From Sphingobium sp. (GTDB taxonomy: Bacteria; Pseudomonadota; Alphaproteobacteria; Sphingomonadales; Sphingomonadaceae): 64,000 nt of DNA. Below the pieces are notes generated by a model, which was given only the letters and a program-made list of their open reading frames with translations, was not told the origin of the DNA and did not search any database. Both the position numbers and the translations under genes were made by a program. The DNA lies in assembly GCA_035196065.1 (NCBI GenBank), contig CP136575.1:2954769-3018768 (forward strand), written 5' to 3'. This document shows, piece after piece, positions 1 through 64,000 of this stretch (position 1 is the first letter of the stretch; every line of letters starts with the position of its first letter).

Positions 1-2523
1 CGGCTTTTTCTTGCCCACTGCCCAATCGAGGCCTGCGTCCTGCGGCGTCACCGTGCCATCGGTATCTTGCCCGACAATGATGAAGCCTTTTTCCGCGCGC
101 AGCACATGCATCGCCTCGGTGCCATAGGGCGTGATGCCATATTGTGCGCCTTCGGCCATCAACCGTTCCCATAGCGCGCGGCCATAGGCGGTAGGCACAT
201 TGATTTCGAAACCCAATTCCCCGGTGAAGCTCACGCGGAACAGGCGGGTCGGTATTCCGCAGATCGTTCCTTCGCGGATCGCCATATGCGGGAAAGCTTC
301 GGCGGAAAGATCAATTCCCTCCACCAGCGGCTCCAACAGCTTGCGCGCCATCGGCCCTTGCAAAGCGATTACCGCATATTGCTCGGTCGTACTGGTCAGC
401 CAGACATTCAGGTCGGGCCATTCGGTCTGGAGATAATCCTCCATCATGTTGAGCACCCGCGCCGCGCCGCCCGTTGTCGTGGTCAGGTGGAAGCGGTCAG
501 TGGCCAGGCGCGCCGACACGCCGTCATCCGTGATGAAACCATCCTCTTTGAGCAAAAGCCCATAGCGGCATCGCCCGGGTTCAAGAGCCTTCCAGGGGTT
601 GGTGTACATGCGGTTGAGAAACTCGGCCGCATCGGGCCCGACCACTTCGATCTTGCCCAAGGTCGAGGCATCGAAAATTCCCACATTGTTGCGCACCGCA
701 ACGCACTCGCGGTTTACCGCTGCGTGCATATCCTCGCCGGCTTGCGGAAAGTATCGGGCGCGCCGCCACTGCGCGACCAGTTCGAAGACTGCGCCATTTT
801 CTTCCGCCCAGCGATCGATATTGGTTGTGCGCGTTGCCTGAAACAGCGGCCCCTTCGCATGACCCGCCAACGCCCCAAAGGTCTGTGGCGTATAGGGCGG
901 ACGAAAGGTGGTAAGACCAATATCGACCACGGGCTTTGCCAGTGCCGAAGATGCAATCTGCAGGCCGTTGAGATTGGATGTCTTGCCCTGATCGGTCGCC
1001 ATGCCATTGGTGGTGTAGCGCTTGATATGCTCAATCGAGCGGAACCCTTCGCGCACGGCAAGATGAATATCCTTGGCGGTCACATCATTCTGGAAGTCAA
1101 CAAAGGCCTTGATCCGTGCCGGGTCTTTCGGGGTCGGCAACATATCGATCACTTCGCCATCGCCGAAATTCCAAGCCCCTGCGCAAGCCCCGACGCAGCG
1201 AACATTTTCATTGGGCTGATCGGGCACATAGGCACCCAAATCATCGCGCCATTTCAGCGTGCCCTTGCTGTGCGACCAGAGATGCACGCTTGGCGTCCAG
1301 CCGCCTGCCATCAGCAGCGCGTCACAGGCGATTTTCTGTCGATTGGAACCAGAGGTAGATGCAACCTCAATGCTTTTAACAGAATGGCGTCCGGCAACGC
1401 CGATCACGGCAGCGCCAAGCTCTACCCGAATATCGAGTTCTGCAGCAGCCTTGATCAACGATGGATCGACGTCGGCCCGCACATCGATGATTGCCGCGAT
1501 CCCTGCGCCGGCTTTTGCCAACGCGAAGACATCATGCCAGCCACTGTCATGCACAGCCATTAATGCGACGGATTTGCCGACCGCAACGCCATAACGGTTG
1601 GCGAATACTTTGGCGGCAGAGGAAAGCATCACGCCGGGCGTGTCATTGCCTTCGAACACCAAGGGCCGCTCAATCGCACCTTGAGCCAGGATCACTTCGC
1701 CTGCTCTTATCCGCCACAACTTTTCGCGCGGCGTATCACCCGCGTCGGGCAGATGATCGGTCAGCCTTTCAACCGCGCCAATGAAATTGTCATGAAAATA
1801 GCCGAAAGCGGTGGTCCGGGTCAGGATGGTGACATTGGTCGCTTCCTTCAGCGCTTTCATGCTGCGCTCCAACCACGCCCAAAGCGACGGGTCAGCCAGG
1901 GCGCCGCCCCCTGCTTCACTCTGCTCGTCAATAAGCATGACCCGCTTGTTGGTCGACGCAGCTTCGAGCGCAGCATCAATGCCGGCAGGCCCGGCACCGA
2001 TGATCAAAATATCGGTATGTGCATAGGTCGCAGAATAGGTATCCGGATCCTCTTCGGTCGGGGCATCGCCAAGCCCCGCAATGCGCCGGATCGCAGGTTC
2101 ATAAAGCTTGTCCCAAAAAGAACGCGGCCACATGAAGGTCTTGTTGTAAAAACCTGCAGGGAAGAACATCCCCAACCTGTCATTGATCGCGCCCAGATCG
2201 GTCTTGAGCGAAGGCCAGCGGTTCTGGCTCACGGCGGAAAGACCATGATGCACTTCGACATTGGTGGCGCGCAGATTGGGGGTGAATCTACCGGGGCCCC
2301 GATCGACAGAAATGAGCGCATTGGGCTCTTCACTGCCTGCAGCTAAAAGACCGCGAGGGCGATGATATTTGAACGACCGGCCAAAGAGCGTCTCGCCGCT
2401 GGCAAGCAGCGCCGATGCCAGCGTATCGCCTGCAAAACCCGAATAGCTCTTGCCATCGAAACTAAATTGGCGCGGCTGGCTCCGGTCTATCCGTCCGCCA
2501 TTAGTCAAGCGATAGCCACTCAT
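1..2523 (-). CDS. soxA: Sarcosine oxidase alpha subunit, heterotetrameric type (3' end outside window)
   Basis: Large subunit of the enzyme that oxidatively demethylates sarcosine to glycine, passing the methyl group to tetrahydrofolate. The 841 visible codons read: an N-terminal part with a 2Fe-2S-ferredoxin-like look (FAGDTLASALLASG, FKYHRPRG), a dinucleotide-binding domain with IIGAGPAG near residue 175, and a C-terminal GcvT-like aminomethyltransferase domain from about residue 600 (GFITDDGVSARL, SFTGELGFEINVP). Family members are about 1000 residues, so roughly 150 codons lie beyond position 1. The ATG overlaps the soxD stop by ATGA, so translation is coupled. A soxG gene would be expected next, outside the window. 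Confidence 0.93.
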   Translation of the reverse strand, partial: MSGYRLTNGGRIDRSQPRQFSFDGKSYSGFAGDTLASALLASGETLFGRSFKYHRPRGLLAAGSEEPNALISVDRGPGRFTPNLRATNVEVHHGLSAVSQNRWPSLKTDLGAINDRLGMFFPAGFYNKTFMWPRSFWDKLYEPAIRRIAGLGDAPTEEDPDTYSATYAHTDILIIGAGPAGIDAALEAASTNKRVMLIDEQSEAGGGALADPSLWAWLERSMKALKEATNVTILTRTTAFGYFHDNFIGAVERLTDHLPDAGDTPREKLWRIRAGEVILAQGAIERPLVFEGNDTPGVMLSSAAKVFANRYGVAVGKSVALMAVHDSGWHDVFALAKAGAGIAAIIDVRADVDPSLIKAAAELDIRVELGAAVIGVAGRHSVKSIEVASTSGSNRQKIACDALLMAGGWTPSVHLWSHSKGTLKWRDDLGAYVPDQPNENVRCVGACAGAWNFGDGEVIDMLPTPKDPARIKAFVDFQNDVTAKDIHLAVREGFRSIEHIKRYTTNGMATDQGKTSNLNGLQIASSALAKPVVDIGLTTFRPPYTPQTFGALAGHAKGPLFQATRTTNIDRWAEENGAVFELVAQWRRARYFPQAGEDMHAAVNRECVAVRNNVGIFDASTLGKIEVVGPDAAEFLNRMYTNPWKALEPGRCRYGLLLKEDGFITDDGVSARLATDRFHLTTTTGGAARVLNMMEDYLQTEWPDLNVWLTSTTEQYAVIALQGPMARKLLEPLVEGIDLSAEAFPHMAIREGTICGIPTRLFRVSFTGELGFEINVPTAYGRALWERLMAEGAQYGITPYGTEAMHVLRAEKGFIIVGQDTDGTVTPQDAGLDWAVGKKKP

Positions 2524-2792
2524 CGGCGTGGCTCCCCTGCTTTATAGGTGGTTTCAAACTTGTCCGTCACTGTGTCACGCACAGCATTGAAAAAGCGTCC
2601 GCAGCCATGGGTGTGCCGCCAGCGTTCATGATGTCGGCCGCGCGGATTGGCGCGGATGAACAGATAGCGCTCCCACTCCTCATCGCTGTATGTGGAGGGA
2701 TCAACGGGACGGGCGATATGCGCTTCGCCAGCATAAGCGAACTCAATCTCGGCGCGCTTTTCGTCGCAATAGGGGCAATGGATCAGGATCAT
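2520..2792 (-). CDS. soxD: Sarcosine oxidase delta subunit
   Basis: Small zinc-binding subunit of heterotetrameric sarcosine oxidase, 90 residues, the family's usual size. Cys6 and Cys9 in HCPYCDEKR, plus the His60/His62 and Cys64 cluster (RHTHGCGRFF), correspond to the zinc site known for SoxD. The DPSTYSDEEWERYLFIR core is characteristic. Its start codon overlaps the soxB stop by one base (TGATG) and its stop overlaps the soxA start (ATGA), giving the order soxB-soxD-soxA. Confidence 0.96.
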   Translation of the reverse strand: MILIHCPYCDEKRAEIEFAYAGEAHIARPVDPSTYSDEEWERYLFIRANPRGRHHERWRHTHGCGRFFNAVRDTVTDKFETTYKAGEPRR

Positions 2793-4045
2793 CAGTGGGC
2801 CACCGCTGCAGCTGCCGCTTCGTCAATCAACCGCCCGTTGCGGAAGCGATCAAGATTGAAGGGTGCGTTGATTGGATGGGGTTCATCCTTGGCCATCGTA
2901 TATGCGAGCAAATCGCCTGCCCCCGGTGTTGCCTTAAAGCCTCCCGTTCCCCAGCCGCAATTGACATAGAGTCCTTTGACAGGGGTCTTGCCGAGGACCG
3001 GCGAACGATCCGGTGTCACATCAACAATACCGCCCCATGTGCGCAGCATGCGCATCCGGCGGTAGATCGGGAATATTTCGCAAATCGCCGCCAACGTATG
3101 TTCGACAATATGCAGCGCACCGCGTTGCGAGTAGCTGACATATTGATCGGTACCCGCGCCAATCACCAGCTCGCCCTTGTCGGACTGGCTCATATAAGCA
3201 TGCACGGTGTTCGACATGACGACGCAGGGAAAGGTCGGCTTGACGGGTTCGGATACCAATGCCTGCAGCGGATAGCTTTCCAGCGGGAAATCGAGGCCCG
3301 CCATCTGCATGATCACCGATGTGTTGCCAGCTGCCGACACGCCAACTCGCTTGCAAGCGATGTAGCCGCGCGTGGTTTCCACGCCTTCGACCGCGCCATT
3401 CGCGTCGCGGCGGATACCGGTGACCGCGCAATTCTGGATGATGTCAACGCCCAAGGCTGCCGCTGCACGGGCATAGCCCCATGCGACCGTATCATGCCGC
3501 GCCGTGCCGCCGCGGCGCTGCAGGGCCGCACCAAGAACAGGATAGCGCGAATCGGGTGAGATATTGAGCGCGGGGCAATAGGCCTTGGCCTGTTCCGGGG
3601 TCAGCCATTCATTATCGACACCATTAAGCCGATTTGCGTGGATATGGCGTTTGAAGCTCTGGATATCATGCACATTATGCGCGAGCATCATCACACCGCG
3701 CTTTGAATACATGGTGTTGTAATTCAGTTCCTGGCTCAAGCCATCCCAGAGCTTGACGGCATGGTCGTAAAGATGCGCGCTTTCATCATAAAGGTAATTG
3801 GACCGGATGATGGTGGTGTTGCGCCCGGTATTGCCACCGCCAATCCAGCCTTTTTCCAAAACGGCCACATTGGTGATCCCGTATTTCTTTGCAAGATAAT
3901 AGGCAGCCCCCAGGCCATGGCCGCCGCCGCCGACGATGATCGCGTCATAAGCGGGTTTGGGGGCGGCGTCTGGCCATTGTTCGGGCCAGCTTTGATGGCC
4001 GCCAAGGGCTTTGGCGAAAAGGCTGAAAGCGCTGAAACGGGTCAC
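2792..4045 (-). CDS. soxB: Sarcosine oxidase beta subunit, FAD/FMN flavoprotein
   Basis: Catalytic flavoprotein subunit of sarcosine oxidase (DAO family), 417 residues. The dinucleotide motif IIVGGGGHGLGAAYYLA begins near residue 36. RHDTVAWGYARAA around His184 matches the segment that carries the covalent FMN in the Corynebacterium enzyme. The C-terminal NCGWGTGGFKATPGAG segment is typical of SoxB. The start is GTG, overlapping the stop of the upstream cupin gene (GTGA). The reaction is sarcosine + O2 + THF to glycine, H2O2 and 5,10-methylene-THF, in the cytoplasm. Confidence 0.95.
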   Translation of the reverse strand: MTRFSAFSLFAKALGGHQSWPEQWPDAAPKPAYDAIIVGGGGHGLGAAYYLAKKYGITNVAVLEKGWIGGGNTGRNTTIIRSNYLYDESAHLYDHAVKLWDGLSQELNYNTMYSKRGVMMLAHNVHDIQSFKRHIHANRLNGVDNEWLTPEQAKAYCPALNISPDSRYPVLGAALQRRGGTARHDTVAWGYARAAAALGVDIIQNCAVTGIRRDANGAVEGVETTRGYIACKRVGVSAAGNTSVIMQMAGLDFPLESYPLQALVSEPVKPTFPCVVMSNTVHAYMSQSDKGELVIGAGTDQYVSYSQRGALHIVEHTLAAICEIFPIYRRMRMLRTWGGIVDVTPDRSPVLGKTPVKGLYVNCGWGTGGFKATPGAGDLLAYTMAKDEPHPINAPFNLDRFRNGRLIDEAAAAAVAH

Positions 4046-4377
4046 TTCGGGTTCTCAATCAAGGGAGTGTAGACAATCATCATCGTGCAACCGTTGCGGC
4101 TGCCGGCACGATGCATCGTGCCGGGCATGCGCAGCAGGAAATCGCCGGGACCATAGCTTGCGTCATCATCGAAAAAGTCGCCTTCGATCACATAGATCTG
4201 CTCAATCTCGTCATGCGCATGGAGCGCACCCAATGGGCCCGGGGCAACCTGCATCAACAGGCTGCGATAGCCACGCGGATCATCGACCAGCGCGCGGATG
4301 CGCTCACCGGGGCGTTCACCCATCTGCCATTGCCCGGCAGACAGGCGGACCGATCCATGCGCGGGAAGCGGTGCCAT
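4042..4377 (-). CDS. Single-domain cupin protein in the betaine/sarcosine operon
   Basis: A 111-residue cupin. Motif 1 is complete: His53-x-His55-x3-Glu59-x6-Gly66 (LHAHDEIEQIYVIEG). Motif 2 is GPGDFLLRMPGTMHRA, so a metal site is likely present. The best start is ATG at 4377, overlapping the Rieske gene stop (TGATG) with AAGGA about ten bases upstream; an in-frame TTG one codon earlier is less likely. The fold resembles ChrR/anti-sigma-type cupins. Its role is not known to me; within this operon it might bind a demethylation intermediate, handle formaldehyde or act as a sensor. That is inference from position only. Confidence 0.85.
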   Translation of the reverse strand: MAPLPAHGSVRLSAGQWQMGERPGERIRALVDDPRGYRSLLMQVAPGPLGALHAHDEIEQIYVIEGDFFDDDASYGPGDFLLRMPGTMHRAGSRNGCTMMIVYTPLIENPK

Positions 4378-5624
4378 CAACGCAGTTCCTTCAAAGCCGA
4401 TCGCGCCGCAGCGACATAGAAATCCTTGAAATCCTCGACCAACTTTTCCTCGACGGCATAGGGCCCTGGGACATAGCCATCATTGTTGATTCCCTGGTGG
4501 TTGATCATCGAAAAATGACCATCCTGCACATTGGTCGCGCGCCAGAGCGCGGTGATATGGTCGGGATCATAGTCCACGCCCTCAACCGCATCTTCATGCA
4601 CAAGCCAGCTGGTGCGCAGCAACGTCTTGTCGGCGGAAACGGGGGTTAGCGAAAAAGTCACCACATGGTCACAGCAGAAATGGTGCCAGCTATTGGGCTG
4701 TGTCCAGACCGAAAGACTGGATGTTTCAGGTTCCTTGAAGGGCCCGATAAGTTTCTGGCAGGCCAGTTTGCCATCGATCGACTGCGTCACGGCGCCATTG
4801 GCAAGCGCCAACCGCGCGACGCGGTGCCACCAGCCATCAGGAAATTCGATCAAATCGCGATCAATTCCGAGCGCCTTCCACTCTTCCCGCTTGGCCGCGA
4901 CCAACGCATCATAGCTGCTATCGTCGACAATATCCGCATCGCCATCTTCAGGAAGGCCTTTGCCAAAGCCGTAAGTACCGAGCACGCTGATCAGTTCGGG
5001 ATGGCCGACATCGCAATGATAGCATTCGCGATTATTCTCCATCACCAGCTTCCAATTGGCGTCTTCGATATAATCATCCTGCACCACAACCTTGAGCTTT
5101 TCGACATCATAGACAGCGATCTGCTCGGAAATGTCTGCCTTTACGCGATCGATTGGTGGCGGATTGTCGCTCATGCAGATGAAGATCAAGCCGCCGATAT
5201 TCTCGAGCGCGACCGAATGGAGGCCATGGTCTGCCTTGGCAAAATCGTCCGCCATGCTGCGGGCCGCCAGCAACTTGCCATCAAGGCCATAGGTCCATTG
5301 GTGATAGGGACACATCAGCCGTGGCGAAGACCCCTTTTGTTCAAGGCAGATTTTTGCGCCGCGATGGCGACAGCTGTTCCAAAAGGCGCGCACTTCCATA
5401 TCGCGCCCGCGCACGATGATGATTGAATTATTCGCCACCTCGAAGATGAAATAATCGCCCGGCTTTTTCACATGGGCACCCGTGCAGGCGTAAAGCCAGA
5501 CCGATTTGAGCATCACCTGGACGTCGAACTGGAATGCCTCTTCGCTGACATAGAGCGCGCGCGGCAAGGTATGGCCTTTGCGGTCCATGTCGAGCTGCGA
5601 TGCGATCGATTCGAAATGGGACAT
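4377..5624 (-). CDS. Rieske non-haem iron oxygenase, GbcA-like N-demethylase
   Basis: Oxygenase component of 415 residues. The Rieske 2Fe-2S ligands are Cys85-x-His87 and Cys105-x2-His108 (CRHRGAK, CPYHQW). The mononuclear iron site is ENNRECYHCDVGHPEL with His203 and His208. The NNRECYHC signature is that of glycine betaine monooxygenase GbcA and stachydrine demethylase, which remove an N-methyl as formaldehyde. Gene order (next to a dimethylglycine-dehydrogenase-like gene and sox genes) fits conversion of a betaine to its dimethyl form. The reductase partner (GbcB type) is not visible in the window. GAGGAG lies before the ATG. The true substrate could be glycine betaine, proline betaine or a related compound. 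Confidence 0.88.
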   Translation of the reverse strand: MSHFESIASQLDMDRKGHTLPRALYVSEEAFQFDVQVMLKSVWLYACTGAHVKKPGDYFIFEVANNSIIIVRGRDMEVRAFWNSCRHRGAKICLEQKGSSPRLMCPYHQWTYGLDGKLLAARSMADDFAKADHGLHSVALENIGGLIFICMSDNPPPIDRVKADISEQIAVYDVEKLKVVVQDDYIEDANWKLVMENNRECYHCDVGHPELISVLGTYGFGKGLPEDGDADIVDDSSYDALVAAKREEWKALGIDRDLIEFPDGWWHRVARLALANGAVTQSIDGKLACQKLIGPFKEPETSSLSVWTQPNSWHHFCCDHVVTFSLTPVSADKTLLRTSWLVHEDAVEGVDYDPDHITALWRATNVQDGHFSMINHQGINNDGYVPGPYAVEEKLVEDFKDFYVAAARSALKELR

Positions 5625-5628
5625 GACC

Positions 5629-8136
5629 CTAACTCCTCAACGCCTCATTTTCAGGATCAAAAGGCGAATCTGCAATGATCGTCGCTTTATGGCGGGAGCC
5701 CAAAATCGCAATTTCAAACTCTGCACCCTCAATTGCCAAATCCGGCCGGATCATCGCCAGTGCAAGCGACTTGCCGACGCGCCAGCCATAGCCGCCAGAG
5801 GTTGCCCGCCCGACAATCTCGTCGCCAAGATAAATGACTTCAGACCCGCGCGCATCGGCATCGGTCACCCCATGCACTTCCATGGTCACCAATTTATTTG
5901 CAAAGCCCTCATCCTTCCAGGCGAGCAAGGCGTCCCGGCCATGGAATGTCGGCTTTTTGAGACTGATGAAGCGGTCCAATCCGCTTTCATAGGCGGAATA
6001 TTCCACAGACAATTCGCGCGGGATCAGCTTGTAACTTTTTTCCAAAGCCATTGCTGTCATCGCCCGGATTCCAAACGGCTTTATGTCAAATTCGGCACCA
6101 GCCTCCATCAACCGGTCGAATATGTAATTCTGCATCTCGATCGGATGATGAATTTCCCAGCCAAGCTCACCTATGAAGTTGACACGGAGGGCATCGACCT
6201 GCGCCAGACCAATGCTGATCTTCTTCCCGGTCAGCCAGGGGAACGCTGCGCTAGACAGATCGGTATCGGTCAGCTTTTCAAGAACGTCGCGCGAACGCGG
6301 GCCGGCAAGGACAAGTACGCCCATCGCTGTTGTCAGCCGCTCAAAGCTGACAGAGCCATCACGCGGCATGGCCTTTTTCAGATAGTCATGATCGTGCCGT
6401 TCAAAAGCGCCTGCCGAGACCAGATAATAACGCTGCGGCGCCATTTTATAGACGGTGAACTCGCTCCGGACGCCGCCCTTGCTTGTCAGCAGATAGGATA
6501 GCGTAACGCGCCCGACCTTTTGCGGCACGGCATTAGTCAGGAGTTCGTTAAGCCAGGCTTCCGCACCGGGCCCGGATATCTCGCATTTGGCAAATGCGCT
6601 CATATCCTGAAGGCCGACCTTTTCATGAACATGGCGGCATTCATTGCCCACATGCTCAAAATAATTTGAACGCCGGAAGGACCATTTTTCCCGGATGGGT
6701 TCGCCCTCCACCACGGGGTGATTGTCGTTCAACAGCACATCGGGCTTGTCGAGGTCTGCCTCGCTCAGCGCATAGCCTTCAGGCGCAAACCAATTGGGCC
6801 GTTCCCAACCAAACACACTACCAAATACCGCACCCAATGCTTTCATGCGATCATAGCAAGGCGTGCGTCGCAGCGCCCGTCCGGCCTCGCGCTCCTCGTC
6901 CGGATAATGGACGGTGAAAACCTTGGCATAGGCTTCCTCATTCTTTTCGATCAAGAAGCCCCGCCCTGCATAATCACCGAAGCGGCGCGGATCGACACCC
7001 ATCATGTCGATGGTCGGTTCGCCATCCACGATCCAGTGGGCCAACTGCCATCCGGCACCGCCGGCAGCGGTTACCCCGAAGCTATGCCCTTCGTTCAGCC
7101 AGAAATTCTTGAGGCCCCATGCCGGGCCGACAATCGGCGAACCGTCGGGCGTATAGGCAATCGCCCCATTATAGACCTTCTTGATCCCTACCTCGCCAAA
7201 GGCCGGGACGCGTTTCATCGCTGCCAAGACATAGGGCTCAAGCCGTTCGAGGGCATCGGGGAACAGCTCATATTCGCTGTTCGCGGCCGGGCCATCAACA
7301 TAGCAGGCTGGCGCGCCGACCTCATAGGGACCAAGCAGCAAACCCCCCGCTTCCTCACGCATATAGTAACTGGCGTCGGATTCGCGCAGCACGCCCATTT
7401 CGGGAAGGCCCCGACGCTTGCGCTCCATGATCGCCGGGTGCTGTTCGGTGACGATATATTGATGCTCTACCGGGATCACGGGAATATCAAGGCCAACCAT
7501 CGCGCCGGTCTGTCGGGCAAAATTTCCCGAGCAGGAAATGACATGTTCGCAAAGAACGTCGCCCTGATCAGTCGAAACCAGCCATTCTCCGTTCGGCTGC
7601 TGGGTGATCGCGGTAACGGTGGTGTTTCGGTAAATTGTCGCGCCGCGCTGACGGGCCCCTTTTGCCAAGGCCTGTGTCAGATCAGCAGGCTGGATATAAC
7701 CATCATCGGGATGCTGGATCGCGCCGATCACGCCGTCCATATCGGCGAGCGGCCAGATTTCCTTGACCTGTTCAGGGCTCAGAAAATTGACGTTCACGCC
7801 GATGGTCTGCGCCACGCCGGCATAATAATGATATTCATCCAAACGATCGCGGGTGGTTGCCAACCTTATGTTGGTTACCTGGGAAAACCCGGCATGCAGG
7901 CCTGTCTCAGCCTCAAGACTGGGATAAAGGCCCACCGAATATTGATGCAGCTTGCCGACCGAATAACTGAGGTTGAACAGCGGCAAAAGGCCTGCCGCAT
8001 GCCATGTCGATCCGGATGTAAGCTCCTTGCGTTCGAGCAGGATGACATCATCCCAACCCATTTTGGCAAGATGATACAAAGTGCTTACCCCGACGACACC
8101 GCCGCCGATGACCACTGCCCGGGCCGTTGTTTTCAT
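5629..8136 (-). CDS. Dimethylglycine/sarcosine dehydrogenase-like flavoprotein with C-terminal GcvT domain
   Basis: An 835-residue two-domain enzyme. The N-terminal DAO-type FAD domain has VVIGGGVVGVSTLYHL from residue 8 and SGSTWHAAGL with His46, the residue that carries covalent FAD in dimethylglycine dehydrogenase. From about residue 430 the chain is a GcvT/aminomethyltransferase domain (FIGELGWEIHHP, GVRSEFTVYKM) that binds folate. It should demethylate dimethylglycine to sarcosine with methyl transfer to THF. ATG at 8136 is preferred to an in-frame TTG 18 codons upstream. It is the first gene of the minus-strand operon; only four bases separate it from the Rieske gene. Confidence 0.9.
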   Translation of the reverse strand: MKTTARAVVIGGGVVGVSTLYHLAKMGWDDVILLERKELTSGSTWHAAGLLPLFNLSYSVGKLHQYSVGLYPSLEAETGLHAGFSQVTNIRLATTRDRLDEYHYYAGVAQTIGVNVNFLSPEQVKEIWPLADMDGVIGAIQHPDDGYIQPADLTQALAKGARQRGATIYRNTTVTAITQQPNGEWLVSTDQGDVLCEHVISCSGNFARQTGAMVGLDIPVIPVEHQYIVTEQHPAIMERKRRGLPEMGVLRESDASYYMREEAGGLLLGPYEVGAPACYVDGPAANSEYELFPDALERLEPYVLAAMKRVPAFGEVGIKKVYNGAIAYTPDGSPIVGPAWGLKNFWLNEGHSFGVTAAGGAGWQLAHWIVDGEPTIDMMGVDPRRFGDYAGRGFLIEKNEEAYAKVFTVHYPDEEREAGRALRRTPCYDRMKALGAVFGSVFGWERPNWFAPEGYALSEADLDKPDVLLNDNHPVVEGEPIREKWSFRRSNYFEHVGNECRHVHEKVGLQDMSAFAKCEISGPGAEAWLNELLTNAVPQKVGRVTLSYLLTSKGGVRSEFTVYKMAPQRYYLVSAGAFERHDHDYLKKAMPRDGSVSFERLTTAMGVLVLAGPRSRDVLEKLTDTDLSSAAFPWLTGKKISIGLAQVDALRVNFIGELGWEIHHPIEMQNYIFDRLMEAGAEFDIKPFGIRAMTAMALEKSYKLIPRELSVEYSAYESGLDRFISLKKPTFHGRDALLAWKDEGFANKLVTMEVHGVTDADARGSEVIYLGDEIVGRATSGGYGWRVGKSLALAMIRPDLAIEGAEFEIAILGSRHKATIIADSPFDPENEALRS

Positions 8137-8191
8137 AATTTTCGTCCGTCCATTTGTTGGGGGCGCTATGTCAGGCACAAGGGTCAGCAAT

Positions 8192-8220
8192 CAATCCCAA
8201 TGCACCCGGGATCGGGATTG
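8192..8220. promoter_or_regulatory. Inverted repeat upstream of the betaine/sarcosine operon
   Basis: CAATCCC at 8192-8198 is repeated in inverse as GGGATTG at 8214-8220 with a 15-base spacer, 56-84 bases upstream of the first operon gene. It could be a regulator operator or part of the leader. The rest of 8137-8369 shows nothing I can name. Confidence 0.3.
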
Positions 8221-8369
8221 TATTTCAAAGTCTAATATTATTCATTAGCGATCAGCGTCATTGGGACTGGTCCGCCATCGGAACGGCAATTGCGGTCGGA
8301 TGGTCAAACCGGCGCGGCATCAAGCGCCGCCCCTGATCGAGCCGCAAAAGCAAATTGAATATTTGGAAA

Positions 8370-8454
8370 TGGTGCCCCTGGCCCGACTCGAACGGGCACA
8401 TCTTTCGATACTCGATTTTGAGTCGAGCGCGTCTACCAATTCCACCACAGGGGC
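8370..8454 (-). tRNA. tRNA-Leu(CAA)
   Basis: An 85-base cloverleaf on the minus strand: acceptor arm GCCCCTG pairs with CAGGGGC, the D-loop has TGGTAGACGC, the anticodon stem CTCGA/TCGAG encloses CTCAAAA (anticodon CAA, reading UUG), there is a long variable arm as in class II tRNAs, the T-arm contains GTTCGAGTC, and the 3' CCA is encoded. Confidence 0.97.
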
Positions 8455-8486
8455 AGCAGCGGTGCCATTAGCGAAGGCTTGCGGCG

Positions 8487-8515
8487 GATGCAACGCATAA
8501 CCGCCGCCCTGTCAA
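8487..8515 (-). promoter_or_regulatory. Probable sigma-70 promoter of tRNA-Leu
   Basis: A perfect -35 TTGACA (8515-8510) is followed after 17 bases by TGCATC (8492-8487). The start would lie near 8480, about 26 bases before the mature tRNA. The -35 is ideal and the -10 is weak. Confidence 0.5.
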
Positions 8516-8536
8516 AAGCCAGGGCGACGTCCCGGT

Positions 8537-9955
8537 TCATCCCAGTTCGCGGGCCAGGGTTTTCTGCGTCGCCTTGCCAAAGGGCGGCTTGAGACCCGCC
8601 AAACCCGCAACGTCGATCTTCGGCTGGGTATAGACAGAGCGTGCATGGCTGAAGGTCTTGAAACCTTCCGGTCCATGATAGCTGCCCATGCCCGAAGGAC
8701 CAATGCCACCAAAAGGCAGATCGTCGACCGAGACGTGGAAGATCACGTCATTGATGGTGACTCCGCCCGAAATGGTGCGGGTCAGCACCCGCTCGCGCTC
8801 GGCCGTATCCTCGCCGAAATAATAAAGCCCGAGCGGACGATCCTTGCGGTTGATATAGTCAATCGCCTCATCAATCCCGCGATAGGTCTTGACCGGCAGA
8901 ACCGGACCGAAAATCTCGTCCTGCATCACCTTCATGTCATCATCGACATTGCGCAAAATGGTGAGCGGCATTTTGTGCCCGTTTGACGAAGAGAAATCTT
9001 CATTGCCCGGATTGACCTCGATAGCCTCGGCACCCTTGGCTTTGGCATCGTCGATCAGACCCTGCAGGCGGCCATGGTGGCGCGCATTGACGACCGAGGT
9101 ATAGTCGTCATTGTTCAAAAGCTTCGGATACATTTTGCCAACCGCACCGACGACTGCGCCGATCGCACGATCCTCCATATCCTCGGGTACCAGCATATAA
9201 TCAGGTGCAAGGCAGATCTGCCCAGCATTCATCATCTTGCCCATCGCAATGCGCTCACCCGCACGTTCGATATTGGCGCTACGTCCCAAAATCGTGGGTG
9301 ACTTGCCGCCCAGTTCGAGGGTCACCGGCACCAGGTTATCGGCCGCCGCATGCAGCACATGCTTGCCCACCGCAGTTGCACCCGTGAACAGCAGATGGTC
9401 AAACGGCAGCGAACAGAATTGCTGGCCCACATCGGGCCCGCCCGTGATCACCGCAAGCTCTTCCTCAGCGAAATATTTCGCGAAAACGGATTTCATCAGT
9501 TCAGAGGTATCCTCGGTGAACTCGCTGGGCTTCACCATCACGCGGTTACCGGCGGCAAAGGCCTGCGCCATCGGTCCGATCGTCAAACCGACGGGGAAAT
9601 TCCATGGCGAAACGACACCAATCACGCCTTTGGGTTCGTAGCGCAATTCGGCTTTCGCGCCCAGAAGACCGAGTGGAAACAATGGCTTGCGCTTTTCGGC
9701 GCGCGCCCATTTGTCCATGTTTTTGAGGCAATATTTAACCGCACTGATCGACGGCACGATGTCAGTCATCATGCTCTGTTCGTGGCTGCGGTGGCCGAAA
9801 TCCCGGCTCATGGCGCGGGCAAATTCCTCGCCATTGTCCTTGATCATCACAATCAGTCGCTTCAGCCGATCCTTGCGTACCGACATGGACTCAGGGCGCG
9901 CCGCCTCAAATGCCGCGCGCTGATTGTCCAATATCGCTTTCATATCCGTCGCCAT
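8537..9955 (-). CDS. Aldehyde dehydrogenase, coniferyl aldehyde dehydrogenase type
   Basis: NAD(P)-dependent aldehyde dehydrogenase of 472 residues. Visible motifs are SPWNFPVGLTIGPM (cofactor pocket), FTGATAVGKHV, the general-base LELGGKSPTI and the catalytic-Cys NAGQICLAPDYML. The sequence pattern and length, with the short N-terminus and the FKTFSHARSVY tail, resemble CalB-type coniferyl aldehyde dehydrogenases, though such enzymes also take fatty aldehydes. The start at 9955 is supported by TTGGAGGAG. A 16-base palindrome-like box lies 18-33 bases upstream and recurs before the gene ending at 42819. Confidence 0.88.
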   Translation of the reverse strand: MATDMKAILDNQRAAFEAARPESMSVRKDRLKRLIVMIKDNGEEFARAMSRDFGHRSHEQSMMTDIVPSISAVKYCLKNMDKWARAEKRKPLFPLGLLGAKAELRYEPKGVIGVVSPWNFPVGLTIGPMAQAFAAGNRVMVKPSEFTEDTSELMKSVFAKYFAEEELAVITGGPDVGQQFCSLPFDHLLFTGATAVGKHVLHAAADNLVPVTLELGGKSPTILGRSANIERAGERIAMGKMMNAGQICLAPDYMLVPEDMEDRAIGAVVGAVGKMYPKLLNNDDYTSVVNARHHGRLQGLIDDAKAKGAEAIEVNPGNEDFSSSNGHKMPLTILRNVDDDMKVMQDEIFGPVLPVKTYRGIDEAIDYINRKDRPLGLYYFGEDTAERERVLTRTISGGVTINDVIFHVSVDDLPFGGIGPSGMGSYHGPEGFKTFSHARSVYTQPKIDVAGLAGLKPPFGKATQKTLARELG

Positions 9956-9972
9956 GACACATTCTCCTCCAA

Positions 9973-9988
9973 TTAATCGGACAGTTAA
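9973..9988. promoter_or_regulatory. Operator-like TTAA box, copy 1
   Basis: Read on the minus strand it is TTAACTGTCCGATTAA, 18-33 bases before the aldehyde dehydrogenase ATG. It matches 13 of 16 bases with the box at 42835-42850, which sits at the same distance from another minus-strand start codon. The length suits a TetR-type operator. Confidence 0.4.
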
Positions 9989-10109
9989 GCACTCGGCACG
10001 CAGATGCAAGCTGCCATAACCGATGGGTCTGGCGGAAAGTGGCATTTGTCTTTGCCGCACTGCGGGATTATGGCGACTCCTATATCTCCCATTTCAAGGA
10101 AGCCAGCTC

Positions 10110-11300
10110 GTGACCAACACCGATCCCGTCGTCATCCTGTCTTATGCACGCACCCCGATGGGCGGCATGCAAGGCGCGCTCGCCGACGTTGCCGCGACTG
10201 ACCTTGGGGCGACAGCGGTAAAGGCTGCAGTGGAGCGTGCCGGTATTTCGGGCGACGATATCGAACGCATCTATATGGGCTGCGTGCTTCCCGCAGGTCT
10301 CGGCCAGGCCCCTGCCCGTCAGGCAGCTATCAAGGCGGGGCTTCCTAAGTCAGTGCAGGCCACCACGGTCAACAAGGTCTGCGGCAGCGGCATGCAGACG
10401 GTTATCATGGGCGCAGAAGCGATCGCTGCGGGTTCAGTCGATTATGTGGTTGCAGGTGGCATGGAGAGCATGACCAACGCGCCCTATATCCTCAAAAAAC
10501 ATCGCAGCGGCGCGCGCATCGGGCATGATACCGCCTATGATCATATGTTCCTCGACGGGCTGGAGGATGCCTATGAACCCGGCCGCGCCATGGGCACCTT
10601 TGCTCAGGAAACCGCCAACGAATATCAACTGACCCGAGAAGATCAGGACGCCTATTCGATCGAATCGCTCCGCCGCGCACAGGCGGCCATTGCCTCTGGC
10701 GCATTCAAGGATGAAATTGTGCCGGTCACGGTAGTCAGCCGCGCAGGGGAGGCGGTAGTCGATACCGACGAGCAGCCCGGTAAAGGCCGTCCTGACAAGA
10801 TCCCGACACTGAAGCCCGCCTTTGCCAAGGATGGCACGATCACCGCAGCGACCAGTTCTTCGATTTCAGATGGTGCGGCCGCATTGGTCCTGACGCGCGC
10901 ATCGACTGCAGAAGCCAAGGGGCAGAAAGCGGTTGCGCGGATCGTCGCCTCGGCGGCCCATGCGCAGGAACCGGCAGCCTTCACCACTGCACCGGTTGGG
11001 GCGATCACCAAATGCCTCGCCAAGGCGGGATGGAGCATCGACGATGTCGATCTGTTCGAGGTGAACGAAGCCTTTGCCTGTGTCGCCATGTTCTCGATGC
11101 GTGATCTTGGCATCGCGCATGACAAGATCAACGTCCATGGCGGCGCAACCGCACTCGGCCATCCGATCGGCGCGTCGGGTGCGCGGATCATCACGACACT
11201 GATCGGCGCGCTGAAAACAAACGGCAAAAAGCGCGGTGTGGCATCGCTCTGCATCGGTGGCGGCGAAGCGACAGCGATCGCTTTAGAGATTATCGACTGA
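10110..11300 (+). CDS. Acetyl-CoA C-acyltransferase (thiolase)
   Basis: Thiolase of 396 residues. The acylated nucleophile is Cys91 (NKVCGSGMQ). The second active-site block NVHGGATALGHPIGASG and the C-terminal CIGGGEATA Cys are both present, so the enzyme should be active. It either condenses acetyl-CoA or cleaves 3-ketoacyl-CoA; the biosynthetic PhaA/AtoB type is the closer match by sequence pattern. The start is GTG at 10110, behind AAGGA. It is divergent from the coniferyl-type aldehyde dehydrogenase. Confidence 0.92.
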   Translation: MTNTDPVVILSYARTPMGGMQGALADVAATDLGATAVKAAVERAGISGDDIERIYMGCVLPAGLGQAPARQAAIKAGLPKSVQATTVNKVCGSGMQTVIMGAEAIAAGSVDYVVAGGMESMTNAPYILKKHRSGARIGHDTAYDHMFLDGLEDAYEPGRAMGTFAQETANEYQLTREDQDAYSIESLRRAQAAIASGAFKDEIVPVTVVSRAGEAVVDTDEQPGKGRPDKIPTLKPAFAKDGTITAATSSSISDGAAALVLTRASTAEAKGQKAVARIVASAAHAQEPAAFTTAPVGAITKCLAKAGWSIDDVDLFEVNEAFACVAMFSMRDLGIAHDKINVHGGATALGHPIGASGARIITTLIGALKTNGKKRGVASLCIGGGEATAIALEIID

Positions 11301-11323
11301 ACGCGGTCGATAGGGATCCGCAC

Positions 11324-11995
11324 ATGAACATCGTCTTCGTCCTGTTCGACAATGTCACCCAACTCGATTTTGCGGGCCCGGTGCAGTTTCTTTCGCGCCT
11401 GCCGGGTGCGACGACCCATGTCGTTTCCAAAGATGGCACATCGGTTTCGACCGATTGCCGCTTTGCCATAGTCCCGTCGTCAAGCTTCGCCGATTGTCCG
11501 CAAGCGGACATCATCTGCGTGCCCGGCGGCTTTGGGGTGCGCGAGGCGATTGCCGATGCGGAGATCGTCGATTTCGTCCGGACGCAGGCAAAAGCTGCAC
11601 AATGGATCACCAGCGTCTGCACTGGCAGCTTTATTCTCGGAGCTGCAGGTCTTTTGCAAGGCAAGCGCGCAACAACGCACTGGGCCTATACACAACTCCT
11701 TCCTCTCTATGGCGCGACGCACGAAGCAGCGCGCGTTGTGCGCGACGGCAATCTGGTCACTGCCGGCGGCGTGACATCAGGCATCGATTTCGCGCTGGAA
11801 TTGATGGCGTTGGCACAAGGCGAAGACGTTGCGCGCACGATTCAATTGGCACTCGAATATGATCCGGCACCGCCCTTTGCCGGCGGCACACCAGCAACGG
11901 CCCCCGCACCCTTGGTGAGTGGCCTTCGCGATCGGCTTTATGATCCGGCGGCTCAGGAAATGGGCGACGCAATCCGGCAAAGCCTTATTGTTTAA
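11324..11995 (+). CDS. DJ-1/PfpI family protein, isonitrile hydratase-like
   Basis: A 223-residue protein of the class I glutamine amidotransferase-like superfamily. The nucleophile elbow is ITSVCTGSFILGAAGLLQG and the following TTHWAY supplies the His; these match isonitrile hydratase InhA of Pseudomonas, which hydrates isonitriles to N-formamides. GGFGVREAI provides the Glu region. The C-terminal 25 residues extend past the domain. It lies 23 bases after the thiolase gene, probably in one transcript. It could instead be a general glyoxalase III-type enzyme. Confidence 0.8.
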   Translation: MNIVFVLFDNVTQLDFAGPVQFLSRLPGATTHVVSKDGTSVSTDCRFAIVPSSSFADCPQADIICVPGGFGVREAIADAEIVDFVRTQAKAAQWITSVCTGSFILGAAGLLQGKRATTHWAYTQLLPLYGATHEAARVVRDGNLVTAGGVTSGIDFALELMALAQGEDVARTIQLALEYDPAPPFAGGTPATAPAPLVSGLRDRLYDPAAQEMGDAIRQSLIV

Positions 11996-12011
11996 CCGAT
12001 CGCTTAAATTC

Positions 12012-12040
12012 TTGCTGGACTTGCCCTGAAGAAATAATAA
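12012..12040 (+). promoter_or_regulatory. Probable promoter of the PQQ alcohol dehydrogenase gene
   Basis: TTGCTG at 12012-12017 and TAATAA at 12035-12040 are separated by 17 bases. The start would be near 12047, leaving a short leader that contains AAAGGAGTGGGG before the ATG at 12066. Confidence 0.45.
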
Positions 12041-12065
12041 TCTCCGCCATCAAAGGAGTGGGGAA

Positions 12066-14243
12066 ATGTTCAAGAAAGTAGGAATCGTCGCGATTGCGGC
12101 GCTGGCGCTCGCGGGCTGTAAGCTTGCACAGGATAATCCGGGGGCACAGGACCCCAATCTGGCGAAGATCGACGGCGAATTTCTGAAGACCGGCGGAGAT
12201 GGCGACGATTGGGCCTCGCCGGCATTCAATTATGCCGAAACCCGCCATAGCCCCCTCACCCAGATCAACGACAAGAATGTGGGGGAGCTTGGCATCGCAT
12301 GGTATGCTGATCTGCCCGACGCACGCGGCCATGAATCGACCCCTGTTGAGGTTGGCGGCAATCTTTACGTGACCGGCCCCTGGTCGAAAGTTTTTGCCTT
12401 TGAGGCCAAGACCGGCAAGCCCTTGTGGCAATTCGATCCCGGCGTTGACAAGGCGCGCGGGGTCAAGGCCTGTTGCGACGTCGTTAACCGCGGTGTCGCC
12501 TTCTGGAAGGGCCGCGTTTATGTCGGCACGATTGATGGCCGGCTGATCGCGCTTGATGCCAAGACCGGCAAGGAATTGTGGAGCGCGCAGACGCTCGATC
12601 CCAAATCGAACGGCATCATCACCGGCTTCCCCCGTGTTGTGAAAGACCTTGTTATCATCGGCAATGGCGGCGCCGAATTCGGCAAGCGTGGCTATGTGAC
12701 GGCCTATCATGCCGATAGCGGCAAGCAGGCATGGCGCTTCTACACCGTTCCCAACCCCAAGGGCGAACCCGACGGCGCGGCCAGCGACAAGGTGATGAAG
12801 GAACTTGCCTATGATACATGGAGCAAGAAACCGAAAAAGGGCGACTGGCGTGAAAGCGGCGGCGGCGGCACGGTTTGGGACGCGATCGTCTATGACGCTG
12901 AACTCGACCAGCTCTATCTTGGCGTCGGCAACGGCAATCCCTGGAACCATGGGCTGCGTTCGAATGGCGAGGGCGACAATCTCTTCCTTTCGTCAATCGT
13001 CGCACTGAAACCCGAGACCGGCGAATATCTGTGGCATTATCAAGAAACACCCGCCGAAACCTGGGATTATACCGCAACCCAGCCGATCCTGCTCGCCACT
13101 GAAAAGCGTGACGGCAAGGATGTGAAGGTGCTGTACCACGCTCCCAAGAACGGCTTTTTCTTCACGATTGATCGCAGCAACGGCAAATTGCTCTCGGCCA
13201 ATCCCTTCATCAAGGGTTTGAACTGGGCCACCGGCTACGACATGGCGACCGGCCGCCCGATCGAAAACCCGGCGGCGCGTTTCTACAAAGACGGCAAGAT
13301 GTTCCTTGCCAATCCGTCGGCATTGGGTGCGCATAACTGGCATCCGATGAGCTTCAACCCGGCAACCGGCCTAGTTTATATTCCCGCCATGCAGTTGGGC
13401 GGTGCATTTGTCCCGCAGGCGGCACCGAATGAGCAGGAACGCAAGTCTATGGGCTTCAACACCGGTACCGCGATGGCGGCCGCAGATGTGCCCGATGACC
13501 TCAACATGGTGAAAGCCATTCAGGCAGCTACTTTCGGTCAACTTGTCGCTTTCGATCCGAAAAGCGGTACGACCAAATGGTCGGTGGACTATCCAGCCCC
13601 CTGGAACGGCGGCACGATGTCGACCGCAGGCAATCTGGTGTTCCAGGGCGACTCGGTAGGCCGCTTCCATGCCTATGCAGCGGATAGCGGCAAGTCGCTT
13701 TACAGCCTCGACGTCCAATCGGGCGTGCTGACCGGAGCATCGACATTCCTTGTCGATGGCGAGCAATATGTTGCCTTCATGACCAGCAAGGGCGGCGCCT
13801 TTCCTCTGGTGTCCGGCTATGTCGCCGGCGCAAGCCAGGAAGTGCCCAACATCCCGCGGCTGATCGTTCTGAAACTGGGCGGCAAGGGCGCGCTGCCCGC
13901 GCTACCACCCGCTGAAAAATGGGTATGGAACCCGCCCGCGATGATCGGCGATGCCGCCACAATCGCTGCCGGCCAGTCCAATTACCAGCGTTACTGCCTG
14001 GTTTGCCATGCTCCGGGCGCTGTGGGTTCCGGCGTCTTGCCCGACCTGCGCAAATCAGGAACAATCGCAGATGCCGCGACCTTCAAGTCGATCGTCTATG
14101 ACGGCATCCTTGCCCAAAATGGCATGGCCAGTTTCAAGCCAGTTATGACGCCGGCGGAAATTGAAACCATCCGGGCCTATCTGATTGGCCGCGCGCATTT
14201 TGCCAAGGCGAATGACGACAAGTATCGCGCTGCCCGTAAATAA
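12066..14243 (+). CDS. PQQ-dependent quinohaemoprotein alcohol dehydrogenase, lipoprotein
   Basis: A 725-residue periplasmic oxidoreductase. The N-terminus has a lipoprotein signal ending in LALAGC (Cys19). An eight-bladed PQQ propeller follows, with the vicinal cysteines at 136-137 (VKACCDVV) that contact PQQ and the catalytic-Asp segment ETWDYTATQP. From about residue 625 a cytochrome c domain carries CLVCHAPG near residue 644. This is the type II alcohol dehydrogenase architecture, oxidising a primary alcohol and passing electrons via haem c. Lipidation is unusual for soluble type II enzymes and implies membrane tethering. No pqq biosynthesis genes are in the window. Confidence 0.92.
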   Translation: MFKKVGIVAIAALALAGCKLAQDNPGAQDPNLAKIDGEFLKTGGDGDDWASPAFNYAETRHSPLTQINDKNVGELGIAWYADLPDARGHESTPVEVGGNLYVTGPWSKVFAFEAKTGKPLWQFDPGVDKARGVKACCDVVNRGVAFWKGRVYVGTIDGRLIALDAKTGKELWSAQTLDPKSNGIITGFPRVVKDLVIIGNGGAEFGKRGYVTAYHADSGKQAWRFYTVPNPKGEPDGAASDKVMKELAYDTWSKKPKKGDWRESGGGGTVWDAIVYDAELDQLYLGVGNGNPWNHGLRSNGEGDNLFLSSIVALKPETGEYLWHYQETPAETWDYTATQPILLATEKRDGKDVKVLYHAPKNGFFFTIDRSNGKLLSANPFIKGLNWATGYDMATGRPIENPAARFYKDGKMFLANPSALGAHNWHPMSFNPATGLVYIPAMQLGGAFVPQAAPNEQERKSMGFNTGTAMAAADVPDDLNMVKAIQAATFGQLVAFDPKSGTTKWSVDYPAPWNGGTMSTAGNLVFQGDSVGRFHAYAADSGKSLYSLDVQSGVLTGASTFLVDGEQYVAFMTSKGGAFPLVSGYVAGASQEVPNIPRLIVLKLGGKGALPALPPAEKWVWNPPAMIGDAATIAAGQSNYQRYCLVCHAPGAVGSGVLPDLRKSGTIADAATFKSIVYDGILAQNGMASFKPVMTPAEIETIRAYLIGRAHFAKANDDKYRAARK

Positions 14244-14251
14244 CAGCAATT

Positions 14252-14277
14252 GCCCCTCTCCTTCACCGGGGAGGGGC
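14252..14277. repeat. GC-rich intergenic hairpin
   Basis: GCCCCTCTCC and GGGGAGGGGC form a ten-pair stem (one G-T pair) with loop TTCACC. There is no T-run after it, so it is a weak terminator at best. It belongs to the short hairpin type seen between other genes here. Confidence 0.5.
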
Positions 14278-14303
14278 AACGATCTGCCCGATTCTCCACC
14301 AAT

Positions 14304-14320
14304 TGCCTAAATAATAGGCA
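14304..14320. promoter_or_regulatory. Perfect palindrome upstream of the glnB sigma-54 promoter, possible NtrC site
   Basis: TGCCTA-AATAA-TAGGCA is a perfect 17-base palindrome centred about 64 bases upstream of the -24 element. It shares the TGC...GCA ends and length of NtrC sites but not the full consensus. Its position suits an enhancer. Confidence 0.4.
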
Positions 14321-14373
14321 GCAGCAGCTTCGGTTGTACCGCCACGGCTCACGGAAAACCCCGTCTTTACCAA

Positions 14374-14389
14374 TTGGCACGCTCCTTGC
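14374..14389 (+). promoter_or_regulatory. Sigma-54 promoter of glnB-glnA
   Basis: TTGGCACGCTCCTTGC is a complete match to the -24/-12 consensus, with GG at 14376-14377 and GC at 14388-14389, twelve bases apart. Transcription should begin near 14400, about 50 bases before glnB. It implies nitrogen control by NtrC/RpoN. Confidence 0.88.
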
Positions 14390-14398
14390 GAGGGATAG

Positions 14399-14791
<393 letters not shown>

Positions 14792-14881
14792 CATTCGCCC
14801 TAAGGCTGCGCGCGTCGCTTCGGCAAGCTCAGAACTACGGCAATCAATCAAAATCAGTTTAGAGGAAAGAAGGAAGTTACC

Positions 14882-16291
14882 ATGGCCAGCGCCAAAGATA
14901 TTCTGAAACAGATCAAGGACAATGATATCGAGTGGGTGGACCTGCGTTTCACCGACCCCAAGGGCAAGTGGCAGCACCTCACCATGTGCGCCGGCGTGCT
15001 TGGCGAAGATGAACTCGAAGACGGCCTGATGTTTGACGGCTCGTCGATCGAGGGCTGGAAGGCGATCAATGAATCGGACATGATCCTGCGTCCCGATCTC
15101 GACGCAGTTTGGATGGATCCGTTCAGCGCAACGCCGATGATGATCATCTGCTGCGACATCGTCGAACCTTCATCAGGTGAGCTTTATGCACGCGACCCGC
15201 GCAGCACCGCGAAGCGCGCTGAATCCTATCTGAAGTCGACCGGTATCGGCGACACCGTTTATGTTGGTCCCGAAGCCGAATTCTTCATGTTCGACGACGT
15301 GACCTTCTATGATGGCTATGATGGCTCGGGCTTCCGCATCGATGATATCGAACTGCCGACCAACACCGGCCGCAGCTATGACGGCGGCAACCTTGCCCAC
15401 CGTCCGCGCGCCAAGGGCGGCTATTTCCCCGTCGCACCCGTCGACAGCGCCGTCGACATCCGCGGCGAAATGGTCTCGACCATGCTCGAAATGGGTCTGC
15501 CCTGCGACAAGCACCACCATGAGGTGGCTGCCGCGCAGCATGAACTCGGCCTCACCTTCGGCACGCTGGTGCAGACTGCAGACCGCATGCAGATCTACAA
15601 ATATGTCGTGCATCAGGTTGCCCATGCCTATGGCAAGACCGCAACCTTCATGCCGAAGCCGATCAAGGCGGACAATGGTAGCGGCATGCATACCCACATC
15701 TCGATCTGGGAAAAGGGCAAGCCGCTCTTCGCTGGTAATGGCTATGCCGGCCTTTCGGACATGTGCCTTTACTTCATCGGCGGCGTGATCAAGCACGCAA
15801 AGGCATTGAATGCCTTCACCAACCCGACCACCAACAGCTACAAGCGTCTGGTCCCGGGCTTTGAAGCGCCGGTGTTGCTCGCTTATTCGAGCCGCAACCG
15901 TTCGGCTTCGTGCCGCATCCCTTATGGTACTGGCGACAAGGCAAAGCGCGTGGAATTCCGTTTCCCCGATGCGCTGGCCAACCCCTATCTGTGCTATTCG
16001 GCGCTGCTGATGGCCGGCCTCGACGGTATCCGTAACAAGATCCACCCCGGCGACGCGATGGACAAGAACCTTTACGACCTGCCGGCGAAGGAACTGAAGA
16101 AGGTTCCGACCGTTTGCGGCAGCCTGCGTGAGGCGCTGGAAAGCCTGCAGAAGGATCATGCCTTCCTGCTTGAAGGCGATGTCTTCACCAAGGATCAGAT
16201 CGAAGCCTATATCGATCTGAAATGGGACGAAGTGACCCGTTGGGAAACCACCCCTTCGCCGGTCGAGTTCGACATGTATTATTCGGGCTAA
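14882..16291 (+). CDS. glnA: Glutamine synthetase type I
   Basis: Converts glutamate, ammonia and ATP to glutamine; 469 residues, the usual GSI length. Seen are FDGSSIEGW, the catalytic [20 protein letters not shown], the [12 protein letters not shown] loop and the adenylylation site KNLYDLP with Tyr near residue 398. The adenylyltransferase that would act on it (glnE) is at 60605-63271. AGAGGAAAG precedes the ATG. A strong terminator follows. Confidence 0.98.
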
Positions 16292-16315
16292 TCGCCCCGA
16301 AAAAATCCAAGGGAA

Positions 16316-16346
16316 AGCCCGGAGGGAAACCTCCGGGCTTTTTTTG
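16316..16346 (+). terminator. Intrinsic terminator of glnBA
   Basis: AGCCCGGAGG and CCTCCGGGCT form a perfect ten-pair stem with a GAAA tetraloop, followed by TTTTTTTGTTT. Confidence 0.95.
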
Positions 16347-16449
16347 TTTAACTGCATGATTGAAACGCAGGTTGACCTCGGCTTAAAAAGTCCCAAATCA
16401 AAACCCAAGCGCGGGTCGCATCCGACTCGCCGGCATCCTGAGGAGAGAG

Positions 16450-17877
16450 ATGATGGACAGCTATCTGAAGCATTATATCAACGGCAAATGGGTCGACAGC
16501 ATCGGTGGCGCGCGTCATCTGGTAATCAGCCCTTCAACCGAGGAGCCCTGCACCGAAATCACGCTGGGCACCCAAGCCGATGTCGATTCCGCCGTTACCG
16601 CGGCACGTGAAGCGTTCAAGACATTCAGCCAGACCAGCCGTGAGGAACGGGTCGCGCTGATGAACCGCATCATCGAAGAGTATAAAAAGCGCATTCCCGA
16701 TTTTGCCAAGTCGATGGCCGCCGAAATGGGCGCGCCGCTCAGCTTTGCAACGATGGCGCAGGCCCCTGCCGGCCTTGGCGGCTTCCTGGGTACGCTGCCT
16801 GCGCTCCAGAATTTCTCGTTCAGCGAACAGCATGGCCCCAACACCGTGGTTTATGAACCGATCGGCGTCGTCGGCCTGATCACGCCTTGGAACTGGCCGC
16901 TGAACCAGATCGCGCTGAAAGTTGCACCTTGCATCGCTGCAGGCAACACCATGATATTGAAGCCTTCCGAGGAATGCCCCGGCAACGCCGCAATCTTTGC
17001 CGAAGTGATGGATGCAGCCGGCGTGCCGGCGGGCGTGTTCAACTTGGTGCAGGGCGATGGCCCGACCGTCGGTGCTGCAATTTCGGCGCACCCCGGGGTC
17101 GACATGGTCAGCTTCACCGGTTCAACCCGCGCAGGCATCCTTGTCGCCAAAGCGGCGGCCGATACCGTGAAGCGCGTGCATCAGGAGTTGGGCGGCAAGT
17201 CGCCCAACGTCGTATTGCCCGATGCGAAATTCGAAGAAGTGCTGCCGCCAACCGTACAAGGCGTCCTCATCAACAGCGGCCAGAGCTGCATCGCACCGAC
17301 CCGCATCCTTGTTCCCAAGGAACGCGAGGCAGAGGCTGCCCAGTTCGTTACCGCAATGTTTGAAGGCACAAAGGTCGGCGATCCGCTTCAGGAAGGCGCG
17401 CATATCGGCCCGGTGGTCAACAAGGCGCAATATGAAAAGATCCAGGGTCTGATCCAGTCGGCTATCGACGAAGGTGCGAAGCTGGAAACCGGTGGCACTG
17501 ATCGTCCGGCGGATCTGAATCGCGGCTATTATATCAAGCCGACCGTCTTCTCCGGCGTCACGCCCGACATGCGCATCGCCAAAGAAGAAGTCTTTGGCCC
17601 GGTCGCAACGATCATGGCCTATGACGATCTTGATCAGGCAATCGCGGTTGCCAACGACACCGAATATGGTCTGTCTGCTGTGATTTCCGGCGATCCGGCC
17701 AAGGCCGCGGCTGTTGCGCCGAAATTGCGTGCCGGCATGGTCGCGATCAACAATTGGGGTCCGGCACCCGGCGCGCCTTTTGGCGGCTACAAGCAGTCGG
17801 GCAACGGCCGCGAAGCCGGCCTGTTCGGCCTGAAGGACTTCATGGAAATCAAGGCGATCAGCGGGTTGCCTGCGTGA
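16450..17877 (+). CDS. NAD-dependent aldehyde dehydrogenase
   Basis: Aldehyde dehydrogenase of 475 residues. Motifs: LITPWNWPLNQIALKVAP, FTGSTRAGILV, the base QELGGKSPNVV and the nucleophile NSGQSCIAPTRI. The tail PFGGYKQSGNGREAG is complete. Start codons ATG ATG lie just after GAGGAGAGAG. Substrate cannot be read from the sequence; the general class includes enzymes for short and medium aldehydes. The stop overlaps a possible GTG start of the next gene. Confidence 0.93.
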   Translation: MMDSYLKHYINGKWVDSIGGARHLVISPSTEEPCTEITLGTQADVDSAVTAAREAFKTFSQTSREERVALMNRIIEEYKKRIPDFAKSMAAEMGAPLSFATMAQAPAGLGGFLGTLPALQNFSFSEQHGPNTVVYEPIGVVGLITPWNWPLNQIALKVAPCIAAGNTMILKPSEECPGNAAIFAEVMDAAGVPAGVFNLVQGDGPTVGAAISAHPGVDMVSFTGSTRAGILVAKAAADTVKRVHQELGGKSPNVVLPDAKFEEVLPPTVQGVLINSGQSCIAPTRILVPKEREAEAAQFVTAMFEGTKVGDPLQEGAHIGPVVNKAQYEKIQGLIQSAIDEGAKLETGGTDRPADLNRGYYIKPTVFSGVTPDMRIAKEEVFGPVATIMAYDDLDQAIAVANDTEYGLSAVISGDPAKAAAVAPKLRAGMVAINNWGPAPGAPFGGYKQSGNGREAGLFGLKDFMEIKAISGLPA

Positions 17878-17897
17878 GCCTTGGCTTGACGAAGAAA

Positions 17898-19223
17898 ATG
17901 CGCCAGTCCCTCGCCCTTACAGGTGCGGGACTGGCGCTCGCCTTTGCCAACCCTGCCTTTGCTCAATTGAGCAAGGCGGAAGCCAAGATGGCTGCGACCG
18001 TTGATAGCGAATATGAACGCTCGGTCGCGCTGCTCGAACGGATGGTGAACCAGAATTCGGGCACATTGAATTTTGACGGCGTACGCAAGATCGCCGATAT
18101 GATGCGCGCAGAACTCGAACCCATGGGCTTCACCGTCGAATGGATCGACATGAGCGCCGCGCAACGTTCGGGGCATCTGGTCGCGAAAAAGAACGGGAAA
18201 AAGGGCACCAAGCGGCTTCTCCTGATCGCGCATCTCGATACAGTGTTCGAACCCGACAGCCCGTTCCAGACCTTTGTCCGCAAGAAAGATGGCAAATCCG
18301 ATCTGGCAGAGGGGCCCGGCGCGGGCGACGACAAGGGCGGGATGACGGTAATCGTCGCAGCGCTTCGTGCGATGCAGGCGGCTGGCACGCTCAAGGACGC
18401 CAATATCGAAATCCATATGACCGGTGACGAGGAAGATGCAGGCGATCCGATCGAGGTCACCCGCGCGCCATTAATTGCTGCAGGCAAGCGCGCCGATGTT
18501 GCCCTCGATTTTGAAGGACTGGTTCAGGATCAGGGTCGTGACATGGGCTCTATCGCCCGCCGTTCGTCGAACAGTTGGAAGTTGGAAGTGAGCGGTGCGA
18601 CAGGCCACAGCTCACTAATATTCAGCCCGACCTATGGCGATGGCGCAGCATTCGAACTTTCGCGTATCCTCCACCGCTTCCGAACCGAATTGCCCGAAAC
18701 CAATCTGACCTTCAACGTCGGCCTGATCGCTGCCGGGCAAGAAGCTGGGGTCGATGCAGGTGGCATTCGCGCTACGGCTGCGGGCAAGACCAACATCATT
18801 CCCGGTATCGCGCTGGCTCGTGGCGATTTCCGTACCTTGTCAGAGGAACAGACTGCGCGGGTGAAGGCCAAAATGCTCGCCATTGTTGCGGACAATGCGC
18901 CCAAGACCAAAGCGACGATCAGTTTCGATCAGGGCGGCTATCCGGCCATGGCGCCCACAGACGGCAACCGGGCGTTGCTCGACCGACTGAACTCAGTCAA
19001 CCGCGATATGGGGCTTGCCGAAATGCCAGCACTTGATCCGTTGAAACGCGGCGCGGGTGATATCAGCTTTGTCGCAGGCGATGTTGACGGGCTGGCCGGC
19101 CTTGGCACCTACAGCTTTGGTGATCATGCGCCGGGGGAGACCGTCGATCTGGACAGCATCCGTCGTCAGGCAAAGCGTGCAGCCATTTTGATGTCGCGGC
19201 TTGCGCGGGAAAAGGCGGATTAA
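17898..19223 (+). CDS. Secreted M20 family zinc peptidase, glutamate carboxypeptidase-like
   Basis: A 441-residue protein with a signal peptide (MRQSLALTGAG...NPAFA|Q). The metal-binding motifs of M20/CPG2 are present: IAHLDTVFEP, GPGAGDDKGGM, and the catalytic GDEEDAG. A dimerisation domain lies in the middle (about 200-320). It probably removes C-terminal glutamate-type residues in the periplasm, which supplies amino acids. An alternative GTG start at 17874 overlaps the preceding stop (GTGA) and would add eight residues; neither start has a strong ribosome site. It overlaps the convergent desaturase gene by four bases. Confidence 0.88.
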   Translation: MRQSLALTGAGLALAFANPAFAQLSKAEAKMAATVDSEYERSVALLERMVNQNSGTLNFDGVRKIADMMRAELEPMGFTVEWIDMSAAQRSGHLVAKKNGKKGTKRLLLIAHLDTVFEPDSPFQTFVRKKDGKSDLAEGPGAGDDKGGMTVIVAALRAMQAAGTLKDANIEIHMTGDEEDAGDPIEVTRAPLIAAGKRADVALDFEGLVQDQGRDMGSIARRSSNSWKLEVSGATGHSSLIFSPTYGDGAAFELSRILHRFRTELPETNLTFNVGLIAAGQEAGVDAGGIRATAAGKTNIIPGIALARGDFRTLSEEQTARVKAKMLAIVADNAPKTKATISFDQGGYPAMAPTDGNRALLDRLNSVNRDMGLAEMPALDPLKRGAGDISFVAGDVDGLAGLGTYSFGDHAPGETVDLDSIRRQAKRAAILMSRLAREKAD

Positions 19224-20281
19224 GCCGTTTTCCCGCCGCGGATCGACGAGCCTACAAGCCGAATGATCAAACCGCGTAAATTGGGATAATTCGCCTTCGC
19301 ATAATTGCTGCCATCGCCAAACTTCGCAGCGAGTTGGCGGTGCACCTCCGGCAAGGAATGATAGGGTACGCTCGGCACAAGATGGTGCAGGGCATGATAA
19401 CGCAGGCCCACGGGCGCCCAGAATTCCGCTATCGGGCCGGGCGGCGGCACATTGACGCTATCCAGATATTGCTCGGTTACGCTCAACACATCTCCGTTAT
19501 TTTCCCAGAGATGCGCAACCAGGGTGCGCAGCTGGTTCAAGGCAAACGCCGCCGAGACGACGCCGAGATAAATCAGGAAAGCCTTCAGCGCGATCCAACC
19601 CATCGCAACGCCCGCAATCAGCCCGATCGACCAAAGGCTGGCACCCGTTTCCATTATGATCCAGTCGCGCCGGAACTGGCCCGTCGGCAAAGGCCGGCGA
19701 TAGCTTGGGTTGATTGCCAGCGTTGAAAAACGGGCGACCGTTTCGCGCCTTATCCATGGTGAAATGACCGAAAGCGGGGAGAAGATTGCAAATCGCAGCA
19801 AAAACCCGACAGAACCAAAAAGCGCGATCGCCAAGAACAACACCAGCATATAAGGCTTCATCAGCGCCAATGGCAGATATTCAGGGTCCCTCGCCGTGCC
19901 ATAGCGCATCTTTGAATGATGCTGATTGTGCGTATCTTCATAGACAAAGGACGGGATCATCATCGGGATGCCGACCAGCACGTTCCACGCCCAGCGGAAC
20001 CCGGGCACATGGTCGCGCTTCATATGGGTGATTTCATGGATAAAGCTCGCGCTGCGGTACAGCAGCACGATTGCAACGGTCGCCCCAATCAACTGCACCG
20101 CGAGGGACATTCCGGTGATCGCCAAGTACAAACCGGCATAACCAAGCACAGCGGATGCAAGCAAATCCGGCCAATAGATGCCGGGCTTGGCTTTGCTGAA
20201 TTCACGTGTGAGAGCGGCTGCCTCTCGAATCAGATCGGCATCCTCAAAAGCTGTCGCTCTTATTATCGTCTGCTGTTCCAT
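19220..20281 (-). CDS. Membrane fatty acid desaturase
   Basis: A 353-residue integral membrane di-iron desaturase. The three His boxes are HEITHMKRDH, DTHNQHHSK and HALHHLVPSVPYH, and several hydrophobic segments lie between the boxes. It would introduce a double bond in a membrane lipid acyl chain. ATG at 20281 is chosen because the N-terminus MEQQTIIRA then precedes the first helix; a GTG twelve codons upstream is possible. Confidence 0.87.
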   Translation of the reverse strand: MEQQTIIRATAFEDADLIREAAALTREFSKAKPGIYWPDLLASAVLGYAGLYLAITGMSLAVQLIGATVAIVLLYRSASFIHEITHMKRDHVPGFRWAWNVLVGIPMMIPSFVYEDTHNQHHSKMRYGTARDPEYLPLALMKPYMLVLFLAIALFGSVGFLLRFAIFSPLSVISPWIRRETVARFSTLAINPSYRRPLPTGQFRRDWIIMETGASLWSIGLIAGVAMGWIALKAFLIYLGVVSAAFALNQLRTLVAHLWENNGDVLSVTEQYLDSVNVPPPGPIAEFWAPVGLRYHALHHLVPSVPYHSLPEVHRQLAAKFGDGSNYAKANYPNLRGLIIRLVGSSIRGGKTA

Positions 20282-20378
20282 ATCATGCCATATAGTCGCG
20301 CAACGCGCCAAGGTCACGCCAAAGAAAGACGAAGTTTTCGATTTGACTGATCTGACAGGCCGGAATTTCGGTATCTAG

Positions 20379-20828
20379 TCAGAAAGCTTGGCGTAGCTGT
20401 TCGATCATCCGATGCGGCGCGGGCGGCTCTGTGGCATCGCTGCCGACATGCGAACTGATCCGTTGAACGCGATAATAAAGGTCTTCGCTGGCCAAGATCA
20501 GCGAGCGGGCAACCTCCGGCATCCGGTCAACCATCCAGCCGTCGGTCGCCGGCGCATAGCCAAGCTCGTCGAGCCCGCGCAGAACATCCGTCGGATGGAT
20601 TTCGCCGGCACTAATCGCCTTCTGATTCAGCAGCCAGGCAATGACGTGCATCAGCCGCGTCGTTACTTTCAGGGACTCACATGAAAATGCGACCGCCACG
20701 TCAGCAGGGGTGATTGCGCGTGCATGATCGCTATCAAAATATGACCGCGCCTCGTCGGCCAGAAGCATCGCTTCTGTGTAAAGGCCATCAATAAGCTTTG
20801 GCGTCATTTGATAGTGCGGCGTGGGCAT
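20379..20828 (-). CDS. rcdA: DUF1465 protein, RcdA-type adaptor for CtrA degradation
   Basis: A 149-residue protein of the DUF1465 family, to which Caulobacter RcdA belongs; RcdA helps deliver CtrA to ClpXP at the cell pole. Characteristic stretches are LYTEAMLLADEARSYFD, SCESLKVTTRLMHVIAWLL, and SLILASEDLYYRVQRIS. Its disordered C-terminus is short. The ATG at 20828 has no clear Shine-Dalgarno sequence; an upstream TTG would add 13 residues. Assignment to the family is firm, the exact role is inferred. Confidence 0.82.
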   Translation of the reverse strand: MPTPHYQMTPKLIDGLYTEAMLLADEARSYFDSDHARAITPADVAVAFSCESLKVTTRLMHVIAWLLNQKAISAGEIHPTDVLRGLDELGYAPATDGWMVDRMPEVARSLILASEDLYYRVQRISSHVGSDATEPPAPHRMIEQLRQAF

Positions 20829-20957
20829 AAGGAGGCCATGCCAAAAACAGGTGACCGTTGTCAGCAAGATTTACCATTTTTCCACCGAAAATCATGAATT
20901 GTTCCATAACGGAACGTTAACCAAGTGCCAAAATAAGATACTGAAATCTATTAAGAT

Positions 20958-21155
20958 TTAGGCGATGATATCAGGGATTAACTGGTCTTCCAACGCAATG
21001 ATCCGGTCTTTCAAGGCCAGCTTGCGGCGTTTCAGCCGGGCAATCTGCAACTGATCAGCAACCGGATTTGCCTGAAGCGCCATGATCGCATCGTCGAGGT
21101 CGCGATGTTCGATTTTCAACGTTTCAATATGCTGCCTGATGCCCTCGTCGTTCAT
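20958..21155 (-). CDS. DUF465 (YdcH-like) small coiled-coil protein
   Basis: A 65-residue charged helical protein. RQHIETLKIEHRDLDDAIMALQ followed by LKRRKLALKDRIIALE matches the DUF465 family, a two-helix hairpin of unknown function. ATG at 21155 gives the MNDEGIRQHIETL start. A second family member is encoded divergently at 21355-21522. Confidence 0.85.
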   Translation of the reverse strand: MNDEGIRQHIETLKIEHRDLDDAIMALQANPVADQLQIARLKRRKLALKDRIIALEDQLIPDIIA

Positions 21156-21354
21156 TATGTCCCAATCGAACCGACCCAATTTGTGCGCTTATGATATCCG
21201 GCCTCGCCCGCTGTCGCCAGAACGAAAATCGCATGGATCAAAATGGTGCCTTTTTCGCAAGACAGGCTCTGGGAAACATGATTTACTTTCCTCCTTGGCT
21301 CGTTGGAGTCGAACAAGGTCGACTCTCCGGGCGCCAAGCCAGAAGGAGATAGCG

Positions 21355-21522
21355 GTGAGCAATAATCATTTGTCGGCCCTGCGCTCGAAGCATGCAGACT
21401 TGGAAGCGCAGATAGAAATCGAAGAAACCCGGCCCTATCCCGACGAAGATCTCATCCACCGGCTTAAAAAACAGAAACTGGCGCTGAAAGACACGATCGC
21501 GCAGGAATTGGCAGAAGCCTGA
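21355..21522 (+). CDS. DUF465 (YdcH-like) small protein, second copy
   Basis: A 55-residue protein: LRSKHADLEAQIEIEE, then LIHRLKKQKLALKDTIAQEL. It starts with GTG, set by AAGGAGA seven bases upstream; an upstream extension reading through this site is unlikely. It ends 76 bases before ptsP. Function unknown; its paralogue is encoded on the other strand. Confidence 0.82.
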   Translation: MSNNHLSALRSKHADLEAQIEIEETRPYPDEDLIHRLKKQKLALKDTIAQELAEA

Positions 21523-21598
21523 ATACTAGTGCCATAATATTTTTGCAGCTGTGCGAGAGGGTATCGCCTGTCTTGTTGCTGCATGCTAACCAGTGGTG

Positions 21599-23863
21599 AT
21601 GGAAACCGCTGCACAAGCTGCTCGCAACATTTTGACCGGCCTGCATGAGGTGATGGCTTCGGGCAACCATGCCCAAGCCAAACTGAACCATGTCGTCAAT
21701 ATTATCGGCGAAGCGCTGACCAGTGAGGTCTGCTCAATCTATCTGCTGCGCGACGGGGTGCTGGAGCTCTTTGCCACACGCGGGCTGAACCAGTCTGCCG
21801 TCCATGTCACCAAACTGGCCTTTGGTGAAGGGCTGGTTGGTACGATTGCGGAAAATGTCGAAACGCTGAACCTTGATGAGGCAGCGGCGCACCCTGCGTT
21901 CCGCTACATGCAAGAGACGGGGGAGGAACGGTTTCACAGTTTCGCCGGCGTTCCGATCGTGCGCTCCGAACAGGCCGTCGGCGTTCTTGCTGTCCAGCAT
22001 GCCGAACCGCGTCGTTATGCCGAGGTGGAAATCGAGGCACTGCAGACGACTGCCATGGTGTTGGCAGAACTGATCGCCAATGCCGGCCTGATCGACGAAC
22101 ATCAGACTGCTGGCAGCGCGCAGACCGGCACCGTGATCCTCAACGGATTGCCGCTGGTTACAGGCATGGCGGCGGGCGTGGCGATTTTCCACCAGCCACA
22201 TGTGCGGATCGCACATACCGTTGCCGAGGATATTGAGGCGGAGCGCGCGCGAGTCTATTCCGCATTTGACCGGATGCGCGAACAGATTGACCGCATGGCA
22301 AGTCAGGCCGAATTTGGCAGCGGCGGCGAGCATGACGAGATTATCGCGACCTACAAGATGTTCGCCTATGATGAAGGCTGGTCACGCCGGATCAATGAAG
22401 CCATCGACAGCGGCCTCACTGCCGAAGCTGCGATCGAGCGGGTGCAGCAACGCACCCGCATGCGGATGCGGCAAATTGACGACCCGCTGCTTGCCGATCG
22501 AATGCATGATCTAGAAGATCTGTCGAACCGGTTGCTGCGCATCGTATCCGGTCAGATGAGCACCGCGGCGCAACTGGGCCTCAAACAGGACTCAATCCTT
22601 GTTGCCCGCAATCTGGGGCCGGCCGAACTGCTCGAATATGACAAACGCCGCCTGCGCGGAGTGATACTTGAGGAAGGCTCGCTTACGGCCCATGTGACGA
22701 TCGTGGCGCGCGCCATGGGCGTACCCGCGCTGGGCCGGGTTGGTGGCGTCAGACAGTCAATTGTCGAAGGCGACATGCTGCTGCTGAACGTCGACGAGAA
22801 AAGCGTGATCGTCCGGCCGGGAGACGCCGCAAAGGATGCCTTTTCCGCATCGCTGACCGAACGGCAGAAAAAACGGGCACGCTATGCCGCACTGCGCGAT
22901 GAACCCGCCGTCACCCGCGATGGCAAGCAGGTCACGCTGATGATCAACGCCGGGCTGCGCGACGATGTTTCTGCAGTGGCGCTGACGGGTGCCGACGGGA
23001 TCGGATTGTTCCGCACCGAATTCCAGTTCCTCATTTCCGCGACACTGCCGCAACGTGAGCGCCAGCAACGCTTTTATCGGGATGTGCTGGACGCGGCAGG
23101 CGGCAAGCCTGTTATCTTCCGTACAATTGATGTGGGCGGCGACAAGGCATTGCCCTATCTGAAGCATGCGTCCGAGGAAGAAGAGAATCCAGCAATGGGT
23201 TGGCGCGCACTCCGGCTCGCGCTCGATCAGGAAGGCTTGATGAAGGCCCAAGCGCGCGCACTTCTTGAAGCATCGGCCGGACGGCAACTCAACGTCATGT
23301 TCCCGATGGTGTCCGAACCATGGGAGTTTGATACGGCAAAGGCGGTATTCGAAGCCCAGCTGCGTTATCTGGCAGGGCGTAAGAAACAATTGCCATCACG
23401 CATTCGCTATGGCGCGATGCTTGAAGTCCCGGCTTTGGCGGAAACGCTCGACATATTGCTGCCGCGGCTCGATTTCCTCTCGATCGGAACCAATGATTTA
23501 ACGCAGTTCCTTTTTGCGGCAGATCGCGCAGACCCGAGGCTTGCCGAACGCTATGACTGGCTCAGCCCGGCAATCTTGCGCTTCATCCGCCGCGTCGCGA
23601 CCGCCTGCCGCGAAGCCGGCGTCGACCTTTCGGTATGCGGCGAAATGGGCGGACGCACGTTGGAGGCGCTGGCACTGATCGGGATCGGGATCGAAAAACT
23701 GTCGATCACGCCCGCCGCTGTTGGCGCCGTGAAAGCAATGGTCCGTTCGCTCGATCAGGGTGCAGCCGCTGCCAAGATGGATGCCCTTCTCTCCGCCCCG
23801 CCGCACAGCATCCGACAGGAGCTTTCATCCTGGGCCGACGAACAGGGCATTGAGATTTCGTAA
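21599..23863 (+). CDS. ptsP: PEP-protein phosphotransferase with GAF domain (EI-Ntr)
   Basis: First enzyme of the nitrogen PTS, moving phosphate from PEP to NPr. The 754 residues contain an N-terminal GAF sensor domain (about 15-160), the EI N-terminal domain, the phospho-His segment GSLTAHVTIVARAMG with His near 364, and the PEP-binding barrel (TIDVGGDKALPY, SIGTNDLTQFLFAADR, catalytic Cys near 680 in CGEMGG). The GAF domain in the paralogue of E. coli binds glutamine and 2-oxoglutarate, linking to the glnB/glnA/glnE genes in this window. ATG at 21599 follows two GTG codons. Confidence 0.95.
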   Translation: METAAQAARNILTGLHEVMASGNHAQAKLNHVVNIIGEALTSEVCSIYLLRDGVLELFATRGLNQSAVHVTKLAFGEGLVGTIAENVETLNLDEAAAHPAFRYMQETGEERFHSFAGVPIVRSEQAVGVLAVQHAEPRRYAEVEIEALQTTAMVLAELIANAGLIDEHQTAGSAQTGTVILNGLPLVTGMAAGVAIFHQPHVRIAHTVAEDIEAERARVYSAFDRMREQIDRMASQAEFGSGGEHDEIIATYKMFAYDEGWSRRINEAIDSGLTAEAAIERVQQRTRMRMRQIDDPLLADRMHDLEDLSNRLLRIVSGQMSTAAQLGLKQDSILVARNLGPAELLEYDKRRLRGVILEEGSLTAHVTIVARAMGVPALGRVGGVRQSIVEGDMLLLNVDEKSVIVRPGDAAKDAFSASLTERQKKRARYAALRDEPAVTRDGKQVTLMINAGLRDDVSAVALTGADGIGLFRTEFQFLISATLPQRERQQRFYRDVLDAAGGKPVIFRTIDVGGDKALPYLKHASEEEENPAMGWRALRLALDQEGLMKAQARALLEASAGRQLNVMFPMVSEPWEFDTAKAVFEAQLRYLAGRKKQLPSRIRYGAMLEVPALAETLDILLPRLDFLSIGTNDLTQFLFAADRADPRLAERYDWLSPAILRFIRRVATACREAGVDLSVCGEMGGRTLEALALIGIGIEKLSITPAAVGAVKAMVRSLDQGAAAAKMDALLSAPPHSIRQELSSWADEQGIEIS

Positions 23864-23964
23864 AATCCTTCACACCGTGGCGCGTTTCAAGGATTTGACG
23901 TTGACTTTCATTAAGGTGCCGCCATTGTCCCTGCATCGCCCGGCAGAGGCACTATAACGGGTCA

Positions 23965-24846
23965 ATGGAGAGCGCTGTGGTTGACGAACGCGCAGACGAA
24001 GAAATGGATGCGCAGGCTAACGAAGACAGCGCAACCGACAACCAAACAGCCAGCCAACGTCTGCGTGCAGCGCGTGAGGCGGCTGGGCTTTCACTTGCCG
24101 ATGTTGCCGCCAAAACCCGCGTCCCGATGCGCCATCTGGAGGCGATCGAAGAGGGCGAATTCGCTACATTGCCCGGCGCGACCTATATTCTCGGCTTTTC
24201 CCGTTCCTACGCCCGCGCTGTCGGGTTGGATGCAGCCGAACTGACCGACCAATTGCGCGAAGAGCTAGCCGAAGGTGGGCTCCAGCCCATGTCGGCCCGG
24301 CAGCCGGCTTATGAGCCCACCGATCCCGCGCGTGTACCATCCTTCACGCTGGCATGGGGCGCAGCTGCTCTCGCCGCTGTCTTGCTCGCCGCCTATTTCA
24401 TTTGGCGCAGCTTCGCGCTTTCGCCCGACGCAGAGCCTAAGCCGACCAAGCCGGTTGCAGAAGCGCCAATTACCGCGAACAAAGGCGCGGCGGCACCTGC
24501 GGCCGCTCCTGCTGCGACCAATGGCACAGTGAAAATCACCGCAACCGATAGCGTATGGGTGAAGATCTACGATGCTGACAATGTGCAGCTCTATGAAAAT
24601 GAAATGCAGCGAGGCGACAGCTTCACCGTTCCCGGCGATGCTAATAATCCGATGATCGTTACCGGTCGACCGCAGGTCCTGAAGGTGACGATTGACGGGA
24701 AGCCGGTTCCCCCACTGGGCACAGGCGAACGGTCGATTGCCGATGTCGGCGTAAGCGCCGCTGCCTTAGCTGCGCGCCCTGCGCCAGCGGCGAGCGCCAG
24801 CCCAGCCGGATCCGTTGCACGCGAAGGTGGTGCGCCGGCGCAGTAA
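23965..24846 (+). CDS. rodZ: RodZ-like cytoskeleton protein
   Basis: A 293-residue protein with RodZ architecture: an N-terminal helix-turn-helix domain (LRAAREAAGLSLADVAAKTR, then GATYILGFSRSYARAVGLD), a single transmembrane helix at about 128-146 (AALAAVLLAAYFIWRSF), an Ala/Pro-rich linker and a C-terminal DUF4115 beta domain (VWVKIYDADNVQLYENEM). RodZ links MreB to the cell envelope for rod shape. It stands immediately before the Tol-Pal accessory gene. Confidence 0.9.
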   Translation: MESAVVDERADEEMDAQANEDSATDNQTASQRLRAAREAAGLSLADVAAKTRVPMRHLEAIEEGEFATLPGATYILGFSRSYARAVGLDAAELTDQLREELAEGGLQPMSARQPAYEPTDPARVPSFTLAWGAAALAAVLLAAYFIWRSFALSPDAEPKPTKPVAEAPITANKGAAAPAAAPAATNGTVKITATDSVWVKIYDADNVQLYENEMQRGDSFTVPGDANNPMIVTGRPQVLKVTIDGKPVPPLGTGERSIADVGVSAAALAARPAPAASASPAGSVAREGGAPAQ

Positions 24847-24999
24847 AGCATCCGCTGGTACCCAATCCACAAGATTTTACAGCGATTTGCTCCAATTGGG
24901 AGCGAAAGGCTTTATTCGCCATATCGCGTGGGCTATACGATCCTAGGGCCAGCCCAATCCAAATTTACATTGAATCAGGCTGTTATGACGGAGACCGCC

Positions 25000-25968
25000 A
25001 TGAAATCGGGATATTTGATCACTGCCGCGCTGTTTGCCACGGCCGCCACGCCGATTCAGGCGCAGGAAGCAAATATCGAAGGGCGTGTGGTCAAACTTGA
25101 GAAAGAAATGAAGTCCGTCCAGCGCCGGGTGTTTCCCGATGGCGCGGGACGCTTCATCGAACCCGATATCCGCACCGAAGCAGCCAAGCCGGCACCGGTA
25201 GGCACTCCTTCTTCGACGGCGGTGAGCGATCTGATCGCGCGGGTCGACGCGCTGGAAACGCAATTGGCGACCCTTACCGGGCAGGTGGAAACACAGGCCG
25301 CCAGCATGCGTGCGATGGACAGCCGCCTCAAAGCGATTGAGGCGCAGTTAAAGGAAGCGGCAGCAACCGCTGCTGTTGCAGCGGCACCTGCCCCCGAAGT
25401 AACACCGAAAGAAGTGGCTCCGAAGGTTGCAGTTGCCGCGCCAAAGCCTGCTACGCCAGCTACGAAACCTGCTGCACCCGCCGCGAAACCTGCCGCGGCC
25501 ACAAAGGCACCTGTGGTTGCCAAGCCTTCGGCTGCGCGCACCGCCGCCGTTGCAGCCATCGAACGGCCCAAGTCCAATGACGCGTTTGAGGACAGCTATT
25601 CCTACGGCTACCGCCTGTGGGAAGCGAAGTTCTACCCCGAAGCGCAAGTGCAGTTGCAGGATACCGTCAGCAAGTTTCCCAAACATGCGCGTAGCAGCTA
25701 TGCCCGCAACCTTCTGGGTCGCGCATGGCTGGACGATGGCAAGCCCGCGACAGCGGTGAAGATCTTTTACGACAATTACAAAAATGATCCGCGCGGCGAC
25801 CGGGCGCCCGACAGCCTCTATTTTCTGGGTGATGCGCTAACCGAACTGGGCAAGGCGGCAGAGGCGTGCGAGGCATTTGCCCAGCTCACCAGCGCCTATC
25901 CTGCCGACTCGGCTGGACGGCTGGCAAACCGGCTTGTCGAAGGTCGCAAAAAGGCCAAGTGCAAATAG
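25000..25968 (+). CDS. cpoB: Tol-Pal accessory protein CpoB/YbgF
   Basis: A 322-residue periplasmic protein. The signal peptide is MKSGYLITAALFATAATPIQAQ; a coiled-coil segment follows, then a long Ala/Pro/Lys linker (about 120-195) and C-terminal TPR repeats (SYGYRLWEAKFYPEAQVQL, YARNLLGRAWLDDGKPATA). CpoB coordinates Tol-Pal constriction with septal peptidoglycan synthesis. ATG at 25000 has GGAG six bases before it; an ATG five codons upstream is in frame. The cpoB-tilS-ftsH order is conserved in alphaproteobacteria; pal and tolB are not in the window. Confidence 0.9.
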   Translation: MKSGYLITAALFATAATPIQAQEANIEGRVVKLEKEMKSVQRRVFPDGAGRFIEPDIRTEAAKPAPVGTPSSTAVSDLIARVDALETQLATLTGQVETQAASMRAMDSRLKAIEAQLKEAAATAAVAAAPAPEVTPKEVAPKVAVAAPKPATPATKPAAPAAKPAAATKAPVVAKPSAARTAAVAAIERPKSNDAFEDSYSYGYRLWEAKFYPEAQVQLQDTVSKFPKHARSSYARNLLGRAWLDDGKPATAVKIFYDNYKNDPRGDRAPDSLYFLGDALTELGKAAEACEAFAQLTSAYPADSAGRLANRLVEGRKKAKCK

Positions 25969-25996
25969 CTGATGGTCAAGTAGCGGCGGTCTGATT

Positions 25997-26977
25997 ATGG
26001 CCGCCCCGATGGCGCGATCAAATGCAGAGATTGAGGCCGGCTTTGCGGCCAACCTGCACCGGCTTACCGGCATTGAAACCGGGGGGGCGGAACAGCCGCG
26101 CTTGGGGCTTGCCGTATCGGGCGGCCCAGATAGCCTCGCGCTGCTATTGATTGCCCACACACAATTTCCCGGCACCTTCCGCGTCGCGACCATCGATCAT
26201 CGCTTAAGGCCCGAAGCCGCTGAAGAAGCAGCCTATGTCGCGCGGATTTGCGCAGAGCGCGGTGTCGACCATGCCATTCTGTCACCTGAACAGCCAATCA
26301 CCGGCAATCTGCAATCAGCGGCGCGTGACGTGCGCTATGCCTTGCTCGCGCAATGGGCAGACGACAATGGCCTCGACTGGATCGCAACCGCGCATCATGC
26401 CGACGATCAACTGGAAACGCTTTTGATGCGGATAGCCCGGGGCAGCGGCATTGCCGGATTGTCCGGAGTTCGCGAGACAAATGGCCGGATCATCAGACCG
26501 CTGCTCGGCTTTACCAAGAAAGAGTTGGTGGCATATTGCGCGGCACATGGGGTGGTGCCGTGCGATGATCCTAGCAATAGCAACACCGATTTTGACCGTG
26601 TGCAGTTCCGCAACTGGCTGGCGTCCGCGCCTTCCACGCTCGATGCCCGCCGGACGGCACGCACCGTTGCCGCGCTGTCGGGCGCGCATATGGCACTCGA
26701 ATGGGCAGCCGCGCAGATCGCGAACGACCGCCTCGTGCGTCCAGGCGATGGCAAAGTGCGCCTTGATCCCCAAGGACTGCCGCCTGAGTTTGTCCGCCGT
26801 CTGCTGATCCTTGCGTTGCAGGCTGTTGACCCGGCAATCGATCCGCGCGGATCGACAACTGACAGGGCGTTGGCTGCGCTTGCCGCGGGTGAGACATTGA
26901 CCATCGGCAACATCCTGTGCCGCGGCGGCCCAATCTGGCATTTTCAACCCGCGCCGGAACGCCGACAAAATCATTAG
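25997..26977 (+). CDS. tilS: tRNA(Ile)-lysidine synthase
   Basis: Attaches lysine to C34 of the CAU-anticodon tRNA-Ile so that it reads AUA. The PP-loop AVSGGPDSLALL begins near residue 38; TIDHRLRPEAAEEA, ATAHHADDQLETLLMRI and GLSGVRETNGRIIRPLL are family blocks. The 326-residue length lacks the full C-terminal domain of E. coli TilS, as is common in alphaproteobacteria. It follows cpoB by 28 bases and precedes ftsH. Confidence 0.95.
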   Translation: MAAPMARSNAEIEAGFAANLHRLTGIETGGAEQPRLGLAVSGGPDSLALLLIAHTQFPGTFRVATIDHRLRPEAAEEAAYVARICAERGVDHAILSPEQPITGNLQSAARDVRYALLAQWADDNGLDWIATAHHADDQLETLLMRIARGSGIAGLSGVRETNGRIIRPLLGFTKKELVAYCAAHGVVPCDDPSNSNTDFDRVQFRNWLASAPSTLDARRTARTVAALSGAHMALEWAAAQIANDRLVRPGDGKVRLDPQGLPPEFVRRLLILALQAVDPAIDPRGSTTDRALAALAAGETLTIGNILCRGGPIWHFQPAPERRQNH

Positions 26978-27080
26978 AGAAATCGGAATTTTCGCTGCTT
27001 GGCCGAAAACCCTTATATTGCCATTCACCTTTTGCGCCCTACATTGGGACATAACCGATTTTTGATAACGGACTAGATGC

Positions 27081-29027
27081 ATGAACGACGAACAAGAACC
27101 CAAAGGCAATCCACTTGTCCGCAATCTGATGATCTGGGCGGGCATCATGGTGGCCCTGCTGCTGGTTGTTTCGATCTTCAGCGGCGGCGGCGCAGATGCG
27201 TCCAAAGGGCTCAGCTATTCCAACTTCCGCGACAAAGTTGAAGCGGGCGAAGTGAAGTCCGTGGCGATTTCACCCGACCGCATCACTGGTGAACTGGCCA
27301 ATGGCGAACAGATCGTCACCGTGCCCGTTCCCGGCGACACCGATCTTTACAAGCTGCTCGACGAAAATGGCGTCGATGTGCAGGGCAAGCCCGAAGAACA
27401 GCCCAGCCTCTGGCTGATCCTGCTCTATCAGGCCCTGCCCTTCCTGCTCATTCTTGGCATTGCTTTTTTCGTGCTGCGCCAGATGCAGAAGGGCGGCGGT
27501 TCGGGCGCGATGGGTTTTGGAAAATCCAAGGCCAAGCTGTTGACCGAAAAGCATGGCAAGGTGACGTTTGACGATGTCGCCGGCATCGACGAAGCCCGCG
27601 AAGAATTGCAGGAAATCGTCGAATTCTTGAAGGATCCGCACAAGTTCAGCCGTCTGGGCGGCAAGATACCGAAGGGCGCGCTGCTGGTCGGCTCGCCCGG
27701 CACCGGCAAGACTCTGCTGGCGCGTGCAATTGCAGGCGAAGCGGGCGTTCCCTTCTTCACCATTTCAGGTTCAGACTTTGTCGAAATGTTTGTTGGCGTC
27801 GGCGCAAGCCGCGTGCGCGACATGTTCGAACAGGCCAAGAAAAACGCGCCGTGCATCGTCTTCATCGACGAAATCGATGCGGTCGGCCGCAGCCGCGGTG
27901 CGGGACTTGGCAACCAGAATGACGAACGCGAACAGACGCTGAACCAGCTGCTGGTCGAAATGGACGGTTTCGAGGCGAATGAAGGTATCATCATCATCGC
28001 TGCGACAAACCGCCCGGACGTTCTTGACCCGGCTTTGTTGCGCCCGGGCCGTTTTGACCGCCAGGTCGTCGTGCCGCGCCCCGACATCGATGGCCGCGTC
28101 AAGATCCTGGCAGTCCACATGAAAAAGGTACCATTGGCGCCCGACGTCGATCCGCGCGTGATCGCGCGCGGCACTCCCGGCTTTTCGGGTGCTGATCTTG
28201 CCAATCTGGTGAACGAGGCTGCTCTGCTTGCGGCCCGCCGTTCGAAACGTCTCGTTGCGATGCAGGAATTTGAAGACGCCAAAGACAAGGTGATGATGGG
28301 CACCGAGCGCAAGTCGATGGTGATGACCGAAGACGAAAAGCGCATGACCGCCTTTCATGAGGCAGGCCATGCCATCGTTGCCATTCATGAACCGGCATCG
28401 GACCCGATCCACAAGGCCACCATCATTCCGCGCGGCCGCGCACTGGGCATGGTGATGCGCCTGCCCGAACGCGATAATTACAGCTATCACCGCGACAAGA
28501 TGCACGCCAACCTTGCTGTCAGCATGGGCGGCCGCGTCGCCGAGGAACTGGTGTTCGGCCACGACAAGGTGAGCAGCGGCGCATCGGGCGATATCCAATA
28601 TGCGACCAGCCTTGCCCGCGACATGGTGACGCAATGGGGCATGTCGGACGAGCTTGGCCCGCTGCAATATGAAGAGCGGCAGGACGGCTATCTGGGCTAT
28701 GGTATGCGCCAGGCGACGGCAATGTCCGATGAAACCGCAAAGAAGATCGATGCGGAAATCCGCAGGCTGGTCGAAGGCGGCTATAACAAGGCAACTGCGC
28801 TGCTGAAAAAACATCGCAAGCAGCTCAACCTGCTGGCCGAAGCGCTGCTCGAATTCGAAACACTGTCGGGCGATGAGATCAAGCAACTGCTCGAGACCGG
28901 TTCGTTCCAGCGCGATACCAGCAAGACGATGCGGCCCGCAGCCGTCCCGGTCGTCGGCACCGCTATTCCCAAGGCCGGGCGTGGCAAGCGCGGCGGAATT
29001 GGCGATCCCAACCCGCAGGGCGCCTGA
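27081..29027 (+). CDS. ftsH: ATP-dependent zinc metalloprotease FtsH
   Basis: Membrane AAA+ protease of 648 residues. Two transmembrane helices (about 15-33 and 108-130) flank a periplasmic domain. Walker A reads GSPGTGKT near residue 204, where most FtsH have GPPGTGKT; Walker B is [13 protein letters not shown]; the arginine-finger region is [12 protein letters not shown]. The zinc site is FHEAGHA near residue 424. It degrades misfolded membrane proteins and short-lived regulators. The 103-base gap upstream presumably holds its promoter, but no element there is convincing. A strong terminator follows. Confidence 0.98.
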
Positions 29028-29032
29028 TTTCC

Positions 29033-29076
29033 AAAGCTCCCCTCGCAGCATTGCTCGAGGGGAGCTTTTCTTTTTC
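29033..29076 (+). terminator. Intrinsic terminator of ftsH
   Basis: AAAGCTCCCCTCG (29033-29045) pairs perfectly with CGAGGGGAGCTTT (29056-29068) around a ten-base loop, followed by TTCTTTTT. Confidence 0.92.
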
Positions 29077-29120
29077 CTCTTTACCGTTGCGATGCCGCGC
29101 TACTGCACTATCCTGCAGCC

Positions 29121-29738
29121 ATGCCGATCTATTGCGATGAATCAGGCGGCGTCGGGCGCGGCGTGATGACCCTGGCAGCGGTCGATATCGATGCCGACAG
29201 GGCAGAGGCGCTGACCGCGCGGTTTCGCACCGTCACCGGTTTCCATGGCGAGGTGAAGGGCAGCCGGATCGATCTCGCCGAACGCGCCCTGTTGTTCGAG
29301 ATGATACAGGACAGCAAGGCGCGCATCCTTGTCGGCATCGCCATATCCGCAATGGTTCCCGACGGGGACGGCGACCGTGGCGATCATGATGCCAGCGTCT
29401 ATGCTGCATTACTCGAAGATGTTGTCGCCGCGATGCTTTCCGGCGCAGGTGATTGCCCGAATGTGGTGGTTGATGACGGACGCTATGGCCCGATCACGCT
29501 TGGCGCCATCCGGGAGGATATTGCTGCTCTGGTCGGCCCGTGCGGCACCGCACAACTTGACCTTAGCCACAGGCTGGCCGGCCTCCAGATCGCAGACGTC
29601 GTGGCCAACACATTTTTCAATCGGGCGCTGGTGAACGAACGGCAGGGGCCGATGGCAGCGATTGCTGCCCCGCTTCTGGAAAATGGCCAGATCAGGATGC
29701 GGGTGCTCGGCGGCAAAACCGCCGATGCAATTACCTAA
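29121..29738 (+). CDS. DUF3800-like protein (RNase H-like fold)
   Basis: A 205-residue protein with the two hallmarks of DUF3800: an N-terminal YCDESGG motif and, late in the chain, [21 protein letters not shown], whose acidic residues would form an RNase H-like active site. Function is unproven. Such genes are often found near mobile or defence loci, but here it sits between ftsH and rpoZ with no other accessory gene. Its stop overlaps that of the convergent rpoZ. Confidence 0.72.
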
Positions 29739-30079
29739 CGGTCGTAATCGCGGGCAACGCCGGCGCTGCGCGCAGGTGCGGCAGCGGTCAGGCGCAACGC
29801 CTCAGCCGACTTGGCGAGCGAGCCGATGTCATCAACCTCTTCGTCCTCGTCGACCTGCACCTTCTGCAACGACTGGATCAAACCTTCCTTGAGATGATCG
29901 GGACGAACCGTTTCTTCGGCAATTTCACGCAGTGCGACGACCGGATTCTTGTCGCGATCGCGATCGATTGTCAGTTCCGCACCGCCGGAAATTTCGCGCG
30001 CACGCTCAGCCGAGAGCAATACGAGATCGAACCGGTTGGGAACCTTGTCGATGCAATCTTCAACGGTAACGCGTGCCAT
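29735..30079 (-). CDS. rpoZ: RNA polymerase omega subunit
   Basis: A 114-residue omega subunit that aids assembly of the beta-prime subunit. [30 protein letters not shown] and [15 protein letters not shown] are typical. The start at 30079 is backed by CAGGAG. The tail ([19 protein letters not shown] onward) is longer than in E. coli, as in other alphaproteobacteria. It has its own promoter upstream. Confidence 0.96.
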
Positions 30080-30119
30080 GCTGGCTCCTGAATCACAAAA
30101 ATGCCGGAAAAGAGCGGCG

Positions 30120-30148
30120 CTGATAGGCCTTGGGTGCCGGATTGTCAA
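30120..30148 (-). promoter_or_regulatory. Sigma-70 promoter of rpoZ
   Basis: On the minus strand, TTGACA (30148-30143), 17 bases, then TATCAG (30125-30120). The start would be near 30113, leaving a leader of about 33 bases. Confidence 0.7.
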
Positions 30149-30198
30149 CGAAAAGCGCCTGTATTGCGCAGCGTCCTGTTCGTTCCTACCTTCGCTCT

Positions 30199-31380
30199 AT
30201 GGCCATAATAGACAGCATGGCGGAATTTCCGGGCAACAGGTTCGAAGTGGGCGGGCACAGCCTGCACCTTGTGCATGATCCGGCCGACCGTCTGGGCGCA
30301 CTGTTGCGTCTGATCGAAAGCGCGCAGCGATCGATCCGCATGTTCAGCTATATGTTCTGCGCGGACCAATCCGGCGACGACGTGCTGGCCGCACTGTCCG
30401 CAGCGGCGGGCCGCGGCGTGCGGGTGCAACTTATCATCGACAGTTTCGGGTCAGGCGATACCACGCATGCCTATTTCGATCCGCTGGTTGCGGCCGGCGG
30501 GCACTACCATTGCTTCGGCTCGCGCTGGGGCCTGGGCTATCTGGTGCGAAACCATCAGAAAATCCTGATCGCTGATGAAGAACATGCGCTTGTCGGCGGC
30601 TTCAACATTTCGGACCATTATTTCGACCGCAAGGGGGATGAAAGTTGGGAGGATCTGGGCGTCATCGTTAGCGGCCCCGAGGTCAGCCACCTCGTCCAAT
30701 ATTATGACGCACTGGACCGTATCTCCGAAGGCGGACGCGTCAAATTTCGCGCGATGCGAAGGGTGATTCGTGATTGGAAGCCGGGCGACGGGCCGGTGCA
30801 ATGGCTGCTGGGCGGGCCGACGAACCGGATCTCACCTCTGGGGCTAGTCCTCAAACGCGCGCTTGAAACGGCGAAACGGATCGACATTGTCGCCGCCTAT
30901 TTCTCGCCATCACAGACCATCTTGCGCCGGATCGCGCGCGTCACAAGGCGCGATAAGGGCTCGCGGCTGATCATGGCGGGAAAGACCGACAATGGCGCCA
31001 CAATCGGTGCAGCGCGATCGCTGTATCGTTATCTTTTGCGGCGAAAGGCCCGGATTTATGAATTCCAGCCGCGTCCGCTCCACATGAAACTCCTTGTCAT
31101 GGACGACTATGTTTATATCGGTTCGGCCAATCTGGATGTGCGCAGCCTGTTCATCAATATGGAGATTATGGTGCGCGTCCATGATGAAAGTTTCGCCAAC
31201 CATATGAAGGCACTGATCGATCGCCTGGCCGAACAATCGATTGAACAGACGCGCGAAGTGCTGCGGGAACGCGATAATTGGTGGACGCGGTTCAAATCCG
31301 GCGTCGCTTATTTTCTGGTCAATTCGGTGGATTACAGCCTCGGCCGACGGATCAAGTTCGGCCTAATCAAGAACGACTGA
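30199..31380 (+). CDS. Phospholipase D family enzyme, cardiolipin synthase-like
   Basis: A 393-residue protein with two HKD motifs: His119 in NHQKILIADEEHALVGGFN and His295 in HMKLLVMDDYVYIGSANLD. This fits a ClsB/ClsC-like phosphatidyl transferase acting at the membrane; other PLD phosphodiesterase roles remain possible. No transmembrane helix is evident. The ATG at 30199 lacks a clear ribosome site; an internal ATG six codons later is possible. It converges tail to tail with a methyltransferase gene that may also act on lipids. Confidence 0.85.
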   Translation: MAIIDSMAEFPGNRFEVGGHSLHLVHDPADRLGALLRLIESAQRSIRMFSYMFCADQSGDDVLAALSAAAGRGVRVQLIIDSFGSGDTTHAYFDPLVAAGGHYHCFGSRWGLGYLVRNHQKILIADEEHALVGGFNISDHYFDRKGDESWEDLGVIVSGPEVSHLVQYYDALDRISEGGRVKFRAMRRVIRDWKPGDGPVQWLLGGPTNRISPLGLVLKRALETAKRIDIVAAYFSPSQTILRRIARVTRRDKGSRLIMAGKTDNGATIGAARSLYRYLLRRKARIYEFQPRPLHMKLLVMDDYVYIGSANLDVRSLFINMEIMVRVHDESFANHMKALIDRLAEQSIEQTREVLRERDNWWTRFKSGVAYFLVNSVDYSLGRRIKFGLIKND

Positions 31381-32007
31381 TCAGCTTTTCCATCCCCAGA
31401 AGAGATGGCAAGGCAGGATGTTCCAAAATTCGAAGCCGGCGTCGATGCGCTTGAAATGCGGCGCCATATATTCGCGGGCGCGGGCGCGGAACTGATAGAC
31501 CAGAAAGGCTCCGCCCGGGCGAATGGCCTTTGCCGTCTCGCTTGCAATGCGGGGACCAAGGTCGCCCGGCAGCGTTGAAAAGGGCAGGCCGGACAAAATA
31601 TAATCGGCATGTTCGAAACCGAATTCGCGCATGATCGCATTCACATCTGCTGCCGAACCATGGACCGCAACAAAACGGCTGTCGCAAAAATGCTGGCGCA
31701 GAAATTCGATGAAATCAGGATTGGTATCAATCACCAGCAGCGTGGCATCCTTGCGCATCCTGTCGAGCACGGGCTGGCAAAATGTGCCGATGCCCGGCCC
31801 ATATTCGACAAACAACCGGCACTCATCCCATTTTACCGGGGCAAGCATCTTTTCCACTGTCCAGCGTGAGGATGGAATGATCGATCCGACCATTATCGGG
31901 TGTTTCAGGAAGCCCCGGAAAAACACACCCCAAGGACCGAAAAAGCGCTTCACTGCGGCCTTGATGCGATCGATGCGGGCAGAAATCGCTACGGAACCCT
32001 CGGTCAT
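31381..32007 (-). CDS. SAM-dependent methyltransferase, phospholipid N-methyltransferase-like
   Basis: A 208-residue class I methyltransferase. The SAM motif is FVEYGPGIGTFCQPVL, followed by LLVIDTNPDFIEFL and the ADYILSGLPFSTLP motif IV. The preceding FLKHPIMVGSIIPSSRW is typical of the Rhodobacter PmtA/KsgA-like group, where PmtA makes phosphatidylcholine from phosphatidylethanolamine. ATG at 32007 has AAGGCAGG before it. Function as a lipid methylase is likely but not certain; the adjacent cardiolipin synthase-like gene is consistent with it. Confidence 0.75.
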   Translation of the reverse strand: MTEGSVAISARIDRIKAAVKRFFGPWGVFFRGFLKHPIMVGSIIPSSRWTVEKMLAPVKWDECRLFVEYGPGIGTFCQPVLDRMRKDATLLVIDTNPDFIEFLRQHFCDSRFVAVHGSAADVNAIMREFGFEHADYILSGLPFSTLPGDLGPRIASETAKAIRPGGAFLVYQFRARAREYMAPHFKRIDAGFEFWNILPCHLFWGWKS

Positions 32008-32147
32008 CAACCTGCCTTATGAGAATAATACAGTGGAGGCAACCAGTCGCAAATGCGCCCCGGCAGTGCAAGCAGGTTAAGCGAAAAATCAGGTAAAAGG
32101 TTCCGTCGGGCTTGCAGCGGGCAGCGTTGCGACTCTATGCAATTGTG

Positions 32148-32471
32148 ATGCCTGCCCAGTCCGCCGATAGCATAGCCGTAATTTTCCTGTCGCACCGAAG
32201 CGGACAGGACGAGGCGGGATATAATGCCGCAGCCGAGCGGATGGTGAAGCTTGCAAAGGCCCAGCCGGGCTATATCGGCATGGATTCGGTTCGCGATAGG
32301 GACGGCGTCGGCATCACCGTCAGCTATTGGGCCGACGATGCCAGTGCACGCGCCTGGCGCGATCACCCTGAACATGTCGAAATCCGCGAGGCTGGTCGTC
32401 AGCGCTGGTATTGCAGTTACGACCTGCATGTCGCGCGGATCGAGCGCAGCTATGACTGGAGCAAAGCCTGA
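32148..32471 (+). CDS. Antibiotic biosynthesis monooxygenase (ABM) domain protein
   Basis: A 107-residue ferredoxin-like alpha+beta protein. IAVIFLSHRSGQDEAGYNAAAERM, KAQPGYIGMDSVRD and ITVSYWADDASARAWRDHPEH follow the ABM/YgiN pattern (cofactor-free monooxygenase or dimeric stress protein). Its stop overlaps the start of the MFS gene (TGATG), so the two are translationally coupled and probably act together. Confidence 0.83.
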   Translation: MPAQSADSIAVIFLSHRSGQDEAGYNAAAERMVKLAKAQPGYIGMDSVRDRDGVGITVSYWADDASARAWRDHPEHVEIREAGRQRWYCSYDLHVARIERSYDWSKA

Positions 32472-33781
32472 TGCCTGCCAAGAATGTGATCCCCGCCGAC
32501 CGCGTGACCATCCTGTTCCTTGTCATGCTGGTTGCAGCGGCCGGCAATACGGCCATGCAATCTGCTCTGCCTGCGATTGCAAGCCAACTCGACATTGGTG
32601 ATGTCTGGGTCAGCCTCGCCTTCAGTTGGTCAGCATTGCTTTGGGTCTTGACCGCCCCGAAATGGGCCCGCCTTTCCGACCGGCGCGGACGCAAGCAATT
32701 GATGACCATCGGCGTGGTCGGTTTTGCGGCGTCAATGGGGCTGTGTGGGATCGTCCTTTGGATGGGCCTTCACGGTTTGATCGCGCCGACTGCCACCTTC
32801 ATCGCCTTTGCAATCTTTCGCAGCCTGTATGGCGGGTTCGGATCGGCCTCCCCTCCTGCGGTTCAGGCTTATATCGCGGCGCGCACCGAACGGGCCGAGC
32901 GCGCCAAGGCTCTGTCTCTGCTCGCTTCCTCTTTCGGCCTTGGAACGGTCATCGGCCCGGCCCTTACCCACTTTCTTGTTTTCGAACCCTTTGGCCTTGC
33001 CGGACCGCTAATCGCTTTCGGAAGTTTTGGTTTTCTGGTGCTGGCTGCGCTGCACTGGCGCTTGCCCAACGATACGCCGCGCTTTGCCGCGCGTGGCATC
33101 ATCACTTCTTACCCTTCGGCAGCGTCGGTCAACCAGCCCGAACAGGATGAAGCGGGTGAAGAAGACAATGCCCTCCCCCGCGAGGAAATACGCTTGCCCT
33201 GGCGCGATAGCAGACTCGTCAACTGGTTCATCGCAGGGCTGATTGGCGGTCATGCGCAGGCATTGATATTGGGCGTAATCGGATTTCTCGTACGCGACCG
33301 ACTGGGTTTGCACGATCTTCCGAAAGAAACGGTCGAGGCGACAGGGTCGGTGATGTTCGTCGGCGCAATGGCAACGCTGTTGGCGCAATGGGGGATCATT
33401 CCCATGCTGTCGATCAGCCCGCGCGCGTCGGTGCTATGGGGTTCTTTCCTAGCGCTTCTTGGCATTGCACTCGTTGGAATCAGCTATGATTTCTATGGGA
33501 TTACGCTGGGCTTCGCCATCGCCTCACTCGGTTTCGGGCTGTATCGGCCGGGCTTCACCACCGGTTCTTCGCTCGCCGTGCGGCGCGACGAGCAAGGCGA
33601 TGTTGCCGGCAAAATCGCATCGATCAATGGCACGGCCTATATCTTCACGCCTGCGATAGGGGTGGCCTTGTTCAATTGGTGGGAACCGGCGACCTTCATC
33701 CTGATCGGGGCCGCCCTACTTTATCTGATCATTTGGGGACGCCGCAGCCTGGAAGAAATGCCAAGGGCGGGCGAGGCCTGA
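32471..33781 (+). CDS. MFS transporter
   Basis: A 436-residue integral membrane protein with about twelve hydrophobic segments. The loop 2-3 motif is KWARLSDRRGRKQLM; helix 4/5 region YGGFGSASPPAVQAYIAARTERAERAKALS resembles multidrug-type (DHA1) carriers. A charged cytoplasmic loop (about 215-245) divides the halves. Substrate unknown; coupling to the ABM protein suggests export of a reactive or toxic small molecule, which is inference. Confidence 0.86.
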   Translation: MPAKNVIPADRVTILFLVMLVAAAGNTAMQSALPAIASQLDIGDVWVSLAFSWSALLWVLTAPKWARLSDRRGRKQLMTIGVVGFAASMGLCGIVLWMGLHGLIAPTATFIAFAIFRSLYGGFGSASPPAVQAYIAARTERAERAKALSLLASSFGLGTVIGPALTHFLVFEPFGLAGPLIAFGSFGFLVLAALHWRLPNDTPRFAARGIITSYPSAASVNQPEQDEAGEEDNALPREEIRLPWRDSRLVNWFIAGLIGGHAQALILGVIGFLVRDRLGLHDLPKETVEATGSVMFVGAMATLLAQWGIIPMLSISPRASVLWGSFLALLGIALVGISYDFYGITLGFAIASLGFGLYRPGFTTGSSLAVRRDEQGDVAGKIASINGTAYIFTPAIGVALFNWWEPATFILIGAALLYLIIWGRRSLEEMPRAGEA

Positions 33782-34252
33782 TCAGATTTCAGCGCTCTTG
33801 TCGGCGTCGTTATAGATAAAGCCGTAAAGCGGATAAGACGACGTTCCAAGGCCCTTAACCGGGGCATACCAAACGCGCACTTCGCTCCAGTCACCATTGG
33901 TCGAAACATCGATCACACGCGCACCGCGTTCCACATGACCGCGACGGCCATCAATCGTCGACCAATTGGAATGGTCGATCAGCACTTCACGATCAGATAC
34001 GATCTTGCTGACCATAGCGACATGGCCCATCGGCATCGAACGGGTGGGTTTGAAAGTCATCACCGCGCCCAGTTTAGGTTCATCACCGCGGGCGTAGCGG
34101 CCCTCGGCCTGATACCACCAAGTCTTGGCATTACCGAAAATTTCGACGCCCGAAATCTGCCGGGCAAAGGGGGCGCACTGCAATGCCATTGCCTGCGCAG
34201 GTATCAGCAGAGCAAGCGCACCGAGTGCGGCAAGGCATTTTTTGCGGAACAT
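33782..34252 (-). CDS. Secreted CHAP domain protein (peptidoglycan amidase/endopeptidase-like)
   Basis: A 156-residue protein with signal peptide MFRKKCLAALGALALLIPAQAMA. The candidate catalytic Cys26 follows the cleavage site by only three residues (LQCAPFARQISG), and the His lies in MGHVAMVSKI, as in NlpC/P60-CHAP enzymes. GDEPKLGAVMTFKP is also CHAP-typical. It probably cleaves cell-wall peptides in the periplasm. Stop codons of this gene and the MFS gene abut. Two inverted repeats lie upstream. Confidence 0.83.
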   Translation of the reverse strand: MFRKKCLAALGALALLIPAQAMALQCAPFARQISGVEIFGNAKTWWYQAEGRYARGDEPKLGAVMTFKPTRSMPMGHVAMVSKIVSDREVLIDHSNWSTIDGRRGHVERGARVIDVSTNGDWSEVRVWYAPVKGLGTSSYPLYGFIYNDADKSAEI

Positions 34253-34326
34253 GGAACAACGACCCCAGATCTTTATCTTGTAGGGGCGTGATGGCTGCGA
34301 GGGTGTTTGACCACAACATCTTGTCG

Positions 34327-34344
34327 GTGACTCGTCGGAGTCAC
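34327..34344. repeat. Perfect inverted repeat upstream of the CHAP gene
   Basis: GTGACTC-GTCG-GAGTCAC, seven-base arms, about 75 bases before the CHAP start. It may be an operator for that gene or part of a leader hairpin. Confidence 0.4.
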
Positions 34345-34369
34345 AGGATGAACCGTTGTTCATTTTCAG

Positions 34370-34405
34370 CCCGTCGCCGGTGAGGCTCAACTCACCGGCG
34401 ACGGG
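34370..34405. terminator. Fifteen-pair hairpin after the FadB-like gene
   Basis: CCCGTCGCCGGTGAG and CTCACCGGCGACGGG pair perfectly around GCTCAA. It lies seven bases past the stop of the minus-strand FadB-like gene. There is no T-run on either strand, so termination efficiency is doubtful and mRNA 3'-end protection is equally possible. Confidence 0.5.
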
Positions 34406-34411
34406 TGTAAA

Positions 34412-36418
34412 TCAGGCGGCTTTCGCCTTCAGCGAATCGGTGACGGCCACGCCATGGCGTTCCAGTGCCTCGACAATCTTGCCCGCGCCTTCAAGGTCGC
34501 CCCAGAACATTGGACCGCCGCGATAGACCGGCCAGCCATAGCCATAGATCCAGACGACATCGATATCCGAGGCGCGCTGCGCCTTGCCCTCTTCGAGGAT
34601 CTTGTAGCCTTCATTGACCATCGGATAGAGCGTGCGCTCGATAATTTCCTGATCGCTGATCTCGCGCTTTGGCAGGTTGGACGTCGAACGGAATTCCTCA
34701 ATGATGTCGAGCACTTCGGAAGATGGCGAGCCGACCCGCTTTGCATCATAATCGTAAAAACCCTTGCCGTTCTTCTGACCGAAGCGGCCAGCCGCGCAAA
34801 GCGCATCGCGGATCGTCTCTACGCGGGTCGGGTCGCGGTGCCAGCCAATGTCGAGACCTGCAAGGTCGCTCATCTGGAATGGCCCCATCGGCATGCCGAA
34901 ATCGGTATGCACCTTATCAATCTGCGCTGGCGTTGCACCTTCGAGCAGCAACTGCATCGCAGGTTGTTGCCGCTGGCTGAGCATGCGGTTGCCGATAAAG
35001 CCGTGGCAGACGCCTGCAACCACGGCGACCTTGCCGATCTTCTTGCCGATCGCCATCGCTGTTGCCAGCACGTCGTCTGCGGTCTTTTCGCCGCGCACCA
35101 CTTCAAGCAATTTCATCACATTGGCCGGCGAGAAAAAGTGCATGCCGACCACATCCTGCGGACGCGAGGTCGATGCAGCGATTTCATCCACATCCAGATA
35201 GCTGGTGTTCGACGCCAGAATCGCGCCGGCCTTGCAGATCTTATCCAGCTTGCCGAACACGTCCTTCTTTACGTCCATGCTTTCATAGACGGCCTCGATC
35301 ACAAGATCACAATCGGCAAGGTCGTCAAGGCTGAGCGTGGGCGTGAGCAGCCCCATCATCCCTTCGACCTGCTCGGCCGTAAAGCGGCCCTTTGCGGCAG
35401 ATGCTTCGTAATTTTTGCGGATGACGCCAACACCCCGGTCGAGATTTTCCTGCACCATCTCGACGATGGTGACGGGAATACCCTTAGCCAAGAAGTTCAT
35501 CGAAATTCCGCCACCCATGGTGCCTGCACCGATCACGCCGACCTTCTTGATGGCGCGAAGCGCGATGTCCTTGGGCAGGCCATCAATCTTTGCGGCCTGA
35601 CGCTCGGCAAAGAACATGTGACGCTGCGCGGCCGACTGGCTGCCAGACATCAGCTTCACAAATTCGGCCCGTTCGAACTTTAGGCCGTCTTCAATGTTCG
35701 GGTTTTCGGCTGCGGCAGCAACGCAGCGCAAATTCGCATAGGGCGCTTCAAAGCCTTTCCACTTGCGAACATTTTCCGCCTCAAGCTTGGCAATAATCGC
35801 AATGTCACCCTTGACCGGCAGGTCGCGGGTGTGGCGCGGGCCCTTGGCAACGCATTCGCGGGCAAAGGCCACGGCATCGGCAGCAAGGCTGTCTTCACCG
35901 GCCAACTTGTCGATCAACCCCGTGTCGAGCGCTTTCTGCGCCGAAATGGGTTCACCGAGCGAGGTCATGACAGCCGCCTGTTCGATCCCGACAAGGCGCG
36001 GTAAGCGCTGCGTTCCGCCCGCCCCAGGCAACAGGCCGAGCTTGACCTCGGGCACGCCCAGCTTTGCCGAAGGAACGGCGATGCGATAATGGCAGACCAG
36101 CGTGGTTTCGAGGCCACCGCCCAATGCCGTGCCATGGATCGCCGCAACGACCGGCTTGGTCGCCATTTCGATGGTGTTGAGCACCGAGTTGAAATCCGGC
36201 CCTTGCGGGGGCTTTCCAAATTCGGTGATGTCCGCGCCGGCGATGAAAGTCTGCCCTTCGCAGCGGATGACAATCGCCTGCACGCTGTCATCCTTCAGGC
36301 CCTGTTCGATACCGTCGGAAATGCCCTGGCGGACATGCCAGCTGAGGGCGTTCACCGGCGGATTGTTTACCGACAGGATCAGGATTTCACCGTCTTGGGA
36401 GGTGGTTACCGATTGCAT
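34412..36418 (-). CDS. Multifunctional enoyl-CoA hydratase / 3-hydroxyacyl-CoA dehydrogenase
   Basis: A 668-residue fatty acid oxidation enzyme. Residues about 1-185 form a crotonase domain (oxyanion [14 protein letters not shown] and [20 protein letters not shown]). From about 290 an NAD-binding domain ([15 protein letters not shown]) leads into the 3HCDH C-terminal repeats (GFIGNRMLS). This is the FadB/FadJ or peroxisomal bifunctional-enzyme layout without a thiolase partner next door. Start ATG 36418 has GTGGAG eight bases upstream; the GTG four codons earlier does not. Confidence 0.93.
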
Positions 36419-36435
36419 TACTATCTCCACTTTTG

Positions 36436-37635
36436 TCAGGCGGCCAAGGCCGCATACATCATTGTCCGAATTTCGCGTCGGATCGGGTAGGTCGAAGATG
36501 GCGCAAGCTGCGTCATGAAAATCATGATCAGATCCTCGACCGGATCAATCAGGAAGGCGGTCGAATACATGCCGCCCCAGTAAAATTCGCCCTTTGATCC
36601 GGCCAACATCGTGGCCGCTGGATCGATATTGCAGGCAAAGCCGAGGCCGAAACCAATACCGGCATTTTCTGCCTCGCTGAACAGGGATTTGCTGTGCTGT
36701 GTCAGGTCACCGCCGCCGGGCAGATGGTTGGCAACCATCAGTTCCAACGTCTTGGGGCTGATGACCTGCACACCGTCCAAGGCGCCACCGTTCAGCAGCA
36801 TCCGGCAAAAGCGGTGATAATCGGGGATGGTCGAGGCAAGTCCACCGCCGCCCGATTCAAATTTCCACCCCTGCGCCCAAAGGCTTTCGGAACCGGGCTT
36901 GTCGGTCTGCACCATATTCTGTGTTGGATGAAAGGCATAGCAATCGGGGATGCGGTGCGCCTCGCTGGCCGCCACCTTGAACCCTGTATCCTTCATACCC
37001 AGCGGTTCGAAAATATGCTCGCGGAAATAATCACCCAGCGACTGGCCCGAAATGCGTTCAACAAGAACCCCAAGAACATCGGTTGAAACCGAATAGTTCC
37101 AACTCGTGCCCGGATCAAATTCAAGCGGGATCTTCGCCAGATGGTCGATGAAGCTCTGGCTGTCATTCTTCACCCAATGCTCAAGCTCGGTCTTGCGATA
37201 GGCGGCATCGACCGGCGTGCGTTCCTGAAAGCTGTAGGTGAAGCCCGTAGTATGGCGCAGCACATCGATGATGTTGAGCCGCGTCACCGGCGGGCGCGTG
37301 ATGAAGGGCACATTTCCGCCACCGCTGACAAAGACGCCCAAATCGGCAAATTCGGGAATATATTTGGCCACCGGCTCGCTGAGCGCGACCTTGCCTTGCT
37401 CAACAAGCTGCATGAAGGCGATCGAGGTGATCGGCTTGGTCATGCTGGCGATACGGAAAATCGCATCGCCATCTACGCCAGAGGCCCAGCTGTGCGCGAC
37501 CTCATCCCCTCGCCCGATGAGCAAGGCACCGAAAGGCAGTTTTCCGCTGTCCAGATATTTCGTCTGGATATGCGCGCCGATCCGGTCAAGCCGGTCGGGC
37601 AGGAAACCGAGTTGTTGTGCCGTGCTGCTATTCAT
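36436..37635 (-). CDS. Serine hydrolase, class C beta-lactamase-like esterase
   Basis: A 399-residue protein with the SxxK motif SMTKPITS, the Tyr motif [11 protein letters not shown] and the HTTGF segment of the beta-lactamase-related (EstB/LovD) group. No signal peptide is apparent, so a cytoplasmic esterase or acyltransferase is more likely than a resistance enzyme. AGGGA precedes the ATG. It ends 17 bases before the FadB-like gene, so both are probably cotranscribed. A similar gene lies at 56027-57163. Confidence 0.87.
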
Positions 37636-37677
37636 AGCATTCCCTTTTCTTCCCTCCCGCAAGCAGGAGGGGGATGA

Positions 37678-38481
37678 TTAATGCGCCGTCTGTCCCAGCA
37701 ATTGCCGGGTAACCGGATGCGAGCTGGTAAGGCCGCCATCAACCGCAATGGCCTGCCCGTTGACATAGCTTGCCTGATCAGAAGCCAGAAATAATGCAAC
37801 ATTGGCAAGCTCGTCGGGCTGGGCCGCGCGCTTCAGCGGGTTCAATTGCCCGACCTTGTGCATTACATCTTTGGCACGGGCATAATCGAAGGTCGGCTTG
37901 GTCATCCCGGTTTCGGTAAGGCCGGGGCAGATTGCGTTCACGCGCACACCAGACGTCGTCAACTGTTGCGCCGCTGTCTTGGCAAGATTGATCACACCGG
38001 CTTTCGACGCCGAATAGGTCAGCGGACCCGCGCCGGAATTGAGACCGGCCACACTGGCCGTCAGCACGATTGCGCCGCCGCGTCCCTGATCGACCATTGC
38101 CTTGCCCGCATGTTTCACCATCAGCGCAGGGCCAATGACGTTCACACGGAATGTTTCGGCCATGCTGGCCGGATCGATTTCGAAAATCCCGCCCATGTCG
38201 CCGATGATCCCGGCATTGGCAAAGGCGACATCAAGGCCACCATAGTTGGACGTGGCGGTCTCAACCAGCTTTGCCACATCGGCCTCAACCCCGGCGTCAA
38301 TCTGCAGCGCGGTCACAGTGCCGCCGGCAGCTTCGACCATTTTAGCGGTCTCAAATACAGCTTCGCTCTTGTCGCCGATCACCAGCTTTGCCCCTTCGGC
38401 GGCAAAGCGCAGCGCCGAGGCGCGGCCGATGCCCGATCCTGCGCCGGTAATGATTGCGACCTTATCTGCCAACGCACCCAT
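37678..38481 (-). CDS. Short-chain dehydrogenase/reductase
   Basis: A 267-residue classical SDR: TGAGSGIGRAS cofactor motif, FANAGI, TASVAG, and the YSASK catalytic pair. GDKSEAVFE after the second strand suggests NAD preference (Asp). Start ATG 38481 sits six bases from AGGAGG; an ATG two codons upstream overlaps the previous stop but touches the ribosome site directly. The C-terminus HPVTRQLLGQTAH is an extension. Likely a hydroxyacyl or alcohol dehydrogenase of the surrounding acyl-CoA pathway. Confidence 0.9.
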   Translation of the reverse strand: MGALADKVAIITGAGSGIGRASALRFAAEGAKLVIGDKSEAVFETAKMVEAAGGTVTALQIDAGVEADVAKLVETATSNYGGLDVAFANAGIIGDMGGIFEIDPASMAETFRVNVIGPALMVKHAGKAMVDQGRGGAIVLTASVAGLNSGAGPLTYSASKAGVINLAKTAAQQLTTSGVRVNAICPGLTETGMTKPTFDYARAKDVMHKVGQLNPLKRAAQPDELANVALFLASDQASYVNGQAIAVDGGLTSSHPVTRQLLGQTAH

Positions 38482-38483
38482 GC

Positions 38484-39257
38484 TCATCCTCCTGAAATCG
38501 TGTTACCGCCGTCGATGACGATGGTCTGACCGGTTGTGAAGCCCCCGGCCTTGCTTGCAAGAAATACCGCAGCGCCTGCAATTTCGTGCGGCTCGCCAAT
38601 GCGGCGTAGCGATGACCGGCGCGTTGAAATTTCCAGCGTTTCCGGGTTTTCCCACAATGCGCGGGCAAAATCGGTCTTGATCAAGCCCGGCGCGATGCAA
38701 TTCACGCGCACACCCTGCGGGCCGAATTCGTCAGCCAGATTGCGCGCCATCTGCATGTCGGCCGCCTTGGAAATGCAATAGATGCCGATCACTGTCGACG
38801 CCTTGATCCCGCCCACAGACGATACGATCGTGATCGATCCATCACGGCGTTCCAGCATTTCAGGGGCGACCATGTGGATCAGCCAATGGTTGGACAATAT
38901 GTTATTGTCCATAATCTTGCGAAACTGATCATCGCTGATCCCTGCCGACGGGCCATAATAGGGGTTCGACGCCGCGTTGCACACCAGCGCGGTGATCTTG
39001 CCAAAGGCCCTGCGCGTCTCATCAACCAGATTCTGCAGATCTGCCTTTGACGAAATGTTCGCGGCAACCGCAATCGCAGTGCCCGCCCCATATTTCGCAT
39101 TAATCTCTGCCGCGACCGTATCGCAGACATCCTGCTTACGGCTGGAAATGACGACCTTGGCGCCTTGCTCGGCCATTTCCTCGGCAATGGCCTTGCCAAT
39201 GCCGCGCGATGAACCGGTGATAAGGGCCACCTGCCCTGTCATGTTGAAAAGGGACAT
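38484..39257 (-). CDS. Short-chain dehydrogenase/reductase
   Basis: A 257-residue SDR with TGSSRGIGKAIAEEM, CNAASN (in place of NNAG), SSVGG and the catalytic YCISKAA; SSRKQD following the second strand implies NADP preference. The MxLFxMTGQVALITG opening is like many lipid-pathway SDRs. AAGGA is placed before the ATG at 39257. Its stop lies three bases from the next gene's start, so the two SDRs are coupled. Confidence 0.9.
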   Translation of the reverse strand: MSLFNMTGQVALITGSSRGIGKAIAEEMAEQGAKVVISSRKQDVCDTVAAEINAKYGAGTAIAVAANISSKADLQNLVDETRRAFGKITALVCNAASNPYYGPSAGISDDQFRKIMDNNILSNHWLIHMVAPEMLERRDGSITIVSSVGGIKASTVIGIYCISKAADMQMARNLADEFGPQGVRVNCIAPGLIKTDFARALWENPETLEISTRRSSLRRIGEPHEIAGAAVFLASKAGGFTTGQTIVIDGGNTISGG

Positions 39258-39277
39258 TCTAAATCCTTCTATTTTAT

Positions 39278-39357
39278 GGCCCCTGCACAGGCAGGGGCCG
39301 AAGGAAGTTTGCACAACATGCTTTGGGCAAACTTATGGCGACCCTGCATTCGCAGGG
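39278..39357. repeat. Cluster of three intergenic inverted repeats
   Basis: GGCCCCTGC-ACAG-GCAGGGGCC (39278-39299), AAGTTTGC with GCAAACTT (39305-39312 and 39327-39334), and CCCTGC-ATTC-GCAGGG (39342-39357) fill the gap after the kinase gene. No T-run follows. It resembles a REP-like or composite intergenic element and may end or stabilise the upstream transcript. Confidence 0.5.
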
Positions 39358-39368
39358 AGGACGCTGAT

Positions 39369-40448
39369 TTACGCCCCGGCCTTCTTCGCAAATTCCCAGG
39401 CGCATTCCGCAAGCGGGGCAACACGTTCGGACATGGCCTTGGCCTGTGCCGAACTGGCGGTGCCGTCGATCACCCGCTTCTTGATGCCCTGGATGATGCC
39501 TGCCAGCCGGAAGAAGTTATAGGCGAAATACCAGTTGAGATCGGGGATGCCGTCGCGTCCGGTTGCCTTGCAATAACGTTCGACCACTTCCTCAAGCTCC
39601 GGGATGCCCAGCGCCTTGCGATCAAGATCCATCACACCAGAACGGCCGGCATTTTCGGTAACCCAGGCCATTGCAACATAGGTGAAATCGGCCAGCGGAT
39701 CGCCAAGCGTCGACAATTCCCAATCAAGCACGGCGAGGCACTTTGTCCCGTCGCGTTCAAAAATCGCATTGTCGATGCGGAAGTCACCATGGACCACGCT
39801 GGTCCGCGTCTGTTCTGGCAGCGTTGCTGGCAGCCATTCGATCAGCCGCTCCATTGGCTCCATCGTCTCTGTCTCGGACAGCCGATACTGCTTGGTCCAA
39901 CGATCAACTTGACGGCCGAAATAATTGCCGGGCTTGCCAAAATCGGCAAGGCCTGCATCCTCAATCGGGGTGTTATGCAACCGGGCGAGCACGTCAATCA
40001 TCTCGAAATAGACCGCGCGCCGTTCCTCTGGATTGCTGCCGGGCATCGCGCCATCCCAGATGGTGCGGCCATCTACCATATCCATCACATAGAACCAGCT
40101 TCCGATGACGGCATCATCGGTGCACAGCCCATATTGGCGGGCGACGGGAAAGCCGGTTTTGTGCAATCCGGCCTGCACCTTATATTCGCGGTCCACGGCA
40201 TGGGCAGAGGGCAACAACGGACCAAAGGGCTTGCGCCGCAATACATAATTATGGCTGTCGGTTGCGATCTTATACGTCGGGTTCGACTGGCCGCCCTTGA
40301 ACTTGCCGAGATGTAGAGGGCCTTTGAAACCCTCCACATTCGCTTCCATCCATTGCGTCAGTTTCGCTTCGTCGAGACGATCGGCCCCTTCGGGCTCGAC
40401 CGTACCGACAAATGTTTCCTGTGCGTTGATCGGGGCAGCTTCGCTCAT
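39369..40448 (-). CDS. APH-family kinase, ACAD11/LvaA-like (putative 4-hydroxyacyl-CoA kinase)
   Basis: A 359-residue aminoglycoside phosphotransferase-fold kinase. GKFKGGQSNPTYKI is the nucleotide loop, YVLRRKP holds the lysine, SVVHGDFRIDN the catalytic Asp and AVLDWELSTLGDPLAD the metal Asp. This pattern is that of the N-terminal kinase domain of ACAD10/11 and of LvaA in levulinate catabolism, which phosphorylate the 4-hydroxyl of an acyl-CoA. Its start overlaps the zinc alcohol dehydrogenase stop (ATGA), and the ACAD11-like dehydrogenase is two genes upstream. No LvaB-like partner is visible. The substrate is inferred. Confidence 0.82.
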   Translation of the reverse strand: MSEAAPINAQETFVGTVEPEGADRLDEAKLTQWMEANVEGFKGPLHLGKFKGGQSNPTYKIATDSHNYVLRRKPFGPLLPSAHAVDREYKVQAGLHKTGFPVARQYGLCTDDAVIGSWFYVMDMVDGRTIWDGAMPGSNPEERRAVYFEMIDVLARLHNTPIEDAGLADFGKPGNYFGRQVDRWTKQYRLSETETMEPMERLIEWLPATLPEQTRTSVVHGDFRIDNAIFERDGTKCLAVLDWELSTLGDPLADFTYVAMAWVTENAGRSGVMDLDRKALGIPELEEVVERYCKATGRDGIPDLNWYFAYNFFRLAGIIQGIKKRVIDGTASSAQAKAMSERVAPLAECAWEFAKKAGA

Positions 40449-41533
40449 TGATCGAAAACGATCACGCTCCGTGCGCTATCGCCCTTCTTCATCTTTTCGA
40501 AGCCTTCATTGATACCCTCCAACGGGATGCGTTCGGCTATGATGCTGTCGAGATCGAGCAGACCGCGCATGTAGAAGTCGACAAGGCGCGGAATGTCGAC
40601 GGGGAAACGGTTGTTGCCCATGATTGCGCCCTGCAGTTTCTTGCCCGAAAGCAGGTCCATCGCCGACAGACCGACCGAATGCTGCAACGGCATCATCCCA
40701 AGGATCGTTGCTGTTCCGCCGCGGCGCAGCGATTTCACTGCCAGTTCGCCCGAAGCAGGACGGCCCACGGCCTCAATCGCATGATCAACGCCGCCCTTGC
40801 TGATTTCAAGGATCTGCGCAGCGGCATCATCTGCCAACGCATCGACAACATCAGTTGCGCCCAGTTTGATCGCCAGTTCCCGCTTTTCGGGGATCGGATC
40901 GGCTGCGATGATGCGGCCAGCGCCAGCAATCTTCGCTGCATTGATCGTCGCAAGCCCGACGCCGCCACAGCCGACGACCGCAACCGTCTCGCCGGGCGTG
41001 ACCTTGCAGGCGTTGAAGATTGTGCCAGCCCCGGTGGTAACCGCACAACCGATCACTGCCGCCCGGTCGAGCGGCATTTCCGGATTGATGCGGGTACAGG
41101 CATGTTCGTGGATCAGCATCATTTCGGCAAATGCCGAAAGGTTGAGCATCTGGTTGACCGGCGAACCATCGGGCCGGGATAGGCGCGAAGCCTCACCCGG
41201 GCCGCGCCGCGTATCGCCGCCAAGGCACAGCGACATGCGCCCGGTGACGCAATATTCGCAATGGCCGCAAAACGCGGACAGGCAGGTGATCACGGCATCG
41301 CCGACCTTCACCGTGCGTACTTCCGAACCGACCGCCTCGACAATGCCGGCGGCTTCATGGCCGGGCACTGCGGGCAGCGGGTGCGGATAGGCACCGTCAA
41401 TGAAGTGGAGATCCGAATGGCACAGGCCGCAGGCAGCGTTGCGGATCAGCACTTCGTGCGGACCCGGCTTCGCTATTTGCAGCGTTTCGATCTCGAGCGG
41501 TTTGCCCGGCTGGACGAGGACTGCGGCCTTCAT
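40445..41533 (-). CDS. Zinc-dependent alcohol dehydrogenase (MDR family)
   Basis: A 362-residue medium-chain dehydrogenase. Catalytic zinc region: ACGLCHSDLHFIDG and GHEAAGIVEAVG; structural zinc: CLSAFCGHCEYCVTGRMSLC; cofactor motif VVGCGGVGLATINAAK with a following Asp (AADP) for NAD. It resembles class III/aryl-alcohol dehydrogenases. It is coupled at both ends: its ATG overlaps the acyl-CoA dehydrogenase stop (TGATG) and its stop overlaps the kinase start. It probably oxidises an alcohol feeding or leaving this pathway. Confidence 0.92.
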   Translation of the reverse strand: MKAAVLVQPGKPLEIETLQIAKPGPHEVLIRNAACGLCHSDLHFIDGAYPHPLPAVPGHEAAGIVEAVGSEVRTVKVGDAVITCLSAFCGHCEYCVTGRMSLCLGGDTRRGPGEASRLSRPDGSPVNQMLNLSAFAEMMLIHEHACTRINPEMPLDRAAVIGCAVTTGAGTIFNACKVTPGETVAVVGCGGVGLATINAAKIAGAGRIIAADPIPEKRELAIKLGATDVVDALADDAAAQILEISKGGVDHAIEAVGRPASGELAVKSLRRGGTATILGMMPLQHSVGLSAMDLLSGKKLQGAIMGNNRFPVDIPRLVDFYMRGLLDLDSIIAERIPLEGINEGFEKMKKGDSARSVIVFDQ

Positions 41534-42819
41534 CAGCGTGTCGCCGCCATGTGGCCGCTCGACATTTCAACGCCGCCGCGAACACCGCCATATTTGCCCA
41601 GTTCCATGCGTGCAATGGCACGGTTGTGGACTTCATCGGGGCCGTCAGCGAGGCGCAGCGTGCGCTGATGCGCGTAAGCCGATGCCAGACCGAAATCTTC
41701 GGAAACGCCGCCGCCGCCATGCGCCTGAATGGCGTCGTCAATGATTTTCAGCGCCATATTGGGTGCCTGCACCTTGATCATCGCGATCTCGTTTGCAGAA
41801 GCCTTGTTGCCGACCGTATCCATCATATGCGCGGCCTTAAGGCAGAGAAGGCGGGTCATTTCGATGTCGATGCGTGCGCGGGCAATACGTTCGTGCCAGA
41901 CGCTATGTTCGGCAATGGTCTTGCCAAAAGCGACGCGGCTGGTGAGGCGCTTGCACATCTTCTCCAGCGCTTCTTCGGCGACGCCGATGGTGCGCATGCA
42001 GTGATGAATGCGGCCCGGCCCGAGGCGCCCTTGCGCGATTTCGAACCCACGACCTTCGCCGAGGACGACATTTTCGACCGGAACGCGAACGTCTTTCAGT
42101 TCGACTTCCATATGGCCGTGCGGTGCATCATCATATCCGAAAACCGGTAGGTGGCGGAGGATGTTCACACCCGGCGCATCCATAGGGACGATGATCTGCG
42201 ACTGCTGCTGGTGACGCTGCGCGCCGCCATCGGTCTTGCCCATGACGATCGCCACCTTGCAGCGCGGATCGCCAAGGCCTGAGGACCACCATTTGCGGCC
42301 GTTGATTACATATTCATCGCCTTCGCGGCGCATTTCGGTCTGGATATTGGTCGCATCGGACGAAGCGACTCCCGGTTCGGTCATCAGGAATGCGGAACGG
42401 ATTTCGCCGTTCATCAGCGGGATAAGCCACTTTTTCTTCTGTTCTGCCGTGCCATAACGGTTGAACACTTCCATATTGCCGGTGTCGGGTGCCGAGCAGT
42501 TGAACACTTCAGAGGCAAAGCCAACGCGACCCATTTCCTCAGCGCACAGCGCATATTCGACATTGGTCAACTGCGGCCCGTCAAATTCGACCGTGGTATC
42601 CAGATGCGGATTTGCGCCCTGTGGCGGCATGAACAGGTTCCAGATGCCAGCAGCCTTGGCCCGGGCCTTTTCCTCTTCCACGACCTGCAGCACCTTCCAG
42701 CGCTCACCGGTGGCATCTTCCTTTTTATAATCACCAACGCGCGGACGCAGATAGGTATCGATGTGGTTCTTGACGCGGTCGCGCCAATAGGTTTCGCGTT
42801 CGGTGAAGGTAAAGTCCAT
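41533..42819 (-). CDS. ACAD11/LvaC-like acyl-CoA dehydrogenase
   Basis: A 428-residue flavoprotein whose motifs match the dehydrogenase half of ACAD10/11: [69 protein letters not shown] and [20 protein letters not shown]. In ACAD11 and in LvaC this fold converts a 4-phosphoacyl-CoA to an enoyl or 3-hydroxyacyl-CoA rather than simply dehydrogenating. AGAGGA lies before the ATG, and an operator-like box is 16-31 bases upstream. First gene of the three-gene coupled operon. Confidence 0.88.
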
Positions 42820-42834
42820 GCGATTCGTCCTCTT

Positions 42835-42850
42835 TTAATCGTCCGGTTAA
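42835..42850. promoter_or_regulatory. Operator-like TTAA box, copy 2
   Basis: Minus strand TTAACCGGACGATTAA: arms TTAACCG and CGATTAA with a two-base centre and one mismatch. It matches 13 of 16 bases with the box at 9973-9988 and sits just upstream of the ribosome site of the ACAD11-like gene. Confidence 0.45.
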
Positions 42851-42866
42851 CATCAATTCCTTGGGC

Positions 42867-44306
42867 TTATCCGCCCACTGCTTCAACTGTTTTTTCGCCG
42901 CGCAACTGACGCACGCGCGCCTCATGATCTGCCCTGTTGATCGGAAAGCGGCTCATGATCGAAACACTGGCCGTTGCGAGTATCCCCAGCGCCACAATAT
43001 AGCCGATCCCCAGCGTCTGCAGAACGGGCTGGGCAACCTCACCCGGCACTGCTTTCTGCGGCAATCCTGCCAGGCTGATTATCGTGCCTGTGATGAAAAT
43101 GCCAAATCCGTGCGAGCATTTCTGCACAAAGAAATAGCCCGAAAAAAACAGCCCCTCCGCCCGTTCGCCGGTGCGCGCTTCGGAATCCTCAATGACGTCA
43201 GCCGCCATCGACTGGCCAAGCATGGCACTGCAAACAGCGAAGCTGTTGGAGATGGTCACCAGCGTGAACAGCAACGGAATCAGCAGCGGGCTGCCATTTC
43301 CGGGGAATAGGTCAGCAAAACGCAGCAGATAGGGCAGCAGCGTAAAGATGAGTGAGACGATGCCGCACAGCACCGCAGCCGTGCGCTTTTCCATCCGTGA
43401 TTGCAGCAGTCCGACAAGGAAGAAGGACCCGATCACGCCAACAAACAAGGTCAGCGAATAGGCAAGAAAGCCTTCCTGCGGCATTTCCCAGAAATAGGTC
43501 AGCATATAAGTCGTGATCGAAAAAGCGACACCCTGGCTGACAAAGGCGAAAAGCGAGGCGAGAATTAGGATCAGATAAGCGCGGTTGGAAAGAGTGCGCC
43601 CGATCTGCCGGAATGTCTCGCCCAACGGCAAATGGGTGGGTGCGGTATCGGGCAGCTTTGCAATCCGCCGATGCGTGGTAAGCGCCGCGGTGGTGGTCGC
43701 AATGATCATCAGGAGCGCGCCGGTCCAGCCATAAAGTTCATAGCCATCTTTATTGAGCTGGCCGACGGGATATTCCGCACTAGGCACAAGGAACACCGCA
43801 AAAGCGAGAAGCAGCATCAACAGCCCCCCCGCCCAACCGAACAGGAAACGCCAGCGCGTGATTTCCGTGCGCTCGTCATAATCCGCCGATAGCGCGGGTA
43901 CGATCGAAAGTGCCGGCACCTCGTAACAAGAAACCGCCGCCCGCAAGAGAAAGGCAAAGAGCAGCAGGTAGAGATACAGGCTTTCCTGCGGCAATGTTTC
44001 CGGCGGATGCCATAACATGATCCAGCTTGCCGCCATGGGCAGGATCGCGGCATACATCCACGGGTGACGTTTGCCCCAACGGCTGTGCGTCTTGTCGCTC
44101 CAATAGCCGACCAGCGGATCGATCACTGCGTCGAGCAGCAATGCAATCAGCAGGATGAAACCTGCGGTACCGGCATCAAGCCCGAGCACCTGATTGTAGA
44201 ACAGCAGCAACAATGTCGCAAAGCCATTGTCTTTGACGCCGTAGGCGACCGAGCCGAAGCCATTGCCGAGCTTTACGCGCAGCGGCAGTTTGGCCGCTAA
44301 ATTCAT
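42867..44306 (-). CDS. GPH-family sodium/proton symporter (MelB-like MFS)
   Basis: A 479-residue membrane protein with about twelve helices. DPLVGYWSDKTHSRWGKRHPWM near the start is the hallmark of the glycoside-pentoside-hexuronide:cation symporter group, with the Asp of the cation site in LDAVIDPLVG. It would import a small organic substrate with Na+ or H+; sugars are typical, but in this catabolic island another compound is plausible. Its start overlaps the SDR stop (ATGA). Confidence 0.87.
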   Translation of the reverse strand: MNLAAKLPLRVKLGNGFGSVAYGVKDNGFATLLLLFYNQVLGLDAGTAGFILLIALLLDAVIDPLVGYWSDKTHSRWGKRHPWMYAAILPMAASWIMLWHPPETLPQESLYLYLLLFAFLLRAAVSCYEVPALSIVPALSADYDERTEITRWRFLFGWAGGLLMLLLAFAVFLVPSAEYPVGQLNKDGYELYGWTGALLMIIATTTAALTTHRRIAKLPDTAPTHLPLGETFRQIGRTLSNRAYLILILASLFAFVSQGVAFSITTYMLTYFWEMPQEGFLAYSLTLFVGVIGSFFLVGLLQSRMEKRTAAVLCGIVSLIFTLLPYLLRFADLFPGNGSPLLIPLLFTLVTISNSFAVCSAMLGQSMAADVIEDSEARTGERAEGLFFSGYFFVQKCSHGFGIFITGTIISLAGLPQKAVPGEVAQPVLQTLGIGYIVALGILATASVSIMSRFPINRADHEARVRQLRGEKTVEAVGG

Positions 44307-45148
44307 CCCTGTGCGGACCCGATGAAATTCTGCAGTGAGTCAAACATCGCCGGACTGTTTTCATCCCAGCTATGGCGCGGTCCGATCGTGATACCGCCAT
44401 CAACGACCATATGTGCACCAGTAATGAAACGCGCTTCGTCGCTTGCCAGATAGGCGACCATCGAGGCGATATCATCGGGGTTGCCGCCGCCCTTTACCGG
44501 CTGGGCATGGGCGGCAACTTCGTGGATCACCACATTGGCCTCGTCGCGCTTCTCATCGGGAACTTCAAGCGCGGAGGCAAAGATGTTGGTCTTGATGAAG
44601 CCGGGACAGATCGCGTTGACGCGAATGTCGTGCCGCGCAAGGTCGGCCGCGGCGAGTTTTGACAGATGCAGCACGCCCGCCTTGGCAACCGCATAGGCTG
44701 ACGGCGAATAGCCCGCACCCAAAGAAGCGACGCTGGCAGTGTTGACAATCGATGCCCCCGCGCGGCCCTTCATATGCGGCACGGCATAGCGGATGCCCAT
44801 GGCGACCGAGCGCAACAGCAGGTTCATCGTCCGGTCCCAGCCTTCGGGATCAATCTCGTCAATGGGTGCGCGATCGCCCGCTGCGCCGGCATTATTGAAC
44901 ACAACGTCGATGCCGCCGGTCGTTTCGGCGGCAAAATCCATCAGGGCCTTGATCGCCGCGACATCACAGACATCAGTCTGTTTGAAGATGATCTTGCCAT
45001 TGGAGGTTGCAGCCAGTTCGGCACCGCCAGCGGCGTCGATATCAGCGGCGATGACGGTCGCGCCTTCCGATGCCAGTCGCAGGCATGCCGCCTTGCCAAT
45101 GCCTGATGCTGCCCCGGTGACAACCGCGGTCTTGCCGACGAATCTCAT
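44303..45148 (-). CDS. Short-chain dehydrogenase/reductase
   Basis: A 281-residue SDR: TGAASGIGKAACLRL, FNNAGAAG, the catalytic NTASVASLG and YAVAKAGV. AADIDAAGG indicates NAD. The stretch at about 190-210 and the C-terminus (RHSWDENSPAMFDSLQN) extend beyond the minimal SDR. AGGAGAGAG precedes the ATG. First gene of the SDR-symporter pair, divergent from the acyl-CoA dehydrogenases at 45310. Confidence 0.9.
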   Translation of the reverse strand: MRFVGKTAVVTGAASGIGKAACLRLASEGATVIAADIDAAGGAELAATSNGKIIFKQTDVCDVAAIKALMDFAAETTGGIDVVFNNAGAAGDRAPIDEIDPEGWDRTMNLLLRSVAMGIRYAVPHMKGRAGASIVNTASVASLGAGYSPSAYAVAKAGVLHLSKLAAADLARHDIRVNAICPGFIKTNIFASALEVPDEKRDEANVVIHEVAAHAQPVKGGGNPDDIASMVAYLASDEARFITGAHMVVDGGITIGPRHSWDENSPAMFDSLQNFIGSAQG

Positions 45149-45245
45149 ATCTCTCTCCTACCTCCGATTCACCGCCTATCCTGTCCCTCAAAATCGACCC
45201 GGTCAACGGCTGCAAAAATGCCGTTACGGAAAGGCGGGACGGCAA

Positions 45246-45263
45246 GTTGACGCTTGCGTAAAC
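45246..45263. promoter_or_regulatory. Near-perfect palindrome between divergent acyl-CoA genes
   Basis: GTTGACGC-TT-GCGTAAAC has eight-base arms with a single mismatch. It lies 47 bases before the plus-strand acyl-CoA dehydrogenase and 98 bases before the minus-strand SDR, a good position to control both. The shape fits a TetR-type operator. Confidence 0.5.
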
Positions 45264-45309
45264 CCCGTAAAAAGACATAGTGATTCTGTCTGTTTTGAGG
45301 AGAATCCCC

Positions 45310-46473
45310 ATGAGCGATCTGGATCAATTCCGGTCTGAAATCCGTGCCTGGATAGAGGCGAACTGCCCGCCAGAAATGCGCACCCCTGCCCGCGGCGACG
45401 ATGACGTCTGCTGGGGCGGCCGCAATTTCGTCTTTCAGTCAGAAGCCCAGAAACAATGGCTTGAACGCTGTGCCGAAAAGGGCCTGACCGTTCCCGACTG
45501 GCCAAAAGCCTATGGCGGTGCCGGGCTCAGCGCAGCGGAAACCAAGATTTTCCGGCAAGAAATCGCCCGCGCCGGCGCGCGCAGCCCGCTCAACAGCTTT
45601 GGCATCTGGATGCTTGGCCCGGCGCTGCTCAAATTCGGGACCGAGGAACAGAAACTGCATTATCTGCCGCCGATTGCACGCGGCGAGATCCGTTGGTGCC
45701 AAGGCTATTCCGAACCGGGTTCAGGTTCGGACCTTGTCAGCTTGCAGACCTATGGCGAGGACAAGGGCGACCATTGGGTGGTCAACGGCCAGAAGATCTG
45801 GACGAGCTATGCCGACAAGGCCGACTGGATTTTCTGCCTGGTCCGCACCAACAAGGAAGACAAATATCACGGCATCAGCTTCCTGTTGTTCGACATGACC
45901 ACGCCGGGCGTGACGACGAAGCCGATCAAGTTGATCAGCGGCTATTCGCCTTTCTGCGAAACCTTTTTCGACAATGTCGTCGTTCCAAAGCACCAGATTG
46001 TCGGCGAACTGAACCGTGGATGGGACGTCGCCAAATATCTGCTCGGTCATGAACGGGAAATGATCTCGAACATGGGCGGCGGCGATGGCGGCACAGCCTC
46101 GCTTGGTGGCGGCATCAAGGATGCGCTCGATGATCAGCCGATATTGCGCGCGCAGCTTGCGATGTTCGACGTCGAAAGCCTTGCTTTCCGTGCACATAGC
46201 GAACGCTTCATGGACGAATGGAAGACAGGTAAGGCCCATCCGGCCTATTCGAACCTGATGAAATATATCGGCACCGAACTGAATAAGCAGCGCCACGAAC
46301 TGGTGATGGCCGCTGGCGGTTCGGACGCGCTGGAATGGGATAGCGAACGGTCGAGCGGCGGTAAGAAGCCGCGCGACTGGCTGCGCACCAAGGCCAATTC
46401 GATCGAGGGCGGCACCAGCGAGGTCATGCTCAACGTTGTTGCGAAGCGCATATTGGAAATGCCGGGGGCATAA
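45310..46473 (+). CDS. Acyl-CoA dehydrogenase, first of a tandem pair
   Basis: A 387-residue flavoprotein. GEIRWCQGYSEPGSGSDL and VNGQKIWTSYADKADWIFCLVRT are the FAD/substrate blocks, and the C-terminal NSIEGGTSEVMLNVVAKRIL is the usual end of an active ACAD. GAGGAG precedes the ATG. A second, more divergent ACAD follows 109 bases later. In mycobacterial steroid degradation such pairs (FadE28-29, FadE26-27) form alpha2beta2 enzymes with one active site per pair; the same is likely here. Confidence 0.9.
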   Translation: MSDLDQFRSEIRAWIEANCPPEMRTPARGDDDVCWGGRNFVFQSEAQKQWLERCAEKGLTVPDWPKAYGGAGLSAAETKIFRQEIARAGARSPLNSFGIWMLGPALLKFGTEEQKLHYLPPIARGEIRWCQGYSEPGSGSDLVSLQTYGEDKGDHWVVNGQKIWTSYADKADWIFCLVRTNKEDKYHGISFLLFDMTTPGVTTKPIKLISGYSPFCETFFDNVVVPKHQIVGELNRGWDVAKYLLGHEREMISNMGGGDGGTASLGGGIKDALDDQPILRAQLAMFDVESLAFRAHSERFMDEWKTGKAHPAYSNLMKYIGTELNKQRHELVMAAGGSDALEWDSERSSGGKKPRDWLRTKANSIEGGTSEVMLNVVAKRILEMPGA

Positions 46474-46582
46474 CCCCACTTCGCCTGCGGAAGGGGCCGG
46501 GGGAGGGCCCTTTCTGACGCGACTTTTTCTGCCCCTCCCCTGATCCCACCCCAAGCGGGCCGGGAAACCAAGGATGACTGCT

Positions 46583-47719
46583 ATGGCAATGGTATATAAT
46601 GACGACCAGTCGATGCTGCGCGACAGCGCGCGCGACTTCATGAAAAGCGAAGCGCCGGTCGCGCATCTGCGCAAATATCGCGACATGAACTGCAAGGATG
46701 GTTTCGGCCACGCCTTGTGGAAACAATTTGCGGAAATGGGCTTCACCGGCATCCTCATTCCTGAAGATGATGGCGGTCTTGGCATGGGCCATATCGAGGC
46801 AGGCATCGTTCTTGAAGAAATCGGCCGTAACCTGACGCCCTCCCCCTTCCTTTCCACCTCGGTCGTAGCCGTCGAAGCTCTAAAGGCTGCCGACAAGGCA
46901 ATGCGCGACCGCTGGTTCCCCGGTATCCTCTCAGGTGAAACGGTAATTGGCATCGCTATCGACGAAGGCAAAAAGCACCATCCCGAAAAAATTGCGCTGA
47001 AGGCCGAGCGTTCAGGCAATGGCTTCAAACTCACCGGCGCGAAGCAATTTGTCGTGCAGGGATCGTCTTCGGATATGCTGATTGTTGCCGCGCGCACGGC
47101 AGGTGCCGCTGGTGAGACCGCAGGCATCACCATGTTTGCAGTCGAAAAGGATGCAGCGGGCCTTTCCATGGATGCCGCCCGCACAGTCGACTCGGCTATG
47201 GCCGCGCGCATTGCCTTTGACGGCGTCGAAGTTACGGCGGACGCGGTGATCGGCGAAGTGGATGGCGGCTGGGAAGTGCTTGGCAAAATGCTCAACGCCG
47301 GACGTACCGGATCGGCCGCCGAAATGGTCGGCGTCGGCACCGGCGCCATGGAATTGACCTTCGACTATCTGAAACAGCGCAAGCAATTCGGAAAACTGAT
47401 CGGTGAGTTTCAGGCGTTACAACATCGTGCCGCCCATCTTTACGGTGAGATGGAAATGGCACGTTCAGCAGTGCTGAAGGCGCAGAATTTCCTCGACGAT
47501 GGCGATCCGCGCGGCGAGCTTTACGCCTCTGTTGCCAAGGCAAAGGCAGGGCTTGCTTGCAATCTTTCGGTGCGCGAAGGCGTGCAGATGCACGGCGGGA
47601 TCGGGATGACCGACGAATATGACATCGGCCTCTATATGAAACGCGACCGCGCGCTCGCCGAATTCATGGGCGACATCTATTTCCATGCCGACCGTGTGGC
47701 GCGGCTGAACGGATACTAA
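46583..47719 (+). CDS. Acyl-CoA dehydrogenase-like protein, second of the tandem pair
   Basis: A 378-residue ACAD-fold protein. ESGLGMGHIE-like helix (DDGGLGMGHIEAGIVLEEIG), the middle beta domain and QMHGGIGMTDEYDIGLYMKRDR are present. It lacks the C-terminal GGTxE segment of its partner and ends ADRVARLNGY, as in non-catalytic or half-site subunits of heteromeric ACADs. ATG at 46583 has AAGGA seven bases before it; an ATG three codons upstream touches that site. Probably works only with the 45310 gene product. Confidence 0.86.
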   Translation: MAMVYNDDQSMLRDSARDFMKSEAPVAHLRKYRDMNCKDGFGHALWKQFAEMGFTGILIPEDDGGLGMGHIEAGIVLEEIGRNLTPSPFLSTSVVAVEALKAADKAMRDRWFPGILSGETVIGIAIDEGKKHHPEKIALKAERSGNGFKLTGAKQFVVQGSSSDMLIVAARTAGAAGETAGITMFAVEKDAAGLSMDAARTVDSAMAARIAFDGVEVTADAVIGEVDGGWEVLGKMLNAGRTGSAAEMVGVGTGAMELTFDYLKQRKQFGKLIGEFQALQHRAAHLYGEMEMARSAVLKAQNFLDDGDPRGELYASVAKAKAGLACNLSVREGVQMHGGIGMTDEYDIGLYMKRDRALAEFMGDIYFHADRVARLNGY

Positions 47720-47724
47720 CCCCA

Positions 47725-47740
47725 GCCCCGAATGCGGGGC
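47725..47740. repeat. GC-rich hairpin between ACAD and SDR genes
   Basis: GCCCCG-AATG-CGGGGC forms a six-pair stem 20 bases before the SDR start codon. It shares the CGAATGC/GCATTCG core with the hairpin at 39342-39357. In the 46474-46582 gap another GC-rich stretch of the same type is present. Confidence 0.45.
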
Positions 47741-47760
47741 AGGCATCAATGGAGTTTTTT

Positions 47761-48555
47761 ATGAACCTCAATTCACTCTTTGGACTTGAAGGCCGCGTTG
47801 CCTTGGTCACCGGCGGATCGCGCGGAATTGGCGCGATGATCGTTGAAGGCTATCTCGCCGCCGGTATCGAGCGCGTCTATATCAGCGCGCGCAAGGTTGA
47901 TCAGGTCGAGGCAGCTATTGCCCGTTTTGGCCCCAAAGTTATCGGCCTGCCCATGGATATCTCCACCGTAGAGGGATGCCGTGCGCTTGCCGCAGAGATC
48001 GGCGCACGGGAGGAAAAACTCGACATCTTGGTCAACAATGCCGGTGCCGCCTGGGGAGAGCCTTATGAAAGCTTTGGCGAATCGGGTTGGGACAAGGTGA
48101 TGGACCTCAACGTCAAATCGCTCTTCTTCCTTACCCAGGCACTGACCCCCAAGTTGAAGGCTGCGGGCAGTTTCGACCGTCCGGCCAAGGTGATCAATAT
48201 TGCGTCGATCGACGGGCTGAAGATCAATCCCTGGGAAACCTATAGCTATCAGGCATCAAAGGCCGCAGTCATTCACCTCACGCGGCGGCTGGCGGCCGAG
48301 TTGGCACGTCAGAATGTGCTGGTGTCTGGAATTGCACCGGGTGCATTTCAGTCGGATATGAACAAGGCTGCCCGCGATTTCGGCGACCAGGTTGGTAAGA
48401 ATATCCCCTTCCCGCGCATCGGTACGACCGAAGACATGGCGGGTCTTGCCATCTTCCTGGCCGCGCGTTCGGGCGATTATATTGTTGGAGAAACAATAGC
48501 TTGTGACGGCGGCATCGTGAATGCATCGCTGCCCGGAAACACCATCGAGGCCTGA
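47761..48555 (+). CDS. Short-chain dehydrogenase/reductase
   Basis: A 264-residue SDR: TGGSRGIGAMIVEGYLAAG, NNAGAAWG, NIASIDG and YSYQASKAAV. SARKVDQ suggests NADP use. It resembles RhlG/FabG-like reductases. ATG at 47761 is set by TGGAG with a six-base spacer; an ATG four codons upstream overlaps that site. It ends the plus-strand ACAD-ACAD-SDR operon. Confidence 0.9.
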   Translation: MNLNSLFGLEGRVALVTGGSRGIGAMIVEGYLAAGIERVYISARKVDQVEAAIARFGPKVIGLPMDISTVEGCRALAAEIGAREEKLDILVNNAGAAWGEPYESFGESGWDKVMDLNVKSLFFLTQALTPKLKAAGSFDRPAKVINIASIDGLKINPWETYSYQASKAAVIHLTRRLAAELARQNVLVSGIAPGAFQSDMNKAARDFGDQVGKNIPFPRIGTTEDMAGLAIFLAARSGDYIVGETIACDGGIVNASLPGNTIEA

Positions 48556-48570
48556 TTTTTCAGGCCCTTT
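48549..48570 (+). terminator. Hairpin at the end of the SDR gene
   Basis: GGCCTGA-TTTT-TCAGGCC overlaps the stop codon of the SDR gene and is followed only by CTTT. Together with the hairpin at 48585-48611 it probably ends the operon. Confidence 0.4.
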
Positions 48571-48590
48571 GAAAGCGCAATCAGGCCCAG

Positions 48591-48605
48591 TTGCACGTTA
48601 TGCAA
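48591..48605. promoter_or_regulatory. LysR-type binding palindrome, distal copy
   Basis: TTGCA-CGTTA-TGCAA, same half-sites as the copy at 50456-50470, and exactly 21 bases before TTGCACAATAAA. It contains a T-N11-A core. It is nested in a longer perfect inverted repeat (GCCCAGTTGCA and TGCAACTGGGC, 48585-48611), which could also be a hairpin ending the SDR transcript. Confidence 0.5.
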
Positions 48606-48626
48606 CTGGGCAAATTGTTTTCGCAA

Positions 48627-48655
48627 TTGCACAATAAACGTTGGGCGACCAAATG
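48627..48655 (+). promoter_or_regulatory. Promoter of candidate small RNA 1
   Basis: -35 TTGCAC (48627-48632), 17 bases, then CAAATG (48650-48655) as a poor -10. The block TTCGCA-N-TTGCACAATAAA is the same as at the other promoter (50486-50503), in identical register with the upstream palindrome. The -10 alone would not be convincing. Confidence 0.4.
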
Positions 48656-48661
48656 GCTCTC

Positions 48662-48770
48662 AACGGAAACGATACTTTCCAAATTTGACGGGCCGGGCAC
48701 TCTCCTCCTCCTCTCCCCGCCCGCCCGTTGATACGAAGCGGCCTTCACGCTCAGCGTGAAGGCCGTATTC
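48662..48770 (+). ncRNA. Candidate small RNA 1 with CU-rich segment
   Basis: About 105 bases from the predicted start to a 12-pair perfect hairpin (48739-48750 with 48754-48765, loop TCA) followed by TATTCGTTT. In the middle is CTCTCCTCCTCCTCTCC, a strong anti-Shine-Dalgarno sequence of the kind found in loops of alphaproteobacterial regulatory RNAs. It shares ACTTTCC and CTCTCC words with small RNA 2. No reasonable protein reading frame covers it. Boundaries are predicted. Confidence 0.38.
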
Positions 48771-48859
48771 GTTTGTGCGATTGTTTCCCGGTATCGTACG
48801 AAGATTCCGCTGGCGTGAAACGCCGCAGCTTATGCTCCAACATATCCACCGCAAACCGG

Positions 48860-49265
48860 TCCTCCTGTGGATAAGTTGCGTAAATCCTGTTGTGCGACTC
48901 AGTCATGGATGAGAGCTTTGTCTTGTCAGGCAGAGACGCCGAAGCGCAAAGCGGATTGGAAACAGGAAGCTAAGCACTGCGGAAAAACTGCAGGATACCT
49001 CGCCGGATTGCTTCAGAAGCGCAAGCGGAAGAAACAGGAAAAGCAGAGGTTGCTGCTGGACAACGAACGTCAAGTGCGGGCCAAGGCCTCACCGCCAAAG
49101 CCAACGCCGGGCGGGATAGCAAAAGCAGTCAGGCAAACCGGCGTTCCTTCGGGATCGCCGGGGAGCCGGACGCCAGAAACCGGAAAGAATGGCCCTAGCG
49201 GCCAAGGACTTCCAATATCAGGCGCAGTGGGCGCTGGCAGCGATGCCAGCGCCCATTATCGTTTG
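48860..49265 (+). ncRNA. Structured non-coding stretch, possible third RNA
   Basis: About 400 bases without a credible protein. It holds an imperfect 26-base direct repeat (48944-48970 and 49019-49044, core AAACAGGAA), a stem CCGGCG...CGCCGG capped by a UUCG tetraloop near 49138-49161, and at 49228-49255 a perfect 12-pair stem with GCGA loop followed by TTATCGTTT, a plausible terminator. A 22-codon frame from ATG 48905 ends at TAA 48971. A long plus-strand frame through here runs antisense to lysR and has no protein-like character. I cannot match it to tmRNA, RNase P, SRP or 6S RNA. 49266-49478 shows nothing I can name. Confidence 0.3.
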
Positions 49266-49478
49266 AGAGGCCCAATGGCCCGACATATTGGCCGCAGCCA
49301 AAGCTGCCAGCCGCCCTCATCATTTCGATACTGCAATAATCTTGCCGGCGTGATGCGCGTCACGCTCCGAATCAACCGGTTCCTGCCAAAACTGGCTCGC
49401 GACCCGGTTGGCGCGGATCTCCCTGCGTCAACATCCTGCCGGGGGCGGAATGTGCAAACATTCCGTTCCTCGGCTTTT

Positions 49479-50354
49479 TTATACTGCGGATTTAAGCAGC
49501 CAATCGTGGAAGATGCGCACCGCGCGTTGTTTCAATGCGCGCGGCCGGCACACGAACCAATAGCTGTAAGGGCTTTCAACCTCGATATCGAAGAGACGCA
49601 CGAGCCGCGGATCTCTGGCGTCGGACAAATGGCTGCCGTGCATGATTGCGACGCCCAGCCCGTTCGCCGCAGCTTCCAGCATCAACTGTCCACTGTCGAT
49701 ATGGTCAATCGCGGCAGGTTTCAGTCGGGGTGCACCAATAGCCTGTCGCCAGGCGTCAAAGACCAGCGGCATATCGCTATGGACCAGAACAGTCTGGTTC
49801 GCGAGGTCGGACGGGTGCTGCAGCTTCTGCTCACGCGCCAGTGTTTCCGATGCGATAGCATAGACGGTGTTGCGGTCGAGCCGTACCGAATACAAGCGCG
49901 GATCAACCTGATCGGCAATGATGATCGCCGCATCCACCACGTCACCCAGCAGATTTTCTGCATGGGCAGAGGTATCGAGATCGATATGCAATTTGGGGAA
50001 CAGCTTGCGCAATTCCGGCAAGCGGGGGATCAGGCGCTGCGAACCGAACAGAGGCAACAATCCCAAACGCAGGCGATATTCACCGCCCTGCCCGGACAAT
50101 TCATCAACCGCCTCTGCCAGCGATTCCAGCGCGGGTTCGATAGCCTTCAACAAAGCCGCACCGTCGGAGTTCAAGATCATCGCCTGTGCCTTGCGGTCGA
50201 ACAGCGGCTTACCCATGAAATCTTCAAGCGCCTTGATCCGTCGGCTGAGCGCCGGGGGCGAAAGCCCGAGTTCGGAAGCAGCCGCCTTTGCTGAACCCAG
50301 CTTGGCGATACGGACAAAGGCTTCGAGCGAGCGAAGGGGCGGAAGACGGCGCAT
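49479..50354 (-). CDS. LysR-type transcriptional regulator
   Basis: A 291-residue regulator. The helix-turn-helix is at about 5-60 (LRSLEAFVRIAKLGSAKAAAS, LSPPALSRRIKALED), followed by the linker helix and an effector domain (LRLGLLPLFGSQRLIPRLPEL). The overall pattern is GcvA-like. The ATG at 50354 has no clear ribosome site. Its upstream gap carries a perfect LysR-type palindrome and a divergent promoter that leads to a terminator, not to a protein. The nearest protein genes on either side (SDR, GST) are not divergent from it, so its target is probably the small RNAs. Confidence 0.93.
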   Translation of the reverse strand: MRRLPPLRSLEAFVRIAKLGSAKAAASELGLSPPALSRRIKALEDFMGKPLFDRKAQAMILNSDGAALLKAIEPALESLAEAVDELSGQGGEYRLRLGLLPLFGSQRLIPRLPELRKLFPKLHIDLDTSAHAENLLGDVVDAAIIIADQVDPRLYSVRLDRNTVYAIASETLAREQKLQHPSDLANQTVLVHSDMPLVFDAWRQAIGAPRLKPAAIDHIDSGQLMLEAAANGLGVAIMHGSHLSDARDPRLVRLFDIEVESPYSYWFVCRPRALKQRAVRIFHDWLLKSAV

Positions 50355-50455
50355 AGGTGACAAACTCTCCGCTTTTGTGCGGCGCGCAAAGATAGGCTTT
50401 ACCCCATAGCTGCGCACTTTCGCATGTTTTTCCTCGCCAAAGCGGCTAACATTGG

Positions 50456-50470
50456 TTGCAAAATTTGCAA
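50456..50470. promoter_or_regulatory. LysR-type binding palindrome, proximal copy
   Basis: TTGCA-AAATT-TGCAA is a perfect 15-base palindrome containing T-N11-A. It lies about 100 bases upstream of lysR and centred about 64 bases before the predicted start of small RNA 2, the usual recognition-site position for LysR proteins. Its half-sites equal those at 48591-48605. Confidence 0.65.
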
Positions 50471-50491
50471 TCAAAAAAATTTTGTTCGCAC

Positions 50492-50520
50492 TTGCACAAT
50501 AAATTCAGACGGCCCATATA
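50492..50520 (+). promoter_or_regulatory. Promoter of candidate small RNA 2
   Basis: -35 TTGCAC (50492-50497), 17 bases, -10 CATATA (50515-50520). It begins 21 bases after the palindrome and includes TTGCACAATAAA, shared with 48627-48638. Start predicted near 50527. Confidence 0.55.
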
Positions 50521-50526
50521 GGCGGG

Positions 50527-50590
50527 GCCTTACAGGCATCCTCTCCTAAAGACTTTCCGAGGCTGGTGGTTTCCACCGGCCTCTTTTTTT
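50527..50590 (+). ncRNA. Candidate small RNA 2, divergent from lysR
   Basis: About 64 bases between the promoter and an intrinsic terminator. Contains CATCCTCTCC, a pyrimidine-rich segment able to pair with ribosome sites, and ACTTTCC, also present in small RNA 1. There is no start codon with a ribosome site. The terminator works only for plus-strand transcription and no plus-strand protein gene lies between lysR and 51861, which makes a short transcript the simplest explanation. Confidence 0.58.
50559..50590 (+). terminator. Intrinsic terminator of small RNA 2
   Basis: An 11-pair stem (GAGGCTGGTGG with CCACCGGCCTC, one G-T pair) around TTT, followed by seven T. On the minus strand there is no T-run, so it is directional. 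Confidence 0.9.
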
Positions 50591-50690
50591 GCCTGTTGCC
50601 TCGCCCTTCCCGACTTGTCGAAACTATCAGGCGCTTTGTGCTGATCGTCGTTCCGAGCCTCAAAGGCAGCGCGCGGCGCGGCGGATGGAA

Positions 50691-51362
50691 CTAGAAATCG
50701 ACCTGCTCATAATAGGGGGGAGGCGTTATGCTCTCCATCCGCTCTGATAGCAGCGGGCGGAAACTGGGCCGGCTCTTGAACATCGAATACCAGCTTTTGG
50801 TCTGTTCATGCCCGCTCCAGTCGATACCGCCGAGATAATCCGCGACTGAAATCTGGGCCGCTGCTGCAAGATCGGCCATGCTCATCGTCGGACCCGCCAT
50901 CCAGGCACGGTGATCGATCAGATAATCGATATAATCCAGATGCCCATTAGCGAGGCGCATCGCTTCGCGCAGCACATTGCTGTCTGGCGGCTGACGATGG
51001 ACGATCCGCTTCTTCATCCGTTCATGCAACAAGGGCGCCGTCACATCTCCAAAGAACTGCTGGTCGAACCAGGCAACCAGCCGGCGGATTTCGGCGCGAT
51101 AGGCGGTCGAACCGCTGATCATCGGCGCAGTGTCGCTGATTTCCTCAATATATTCGCCAATAGCGACCGAATCAGCAAGCGTCAGGTTGCGCGCAGGATC
51201 GATCAAAACGGGCGTACGCGCCGCCGGATTCATGTACAGAAAATCGTCCCTATGTTCCCAGGGGTTTTCGCGCACCAGACTGTAAGCGATGCCCTTCTCC
51301 CCCATTTGCAAGCGCACCTTGCGCGAAAAGGGACAAAGCGGGAATTGCAGGAGTTGCCACAT
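50691..51362 (-). CDS. Glutathione S-transferase family protein
   Basis: A 223-residue GST. The N-terminal thioredoxin-like domain has LCPFSRKVRLQMGEKGI (a CPFS motif, Cys10-type) and the cis-Pro/Ser GSH site RTPVLID...ADSVAIGEYI. The helical domain from about 90 contains MSMADLAAAAQISVADYLG. Substrate unknown. AGGGCAGTC precedes the ATG. It is a single gene with no obvious link to lysR, which is 337 bases away and in the same orientation. Confidence 0.9.
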   Translation of the reverse strand: MWQLLQFPLCPFSRKVRLQMGEKGIAYSLVRENPWEHRDDFLYMNPAARTPVLIDPARNLTLADSVAIGEYIEEISDTAPMISGSTAYRAEIRRLVAWFDQQFFGDVTAPLLHERMKKRIVHRQPPDSNVLREAMRLANGHLDYIDYLIDHRAWMAGPTMSMADLAAAAQISVADYLGGIDWSGHEQTKSWYSMFKSRPSFRPLLSERMESITPPPYYEQVDF

Positions 51363-51463
51363 GACTGCCCTGTTAGGGAAGCGCGCCGTGAAAGGGAAGT
51401 CGGGAGTTGGTTTTTGCGCAGTTGCGCGCCGCTAACGTCAACGCCGGATCAGCGGAGCGAGCC

Positions 51464-51673
51464 TCAATGAAGCGTGCCCGCTGTCATTTCGAGATTGAGG
51501 ATCGTCACCAGCCGTTCGATCTGTCGCCAACGGCAAAAATGGATATGGTTTCCGAGATTGCGGCTTGCCTCTGCCCGTTCAGCAGCTTCCAGCCCAGCGG
51601 CATCGCCAAAACGGGCGATGAGGGCCTGCGCCTCGCGCACATCGCGGGCGTTTACGTAAAACGATAGATTCAT
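51464..51673 (-). CDS. Short sphingomonad-type protein, possibly DUF6961-like
   Basis: A 69-residue protein: VREAQALIARFGDAAGLEAAERAEASRNLGNHIHFCRWRQIERLVTILN. The pattern A..R...S...GN...F.RWRQIERLV recalls the small DUF6961 family of sphingomonads, but I am not certain. AAGGA lies 13 bases before the ATG. Flanks 51363-51463 and 51674-51860 show nothing else. Confidence 0.5.
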   Translation of the reverse strand: MNLSFYVNARDVREAQALIARFGDAAGLEAAERAEASRNLGNHIHFCRWRQIERLVTILNLEMTAGTLH

Positions 51674-51860
51674 GGATGCAGAACGATCCTTAAAAACTGC
51701 AAGGTTGCAGGCTGACCGGGGTGTGGCCTGCCTGCATTTCTGTCTATAGCGATCAGCCATGGAGGAAGCCTTCCGACACATGGTTACCTGAAGCTTATCC
51801 AAAAGAGGGCAGCCACTTGAACGCTTGCTACCCGCCCCCCTTCGGTGGCATGGGGCGGCA

Positions 51861-52067
51861 ATGGCAACATCGAACACACCCGGCAATGGCGACCGTCCCA
51901 CAATGGCAGGCGGCATTTTTCTTTTCATCAGCCTGTTGGTCGGCGCAATTGCAGGCACGGCCTTGGGTCAACCCTCGCTTGGCACGATCACCGGTTTTAT
52001 CGTCGGCAGCGCACTGGCGCTGACCGTCTGGCTGGTTGACCGGAATCGCGCGAAAAAAGGAAACTGA
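51861..52067 (+). CDS. Small membrane protein
   Basis: A 68-residue protein with two hydrophobic helices (AGGIFLFISLLVGAIAGTALG and TITGFIVGSALALTVWLV) and a basic tail DRNRAKKGN. It ends one base before the ATG of the sugar dehydrogenase gene and is surely cotranscribed with it. No known family is recognised. It may anchor or assist the membrane enzyme that follows. Confidence 0.65.
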   Translation: MATSNTPGNGDRPTMAGGIFLFISLLVGAIAGTALGQPSLGTITGFIVGSALALTVWLVDRNRAKKGN

Positions 52068-52068
52068 C

Positions 52069-53391
52069 ATGCGCAAACATATCCTTGGATTTTCCGCATT
52101 CGTGCTGTTTCTTGCCGTTATCGGCATCTGGTTTGCCTTGCGACCCGATGTTGCGCAGTTGCCGCTTTCCAAGGTGACGGGCGTCGATCCCGCGATCACC
52201 GATGCGCGTGAGGAAATGGTTCCAACGGTTTCAGTCGCCACGGCTATTGGCTGGAAAGCCGGCGAAACCCCGGTTGCCGCCGAGGGCCTGGTAGTGGAAC
52301 GTTTTGCCGAAGGACTGGATCATCCGCGCAATGTCTATGTGCTGCCCAATGGCGATATTTTGGTGGCAGAAACCAATGCACCTGCAAACCGTATGAAGGG
52401 CCTTGAAGGCTGGATCGCCGAAAAGCTGTTCAGCAAGGCTGGCGCTGCCGTGCCTTCGGCCAATCGCATCACTTTGCTGCGAGATGGCGACGGCGACGGC
52501 AAGGCAGAGCTGCGTACCGCCTTTCTTGAAGGGCTCAACTCACCCTTCGGCATGGCACTGATTGGCGATACGCTCTATGTCGCCAATACCGACGCCATAC
52601 TCGCTTTCCCCTACAAGACGGGCGACACCAAGATCGCGGCAGAGGGCAAAAAGATTCTTGAGCTGAATGCCAAGGCCCCGAACAATCATTGGACGCGCAA
52701 CCTGGCGGCCAGCCCCGATGGCAAGAAGCTTTACATCGCGGTCGGATCGAACAGCAATATCGGCGAGAACGGCCTCGATACCGAACGCGGGCGCGCGCAA
52801 GTCATTGAGCTCGACCTCGCAACCGGCAAGTCGGGTGCCTATAGCTCGGGCCTGCGCAATCCCGTCGGCCTTGACTGGGATAGCAAGGGCCAGCTTTGGA
52901 CGGTTGTCAACGAACGCGACATGCTCGGTTCCGATACCGTGCCTGACTATCTGGCGGTCGTAGAATTTGGCGCAGATTATGGCTGGCCCCACCATTATTG
53001 GGGCGGCTTCACCGATCATCGGGTAAAGCCCGGAAAACCGGAAAAGCGGCAATATGAACGGCGCCCCGATTATGCGCTGGGTGTGCACACCGCGCCGCTG
53101 GGCCTCGTCTTTGCCGACCGCGCAAAACTGGGCGGACCCTTTACCAGCGGAGCGTTTATCGCGCGCCATGGTTCATGGAACCGTGTGCCCAAATCGGGCT
53201 ATGACGTGATCTTCGTGCCGTTCAAAAATGGACAGCCGACCGGCCAGCCTCTGAACGTGCTCACCGCTTTCCTCGACAAGGATGAACAGGCGCGTGGTCG
53301 CCCCACAACGGTGGCCGTCGACAAGTCTGGTGCCCTGTTGGTCAGCGATGATGTCGGCAATATAATCTGGCGCGTTCGCGCGAAGGGTTAA
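52069..53391 (+). CDS. PQQ-dependent sugar/sorbosone dehydrogenase-like protein
   Basis: A 440-residue periplasmic protein anchored by an N-terminal helix (HILGFSAFVLFLAVIGIWFAL). The six-bladed propeller is of the soluble glucose dehydrogenase/L-sorbosone dehydrogenase type: FAEGLDHPRNVYVLPNGDILVAE, GLNSPFGMAL, YSSGLRNPVGLDWD, GADYGWPHHYWGG, and HGSWNRVPKSGYDV. It would oxidise a sugar or aldehyde using PQQ. A second PQQ enzyme is at 12066-14243, so the cell must make or import PQQ. Confidence 0.88.
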   Translation: MRKHILGFSAFVLFLAVIGIWFALRPDVAQLPLSKVTGVDPAITDAREEMVPTVSVATAIGWKAGETPVAAEGLVVERFAEGLDHPRNVYVLPNGDILVAETNAPANRMKGLEGWIAEKLFSKAGAAVPSANRITLLRDGDGDGKAELRTAFLEGLNSPFGMALIGDTLYVANTDAILAFPYKTGDTKIAAEGKKILELNAKAPNNHWTRNLAASPDGKKLYIAVGSNSNIGENGLDTERGRAQVIELDLATGKSGAYSSGLRNPVGLDWDSKGQLWTVVNERDMLGSDTVPDYLAVVEFGADYGWPHHYWGGFTDHRVKPGKPEKRQYERRPDYALGVHTAPLGLVFADRAKLGGPFTSGAFIARHGSWNRVPKSGYDVIFVPFKNGQPTGQPLNVLTAFLDKDEQARGRPTTVAVDKSGALLVSDDVGNIIWRVRAKG

Positions 53392-53457
53392 GCCGGTTGG
53401 CGCGTTAAGCGGGGTAAAGGCCCGCAATATCGGGCCCTCGATTGAAAGAAGGTCCCA

Positions 53458-54888
53458 ATGGCGATCGATGCCGCAATTGCAATGAACCGCTTCGGTCTGG
53501 GCGCGCGCTCTGGCGCTGCTGCGCCCGAAAGGCCGGCACGCTGGCTGCTTGACCAGTTGGGGCGCCATGATCCGCGCCCCCCGGCAATTGCGGCGTTACC
53601 GCCGCGCAGCGAACTGATCGGCGCGATCCGCGATCTTCGACAGGACAGGCAGCAACGCCGCTCGATGGCGGAAGACAAACCCGCAGACGATGCCGCAGCC
53701 GCAGCCGACCGGGATCTCAACAATTATCGCACGGCGGTACGCGGGCAATATGTCGCGGCAGTTGATGCACGGCTCGGTGTGGCGCTATCGTCCGACACCG
53801 ATTTTGCCGAGCGGCTGGTGCATTTCTGGGCAAATCATTTCGCTATATCGATCGACAAAATTGTCACCGTGGGCCTTGCCGGGAATTTCGAATTTGAAGC
53901 GATAAGGCCGCATATCCTTGGCAGCTTTGCCGATCTGCTAAAATCAGCGATCCGGCACCCGGCGATGCTGCTCTACCTTGATCAGGCACAGTCGATCGGC
54001 CCAAACAGCCTGCTTGCCCGGCGCATCGGTGCGCGAAGCGACCGCGAAATCGGCCTCAACGAAAATCTGGCGCGCGAGATACTCGAACTGCATACGCTGG
54101 GTGATCGAACCGCCTTTACCCAAGAAGATGTCACCGAATTTGCCAAGGCAATGACCGGGCTCACCGTGGCTGGACTTGGCAGACCGCAATTGCAGCGCGC
54201 CCTGGGGACCGACAAGTCGCCGGGCGATGCAGTGTTTGCCGATGCGCTGCACGAACCCGGCAATCGCACAATTGCGGGGCGTAGCTATGGCGGAGGCGGC
54301 GCGCAGGCGCTGGATAGGATCCTCGACGATCTGGCTATGCATCCCGCAACCGCCCGGCACATCGCCACAAAACTCGCCCGGCATTTCGTGACCGACGATC
54401 CGCCTGCCCCACTGGTGGCGCGGTTGGAGGCTGTCTTCCTGAAGACAGGCGGCAACCTGCCCGCCATATATAGGGCGCTGGTCGAAGCACCCGAAAGCTG
54501 GCGAATGCCCGTCGCCAAATTCAAAAGCCCGTGGGAATGGACGGTCTCTGCCTTGCGGGCGCTGTCGGTCACCGATTTCCCGGGTCGGGCCCAGGCCGCG
54601 GTCGGCTTGTTCACCCAGCTGGGCCAACCGGTCTGGCGTCCCGGATCACCCAAGGGTTTTGGCGATATCAGCGCAGACTGGGCGGGCCCGGCCGCGCTGA
54701 TGCGCCGGGTGGAAACGGCAGGCCGCTTTGCCCGGCTGGCCGCAAACCGCGTCGACGCGCGACAATTGGCACCTGCCATCCTACCCGGAACGCTCGGCCC
54801 GCTGACAGCCGAACAGATCGCCCGCGCCGAAAGCCCCGAACAGGGGTTGGCATTGCTGCTCGTTTCACCCGAATTCCTGCGGAGATAA
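53458..54888 (+). CDS. DUF1800 domain protein
   Basis: A 476-residue protein of the DUF1800 family. MAIDAAIAMNRFGLGARSG, RLVHFWANHFAIS, NENLAREILELHTLG and DPPAPLVARLEAVF are typical. No signal peptide is evident. Its function is not established; it is nearly always followed by a DUF1501 gene, as here, four bases downstream. AAGAAGG stands before the ATG. Confidence 0.9.
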   Translation: MAIDAAIAMNRFGLGARSGAAAPERPARWLLDQLGRHDPRPPAIAALPPRSELIGAIRDLRQDRQQRRSMAEDKPADDAAAAADRDLNNYRTAVRGQYVAAVDARLGVALSSDTDFAERLVHFWANHFAISIDKIVTVGLAGNFEFEAIRPHILGSFADLLKSAIRHPAMLLYLDQAQSIGPNSLLARRIGARSDREIGLNENLAREILELHTLGDRTAFTQEDVTEFAKAMTGLTVAGLGRPQLQRALGTDKSPGDAVFADALHEPGNRTIAGRSYGGGGAQALDRILDDLAMHPATARHIATKLARHFVTDDPPAPLVARLEAVFLKTGGNLPAIYRALVEAPESWRMPVAKFKSPWEWTVSALRALSVTDFPGRAQAAVGLFTQLGQPVWRPGSPKGFGDISADWAGPAALMRRVETAGRFARLAANRVDARQLAPAILPGTLGPLTAEQIARAESPEQGLALLLVSPEFLRR

Positions 54889-54892
54889 TCCG

Positions 54893-56014
54893 ATGATCCT
54901 CAATCGCCGCCATCTTGTGCTGTCGGGACTCGCCGGGACGGGTATTGCCCTTGCCCCGCGCATCGCCTTTGCCGCCGCCGAAACCGACCGGCGCTTCATC
55001 TTCATCATTCAGCGCGGCGCCGCCGACGGTCTGGCCATTTTGGCCCCGACCGGCGATCCCGTCTTTGCGGCTGCACGCGGAGAGATCGCGGCCAGCGCTG
55101 CAAGCGGGGCCGCGCTGGACAGCCTCTTCACGCTGCATCCGGAAATGAAAGCGAGCGCCGCATTATTCGGGCAAAAACAGGCCGCCTTTGTCCATGCGAT
55201 TGCCTCTGGCTATCGGGAACGTTCGCATTTTGACGGGCAGAACATGCTCGAAACCGCAGGCACCCGTCCTTATGGCCGCGACGATGGCTGGATGAACCGG
55301 TTGCTCACACTGCTTCCCAAGGGCGAAAGCAAGGCCATTGCCTTTGCCAACGCCATCCCGCCAGCGCTGCGCGGCCCGATAGCGGTCAGCAGCTACGCCC
55401 CCTCGCGCCTGCCCGACGCCAATGCCGCGCTGCTCGAACGGGTCGCCATGCTTTATGCCGAGGACCGCGAGCTGGCGCCATTATGGCAAAGCGCGACCCA
55501 GACCGAAGCCATGGCAATGGGCAGCGACCCGGCAGGACGCGGCGGCGCAGCGGCCGGAAAGCTGGTCGCCAGCCTGATGGCAGGTAGCGACGGTGCCCGT
55601 GTTGCGATGGTCGAAACTGGCGGCTGGGATACGCATATCAATCAGGACGGGCGGCTGGGCGCGGTGTTAAAGGGTGTCGATGACATGATCGATGCCCTGC
55701 GCATCGACCTTGGACCAGCGTGGGATAAGACACTGGTGCTGGTCGCGACCGAATTCGGGCGCACCGTGCATGTCAACGGGACGCGCGGCACCGACCATGG
55801 CACCGGATCGGCAGCATTGCTCTATGGAGGCGCACTGGCCAGCGGCGGCACGGTGCGTTCGGATTGGCCGGGGCTTGCCACCGGACAATTGTTCGAAGGT
55901 CGCGACCTCAGGCCGACGATGCGGTTTGAAAGCGTCGCGGTCGGGGCACTTTCGGCGCATTACGGCATCGATCCCGTTTTGATGCGCCGAACAGTGTTTC
56001 CAGATTACAGCTGA
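54893..56014 (+). CDS. DUF1501 domain protein, Tat-exported
   Basis: A 373-residue alkaline phosphatase/sulfatase-fold protein with twin-arginine signal NRRHLVLSGLAGTGIAL ending RIAFA|A. RFIFIIQRGAADGL, HFDGQNMLE, MVETGGWDTHINQ, VATEFGRTVHVNGTRGTDHG provide the metal-site-like residues. Coupled to DUF1800 by a four-base gap with GGAG before the ATG. The pair probably acts outside the cytoplasm on a surface or polymer substrate; unproven. Confidence 0.9.
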   Translation: MILNRRHLVLSGLAGTGIALAPRIAFAAAETDRRFIFIIQRGAADGLAILAPTGDPVFAAARGEIAASAASGAALDSLFTLHPEMKASAALFGQKQAAFVHAIASGYRERSHFDGQNMLETAGTRPYGRDDGWMNRLLTLLPKGESKAIAFANAIPPALRGPIAVSSYAPSRLPDANAALLERVAMLYAEDRELAPLWQSATQTEAMAMGSDPAGRGGAAAGKLVASLMAGSDGARVAMVETGGWDTHINQDGRLGAVLKGVDDMIDALRIDLGPAWDKTLVLVATEFGRTVHVNGTRGTDHGTGSAALLYGGALASGGTVRSDWPGLATGQLFEGRDLRPTMRFESVAVGALSAHYGIDPVLMRRTVFPDYS

Positions 56015-56026
56015 CGCGCCGCCCGA

Positions 56027-57163
56027 TCAATTTCCATAAGCTGCCCGTTCGACCGCGCCGAGGAAATCGAGCGCGCCGGCATCGCCAAAGGGTGCAAGCT
56101 GGCTCATCATCACGCCGGCAACGCCATTTGTCGGGTCGATCCAATAATAGCTGTTGAAAATCCCCGCCCAGGCCAAGCTGCCCGGCGCGCGGCCATTGGG
56201 GCCTTGTTCGGGATTGATCAGAAAACCCAGACCCCATCCGGTGTGCTGGTCGGGGAAGGTATCATAAGGCCGGGCAAGATCGGGCATTGCCGTTCCCATA
56301 TAACCGGCACGCAAGGGGGCGACCTGATTGCGCGCCATTTCCGCGACGCTGGCTTCGGATAGCACGCGCGTGCCATCCAATTCACCACCGCGCAGGATCA
56401 TGCGGACGAACTGGCCATAATCGGCTGCGGTTGAACTCAGGCCGCCGCCGCCCATGTCGAACTCGCCACCGCCCAGAAAGATGGGCTGGGTGGCAAAGCC
56501 GCCATCGGGAAGCCGCGCATGCACCTTTGCTGCATCGTCGGGCAGCGCATCGCGGAAAGCGGTCGCCGTCATGCCGAGCGGGGCAAGCAGATTATCCTGA
56601 AGATAGGCGCCCAGCCGCTGGCCGGTCGCCGCCTCGATCGCAAGACCAACCCAATCGGTCGCGACGCTATATTCCCACTTTTCGCCTGGATCGAACATCA
56701 GCGGCATCTGGATTGACGCGAGCGATCCGGGGGCTGGCATCCCGGTTGCGGCATAATAGCGCAATATTTCCGGGTGGATGAAGAAATAGCCGAGCCCTGC
56801 CGTATGCGTCAGCAGATGGCGCAGCGTGATTGGCCGGCTTGCGGCGCGCAAAATCGGTTCGCCGCCGTCCGAAAAGCCGGAGAGGACCTGCGGCGCCGCC
56901 AGTTGCGGCAACAAATCTCCAACCGGGGCATCGAGATCGAGCCGGCCCTGTTCGACCAGCTGCATCGCCCCTGCGGAAACGACCGCCTTGGTCATCGACG
57001 CAATCTGGAAGACGGTATCGACCTCCATCGCCTGCCCGCTAATGGCATCGGCGTGGCCATAAGCACCCGTAAAGCGCACCCCATCCCGGTCAGCGATCAG
57101 CGCCACCGCGCCCGGAATTGCCGCTTGTGCAAAGGCTGCCTGCAGTTGTGCTTCTATCCCCAT
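56027..57163 (-). CDS. Serine hydrolase, class C beta-lactamase-like esterase
   Basis: A 378-residue protein: SMTKAVVS (SxxK), YSVATDWVGLAIE (Tyr), HTAGLGYFF, and the C-terminal SLAWAGIFNSYYWIDP in the position of the KTG motif. No signal peptide. It is a second member of the type at 36436-37635. GGGGGAG precedes the ATG. Likely an esterase; convergent with the DUF1501 gene. Confidence 0.88.
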   Translation of the reverse strand: MGIEAQLQAAFAQAAIPGAVALIADRDGVRFTGAYGHADAISGQAMEVDTVFQIASMTKAVVSAGAMQLVEQGRLDLDAPVGDLLPQLAAPQVLSGFSDGGEPILRAASRPITLRHLLTHTAGLGYFFIHPEILRYYAATGMPAPGSLASIQMPLMFDPGEKWEYSVATDWVGLAIEAATGQRLGAYLQDNLLAPLGMTATAFRDALPDDAAKVHARLPDGGFATQPIFLGGGEFDMGGGGLSSTAADYGQFVRMILRGGELDGTRVLSEASVAEMARNQVAPLRAGYMGTAMPDLARPYDTFPDQHTGWGLGFLINPEQGPNGRAPGSLAWAGIFNSYYWIDPTNGVAGVMMSQLAPFGDAGALDFLGAVERAAYGN

Positions 57164-57194
57164 CTCGTCTCTCCCCCTCAAATCCCGATTATTA

Positions 57195-57968
57195 TCATTC
57201 GCCCAGTTCGATCCATGTCGGCGCATGGTCGCTGGCCTTTTCACGTCCGCGATGCGCCTTGTCGACGCCGCTGGCAAGCAACCGGTCGGCCGCAACCGGG
57301 CTCAGCAACAGATGGTCAATCCGGAAACCATGATCCTGTTGCCAGGCGCCCGCCTGATAATCCCAATAGGTCCACACCGCGCCCTGCGGATGGTGGGTGG
57401 CGATCGCATCGGTCCAGCCGTCGGACAGGATCGTGCGATAGGCGGCAATGCTTTCGGGCTGGCGCAACGCATCGTCGCGCATCGCCTTTGCTGACCAGAT
57501 ATCATGATCATGCGGGATCACATTATAATCGCCTGCCAGCACCACCGGGATTTCCAACGCAAGCAGTTCCTGCGCGCGCGCGCGCAACCGCTTCATCCAG
57601 CTGAGTTTGTAATCGAATTTTGGCCCCGGTTGCGGGTTGCCATTGGGCAAATAGATTGATGCGACGCGCAGACCAAAAACCTCAGCCTCCAGATAGCGCG
57701 AATGCACATCTTCCGGATCGCCTTCCAGCCCACGCCCCGTTTCCACGGGCTGGGCATCACGCGCCAATATGGCAACGCCGTTAAAGCCTTTTTGCCCGTG
57801 CCAGATCGCGCCATAGCCAAGCCGTTCAAACTCGGCGGCGGGAAAGCCCTCATCCTGTGTCTTGATTTCCTGCAGGCAGGCAATGTCCGGTCGGGTTTCG
57901 TCGAGCCATTCGAGCAGCCTTGGCAGCCGCGCCTTTATGCCATTGATATTATATGTCGCGATACGCAT
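57195..57968 (-). CDS. xth: Exodeoxyribonuclease III
   Basis: A 257-residue AP endonuclease/3'-5' exonuclease for base-excision repair. Motifs of the EEP fold: TYNINGIKARL, IACLQEIKTQ (catalytic Glu34), YLPNGNPQ, LAGDYNVIPH, DHGFRIDHLLLSP and SDHAPTWIEL (catalytic His). Full length. It is 31 bases from the erpA stop and likely shares a transcript with it. Confidence 0.96.
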   Translation of the reverse strand: MRIATYNINGIKARLPRLLEWLDETRPDIACLQEIKTQDEGFPAAEFERLGYGAIWHGQKGFNGVAILARDAQPVETGRGLEGDPEDVHSRYLEAEVFGLRVASIYLPNGNPQPGPKFDYKLSWMKRLRARAQELLALEIPVVLAGDYNVIPHDHDIWSAKAMRDDALRQPESIAAYRTILSDGWTDAIATHHPQGAVWTYWDYQAGAWQQDHGFRIDHLLLSPVAADRLLASGVDKAHRGREKASDHAPTWIELGE

Positions 57969-57999
57969 TCGGCGACCCTAGCGGCCGACCAGCCATGCT

Positions 58000-58335
58000 T
58001 CAAACCGAAAAGCTGGATCCGCAACCGCAACCGGCCTGCGCCTGAGGGTTTGTAACCTGAAAGCTTTTTCCGCCGAGCGATTCGATAAAATCGACCGCAG
58101 AGCCGCGCACCAGATCGAGGCTGACCGAATCGACCACCAATTTGGCATCACCCGATTCGGCGACGACATCATCGGCCTCGATACTGTCGGCAAGGCCAAA
58201 GCGATATTGAAAGCCTGAACAGCCGCCGCCTTCGACCGACAGGCGAAGCAGCGCGGATTTCCCAAGTTTTTGCGCAATTTCGCTCACCCGGCGGGCGGCG
58301 TTAGGCAGCAATTGGATATCAGGATGTGCGGACAT
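58000..58335 (-). CDS. erpA: Iron-sulfur cluster insertion protein ErpA
   Basis: A 111-residue A-type carrier. Cluster ligands Cys39 (VEGGGCSGFQYRFG) and Cys103-x-Cys105 (AGCGCGSSFSV) are all present. It passes Fe-S clusters to apoproteins; erpA versus iscA cannot be fully separated by eye, but the sequence and isolated position suit ErpA. Confidence 0.9.
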   Translation of the reverse strand: MSAHPDIQLLPNAARRVSEIAQKLGKSALLRLSVEGGGCSGFQYRFGLADSIEADDVVAESGDAKLVVDSVSLDLVRGSAVDFIESLGGKSFQVTNPQAQAGCGCGSSFSV

Positions 58336-58438
58336 GGTGCCAATGTAGGCTCAAACAAAAAGGGCGGCAAGGTGTCTCCACCAAGCCAGCCCCAGATTTA
58401 CACCCTCTCCCAAAGGTGATGCGTTACGGTCAGGTCGC

Positions 58439-59188
58439 TTATTCAGCGGGACCGCCTATCGATTTGCTATCAGCATCTTTTGCAGCGAGCAAGAGATTTG
58501 ACACATTTGTAACAGGCTCAAGAAATGAGGTCGGATTGACGGGTTCGCCGGCGATCCGCACTTCATAATGCAAGTGGCTGCCGGTCGAACGGCCGGTCGA
58601 TCCCATGAAGCCAATCACGTCGCCCTTGCGAACGCGCTGGCCCGACTGAACGTTCATTGCCGAAAGATGGCCATAACGGGTCTGGATGGCGTTGCCATGT
58701 TCGACCTCGATATATTTGCCATATCCGCTGACCCATTGGGCGCGGCCAACAATGCCGTCAGCAGTTGCATAGATCGGAGTGCCGATCGGGCCTGCAATGT
58801 CGAGGCCTTTATGATTTTTGCGGCGACCCTGGAACGGATCGGTGCGGTAACCGAAATGGCTGGTCTTGCGCATCACTTCGACCGGATTGATGGCGGGCAC
58901 AGCAACAACCTGTTTGCTGCGGGTGCCATTGATGCTGCCCCAGCTATCATTGAGGGCGCGAAATTCGGGATCGGACACACCAAGGGCGGTCTTGTTCGAT
59001 TCGACGTCTTCCGGTTTGACGCGGAACGAATCAGAGGCGGCGGAGTTTGCCATTGCCGGAGTAGCAACTGAGGCCGTGAAGACCAGGCTGCCAGCAAGCA
59101 AAAGCTTTCCCATCAGTGATTGGCCTGCGGCCAAAACGCTGTGTAGCATGTGGTAATACGACCCTTTGTTGATTTCCCGGATTTGCAT
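58439..59188 (-). CDS. M23 family metallopeptidase (LytM/DipM-like)
   Basis: A 249-residue envelope peptidase. Zinc motifs HKGLDIAGPIGTPIY, RYGHLSAM and HLHYEVRIAG are intact, so it should cleave peptidoglycan cross-links. A hydrophobic signal (GKLLLAGSLVFTASVATPAMA) begins about 26 residues in. The long N-terminus makes the start unsure: ATG at 59149 would give a more standard signal peptide. An inverted repeat GGCAG-CTAA-CTGCC lies upstream near 59216-59229. Confidence 0.9.
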   Translation of the reverse strand: MQIREINKGSYYHMLHSVLAAGQSLMGKLLLAGSLVFTASVATPAMANSAASDSFRVKPEDVESNKTALGVSDPEFRALNDSWGSINGTRSKQVVAVPAINPVEVMRKTSHFGYRTDPFQGRRKNHKGLDIAGPIGTPIYATADGIVGRAQWVSGYGKYIEVEHGNAIQTRYGHLSAMNVQSGQRVRKGDVIGFMGSTGRSTGSHLHYEVRIAGEPVNPTSFLEPVTNVSNLLLAAKDADSKSIGGPAE

Positions 59189-59259
59189 CCGAGAAAGACC
59201 CCAAAACTGTGCGGCAGTTAGCTGCCTACCCCTTATGTATATGGTGTGTGACGGGGGGT

Positions 59260-60054
59260 TCAGCCCAATGCAACCTGCAGATAATAATCCCGCGTTAAAC
59301 CGGCCTTTGAACGCGCCGAGTCGTTGAACGGAGGCTTCAACTGCCCCCGAAAGTGACGCTCAACCAGTGTTTTCCAATGTTTTTCCGGGATGAACTTTTG
59401 CTCACTACAAGCCGACTGAAACCATGTCGTACCCGCCAAAACATGGCGGATTTCGTCGGTATAGATGCGATTCAAGATGCGCGCCGAGGCCGAATCACCC
59501 ACCGATTCGAATCGCGCCACCGTGGCGGGCGTCACGTCTAGGCCGCGCGCCTCCAGTACCATCGGTACAACGGCCAACCGAGCGAGCGCATCATGCCGCG
59601 TCTCATAGGCCGATTCCCATAATCCATCATGGGCGGGCATCGCGCCATATTCGCTGCCCAATTGGCGCAGCCGACGGTCCAGCAAGGCAAAGTGCATCGC
59701 TTCATCTGCGCCGACCCGCAGCCAGTCATCGGCAAATTCACGCGGAAACTGCTCTCCAAACCGGCCGACCAGATCAAAGGCAAGGTCGATGGCGACGAAT
59801 TCGATATGCGCCAATGCGTGGAGCAGCGCCGCCCGTGTCGCATCCGATCCCGCCTTACGCCTTTTCGGCATGAAGCGCGGCGCGAGCAGTTCCGGTCGGG
59901 CAGGCCGGGCAGGAAAATCGGGCATGGCCGCGTCAAAACGATGCTCCAGCCGCCCTAACCGCCAGTCGCGCGCCACCGACCGCGCCCGCATCACTTTGGT
60001 CTGCGGATCGGGGGTTTCGAGCACCAATTTGCACGCTTCACCGAGCGTCGTCAT
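59260..60054 (-). CDS. DUF455 family ferritin-like protein
   Basis: A 264-residue helical protein. HALAHIEFVAIDLAFDLV, DEAMHFALLDRRL and IYTDEIRHVLAGTTWF supply E/D-x2-H residues that could form a di-iron site. DUF455 members are of unknown function, sometimes linked to tRNA hydroxylation-like folds. GGGAGGAG precedes the ATG. It follows bcp with a 95-base gap. Confidence 0.85.
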   Translation of the reverse strand: MTTLGEACKLVLETPDPQTKVMRARSVARDWRLGRLEHRFDAAMPDFPARPARPELLAPRFMPKRRKAGSDATRAALLHALAHIEFVAIDLAFDLVGRFGEQFPREFADDWLRVGADEAMHFALLDRRLRQLGSEYGAMPAHDGLWESAYETRHDALARLAVVPMVLEARGLDVTPATVARFESVGDSASARILNRIYTDEIRHVLAGTTWFQSACSEQKFIPEKHWKTLVERHFRGQLKPPFNDSARSKAGLTRDYYLQVALG

Positions 60055-60149
60055 ACGCTCCTCCCGGATGCGGGAGAGGGACGCGAACATGGCTCGCACG
60101 CAAAATCATACATCCCATGCCCTCCAAGCGATCAGTGCCATGCAGGGCT

Positions 60150-60608
60150 TCAAAGCCCCTTTGCAGCCTCCAGCACGTCCTCAGCATGTCCCTTGACCTT
60201 CACATTGTTCCAAACGCGGACGACCTTGCCATCCTTGCCCACAAGATAGGTCGACCGTTCGATCCCCATATATTTCTTGCCGTACATGGATTTTTCGACC
60301 CAGGCGCCCATCTGTTCGGTCAGGTCACTCTCCTCGTCGGACAGCAGAGTAACGCTAAGGTCATACTTTGCGGCAAATTTGGCAAGCTTTGCAGGCTTGT
60401 CCTTTGACACGCCATAGACGGTGACGCCTGCCTTTCCGAAATCGGCGGCCAGCGCCGTGAAATCTTTCGCTTCATTGGTGCAACCCGGCGTATCAGCCTT
60501 GGGGTAAAAATAGAGCACGAACGGCGTCTGGATATCGCCGACCGCGACATCTGCGCCGCTGCTATCCTTTACTGTCACAATCGGAAGCGTTTCGCCCACT
60601 GCCGTCAT
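60150..60608 (-). CDS. bcp: Thiol peroxidase Bcp (peroxiredoxin Q)
   Basis: A 152-residue thioredoxin-fold peroxidase. The peroxidatic Cys43 is in YPKADTPGCTNEAKDF. The usual resolving Cys five residues later is absent and no other Cys exists in the chain, so this is a one-Cys form needing an external thiol. The ATG overlaps the stop of glnE (ATGA), an unusual coupling to nitrogen control. Confidence 0.93.
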   Translation of the reverse strand: MTAVGETLPIVTVKDSSGADVAVGDIQTPFVLYFYPKADTPGCTNEAKDFTALAADFGKAGVTVYGVSKDKPAKLAKFAAKYDLSVTLLSDEESDLTEQMGAWVEKSMYGKKYMGIERSTYLVGKDGKVVRVWNNVKVKGHAEDVLEAAKGL

Positions 60609-63271
60609 TTCACTTTCTCCTTATAATCTTTCCAGACTGCCGATATCGCTGCTTTTGCAGTATCGACCGCCGCCATCAATTCGGTCCAGTCGGCATAATC
60701 GAGCGCACGCGCAACAAGTGCGCGGACCGGAGCGGGGGGAACCGCGCTATCGGGCGCGACCAGCCGCAACAGGACCAATAGTCGGGTGAGTAATCCCTGA
60801 GCATCAGCAAAGGCAGGCGGCAAAAGGCCCGTAGCGACCAATTCTCCGACCGCGCGTTGCAATTGCGGGTGGATGCCTTTGCGATGTTCCAGCTGCAACG
60901 CATGGATGCAAAATTCGGCATCGACCAGCCCGCCGGGGCAGAGCTTTACATCGAGCGGCCCCTTGGGCGGCTTATGCTCCGCCATCTCAGCGCGCATCGC
61001 GGTGATATCCTTGCGCAAGGCTGGAATCGCGCGATCGCGACCAAGGATTTCCGCGATCACGGCATCAACCGACGCCGATGGCCCAAAGACAACCCGCGCG
61101 CGGGTCAGTGCCATATGCTCCCATGTCCATGCCTCTTCGCGCTGGTAATGCGCGAAGCTTTCCACCGAAACGCAGAGCATCCCCTGCGCGCCCGAGGGAC
61201 GCAGCCGGGTATCAATCTCGTACAGGGCACCACTGGCGGTCTGCACACTGAGCGCCCCTACGACACGCTGCGCGAGCCGGTTGAAATATTGCGTCGCCCC
61301 CAGCGGCCTTCGCCCATCCGACTCAGCCCCCGTTTCACCGGTAAAGAGCAACACCAGATCAAGGTCGGAGGCATGGGTCAGTGATTGGCCGCCGAGCCGG
61401 CCATAGGCCAATATGATGAACTCGCCCCCCGGCACGCGGCCATGCGCGTTTTCAAATTCGGCGATGGTGGCGGCGGTCAGTTTGCACACCGCAACTTCGG
61501 CCAGCTGCGCATAAGCGCGCGACACATCCAGCGGGTCGTGCCGCCCCTCGATCAACTGCACGCCAAAGGCAAAGCGTTTTTCACCGACAAAGGCACGGAC
61601 AAGATCGAGCAGCCGTTCATAATCGGCATCGCCCAGCCGGGCGTCCAGTTCGGCTACCAGATCAGCCTTATCGCTTGGCAATTCAAACGCGCTCGCGTCG
61701 ATCAGCCCTTCCAGATATTCGCTACGCCGCGCCAGTGCATTGGCCAGCGTTGGCGCATAGCTCAGGACATCAGCCAGCAGCTTGAGCAGACCGGGCCGGG
61801 CATCAAGCAGATTAAAGAAATTGACCGCGCTCGGCAGGCTTTCGATCATATTGTCGAAACGGGCGAGCGCCGCTTCGGGATCGGGCGCGCGGATCAATGC
61901 GTCCATGATCTTGGGCAGGATTGCCTCGAACGCCTCACGCGCCGAACTGGAACGGATCGCGCGCAACTGCCCGCTGCGCCAACGGGCAATTCGCTGTGCG
62001 ACCGCCGCAGAATCGGCATAGCCCATGGCTTGCAACTGGTCTTCCAGCGGCAAGCGCTCTTCGGGAAAGCGGCGCTGCCGTTCATCCTCGTCGCCGGCAA
62101 GCCCATCATAGACTGCGCCAACACGTTCAACGACAGGCTGCAGCAGCGCGATCAGGCCGGCCCCATCTTTCAGCCCGTGCAGCCGCGCCGCCCGGTCAAG
62201 ATCGGCCTGCTGATCGGGCAGGGAATGTGTCTGCCTATCATCGAGCATCTGCAACCGATGCTCGATGGTGCGCAGCAGGCCATAAGCGCTGCTCAGCACC
62301 TCTGAATCACTGCCCGAAATGCGGCCACGTTCAGCCAAAAGCGCAAGCGCGGCGCGGGTATCGGCGATACGCAATGACGGGTCACGCCCGCCATGGATCA
62401 ACTGGTGCGCCTGTGCGAAAAATTCACACTCGCGGATACCGCCCCTGCCCCGTTTCAGATCATAGCCCGGACCGAAAATCTGGCCTTCATGATAATGGTC
62501 GCGGATCTGGCCCGACATTGCACGAATATTGGCGATCTGGCCGAAATCCATACTCCGCCGCCAGATAAAGGGCTGGATGCTCTTCAGGAAATAGGCCCCC
62601 AATGCCGTGTCGCCTGCCGCCACCCGGGCCCGAATGAAAGCCGCCTGTTCCCACGCAAGCGCGCTCGATTCATAATAGCTGATCGCTGCTTCGACCGGGA
62701 TTGCGATCGGCGTGACTTCCGGCGAAGGCCGCAGCCGCATGTCCACCCGAAAGACATAGCCATTTTCATCGCGCGCCGAGAGCAGTTCGATCACCCGTCG
62801 ACCGATCCTGACCGCCGCATCGGCAACATCCTCCCGCTCCCGTCGCGGCAATGTCTGCGGATCATACAGGAAGATCGGATCAATATCGGAACTGTAGTTC
62901 AATTCCTGCCCACCATGCTTGCCAAGGCCGATCACGGCGAAGCCTGCAGGCACGCAGTCATAACGCTCACGGATTGCGGCCTCGATCGCCCGGTCGAGCG
63001 CTGTATCGGCAAAGTCGGACAATATGCGGGTCACCCGCGTCAGATCCCAGGCGCCGCACAAGTCGGCGATTGCGGTGACGAGCGCAACGCCCTGCCGTTG
63101 CCGGCGCAACGTGGCGGCGACACTGCCATCCACCTCGACCGCCAGTGCAGCGGCCAGTGCCTGATCAAAATCACCCGCCCTGATCAGCGTCACCAGCGCG
63201 GGGTGGCGGTCGATGAGGAGCGCCAGAAAGGGGCTGTTCGTCCGCGCTCTATCAAGGGCGTCGTCGATCAT
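60605..63271 (-). CDS. glnE: Bifunctional glutamine synthetase adenylyltransferase/deadenylylase
   Basis: An 888-residue enzyme that adenylylates and deadenylylates GlnA (Tyr398 here) in response to PII and glutamine. Two nucleotidyltransferase domains are present: N-terminal GLGKHGGQELNYSSDIDPIFLYD and C-terminal AYGRLGGQSLTHASDLDLVLLF, each with its own DxD metal site. ATG at 63271 has AAGG eight bases before it; a GTG at 63286 overlapping the tgt stop (GTGA) is an alternative. Confidence 0.96.
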   Translation of the reverse strand: MIDDALDRARTNSPFLALLIDRHPALVTLIRAGDFDQALAAALAVEVDGSVAATLRRQRQGVALVTAIADLCGAWDLTRVTRILSDFADTALDRAIEAAIRERYDCVPAGFAVIGLGKHGGQELNYSSDIDPIFLYDPQTLPRREREDVADAAVRIGRRVIELLSARDENGYVFRVDMRLRPSPEVTPIAIPVEAAISYYESSALAWEQAAFIRARVAAGDTALGAYFLKSIQPFIWRRSMDFGQIANIRAMSGQIRDHYHEGQIFGPGYDLKRGRGGIRECEFFAQAHQLIHGGRDPSLRIADTRAALALLAERGRISGSDSEVLSSAYGLLRTIEHRLQMLDDRQTHSLPDQQADLDRAARLHGLKDGAGLIALLQPVVERVGAVYDGLAGDEDERQRRFPEERLPLEDQLQAMGYADSAAVAQRIARWRSGQLRAIRSSSAREAFEAILPKIMDALIRAPDPEAALARFDNMIESLPSAVNFFNLLDARPGLLKLLADVLSYAPTLANALARRSEYLEGLIDASAFELPSDKADLVAELDARLGDADYERLLDLVRAFVGEKRFAFGVQLIEGRHDPLDVSRAYAQLAEVAVCKLTAATIAEFENAHGRVPGGEFIILAYGRLGGQSLTHASDLDLVLLFTGETGAESDGRRPLGATQYFNRLAQRVVGALSVQTASGALYEIDTRLRPSGAQGMLCVSVESFAHYQREEAWTWEHMALTRARVVFGPSASVDAVIAEILGRDRAIPALRKDITAMRAEMAEHKPPKGPLDVKLCPGGLVDAEFCIHALQLEHRKGIHPQLQRAVGELVATGLLPPAFADAQGLLTRLLVLLRLVAPDSAVPPAPVRALVARALDYADWTELMAAVDTAKAAISAVWKDYKEKVK

Positions 63272-63282
63272 CGCCCCGACCT

Positions 63283-64000
<718 letters not shown>

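Follow-up and report, generated by a model that had tools for sequence, protein, structure and literature searches.

A stem of 11 base pairs followed by seven T stands on the plus strand of the window (the whole stretch of DNA that was analysed, 64,000 nucleotides), beside a lysR gene read in the opposite direction. What RNA would end there, and what would switch it on? Judged by its sequence, the RNA at 50527-50590 (+) belongs to the known SuhB family, to which it adds a new member, and it is present once in the genome. Our reading of the locus, to which we give a probability of nearly four in five, is that the promoter module of this small RNA is read by the divergent LysR protein or its orthologue, that the RNA pairs with the ribosome-binding sites of target mRNAs, and that a second RNA, for which we coin the name RNA2, is under the same operator.

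The SuhB RNA and its neighbourhood

The features of the RNA and the adjacent regulator gene are the following.

50527-50590, plus strand: SuhB (RF00519) small RNA; counted from its inferred start through the last T of the run, it measures about 64 nt (cmscan and fold)
50527-50537, plus strand: weak 5' hairpin GCCU-UAC-AGGC (fold; near-invariant in an alignment of 28 sequences, the window's own included)
50537-50546, plus strand: CAUCCUCUCC stretch, presumed seed for Shine-Dalgarno regions (unpaired in the fold except for its first base)
50559-50590, plus strand: intrinsic terminator, 11-pair stem and seven T (sequence, terminator scan and fold)
49479-50354, minus strand: gene of a LysR-type regulator of 291 aa (GcvA is the closest NCBIfam model, with a score under the cut-off)

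A cmscan search with Rfam placed RF00519 (suhB/MmgR, alphar8; "Makes More Granules Regulator RNA") at 50520-50597 (+) with 49.4 bits against a curated cut-off of 41 (E = 3.8e-7 in 64 kb), covering model positions 1-77 of 77, and this was the sole match in its own 3.02-Mb genome. The earlier note had described an orphan transcript exposing CCTCTCC and divergent from lysR. The description holds except for the word orphan, since the match exceeds the curated cut-off of a family with published members; sequence, fold and Rfam agree on a short RNA gene with an intrinsic terminator. In searches run with stricter filters, RF00519 was matched at E <= 0.001 in 103 of 119 genomes of the bacterial family (95 over the cut-off), and 40 of 45 genomes of the genus had a match (16 over the cut-off). 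We inspected 60 suhB loci, 30 from the same genus and 30 from other genera; the best-scoring loci were taken, so this sample is skewed to good matches.

The three traits of the RF00519/alphar8 family are all present: the weak 5' hairpin, an unpaired C/U-rich core of about 10 nt, and the intrinsic terminator. The 64-nt RNA folds with -26.2 kcal/mol (z = -4.86), and none of 200 shuffles was as good. The form CAU[C/U]CUCUC was kept in 60/60 loci, with U in one (L163), which together with the fold bears out the exposed pyrimidine-rich stretch. The alphar8 letters UUUCCUCCCU are not kept in the core of the window's suhB, where 5/10 positions agree in the Rfam alignment; the core is still C/U-rich and unpaired. 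The terminator stem (50559-50583) has 11 pairs, 8 of them G-C, and a loop of 3, followed by the T run at 50584-50590, and the terminator scan reported it on the plus strand only, as the earlier note had said. In the 7-kb stretch that was scanned, the number of terminator-like sites was 18, compared with 8.6 +/- 2.5 for shuffled sequence; the suhB terminator stood second in the list.

Known relatives help to place this RNA. SuhB of Sphingopyxis granuli TFA, a sphingomonad RNA that shares its name with the Rfam family of our RNA and is likened to ours by name and description, is reported as a 61-nt trans-encoded RNA that binds the 5' UTR of thnR and reduces translation in an Hfq-dependent manner, with a higher expression at high growth rate; the available portion of that report does not mention control by a LysR operator, as opposed to the module described below (PMC6563040). 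In Caulobacter crescentus, the alphar8 RNAs SisA-D are described in the available text with the same layout as the window's SuhB, a weak hairpin, an unpaired C/U stretch and a terminator, and Hfq helps their interactions (PMC12559287). Their core differs from the one found here (5/10 positions agree in the Rfam alignment), and sisA lies beside a gene for N-formylglutamate amidohydrolase whereas suhB lies here beside lysR (PMC12559287).

The protein of that lysR gene scored 188.5 bits with GcvA (NF008352), under the curated cut-off of 288, and its best solved structure by sequence is 8y6u, titled glycine cleavage system transcriptional activator. suhB was divergent from a related lysR in 30/30 loci of the genus, in keeping with the arrangement first noted here, and in 3/30 loci of other genera, with 121-185 nt between the two; in one locus (L151) lysR is truncated by the contig end. 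On the other side of suhB, 50691-51362 (-) encodes an FzlA-like protein (249.9 bits, below the cut-off of 300). Upstream, the last accepted plus-strand protein gene, an SDR gene, ends at 48555, so that the absence of any such gene from there to suhB is confirmed. Plus-strand ORFs between 48555 and 50527 were taken as mechanical, the longest being mostly antisense to lysR. The same interval contains a second conserved plus-strand noncoding element (48656-48772), which is RNA2. A stretch at 48780-49478, in which no gene was recognised, ends in a plus-strand terminator-like stem with a T run (49441-49470), beside the lysR 3' end. With a possible feedback of SuhB on lysR in view, duplexes between SuhB and the lysR leader were computed; their energies ran from -4.9 to -19.8 over the 60 loci (L001 and L200 being one and the same gene), values obtained without a shuffle control and of a kind that any Shine-Dalgarno may give.

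The palindrome-element module and LysR

Three features precede the RNA.

50456-50470, plus strand: palindrome TTGCA-N5-TGCAA (T-N11-A form), presumed LysR recognition site, centred at about -64
50485-50496, plus strand: conserved element TTCGCACTTGCA, presumed LysR activation site, overlapping the -35
50492-50520, plus strand: promoter with -35 TTGCAC (50492-50497), a 17-nt spacer and -10 CATATA (50515-50520), the -35 lying inside the conserved element

The -35/-10 pair with 17-base spacing proposed before is present as TTGCAC-N17-CATATA, and 38 nt separate the -10 from the terminator stem. It matches 6/12 positions of the sigma-70 consensus by manual count, and the promoter scan did not report it; the consensus was therefore dropped as evidence, and the promoter is credible because it is conserved. 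The element TTCGCANTTGC was found upstream of the RNA in 56/60 loci. When the scan was free to choose the best palindrome anywhere 110-50 nt before the RNA and the element was allowed a looser form, the palindrome began exactly 29 nt before the element in 55/60 loci (29/30 in the genus and 26/30 elsewhere). In the 26 loci of other genera, 21 palindromes had at least 9/10 positions and 5 had 7-8. The five loci without the 29-nt spacing were L138, in which the palindrome is present and the element degenerate, and L006, L008, L018 and L021. Relative to the inferred RNA start, the palindrome centre lies near -64 and the element near -35. LysR proteins recognise sites of the T-N11-A form, and a recognition site near -65 with an activation site near -35 is their usual layout.

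One may ask whether the hairpin is a mere terminator of a longer plus-strand transcript begun further upstream. RNA2 does lie upstream of suhB on the same strand, and terminators can serve read-through transcripts too. Against this, conservation with the RNA family extends to the 5' hairpin and the CU stretch that precede the terminator, and the promoter module keeps a fixed distance from suhB, which makes the longer transcript a very improbable account.

How specific is the module? When up to two mismatches are allowed, the 19-base stretch before suhB has a single further copy in the genome, at a distance of 1.9 kb; allowing three adds a third place. For the full module (palindrome and element at 29 nt), a search of the 3.02 Mb at up to three mismatches returned three sites: those of RNA2 (0 mismatches), of suhB (0) and a third with two, which is possibly a member of the same set. 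This third site (L169, G000:C1:1324104) precedes a 23-residue ORF, MEKLFSLVASLMLSTMLFSVTIV, followed by a gene that we take for rpsL.

The four Caulobacter alphar8 RNAs have no common upstream motif in the portion of the report that was available (PMC12559287), whereas suhB here has this strict module; the module is thus, as far as seen, a feature of the present bacterial family. An orthologue of LysR (48-100% identity) was found in 97 of the 119 family genomes. It was counted as absent in 22: 20 gave no match at 1e-40, and G012 and G085 contained only a relative of 34-36%. suhB was matched in 97/97 genomes with the orthologue and in 6/22 without it; five of these six had best E values of 3.6e-6 to 1.1e-4, and the sixth, G093, 2.3e-11. 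The module, at up to two mismatches anywhere in the genome, was present in 90/97 genomes with LysR (absent at that stringency in the other 7) and in 2/22 without. These two were G093 and G099, the G099 site standing before a suhB match that, with 35.3 bits, falls short of the cut-off. Among the 90, the sole module site of G019 (L271) looks coding. The reversed module pattern was found in 0/119 genomes. Fisher values for the co-occurrence, 3e-15 and 7e-15, ignore relatedness and overstate independence, because the 22 genomes without LysR may represent a small number of clades. Among the matches listed, lysR lies within 500 nt of suhB in only 38 of the 97 genomes, a lower bound, so linkage alone does not explain the co-occurrence.

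These same data bear on another explanation, in which SuhB is real and the module is the site of some other regulator, or a basal form of sphingomonad promoter, with lysR a neighbour by history only. That lysR adjoins suhB in only 38/97 genomes among the matches listed would fit such a history, as would the module in G093 and G099, where no LysR orthologue was detected. The difference between LysR-bearing and LysR-less genomes argues the other way, and a basal promoter would be common, yet the genome has just the three full-module sites. We consider this explanation unlikely, and prefer to see the module as read by LysR.

There are precedents for LysR-type control of such small RNAs. According to the available part of one report, the LysR protein LsrB of Sinorhizobium meliloti activates the alphar14 RNA NfeR1, and LsrB offers a precedent with AbcR1 as well (PMC10746234). 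The LysR-type protein VtlR of Agrobacterium tumefaciens is described in the available text as binding three promoter regions, including those of the small RNAs AbcR1 and VrsA (PMC7486931). Its box, GCAT-N3-TG-N3-T (PMC7486931), differs from the TTGCA-N5-TGCAA found here. The VtlR box had 10 matches in the window, none of them between 47756 and 52095.

RNA2, a second noncoding element

RNA2 lies 1.9 kb from suhB, between the SDR gene and lysR, with the following features.

48591-48605, plus strand: palindrome TTGCA-N5-TGCAA before RNA2, 0 mismatches
48620-48631, plus strand: element TTCGCAATTGCA before RNA2, 29 nt from the palindrome start
48656-48772, plus strand: RNA2, noncoding, three hairpins (covariance model R1, covariation and fold)
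48700-48718, plus strand: CUCUCCUCCUCCUCUCCCC loop of RNA2, presumed anti-Shine-Dalgarno stretch (sequence, fold and alignment)
48738-48766, plus strand: 3' hairpin of RNA2, resembling a terminator although its T tract is imperfect (terminator scan)

The palindrome sits within a terminator-like stem (48585-48611) that follows the SDR gene. The fold of 48650-48780 has a z value of -5.42. RNAalifold gave 23 pairs, 12 of them with both sides changed. The covariation score was 0.349, against 0.197 +/- 0.019 in 500 shuffles, none of which reached it; slid versions of the structure scored at most 0.095, but a structure derived from the consensus can be expected to outdo this control. By another covariation measure, 61/500 shuffles had at least as many further pair types.

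Model R1, built from 13 sequences without promoter bases, found RNA2 in 43 of the 45 genus genomes, its own 13 included. The module at 29 nt was present in 30/30 RNA2 loci examined, 29 by script and L194 by reading; 20 of these loci came from genomes outside the model, and 10 from genomes whose RNA2 had first been obtained with the element or with a DNA query containing it. In several relatives (for example G160 and G163) suhB and RNA2 are on separate contigs or far apart, so the shared module is not a mere by-product of their adjacency. In the family sample R1 matched in 8/119 genomes: its own, G068 (of the genus, with the module) and six weak ones elsewhere. The six weak matches (28.5-35.7 bits) were rejected as RNA2 outside the genus, none having the module upstream; a scan of these loci at 15/20 positions returned one distant site (L231).

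Might RNA2 be a form of NfeR1? The two share a C/U-rich anti-Shine-Dalgarno stretch in a hairpin loop, as far as the available part of the NfeR1 report describes it (PMC10746234). The alphar14 layout, however, has three hairpins each exposing CCUCCUCCC, and of the three hairpins of RNA2 one has a CU-rich loop; the score with RF02344 was 18.6 bits against a cut-off of 58.8, and RNA2 was not assigned to that family. Among the matches listed, no published description of the module, of its tie to LysR or of RNA2 was recognised by title or abstract opening, in a literature coverage with subscription journals mostly outside it. The operator, its LysR tie and the second RNA are apparently new, and RNA2 apparently undescribed so far.

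Proposed mechanism and other module sites

How could these parts work together? The divergent LysR, or its orthologue located elsewhere in genera that have the two genes apart, would bind two sites, TTGCA-N5-TGCAA (near -64) and TTCGCANTTGC (near -35). We infer that it binds there in the host and that, once bound, it would activate rather than repress transcription, the promoter itself being a poor match to the consensus. SuhB would then pair through CAUCCUCUCC, probably with Hfq, with the ribosome-binding sites of presumed target mRNAs and lower their translation, and the same operator would drive RNA2, with its CU-rich loop, in this genus. With this operator in front of both suhB and RNA2, a single regulator would control two anti-Shine-Dalgarno RNAs together. 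The pairing idea of the earlier note fits, because TFA SuhB is reported, in the portion of the paper available, to bind an mRNA leader with Hfq (PMC6563040). The genome has an Hfq gene of its own (L279, G000:C1:2095056-2095490; two Hfq matches in what is apparently one 168-codon frame). It is on the reported behaviour of TFA SuhB and on this gene that we base our proposal, in which SuhB and RNA2 would be synthesised under LysR control and then pair with Shine-Dalgarno regions. The module points to a candidate regulator, offers an operator that can be tested and predicts a second RNA under the same control.

In other genera the module also stands before UrcA-family genes, tiny ORFs and CU-loop RNAs. 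Across the family genomes, a script found 45 module sites in 39 regions that had no listed suhB beside them, among the matches listed and apart from one site opposite a suhB site. NCBIfam searches with 14 proteins from module regions placed nine in the UrcA family (TIGR04433) above the cut-off (7/10 and 2/4); the five others were two tiny ORFs, one L244 protein and one small protein each from L273 and L274. Among the loci in which the module is followed by tiny hydrophobic ORFs are L242, L248, L249, L258 and L266; in L247, L250, L252 and L256 the tiny ORFs behind it have a different pattern. This grouping was made by eye and sorts part of the 45 sites. C/U-rich tracts with a mean unpaired probability of at least 0.88, a measure taken without shuffle control, follow the module in L240, L241, L245, L262 and L263 and stand ahead of a tiny ORF in L244 and L250. 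In L259, L260 and L264 the module is followed by suhB or suhB-like RNAs. At least six sites (L267, L270 and L275-L278) fall within long open frames and seem to be there by chance.

With tiny ORFs behind module sites of other genera, one could suppose that the RNA at suhB, too, acts mainly by encoding a small protein and not by pairing. The conservation of suhB is located in the 5' hairpin and the CU stretch, and the 64 nt contain neither ATG nor TTG, the single GTG (50566) lying within the terminator stem; we give the coding alternative next to no credence. Pairing of SuhB with ribosome-binding sites is the reading that we retain.

It is tempting to speculate, and we lean modestly towards the idea, that across the Sphingomonadaceae one GcvA-like LysR commands a regulon via TTGCA-N5-TGCAA-N14-TTCGCANTTGC, and that this regulon includes UrcA-family proteins and tiny proteins of two sorts (about 23-32 residues) as well as SuhB and CU-loop RNAs that, like RNA2, are specific to a lineage. 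Whenever the regulator is on, many mRNAs for catabolism or uptake would then be silenced by the RNA arm; if this is true, such silencing could explain the response of SuhB to growth rate.

Some further arrangements were observed among the module sites. L244, L247, L250 and L256 have two or three sites each per approximately 0.4-1.2 kb, mostly before UrcA or tiny ORFs. In L240 and L241 the noncoding DNA after the module contains more than one CU-rich stretch, in an alphar14-like layout; a search for alphar14 there gave no Rfam match at E <= 1. In two genomes, module-like sites (18/20; L269 and L272) precede genes whose products contain a CxxCH haem motif, which may be chance.
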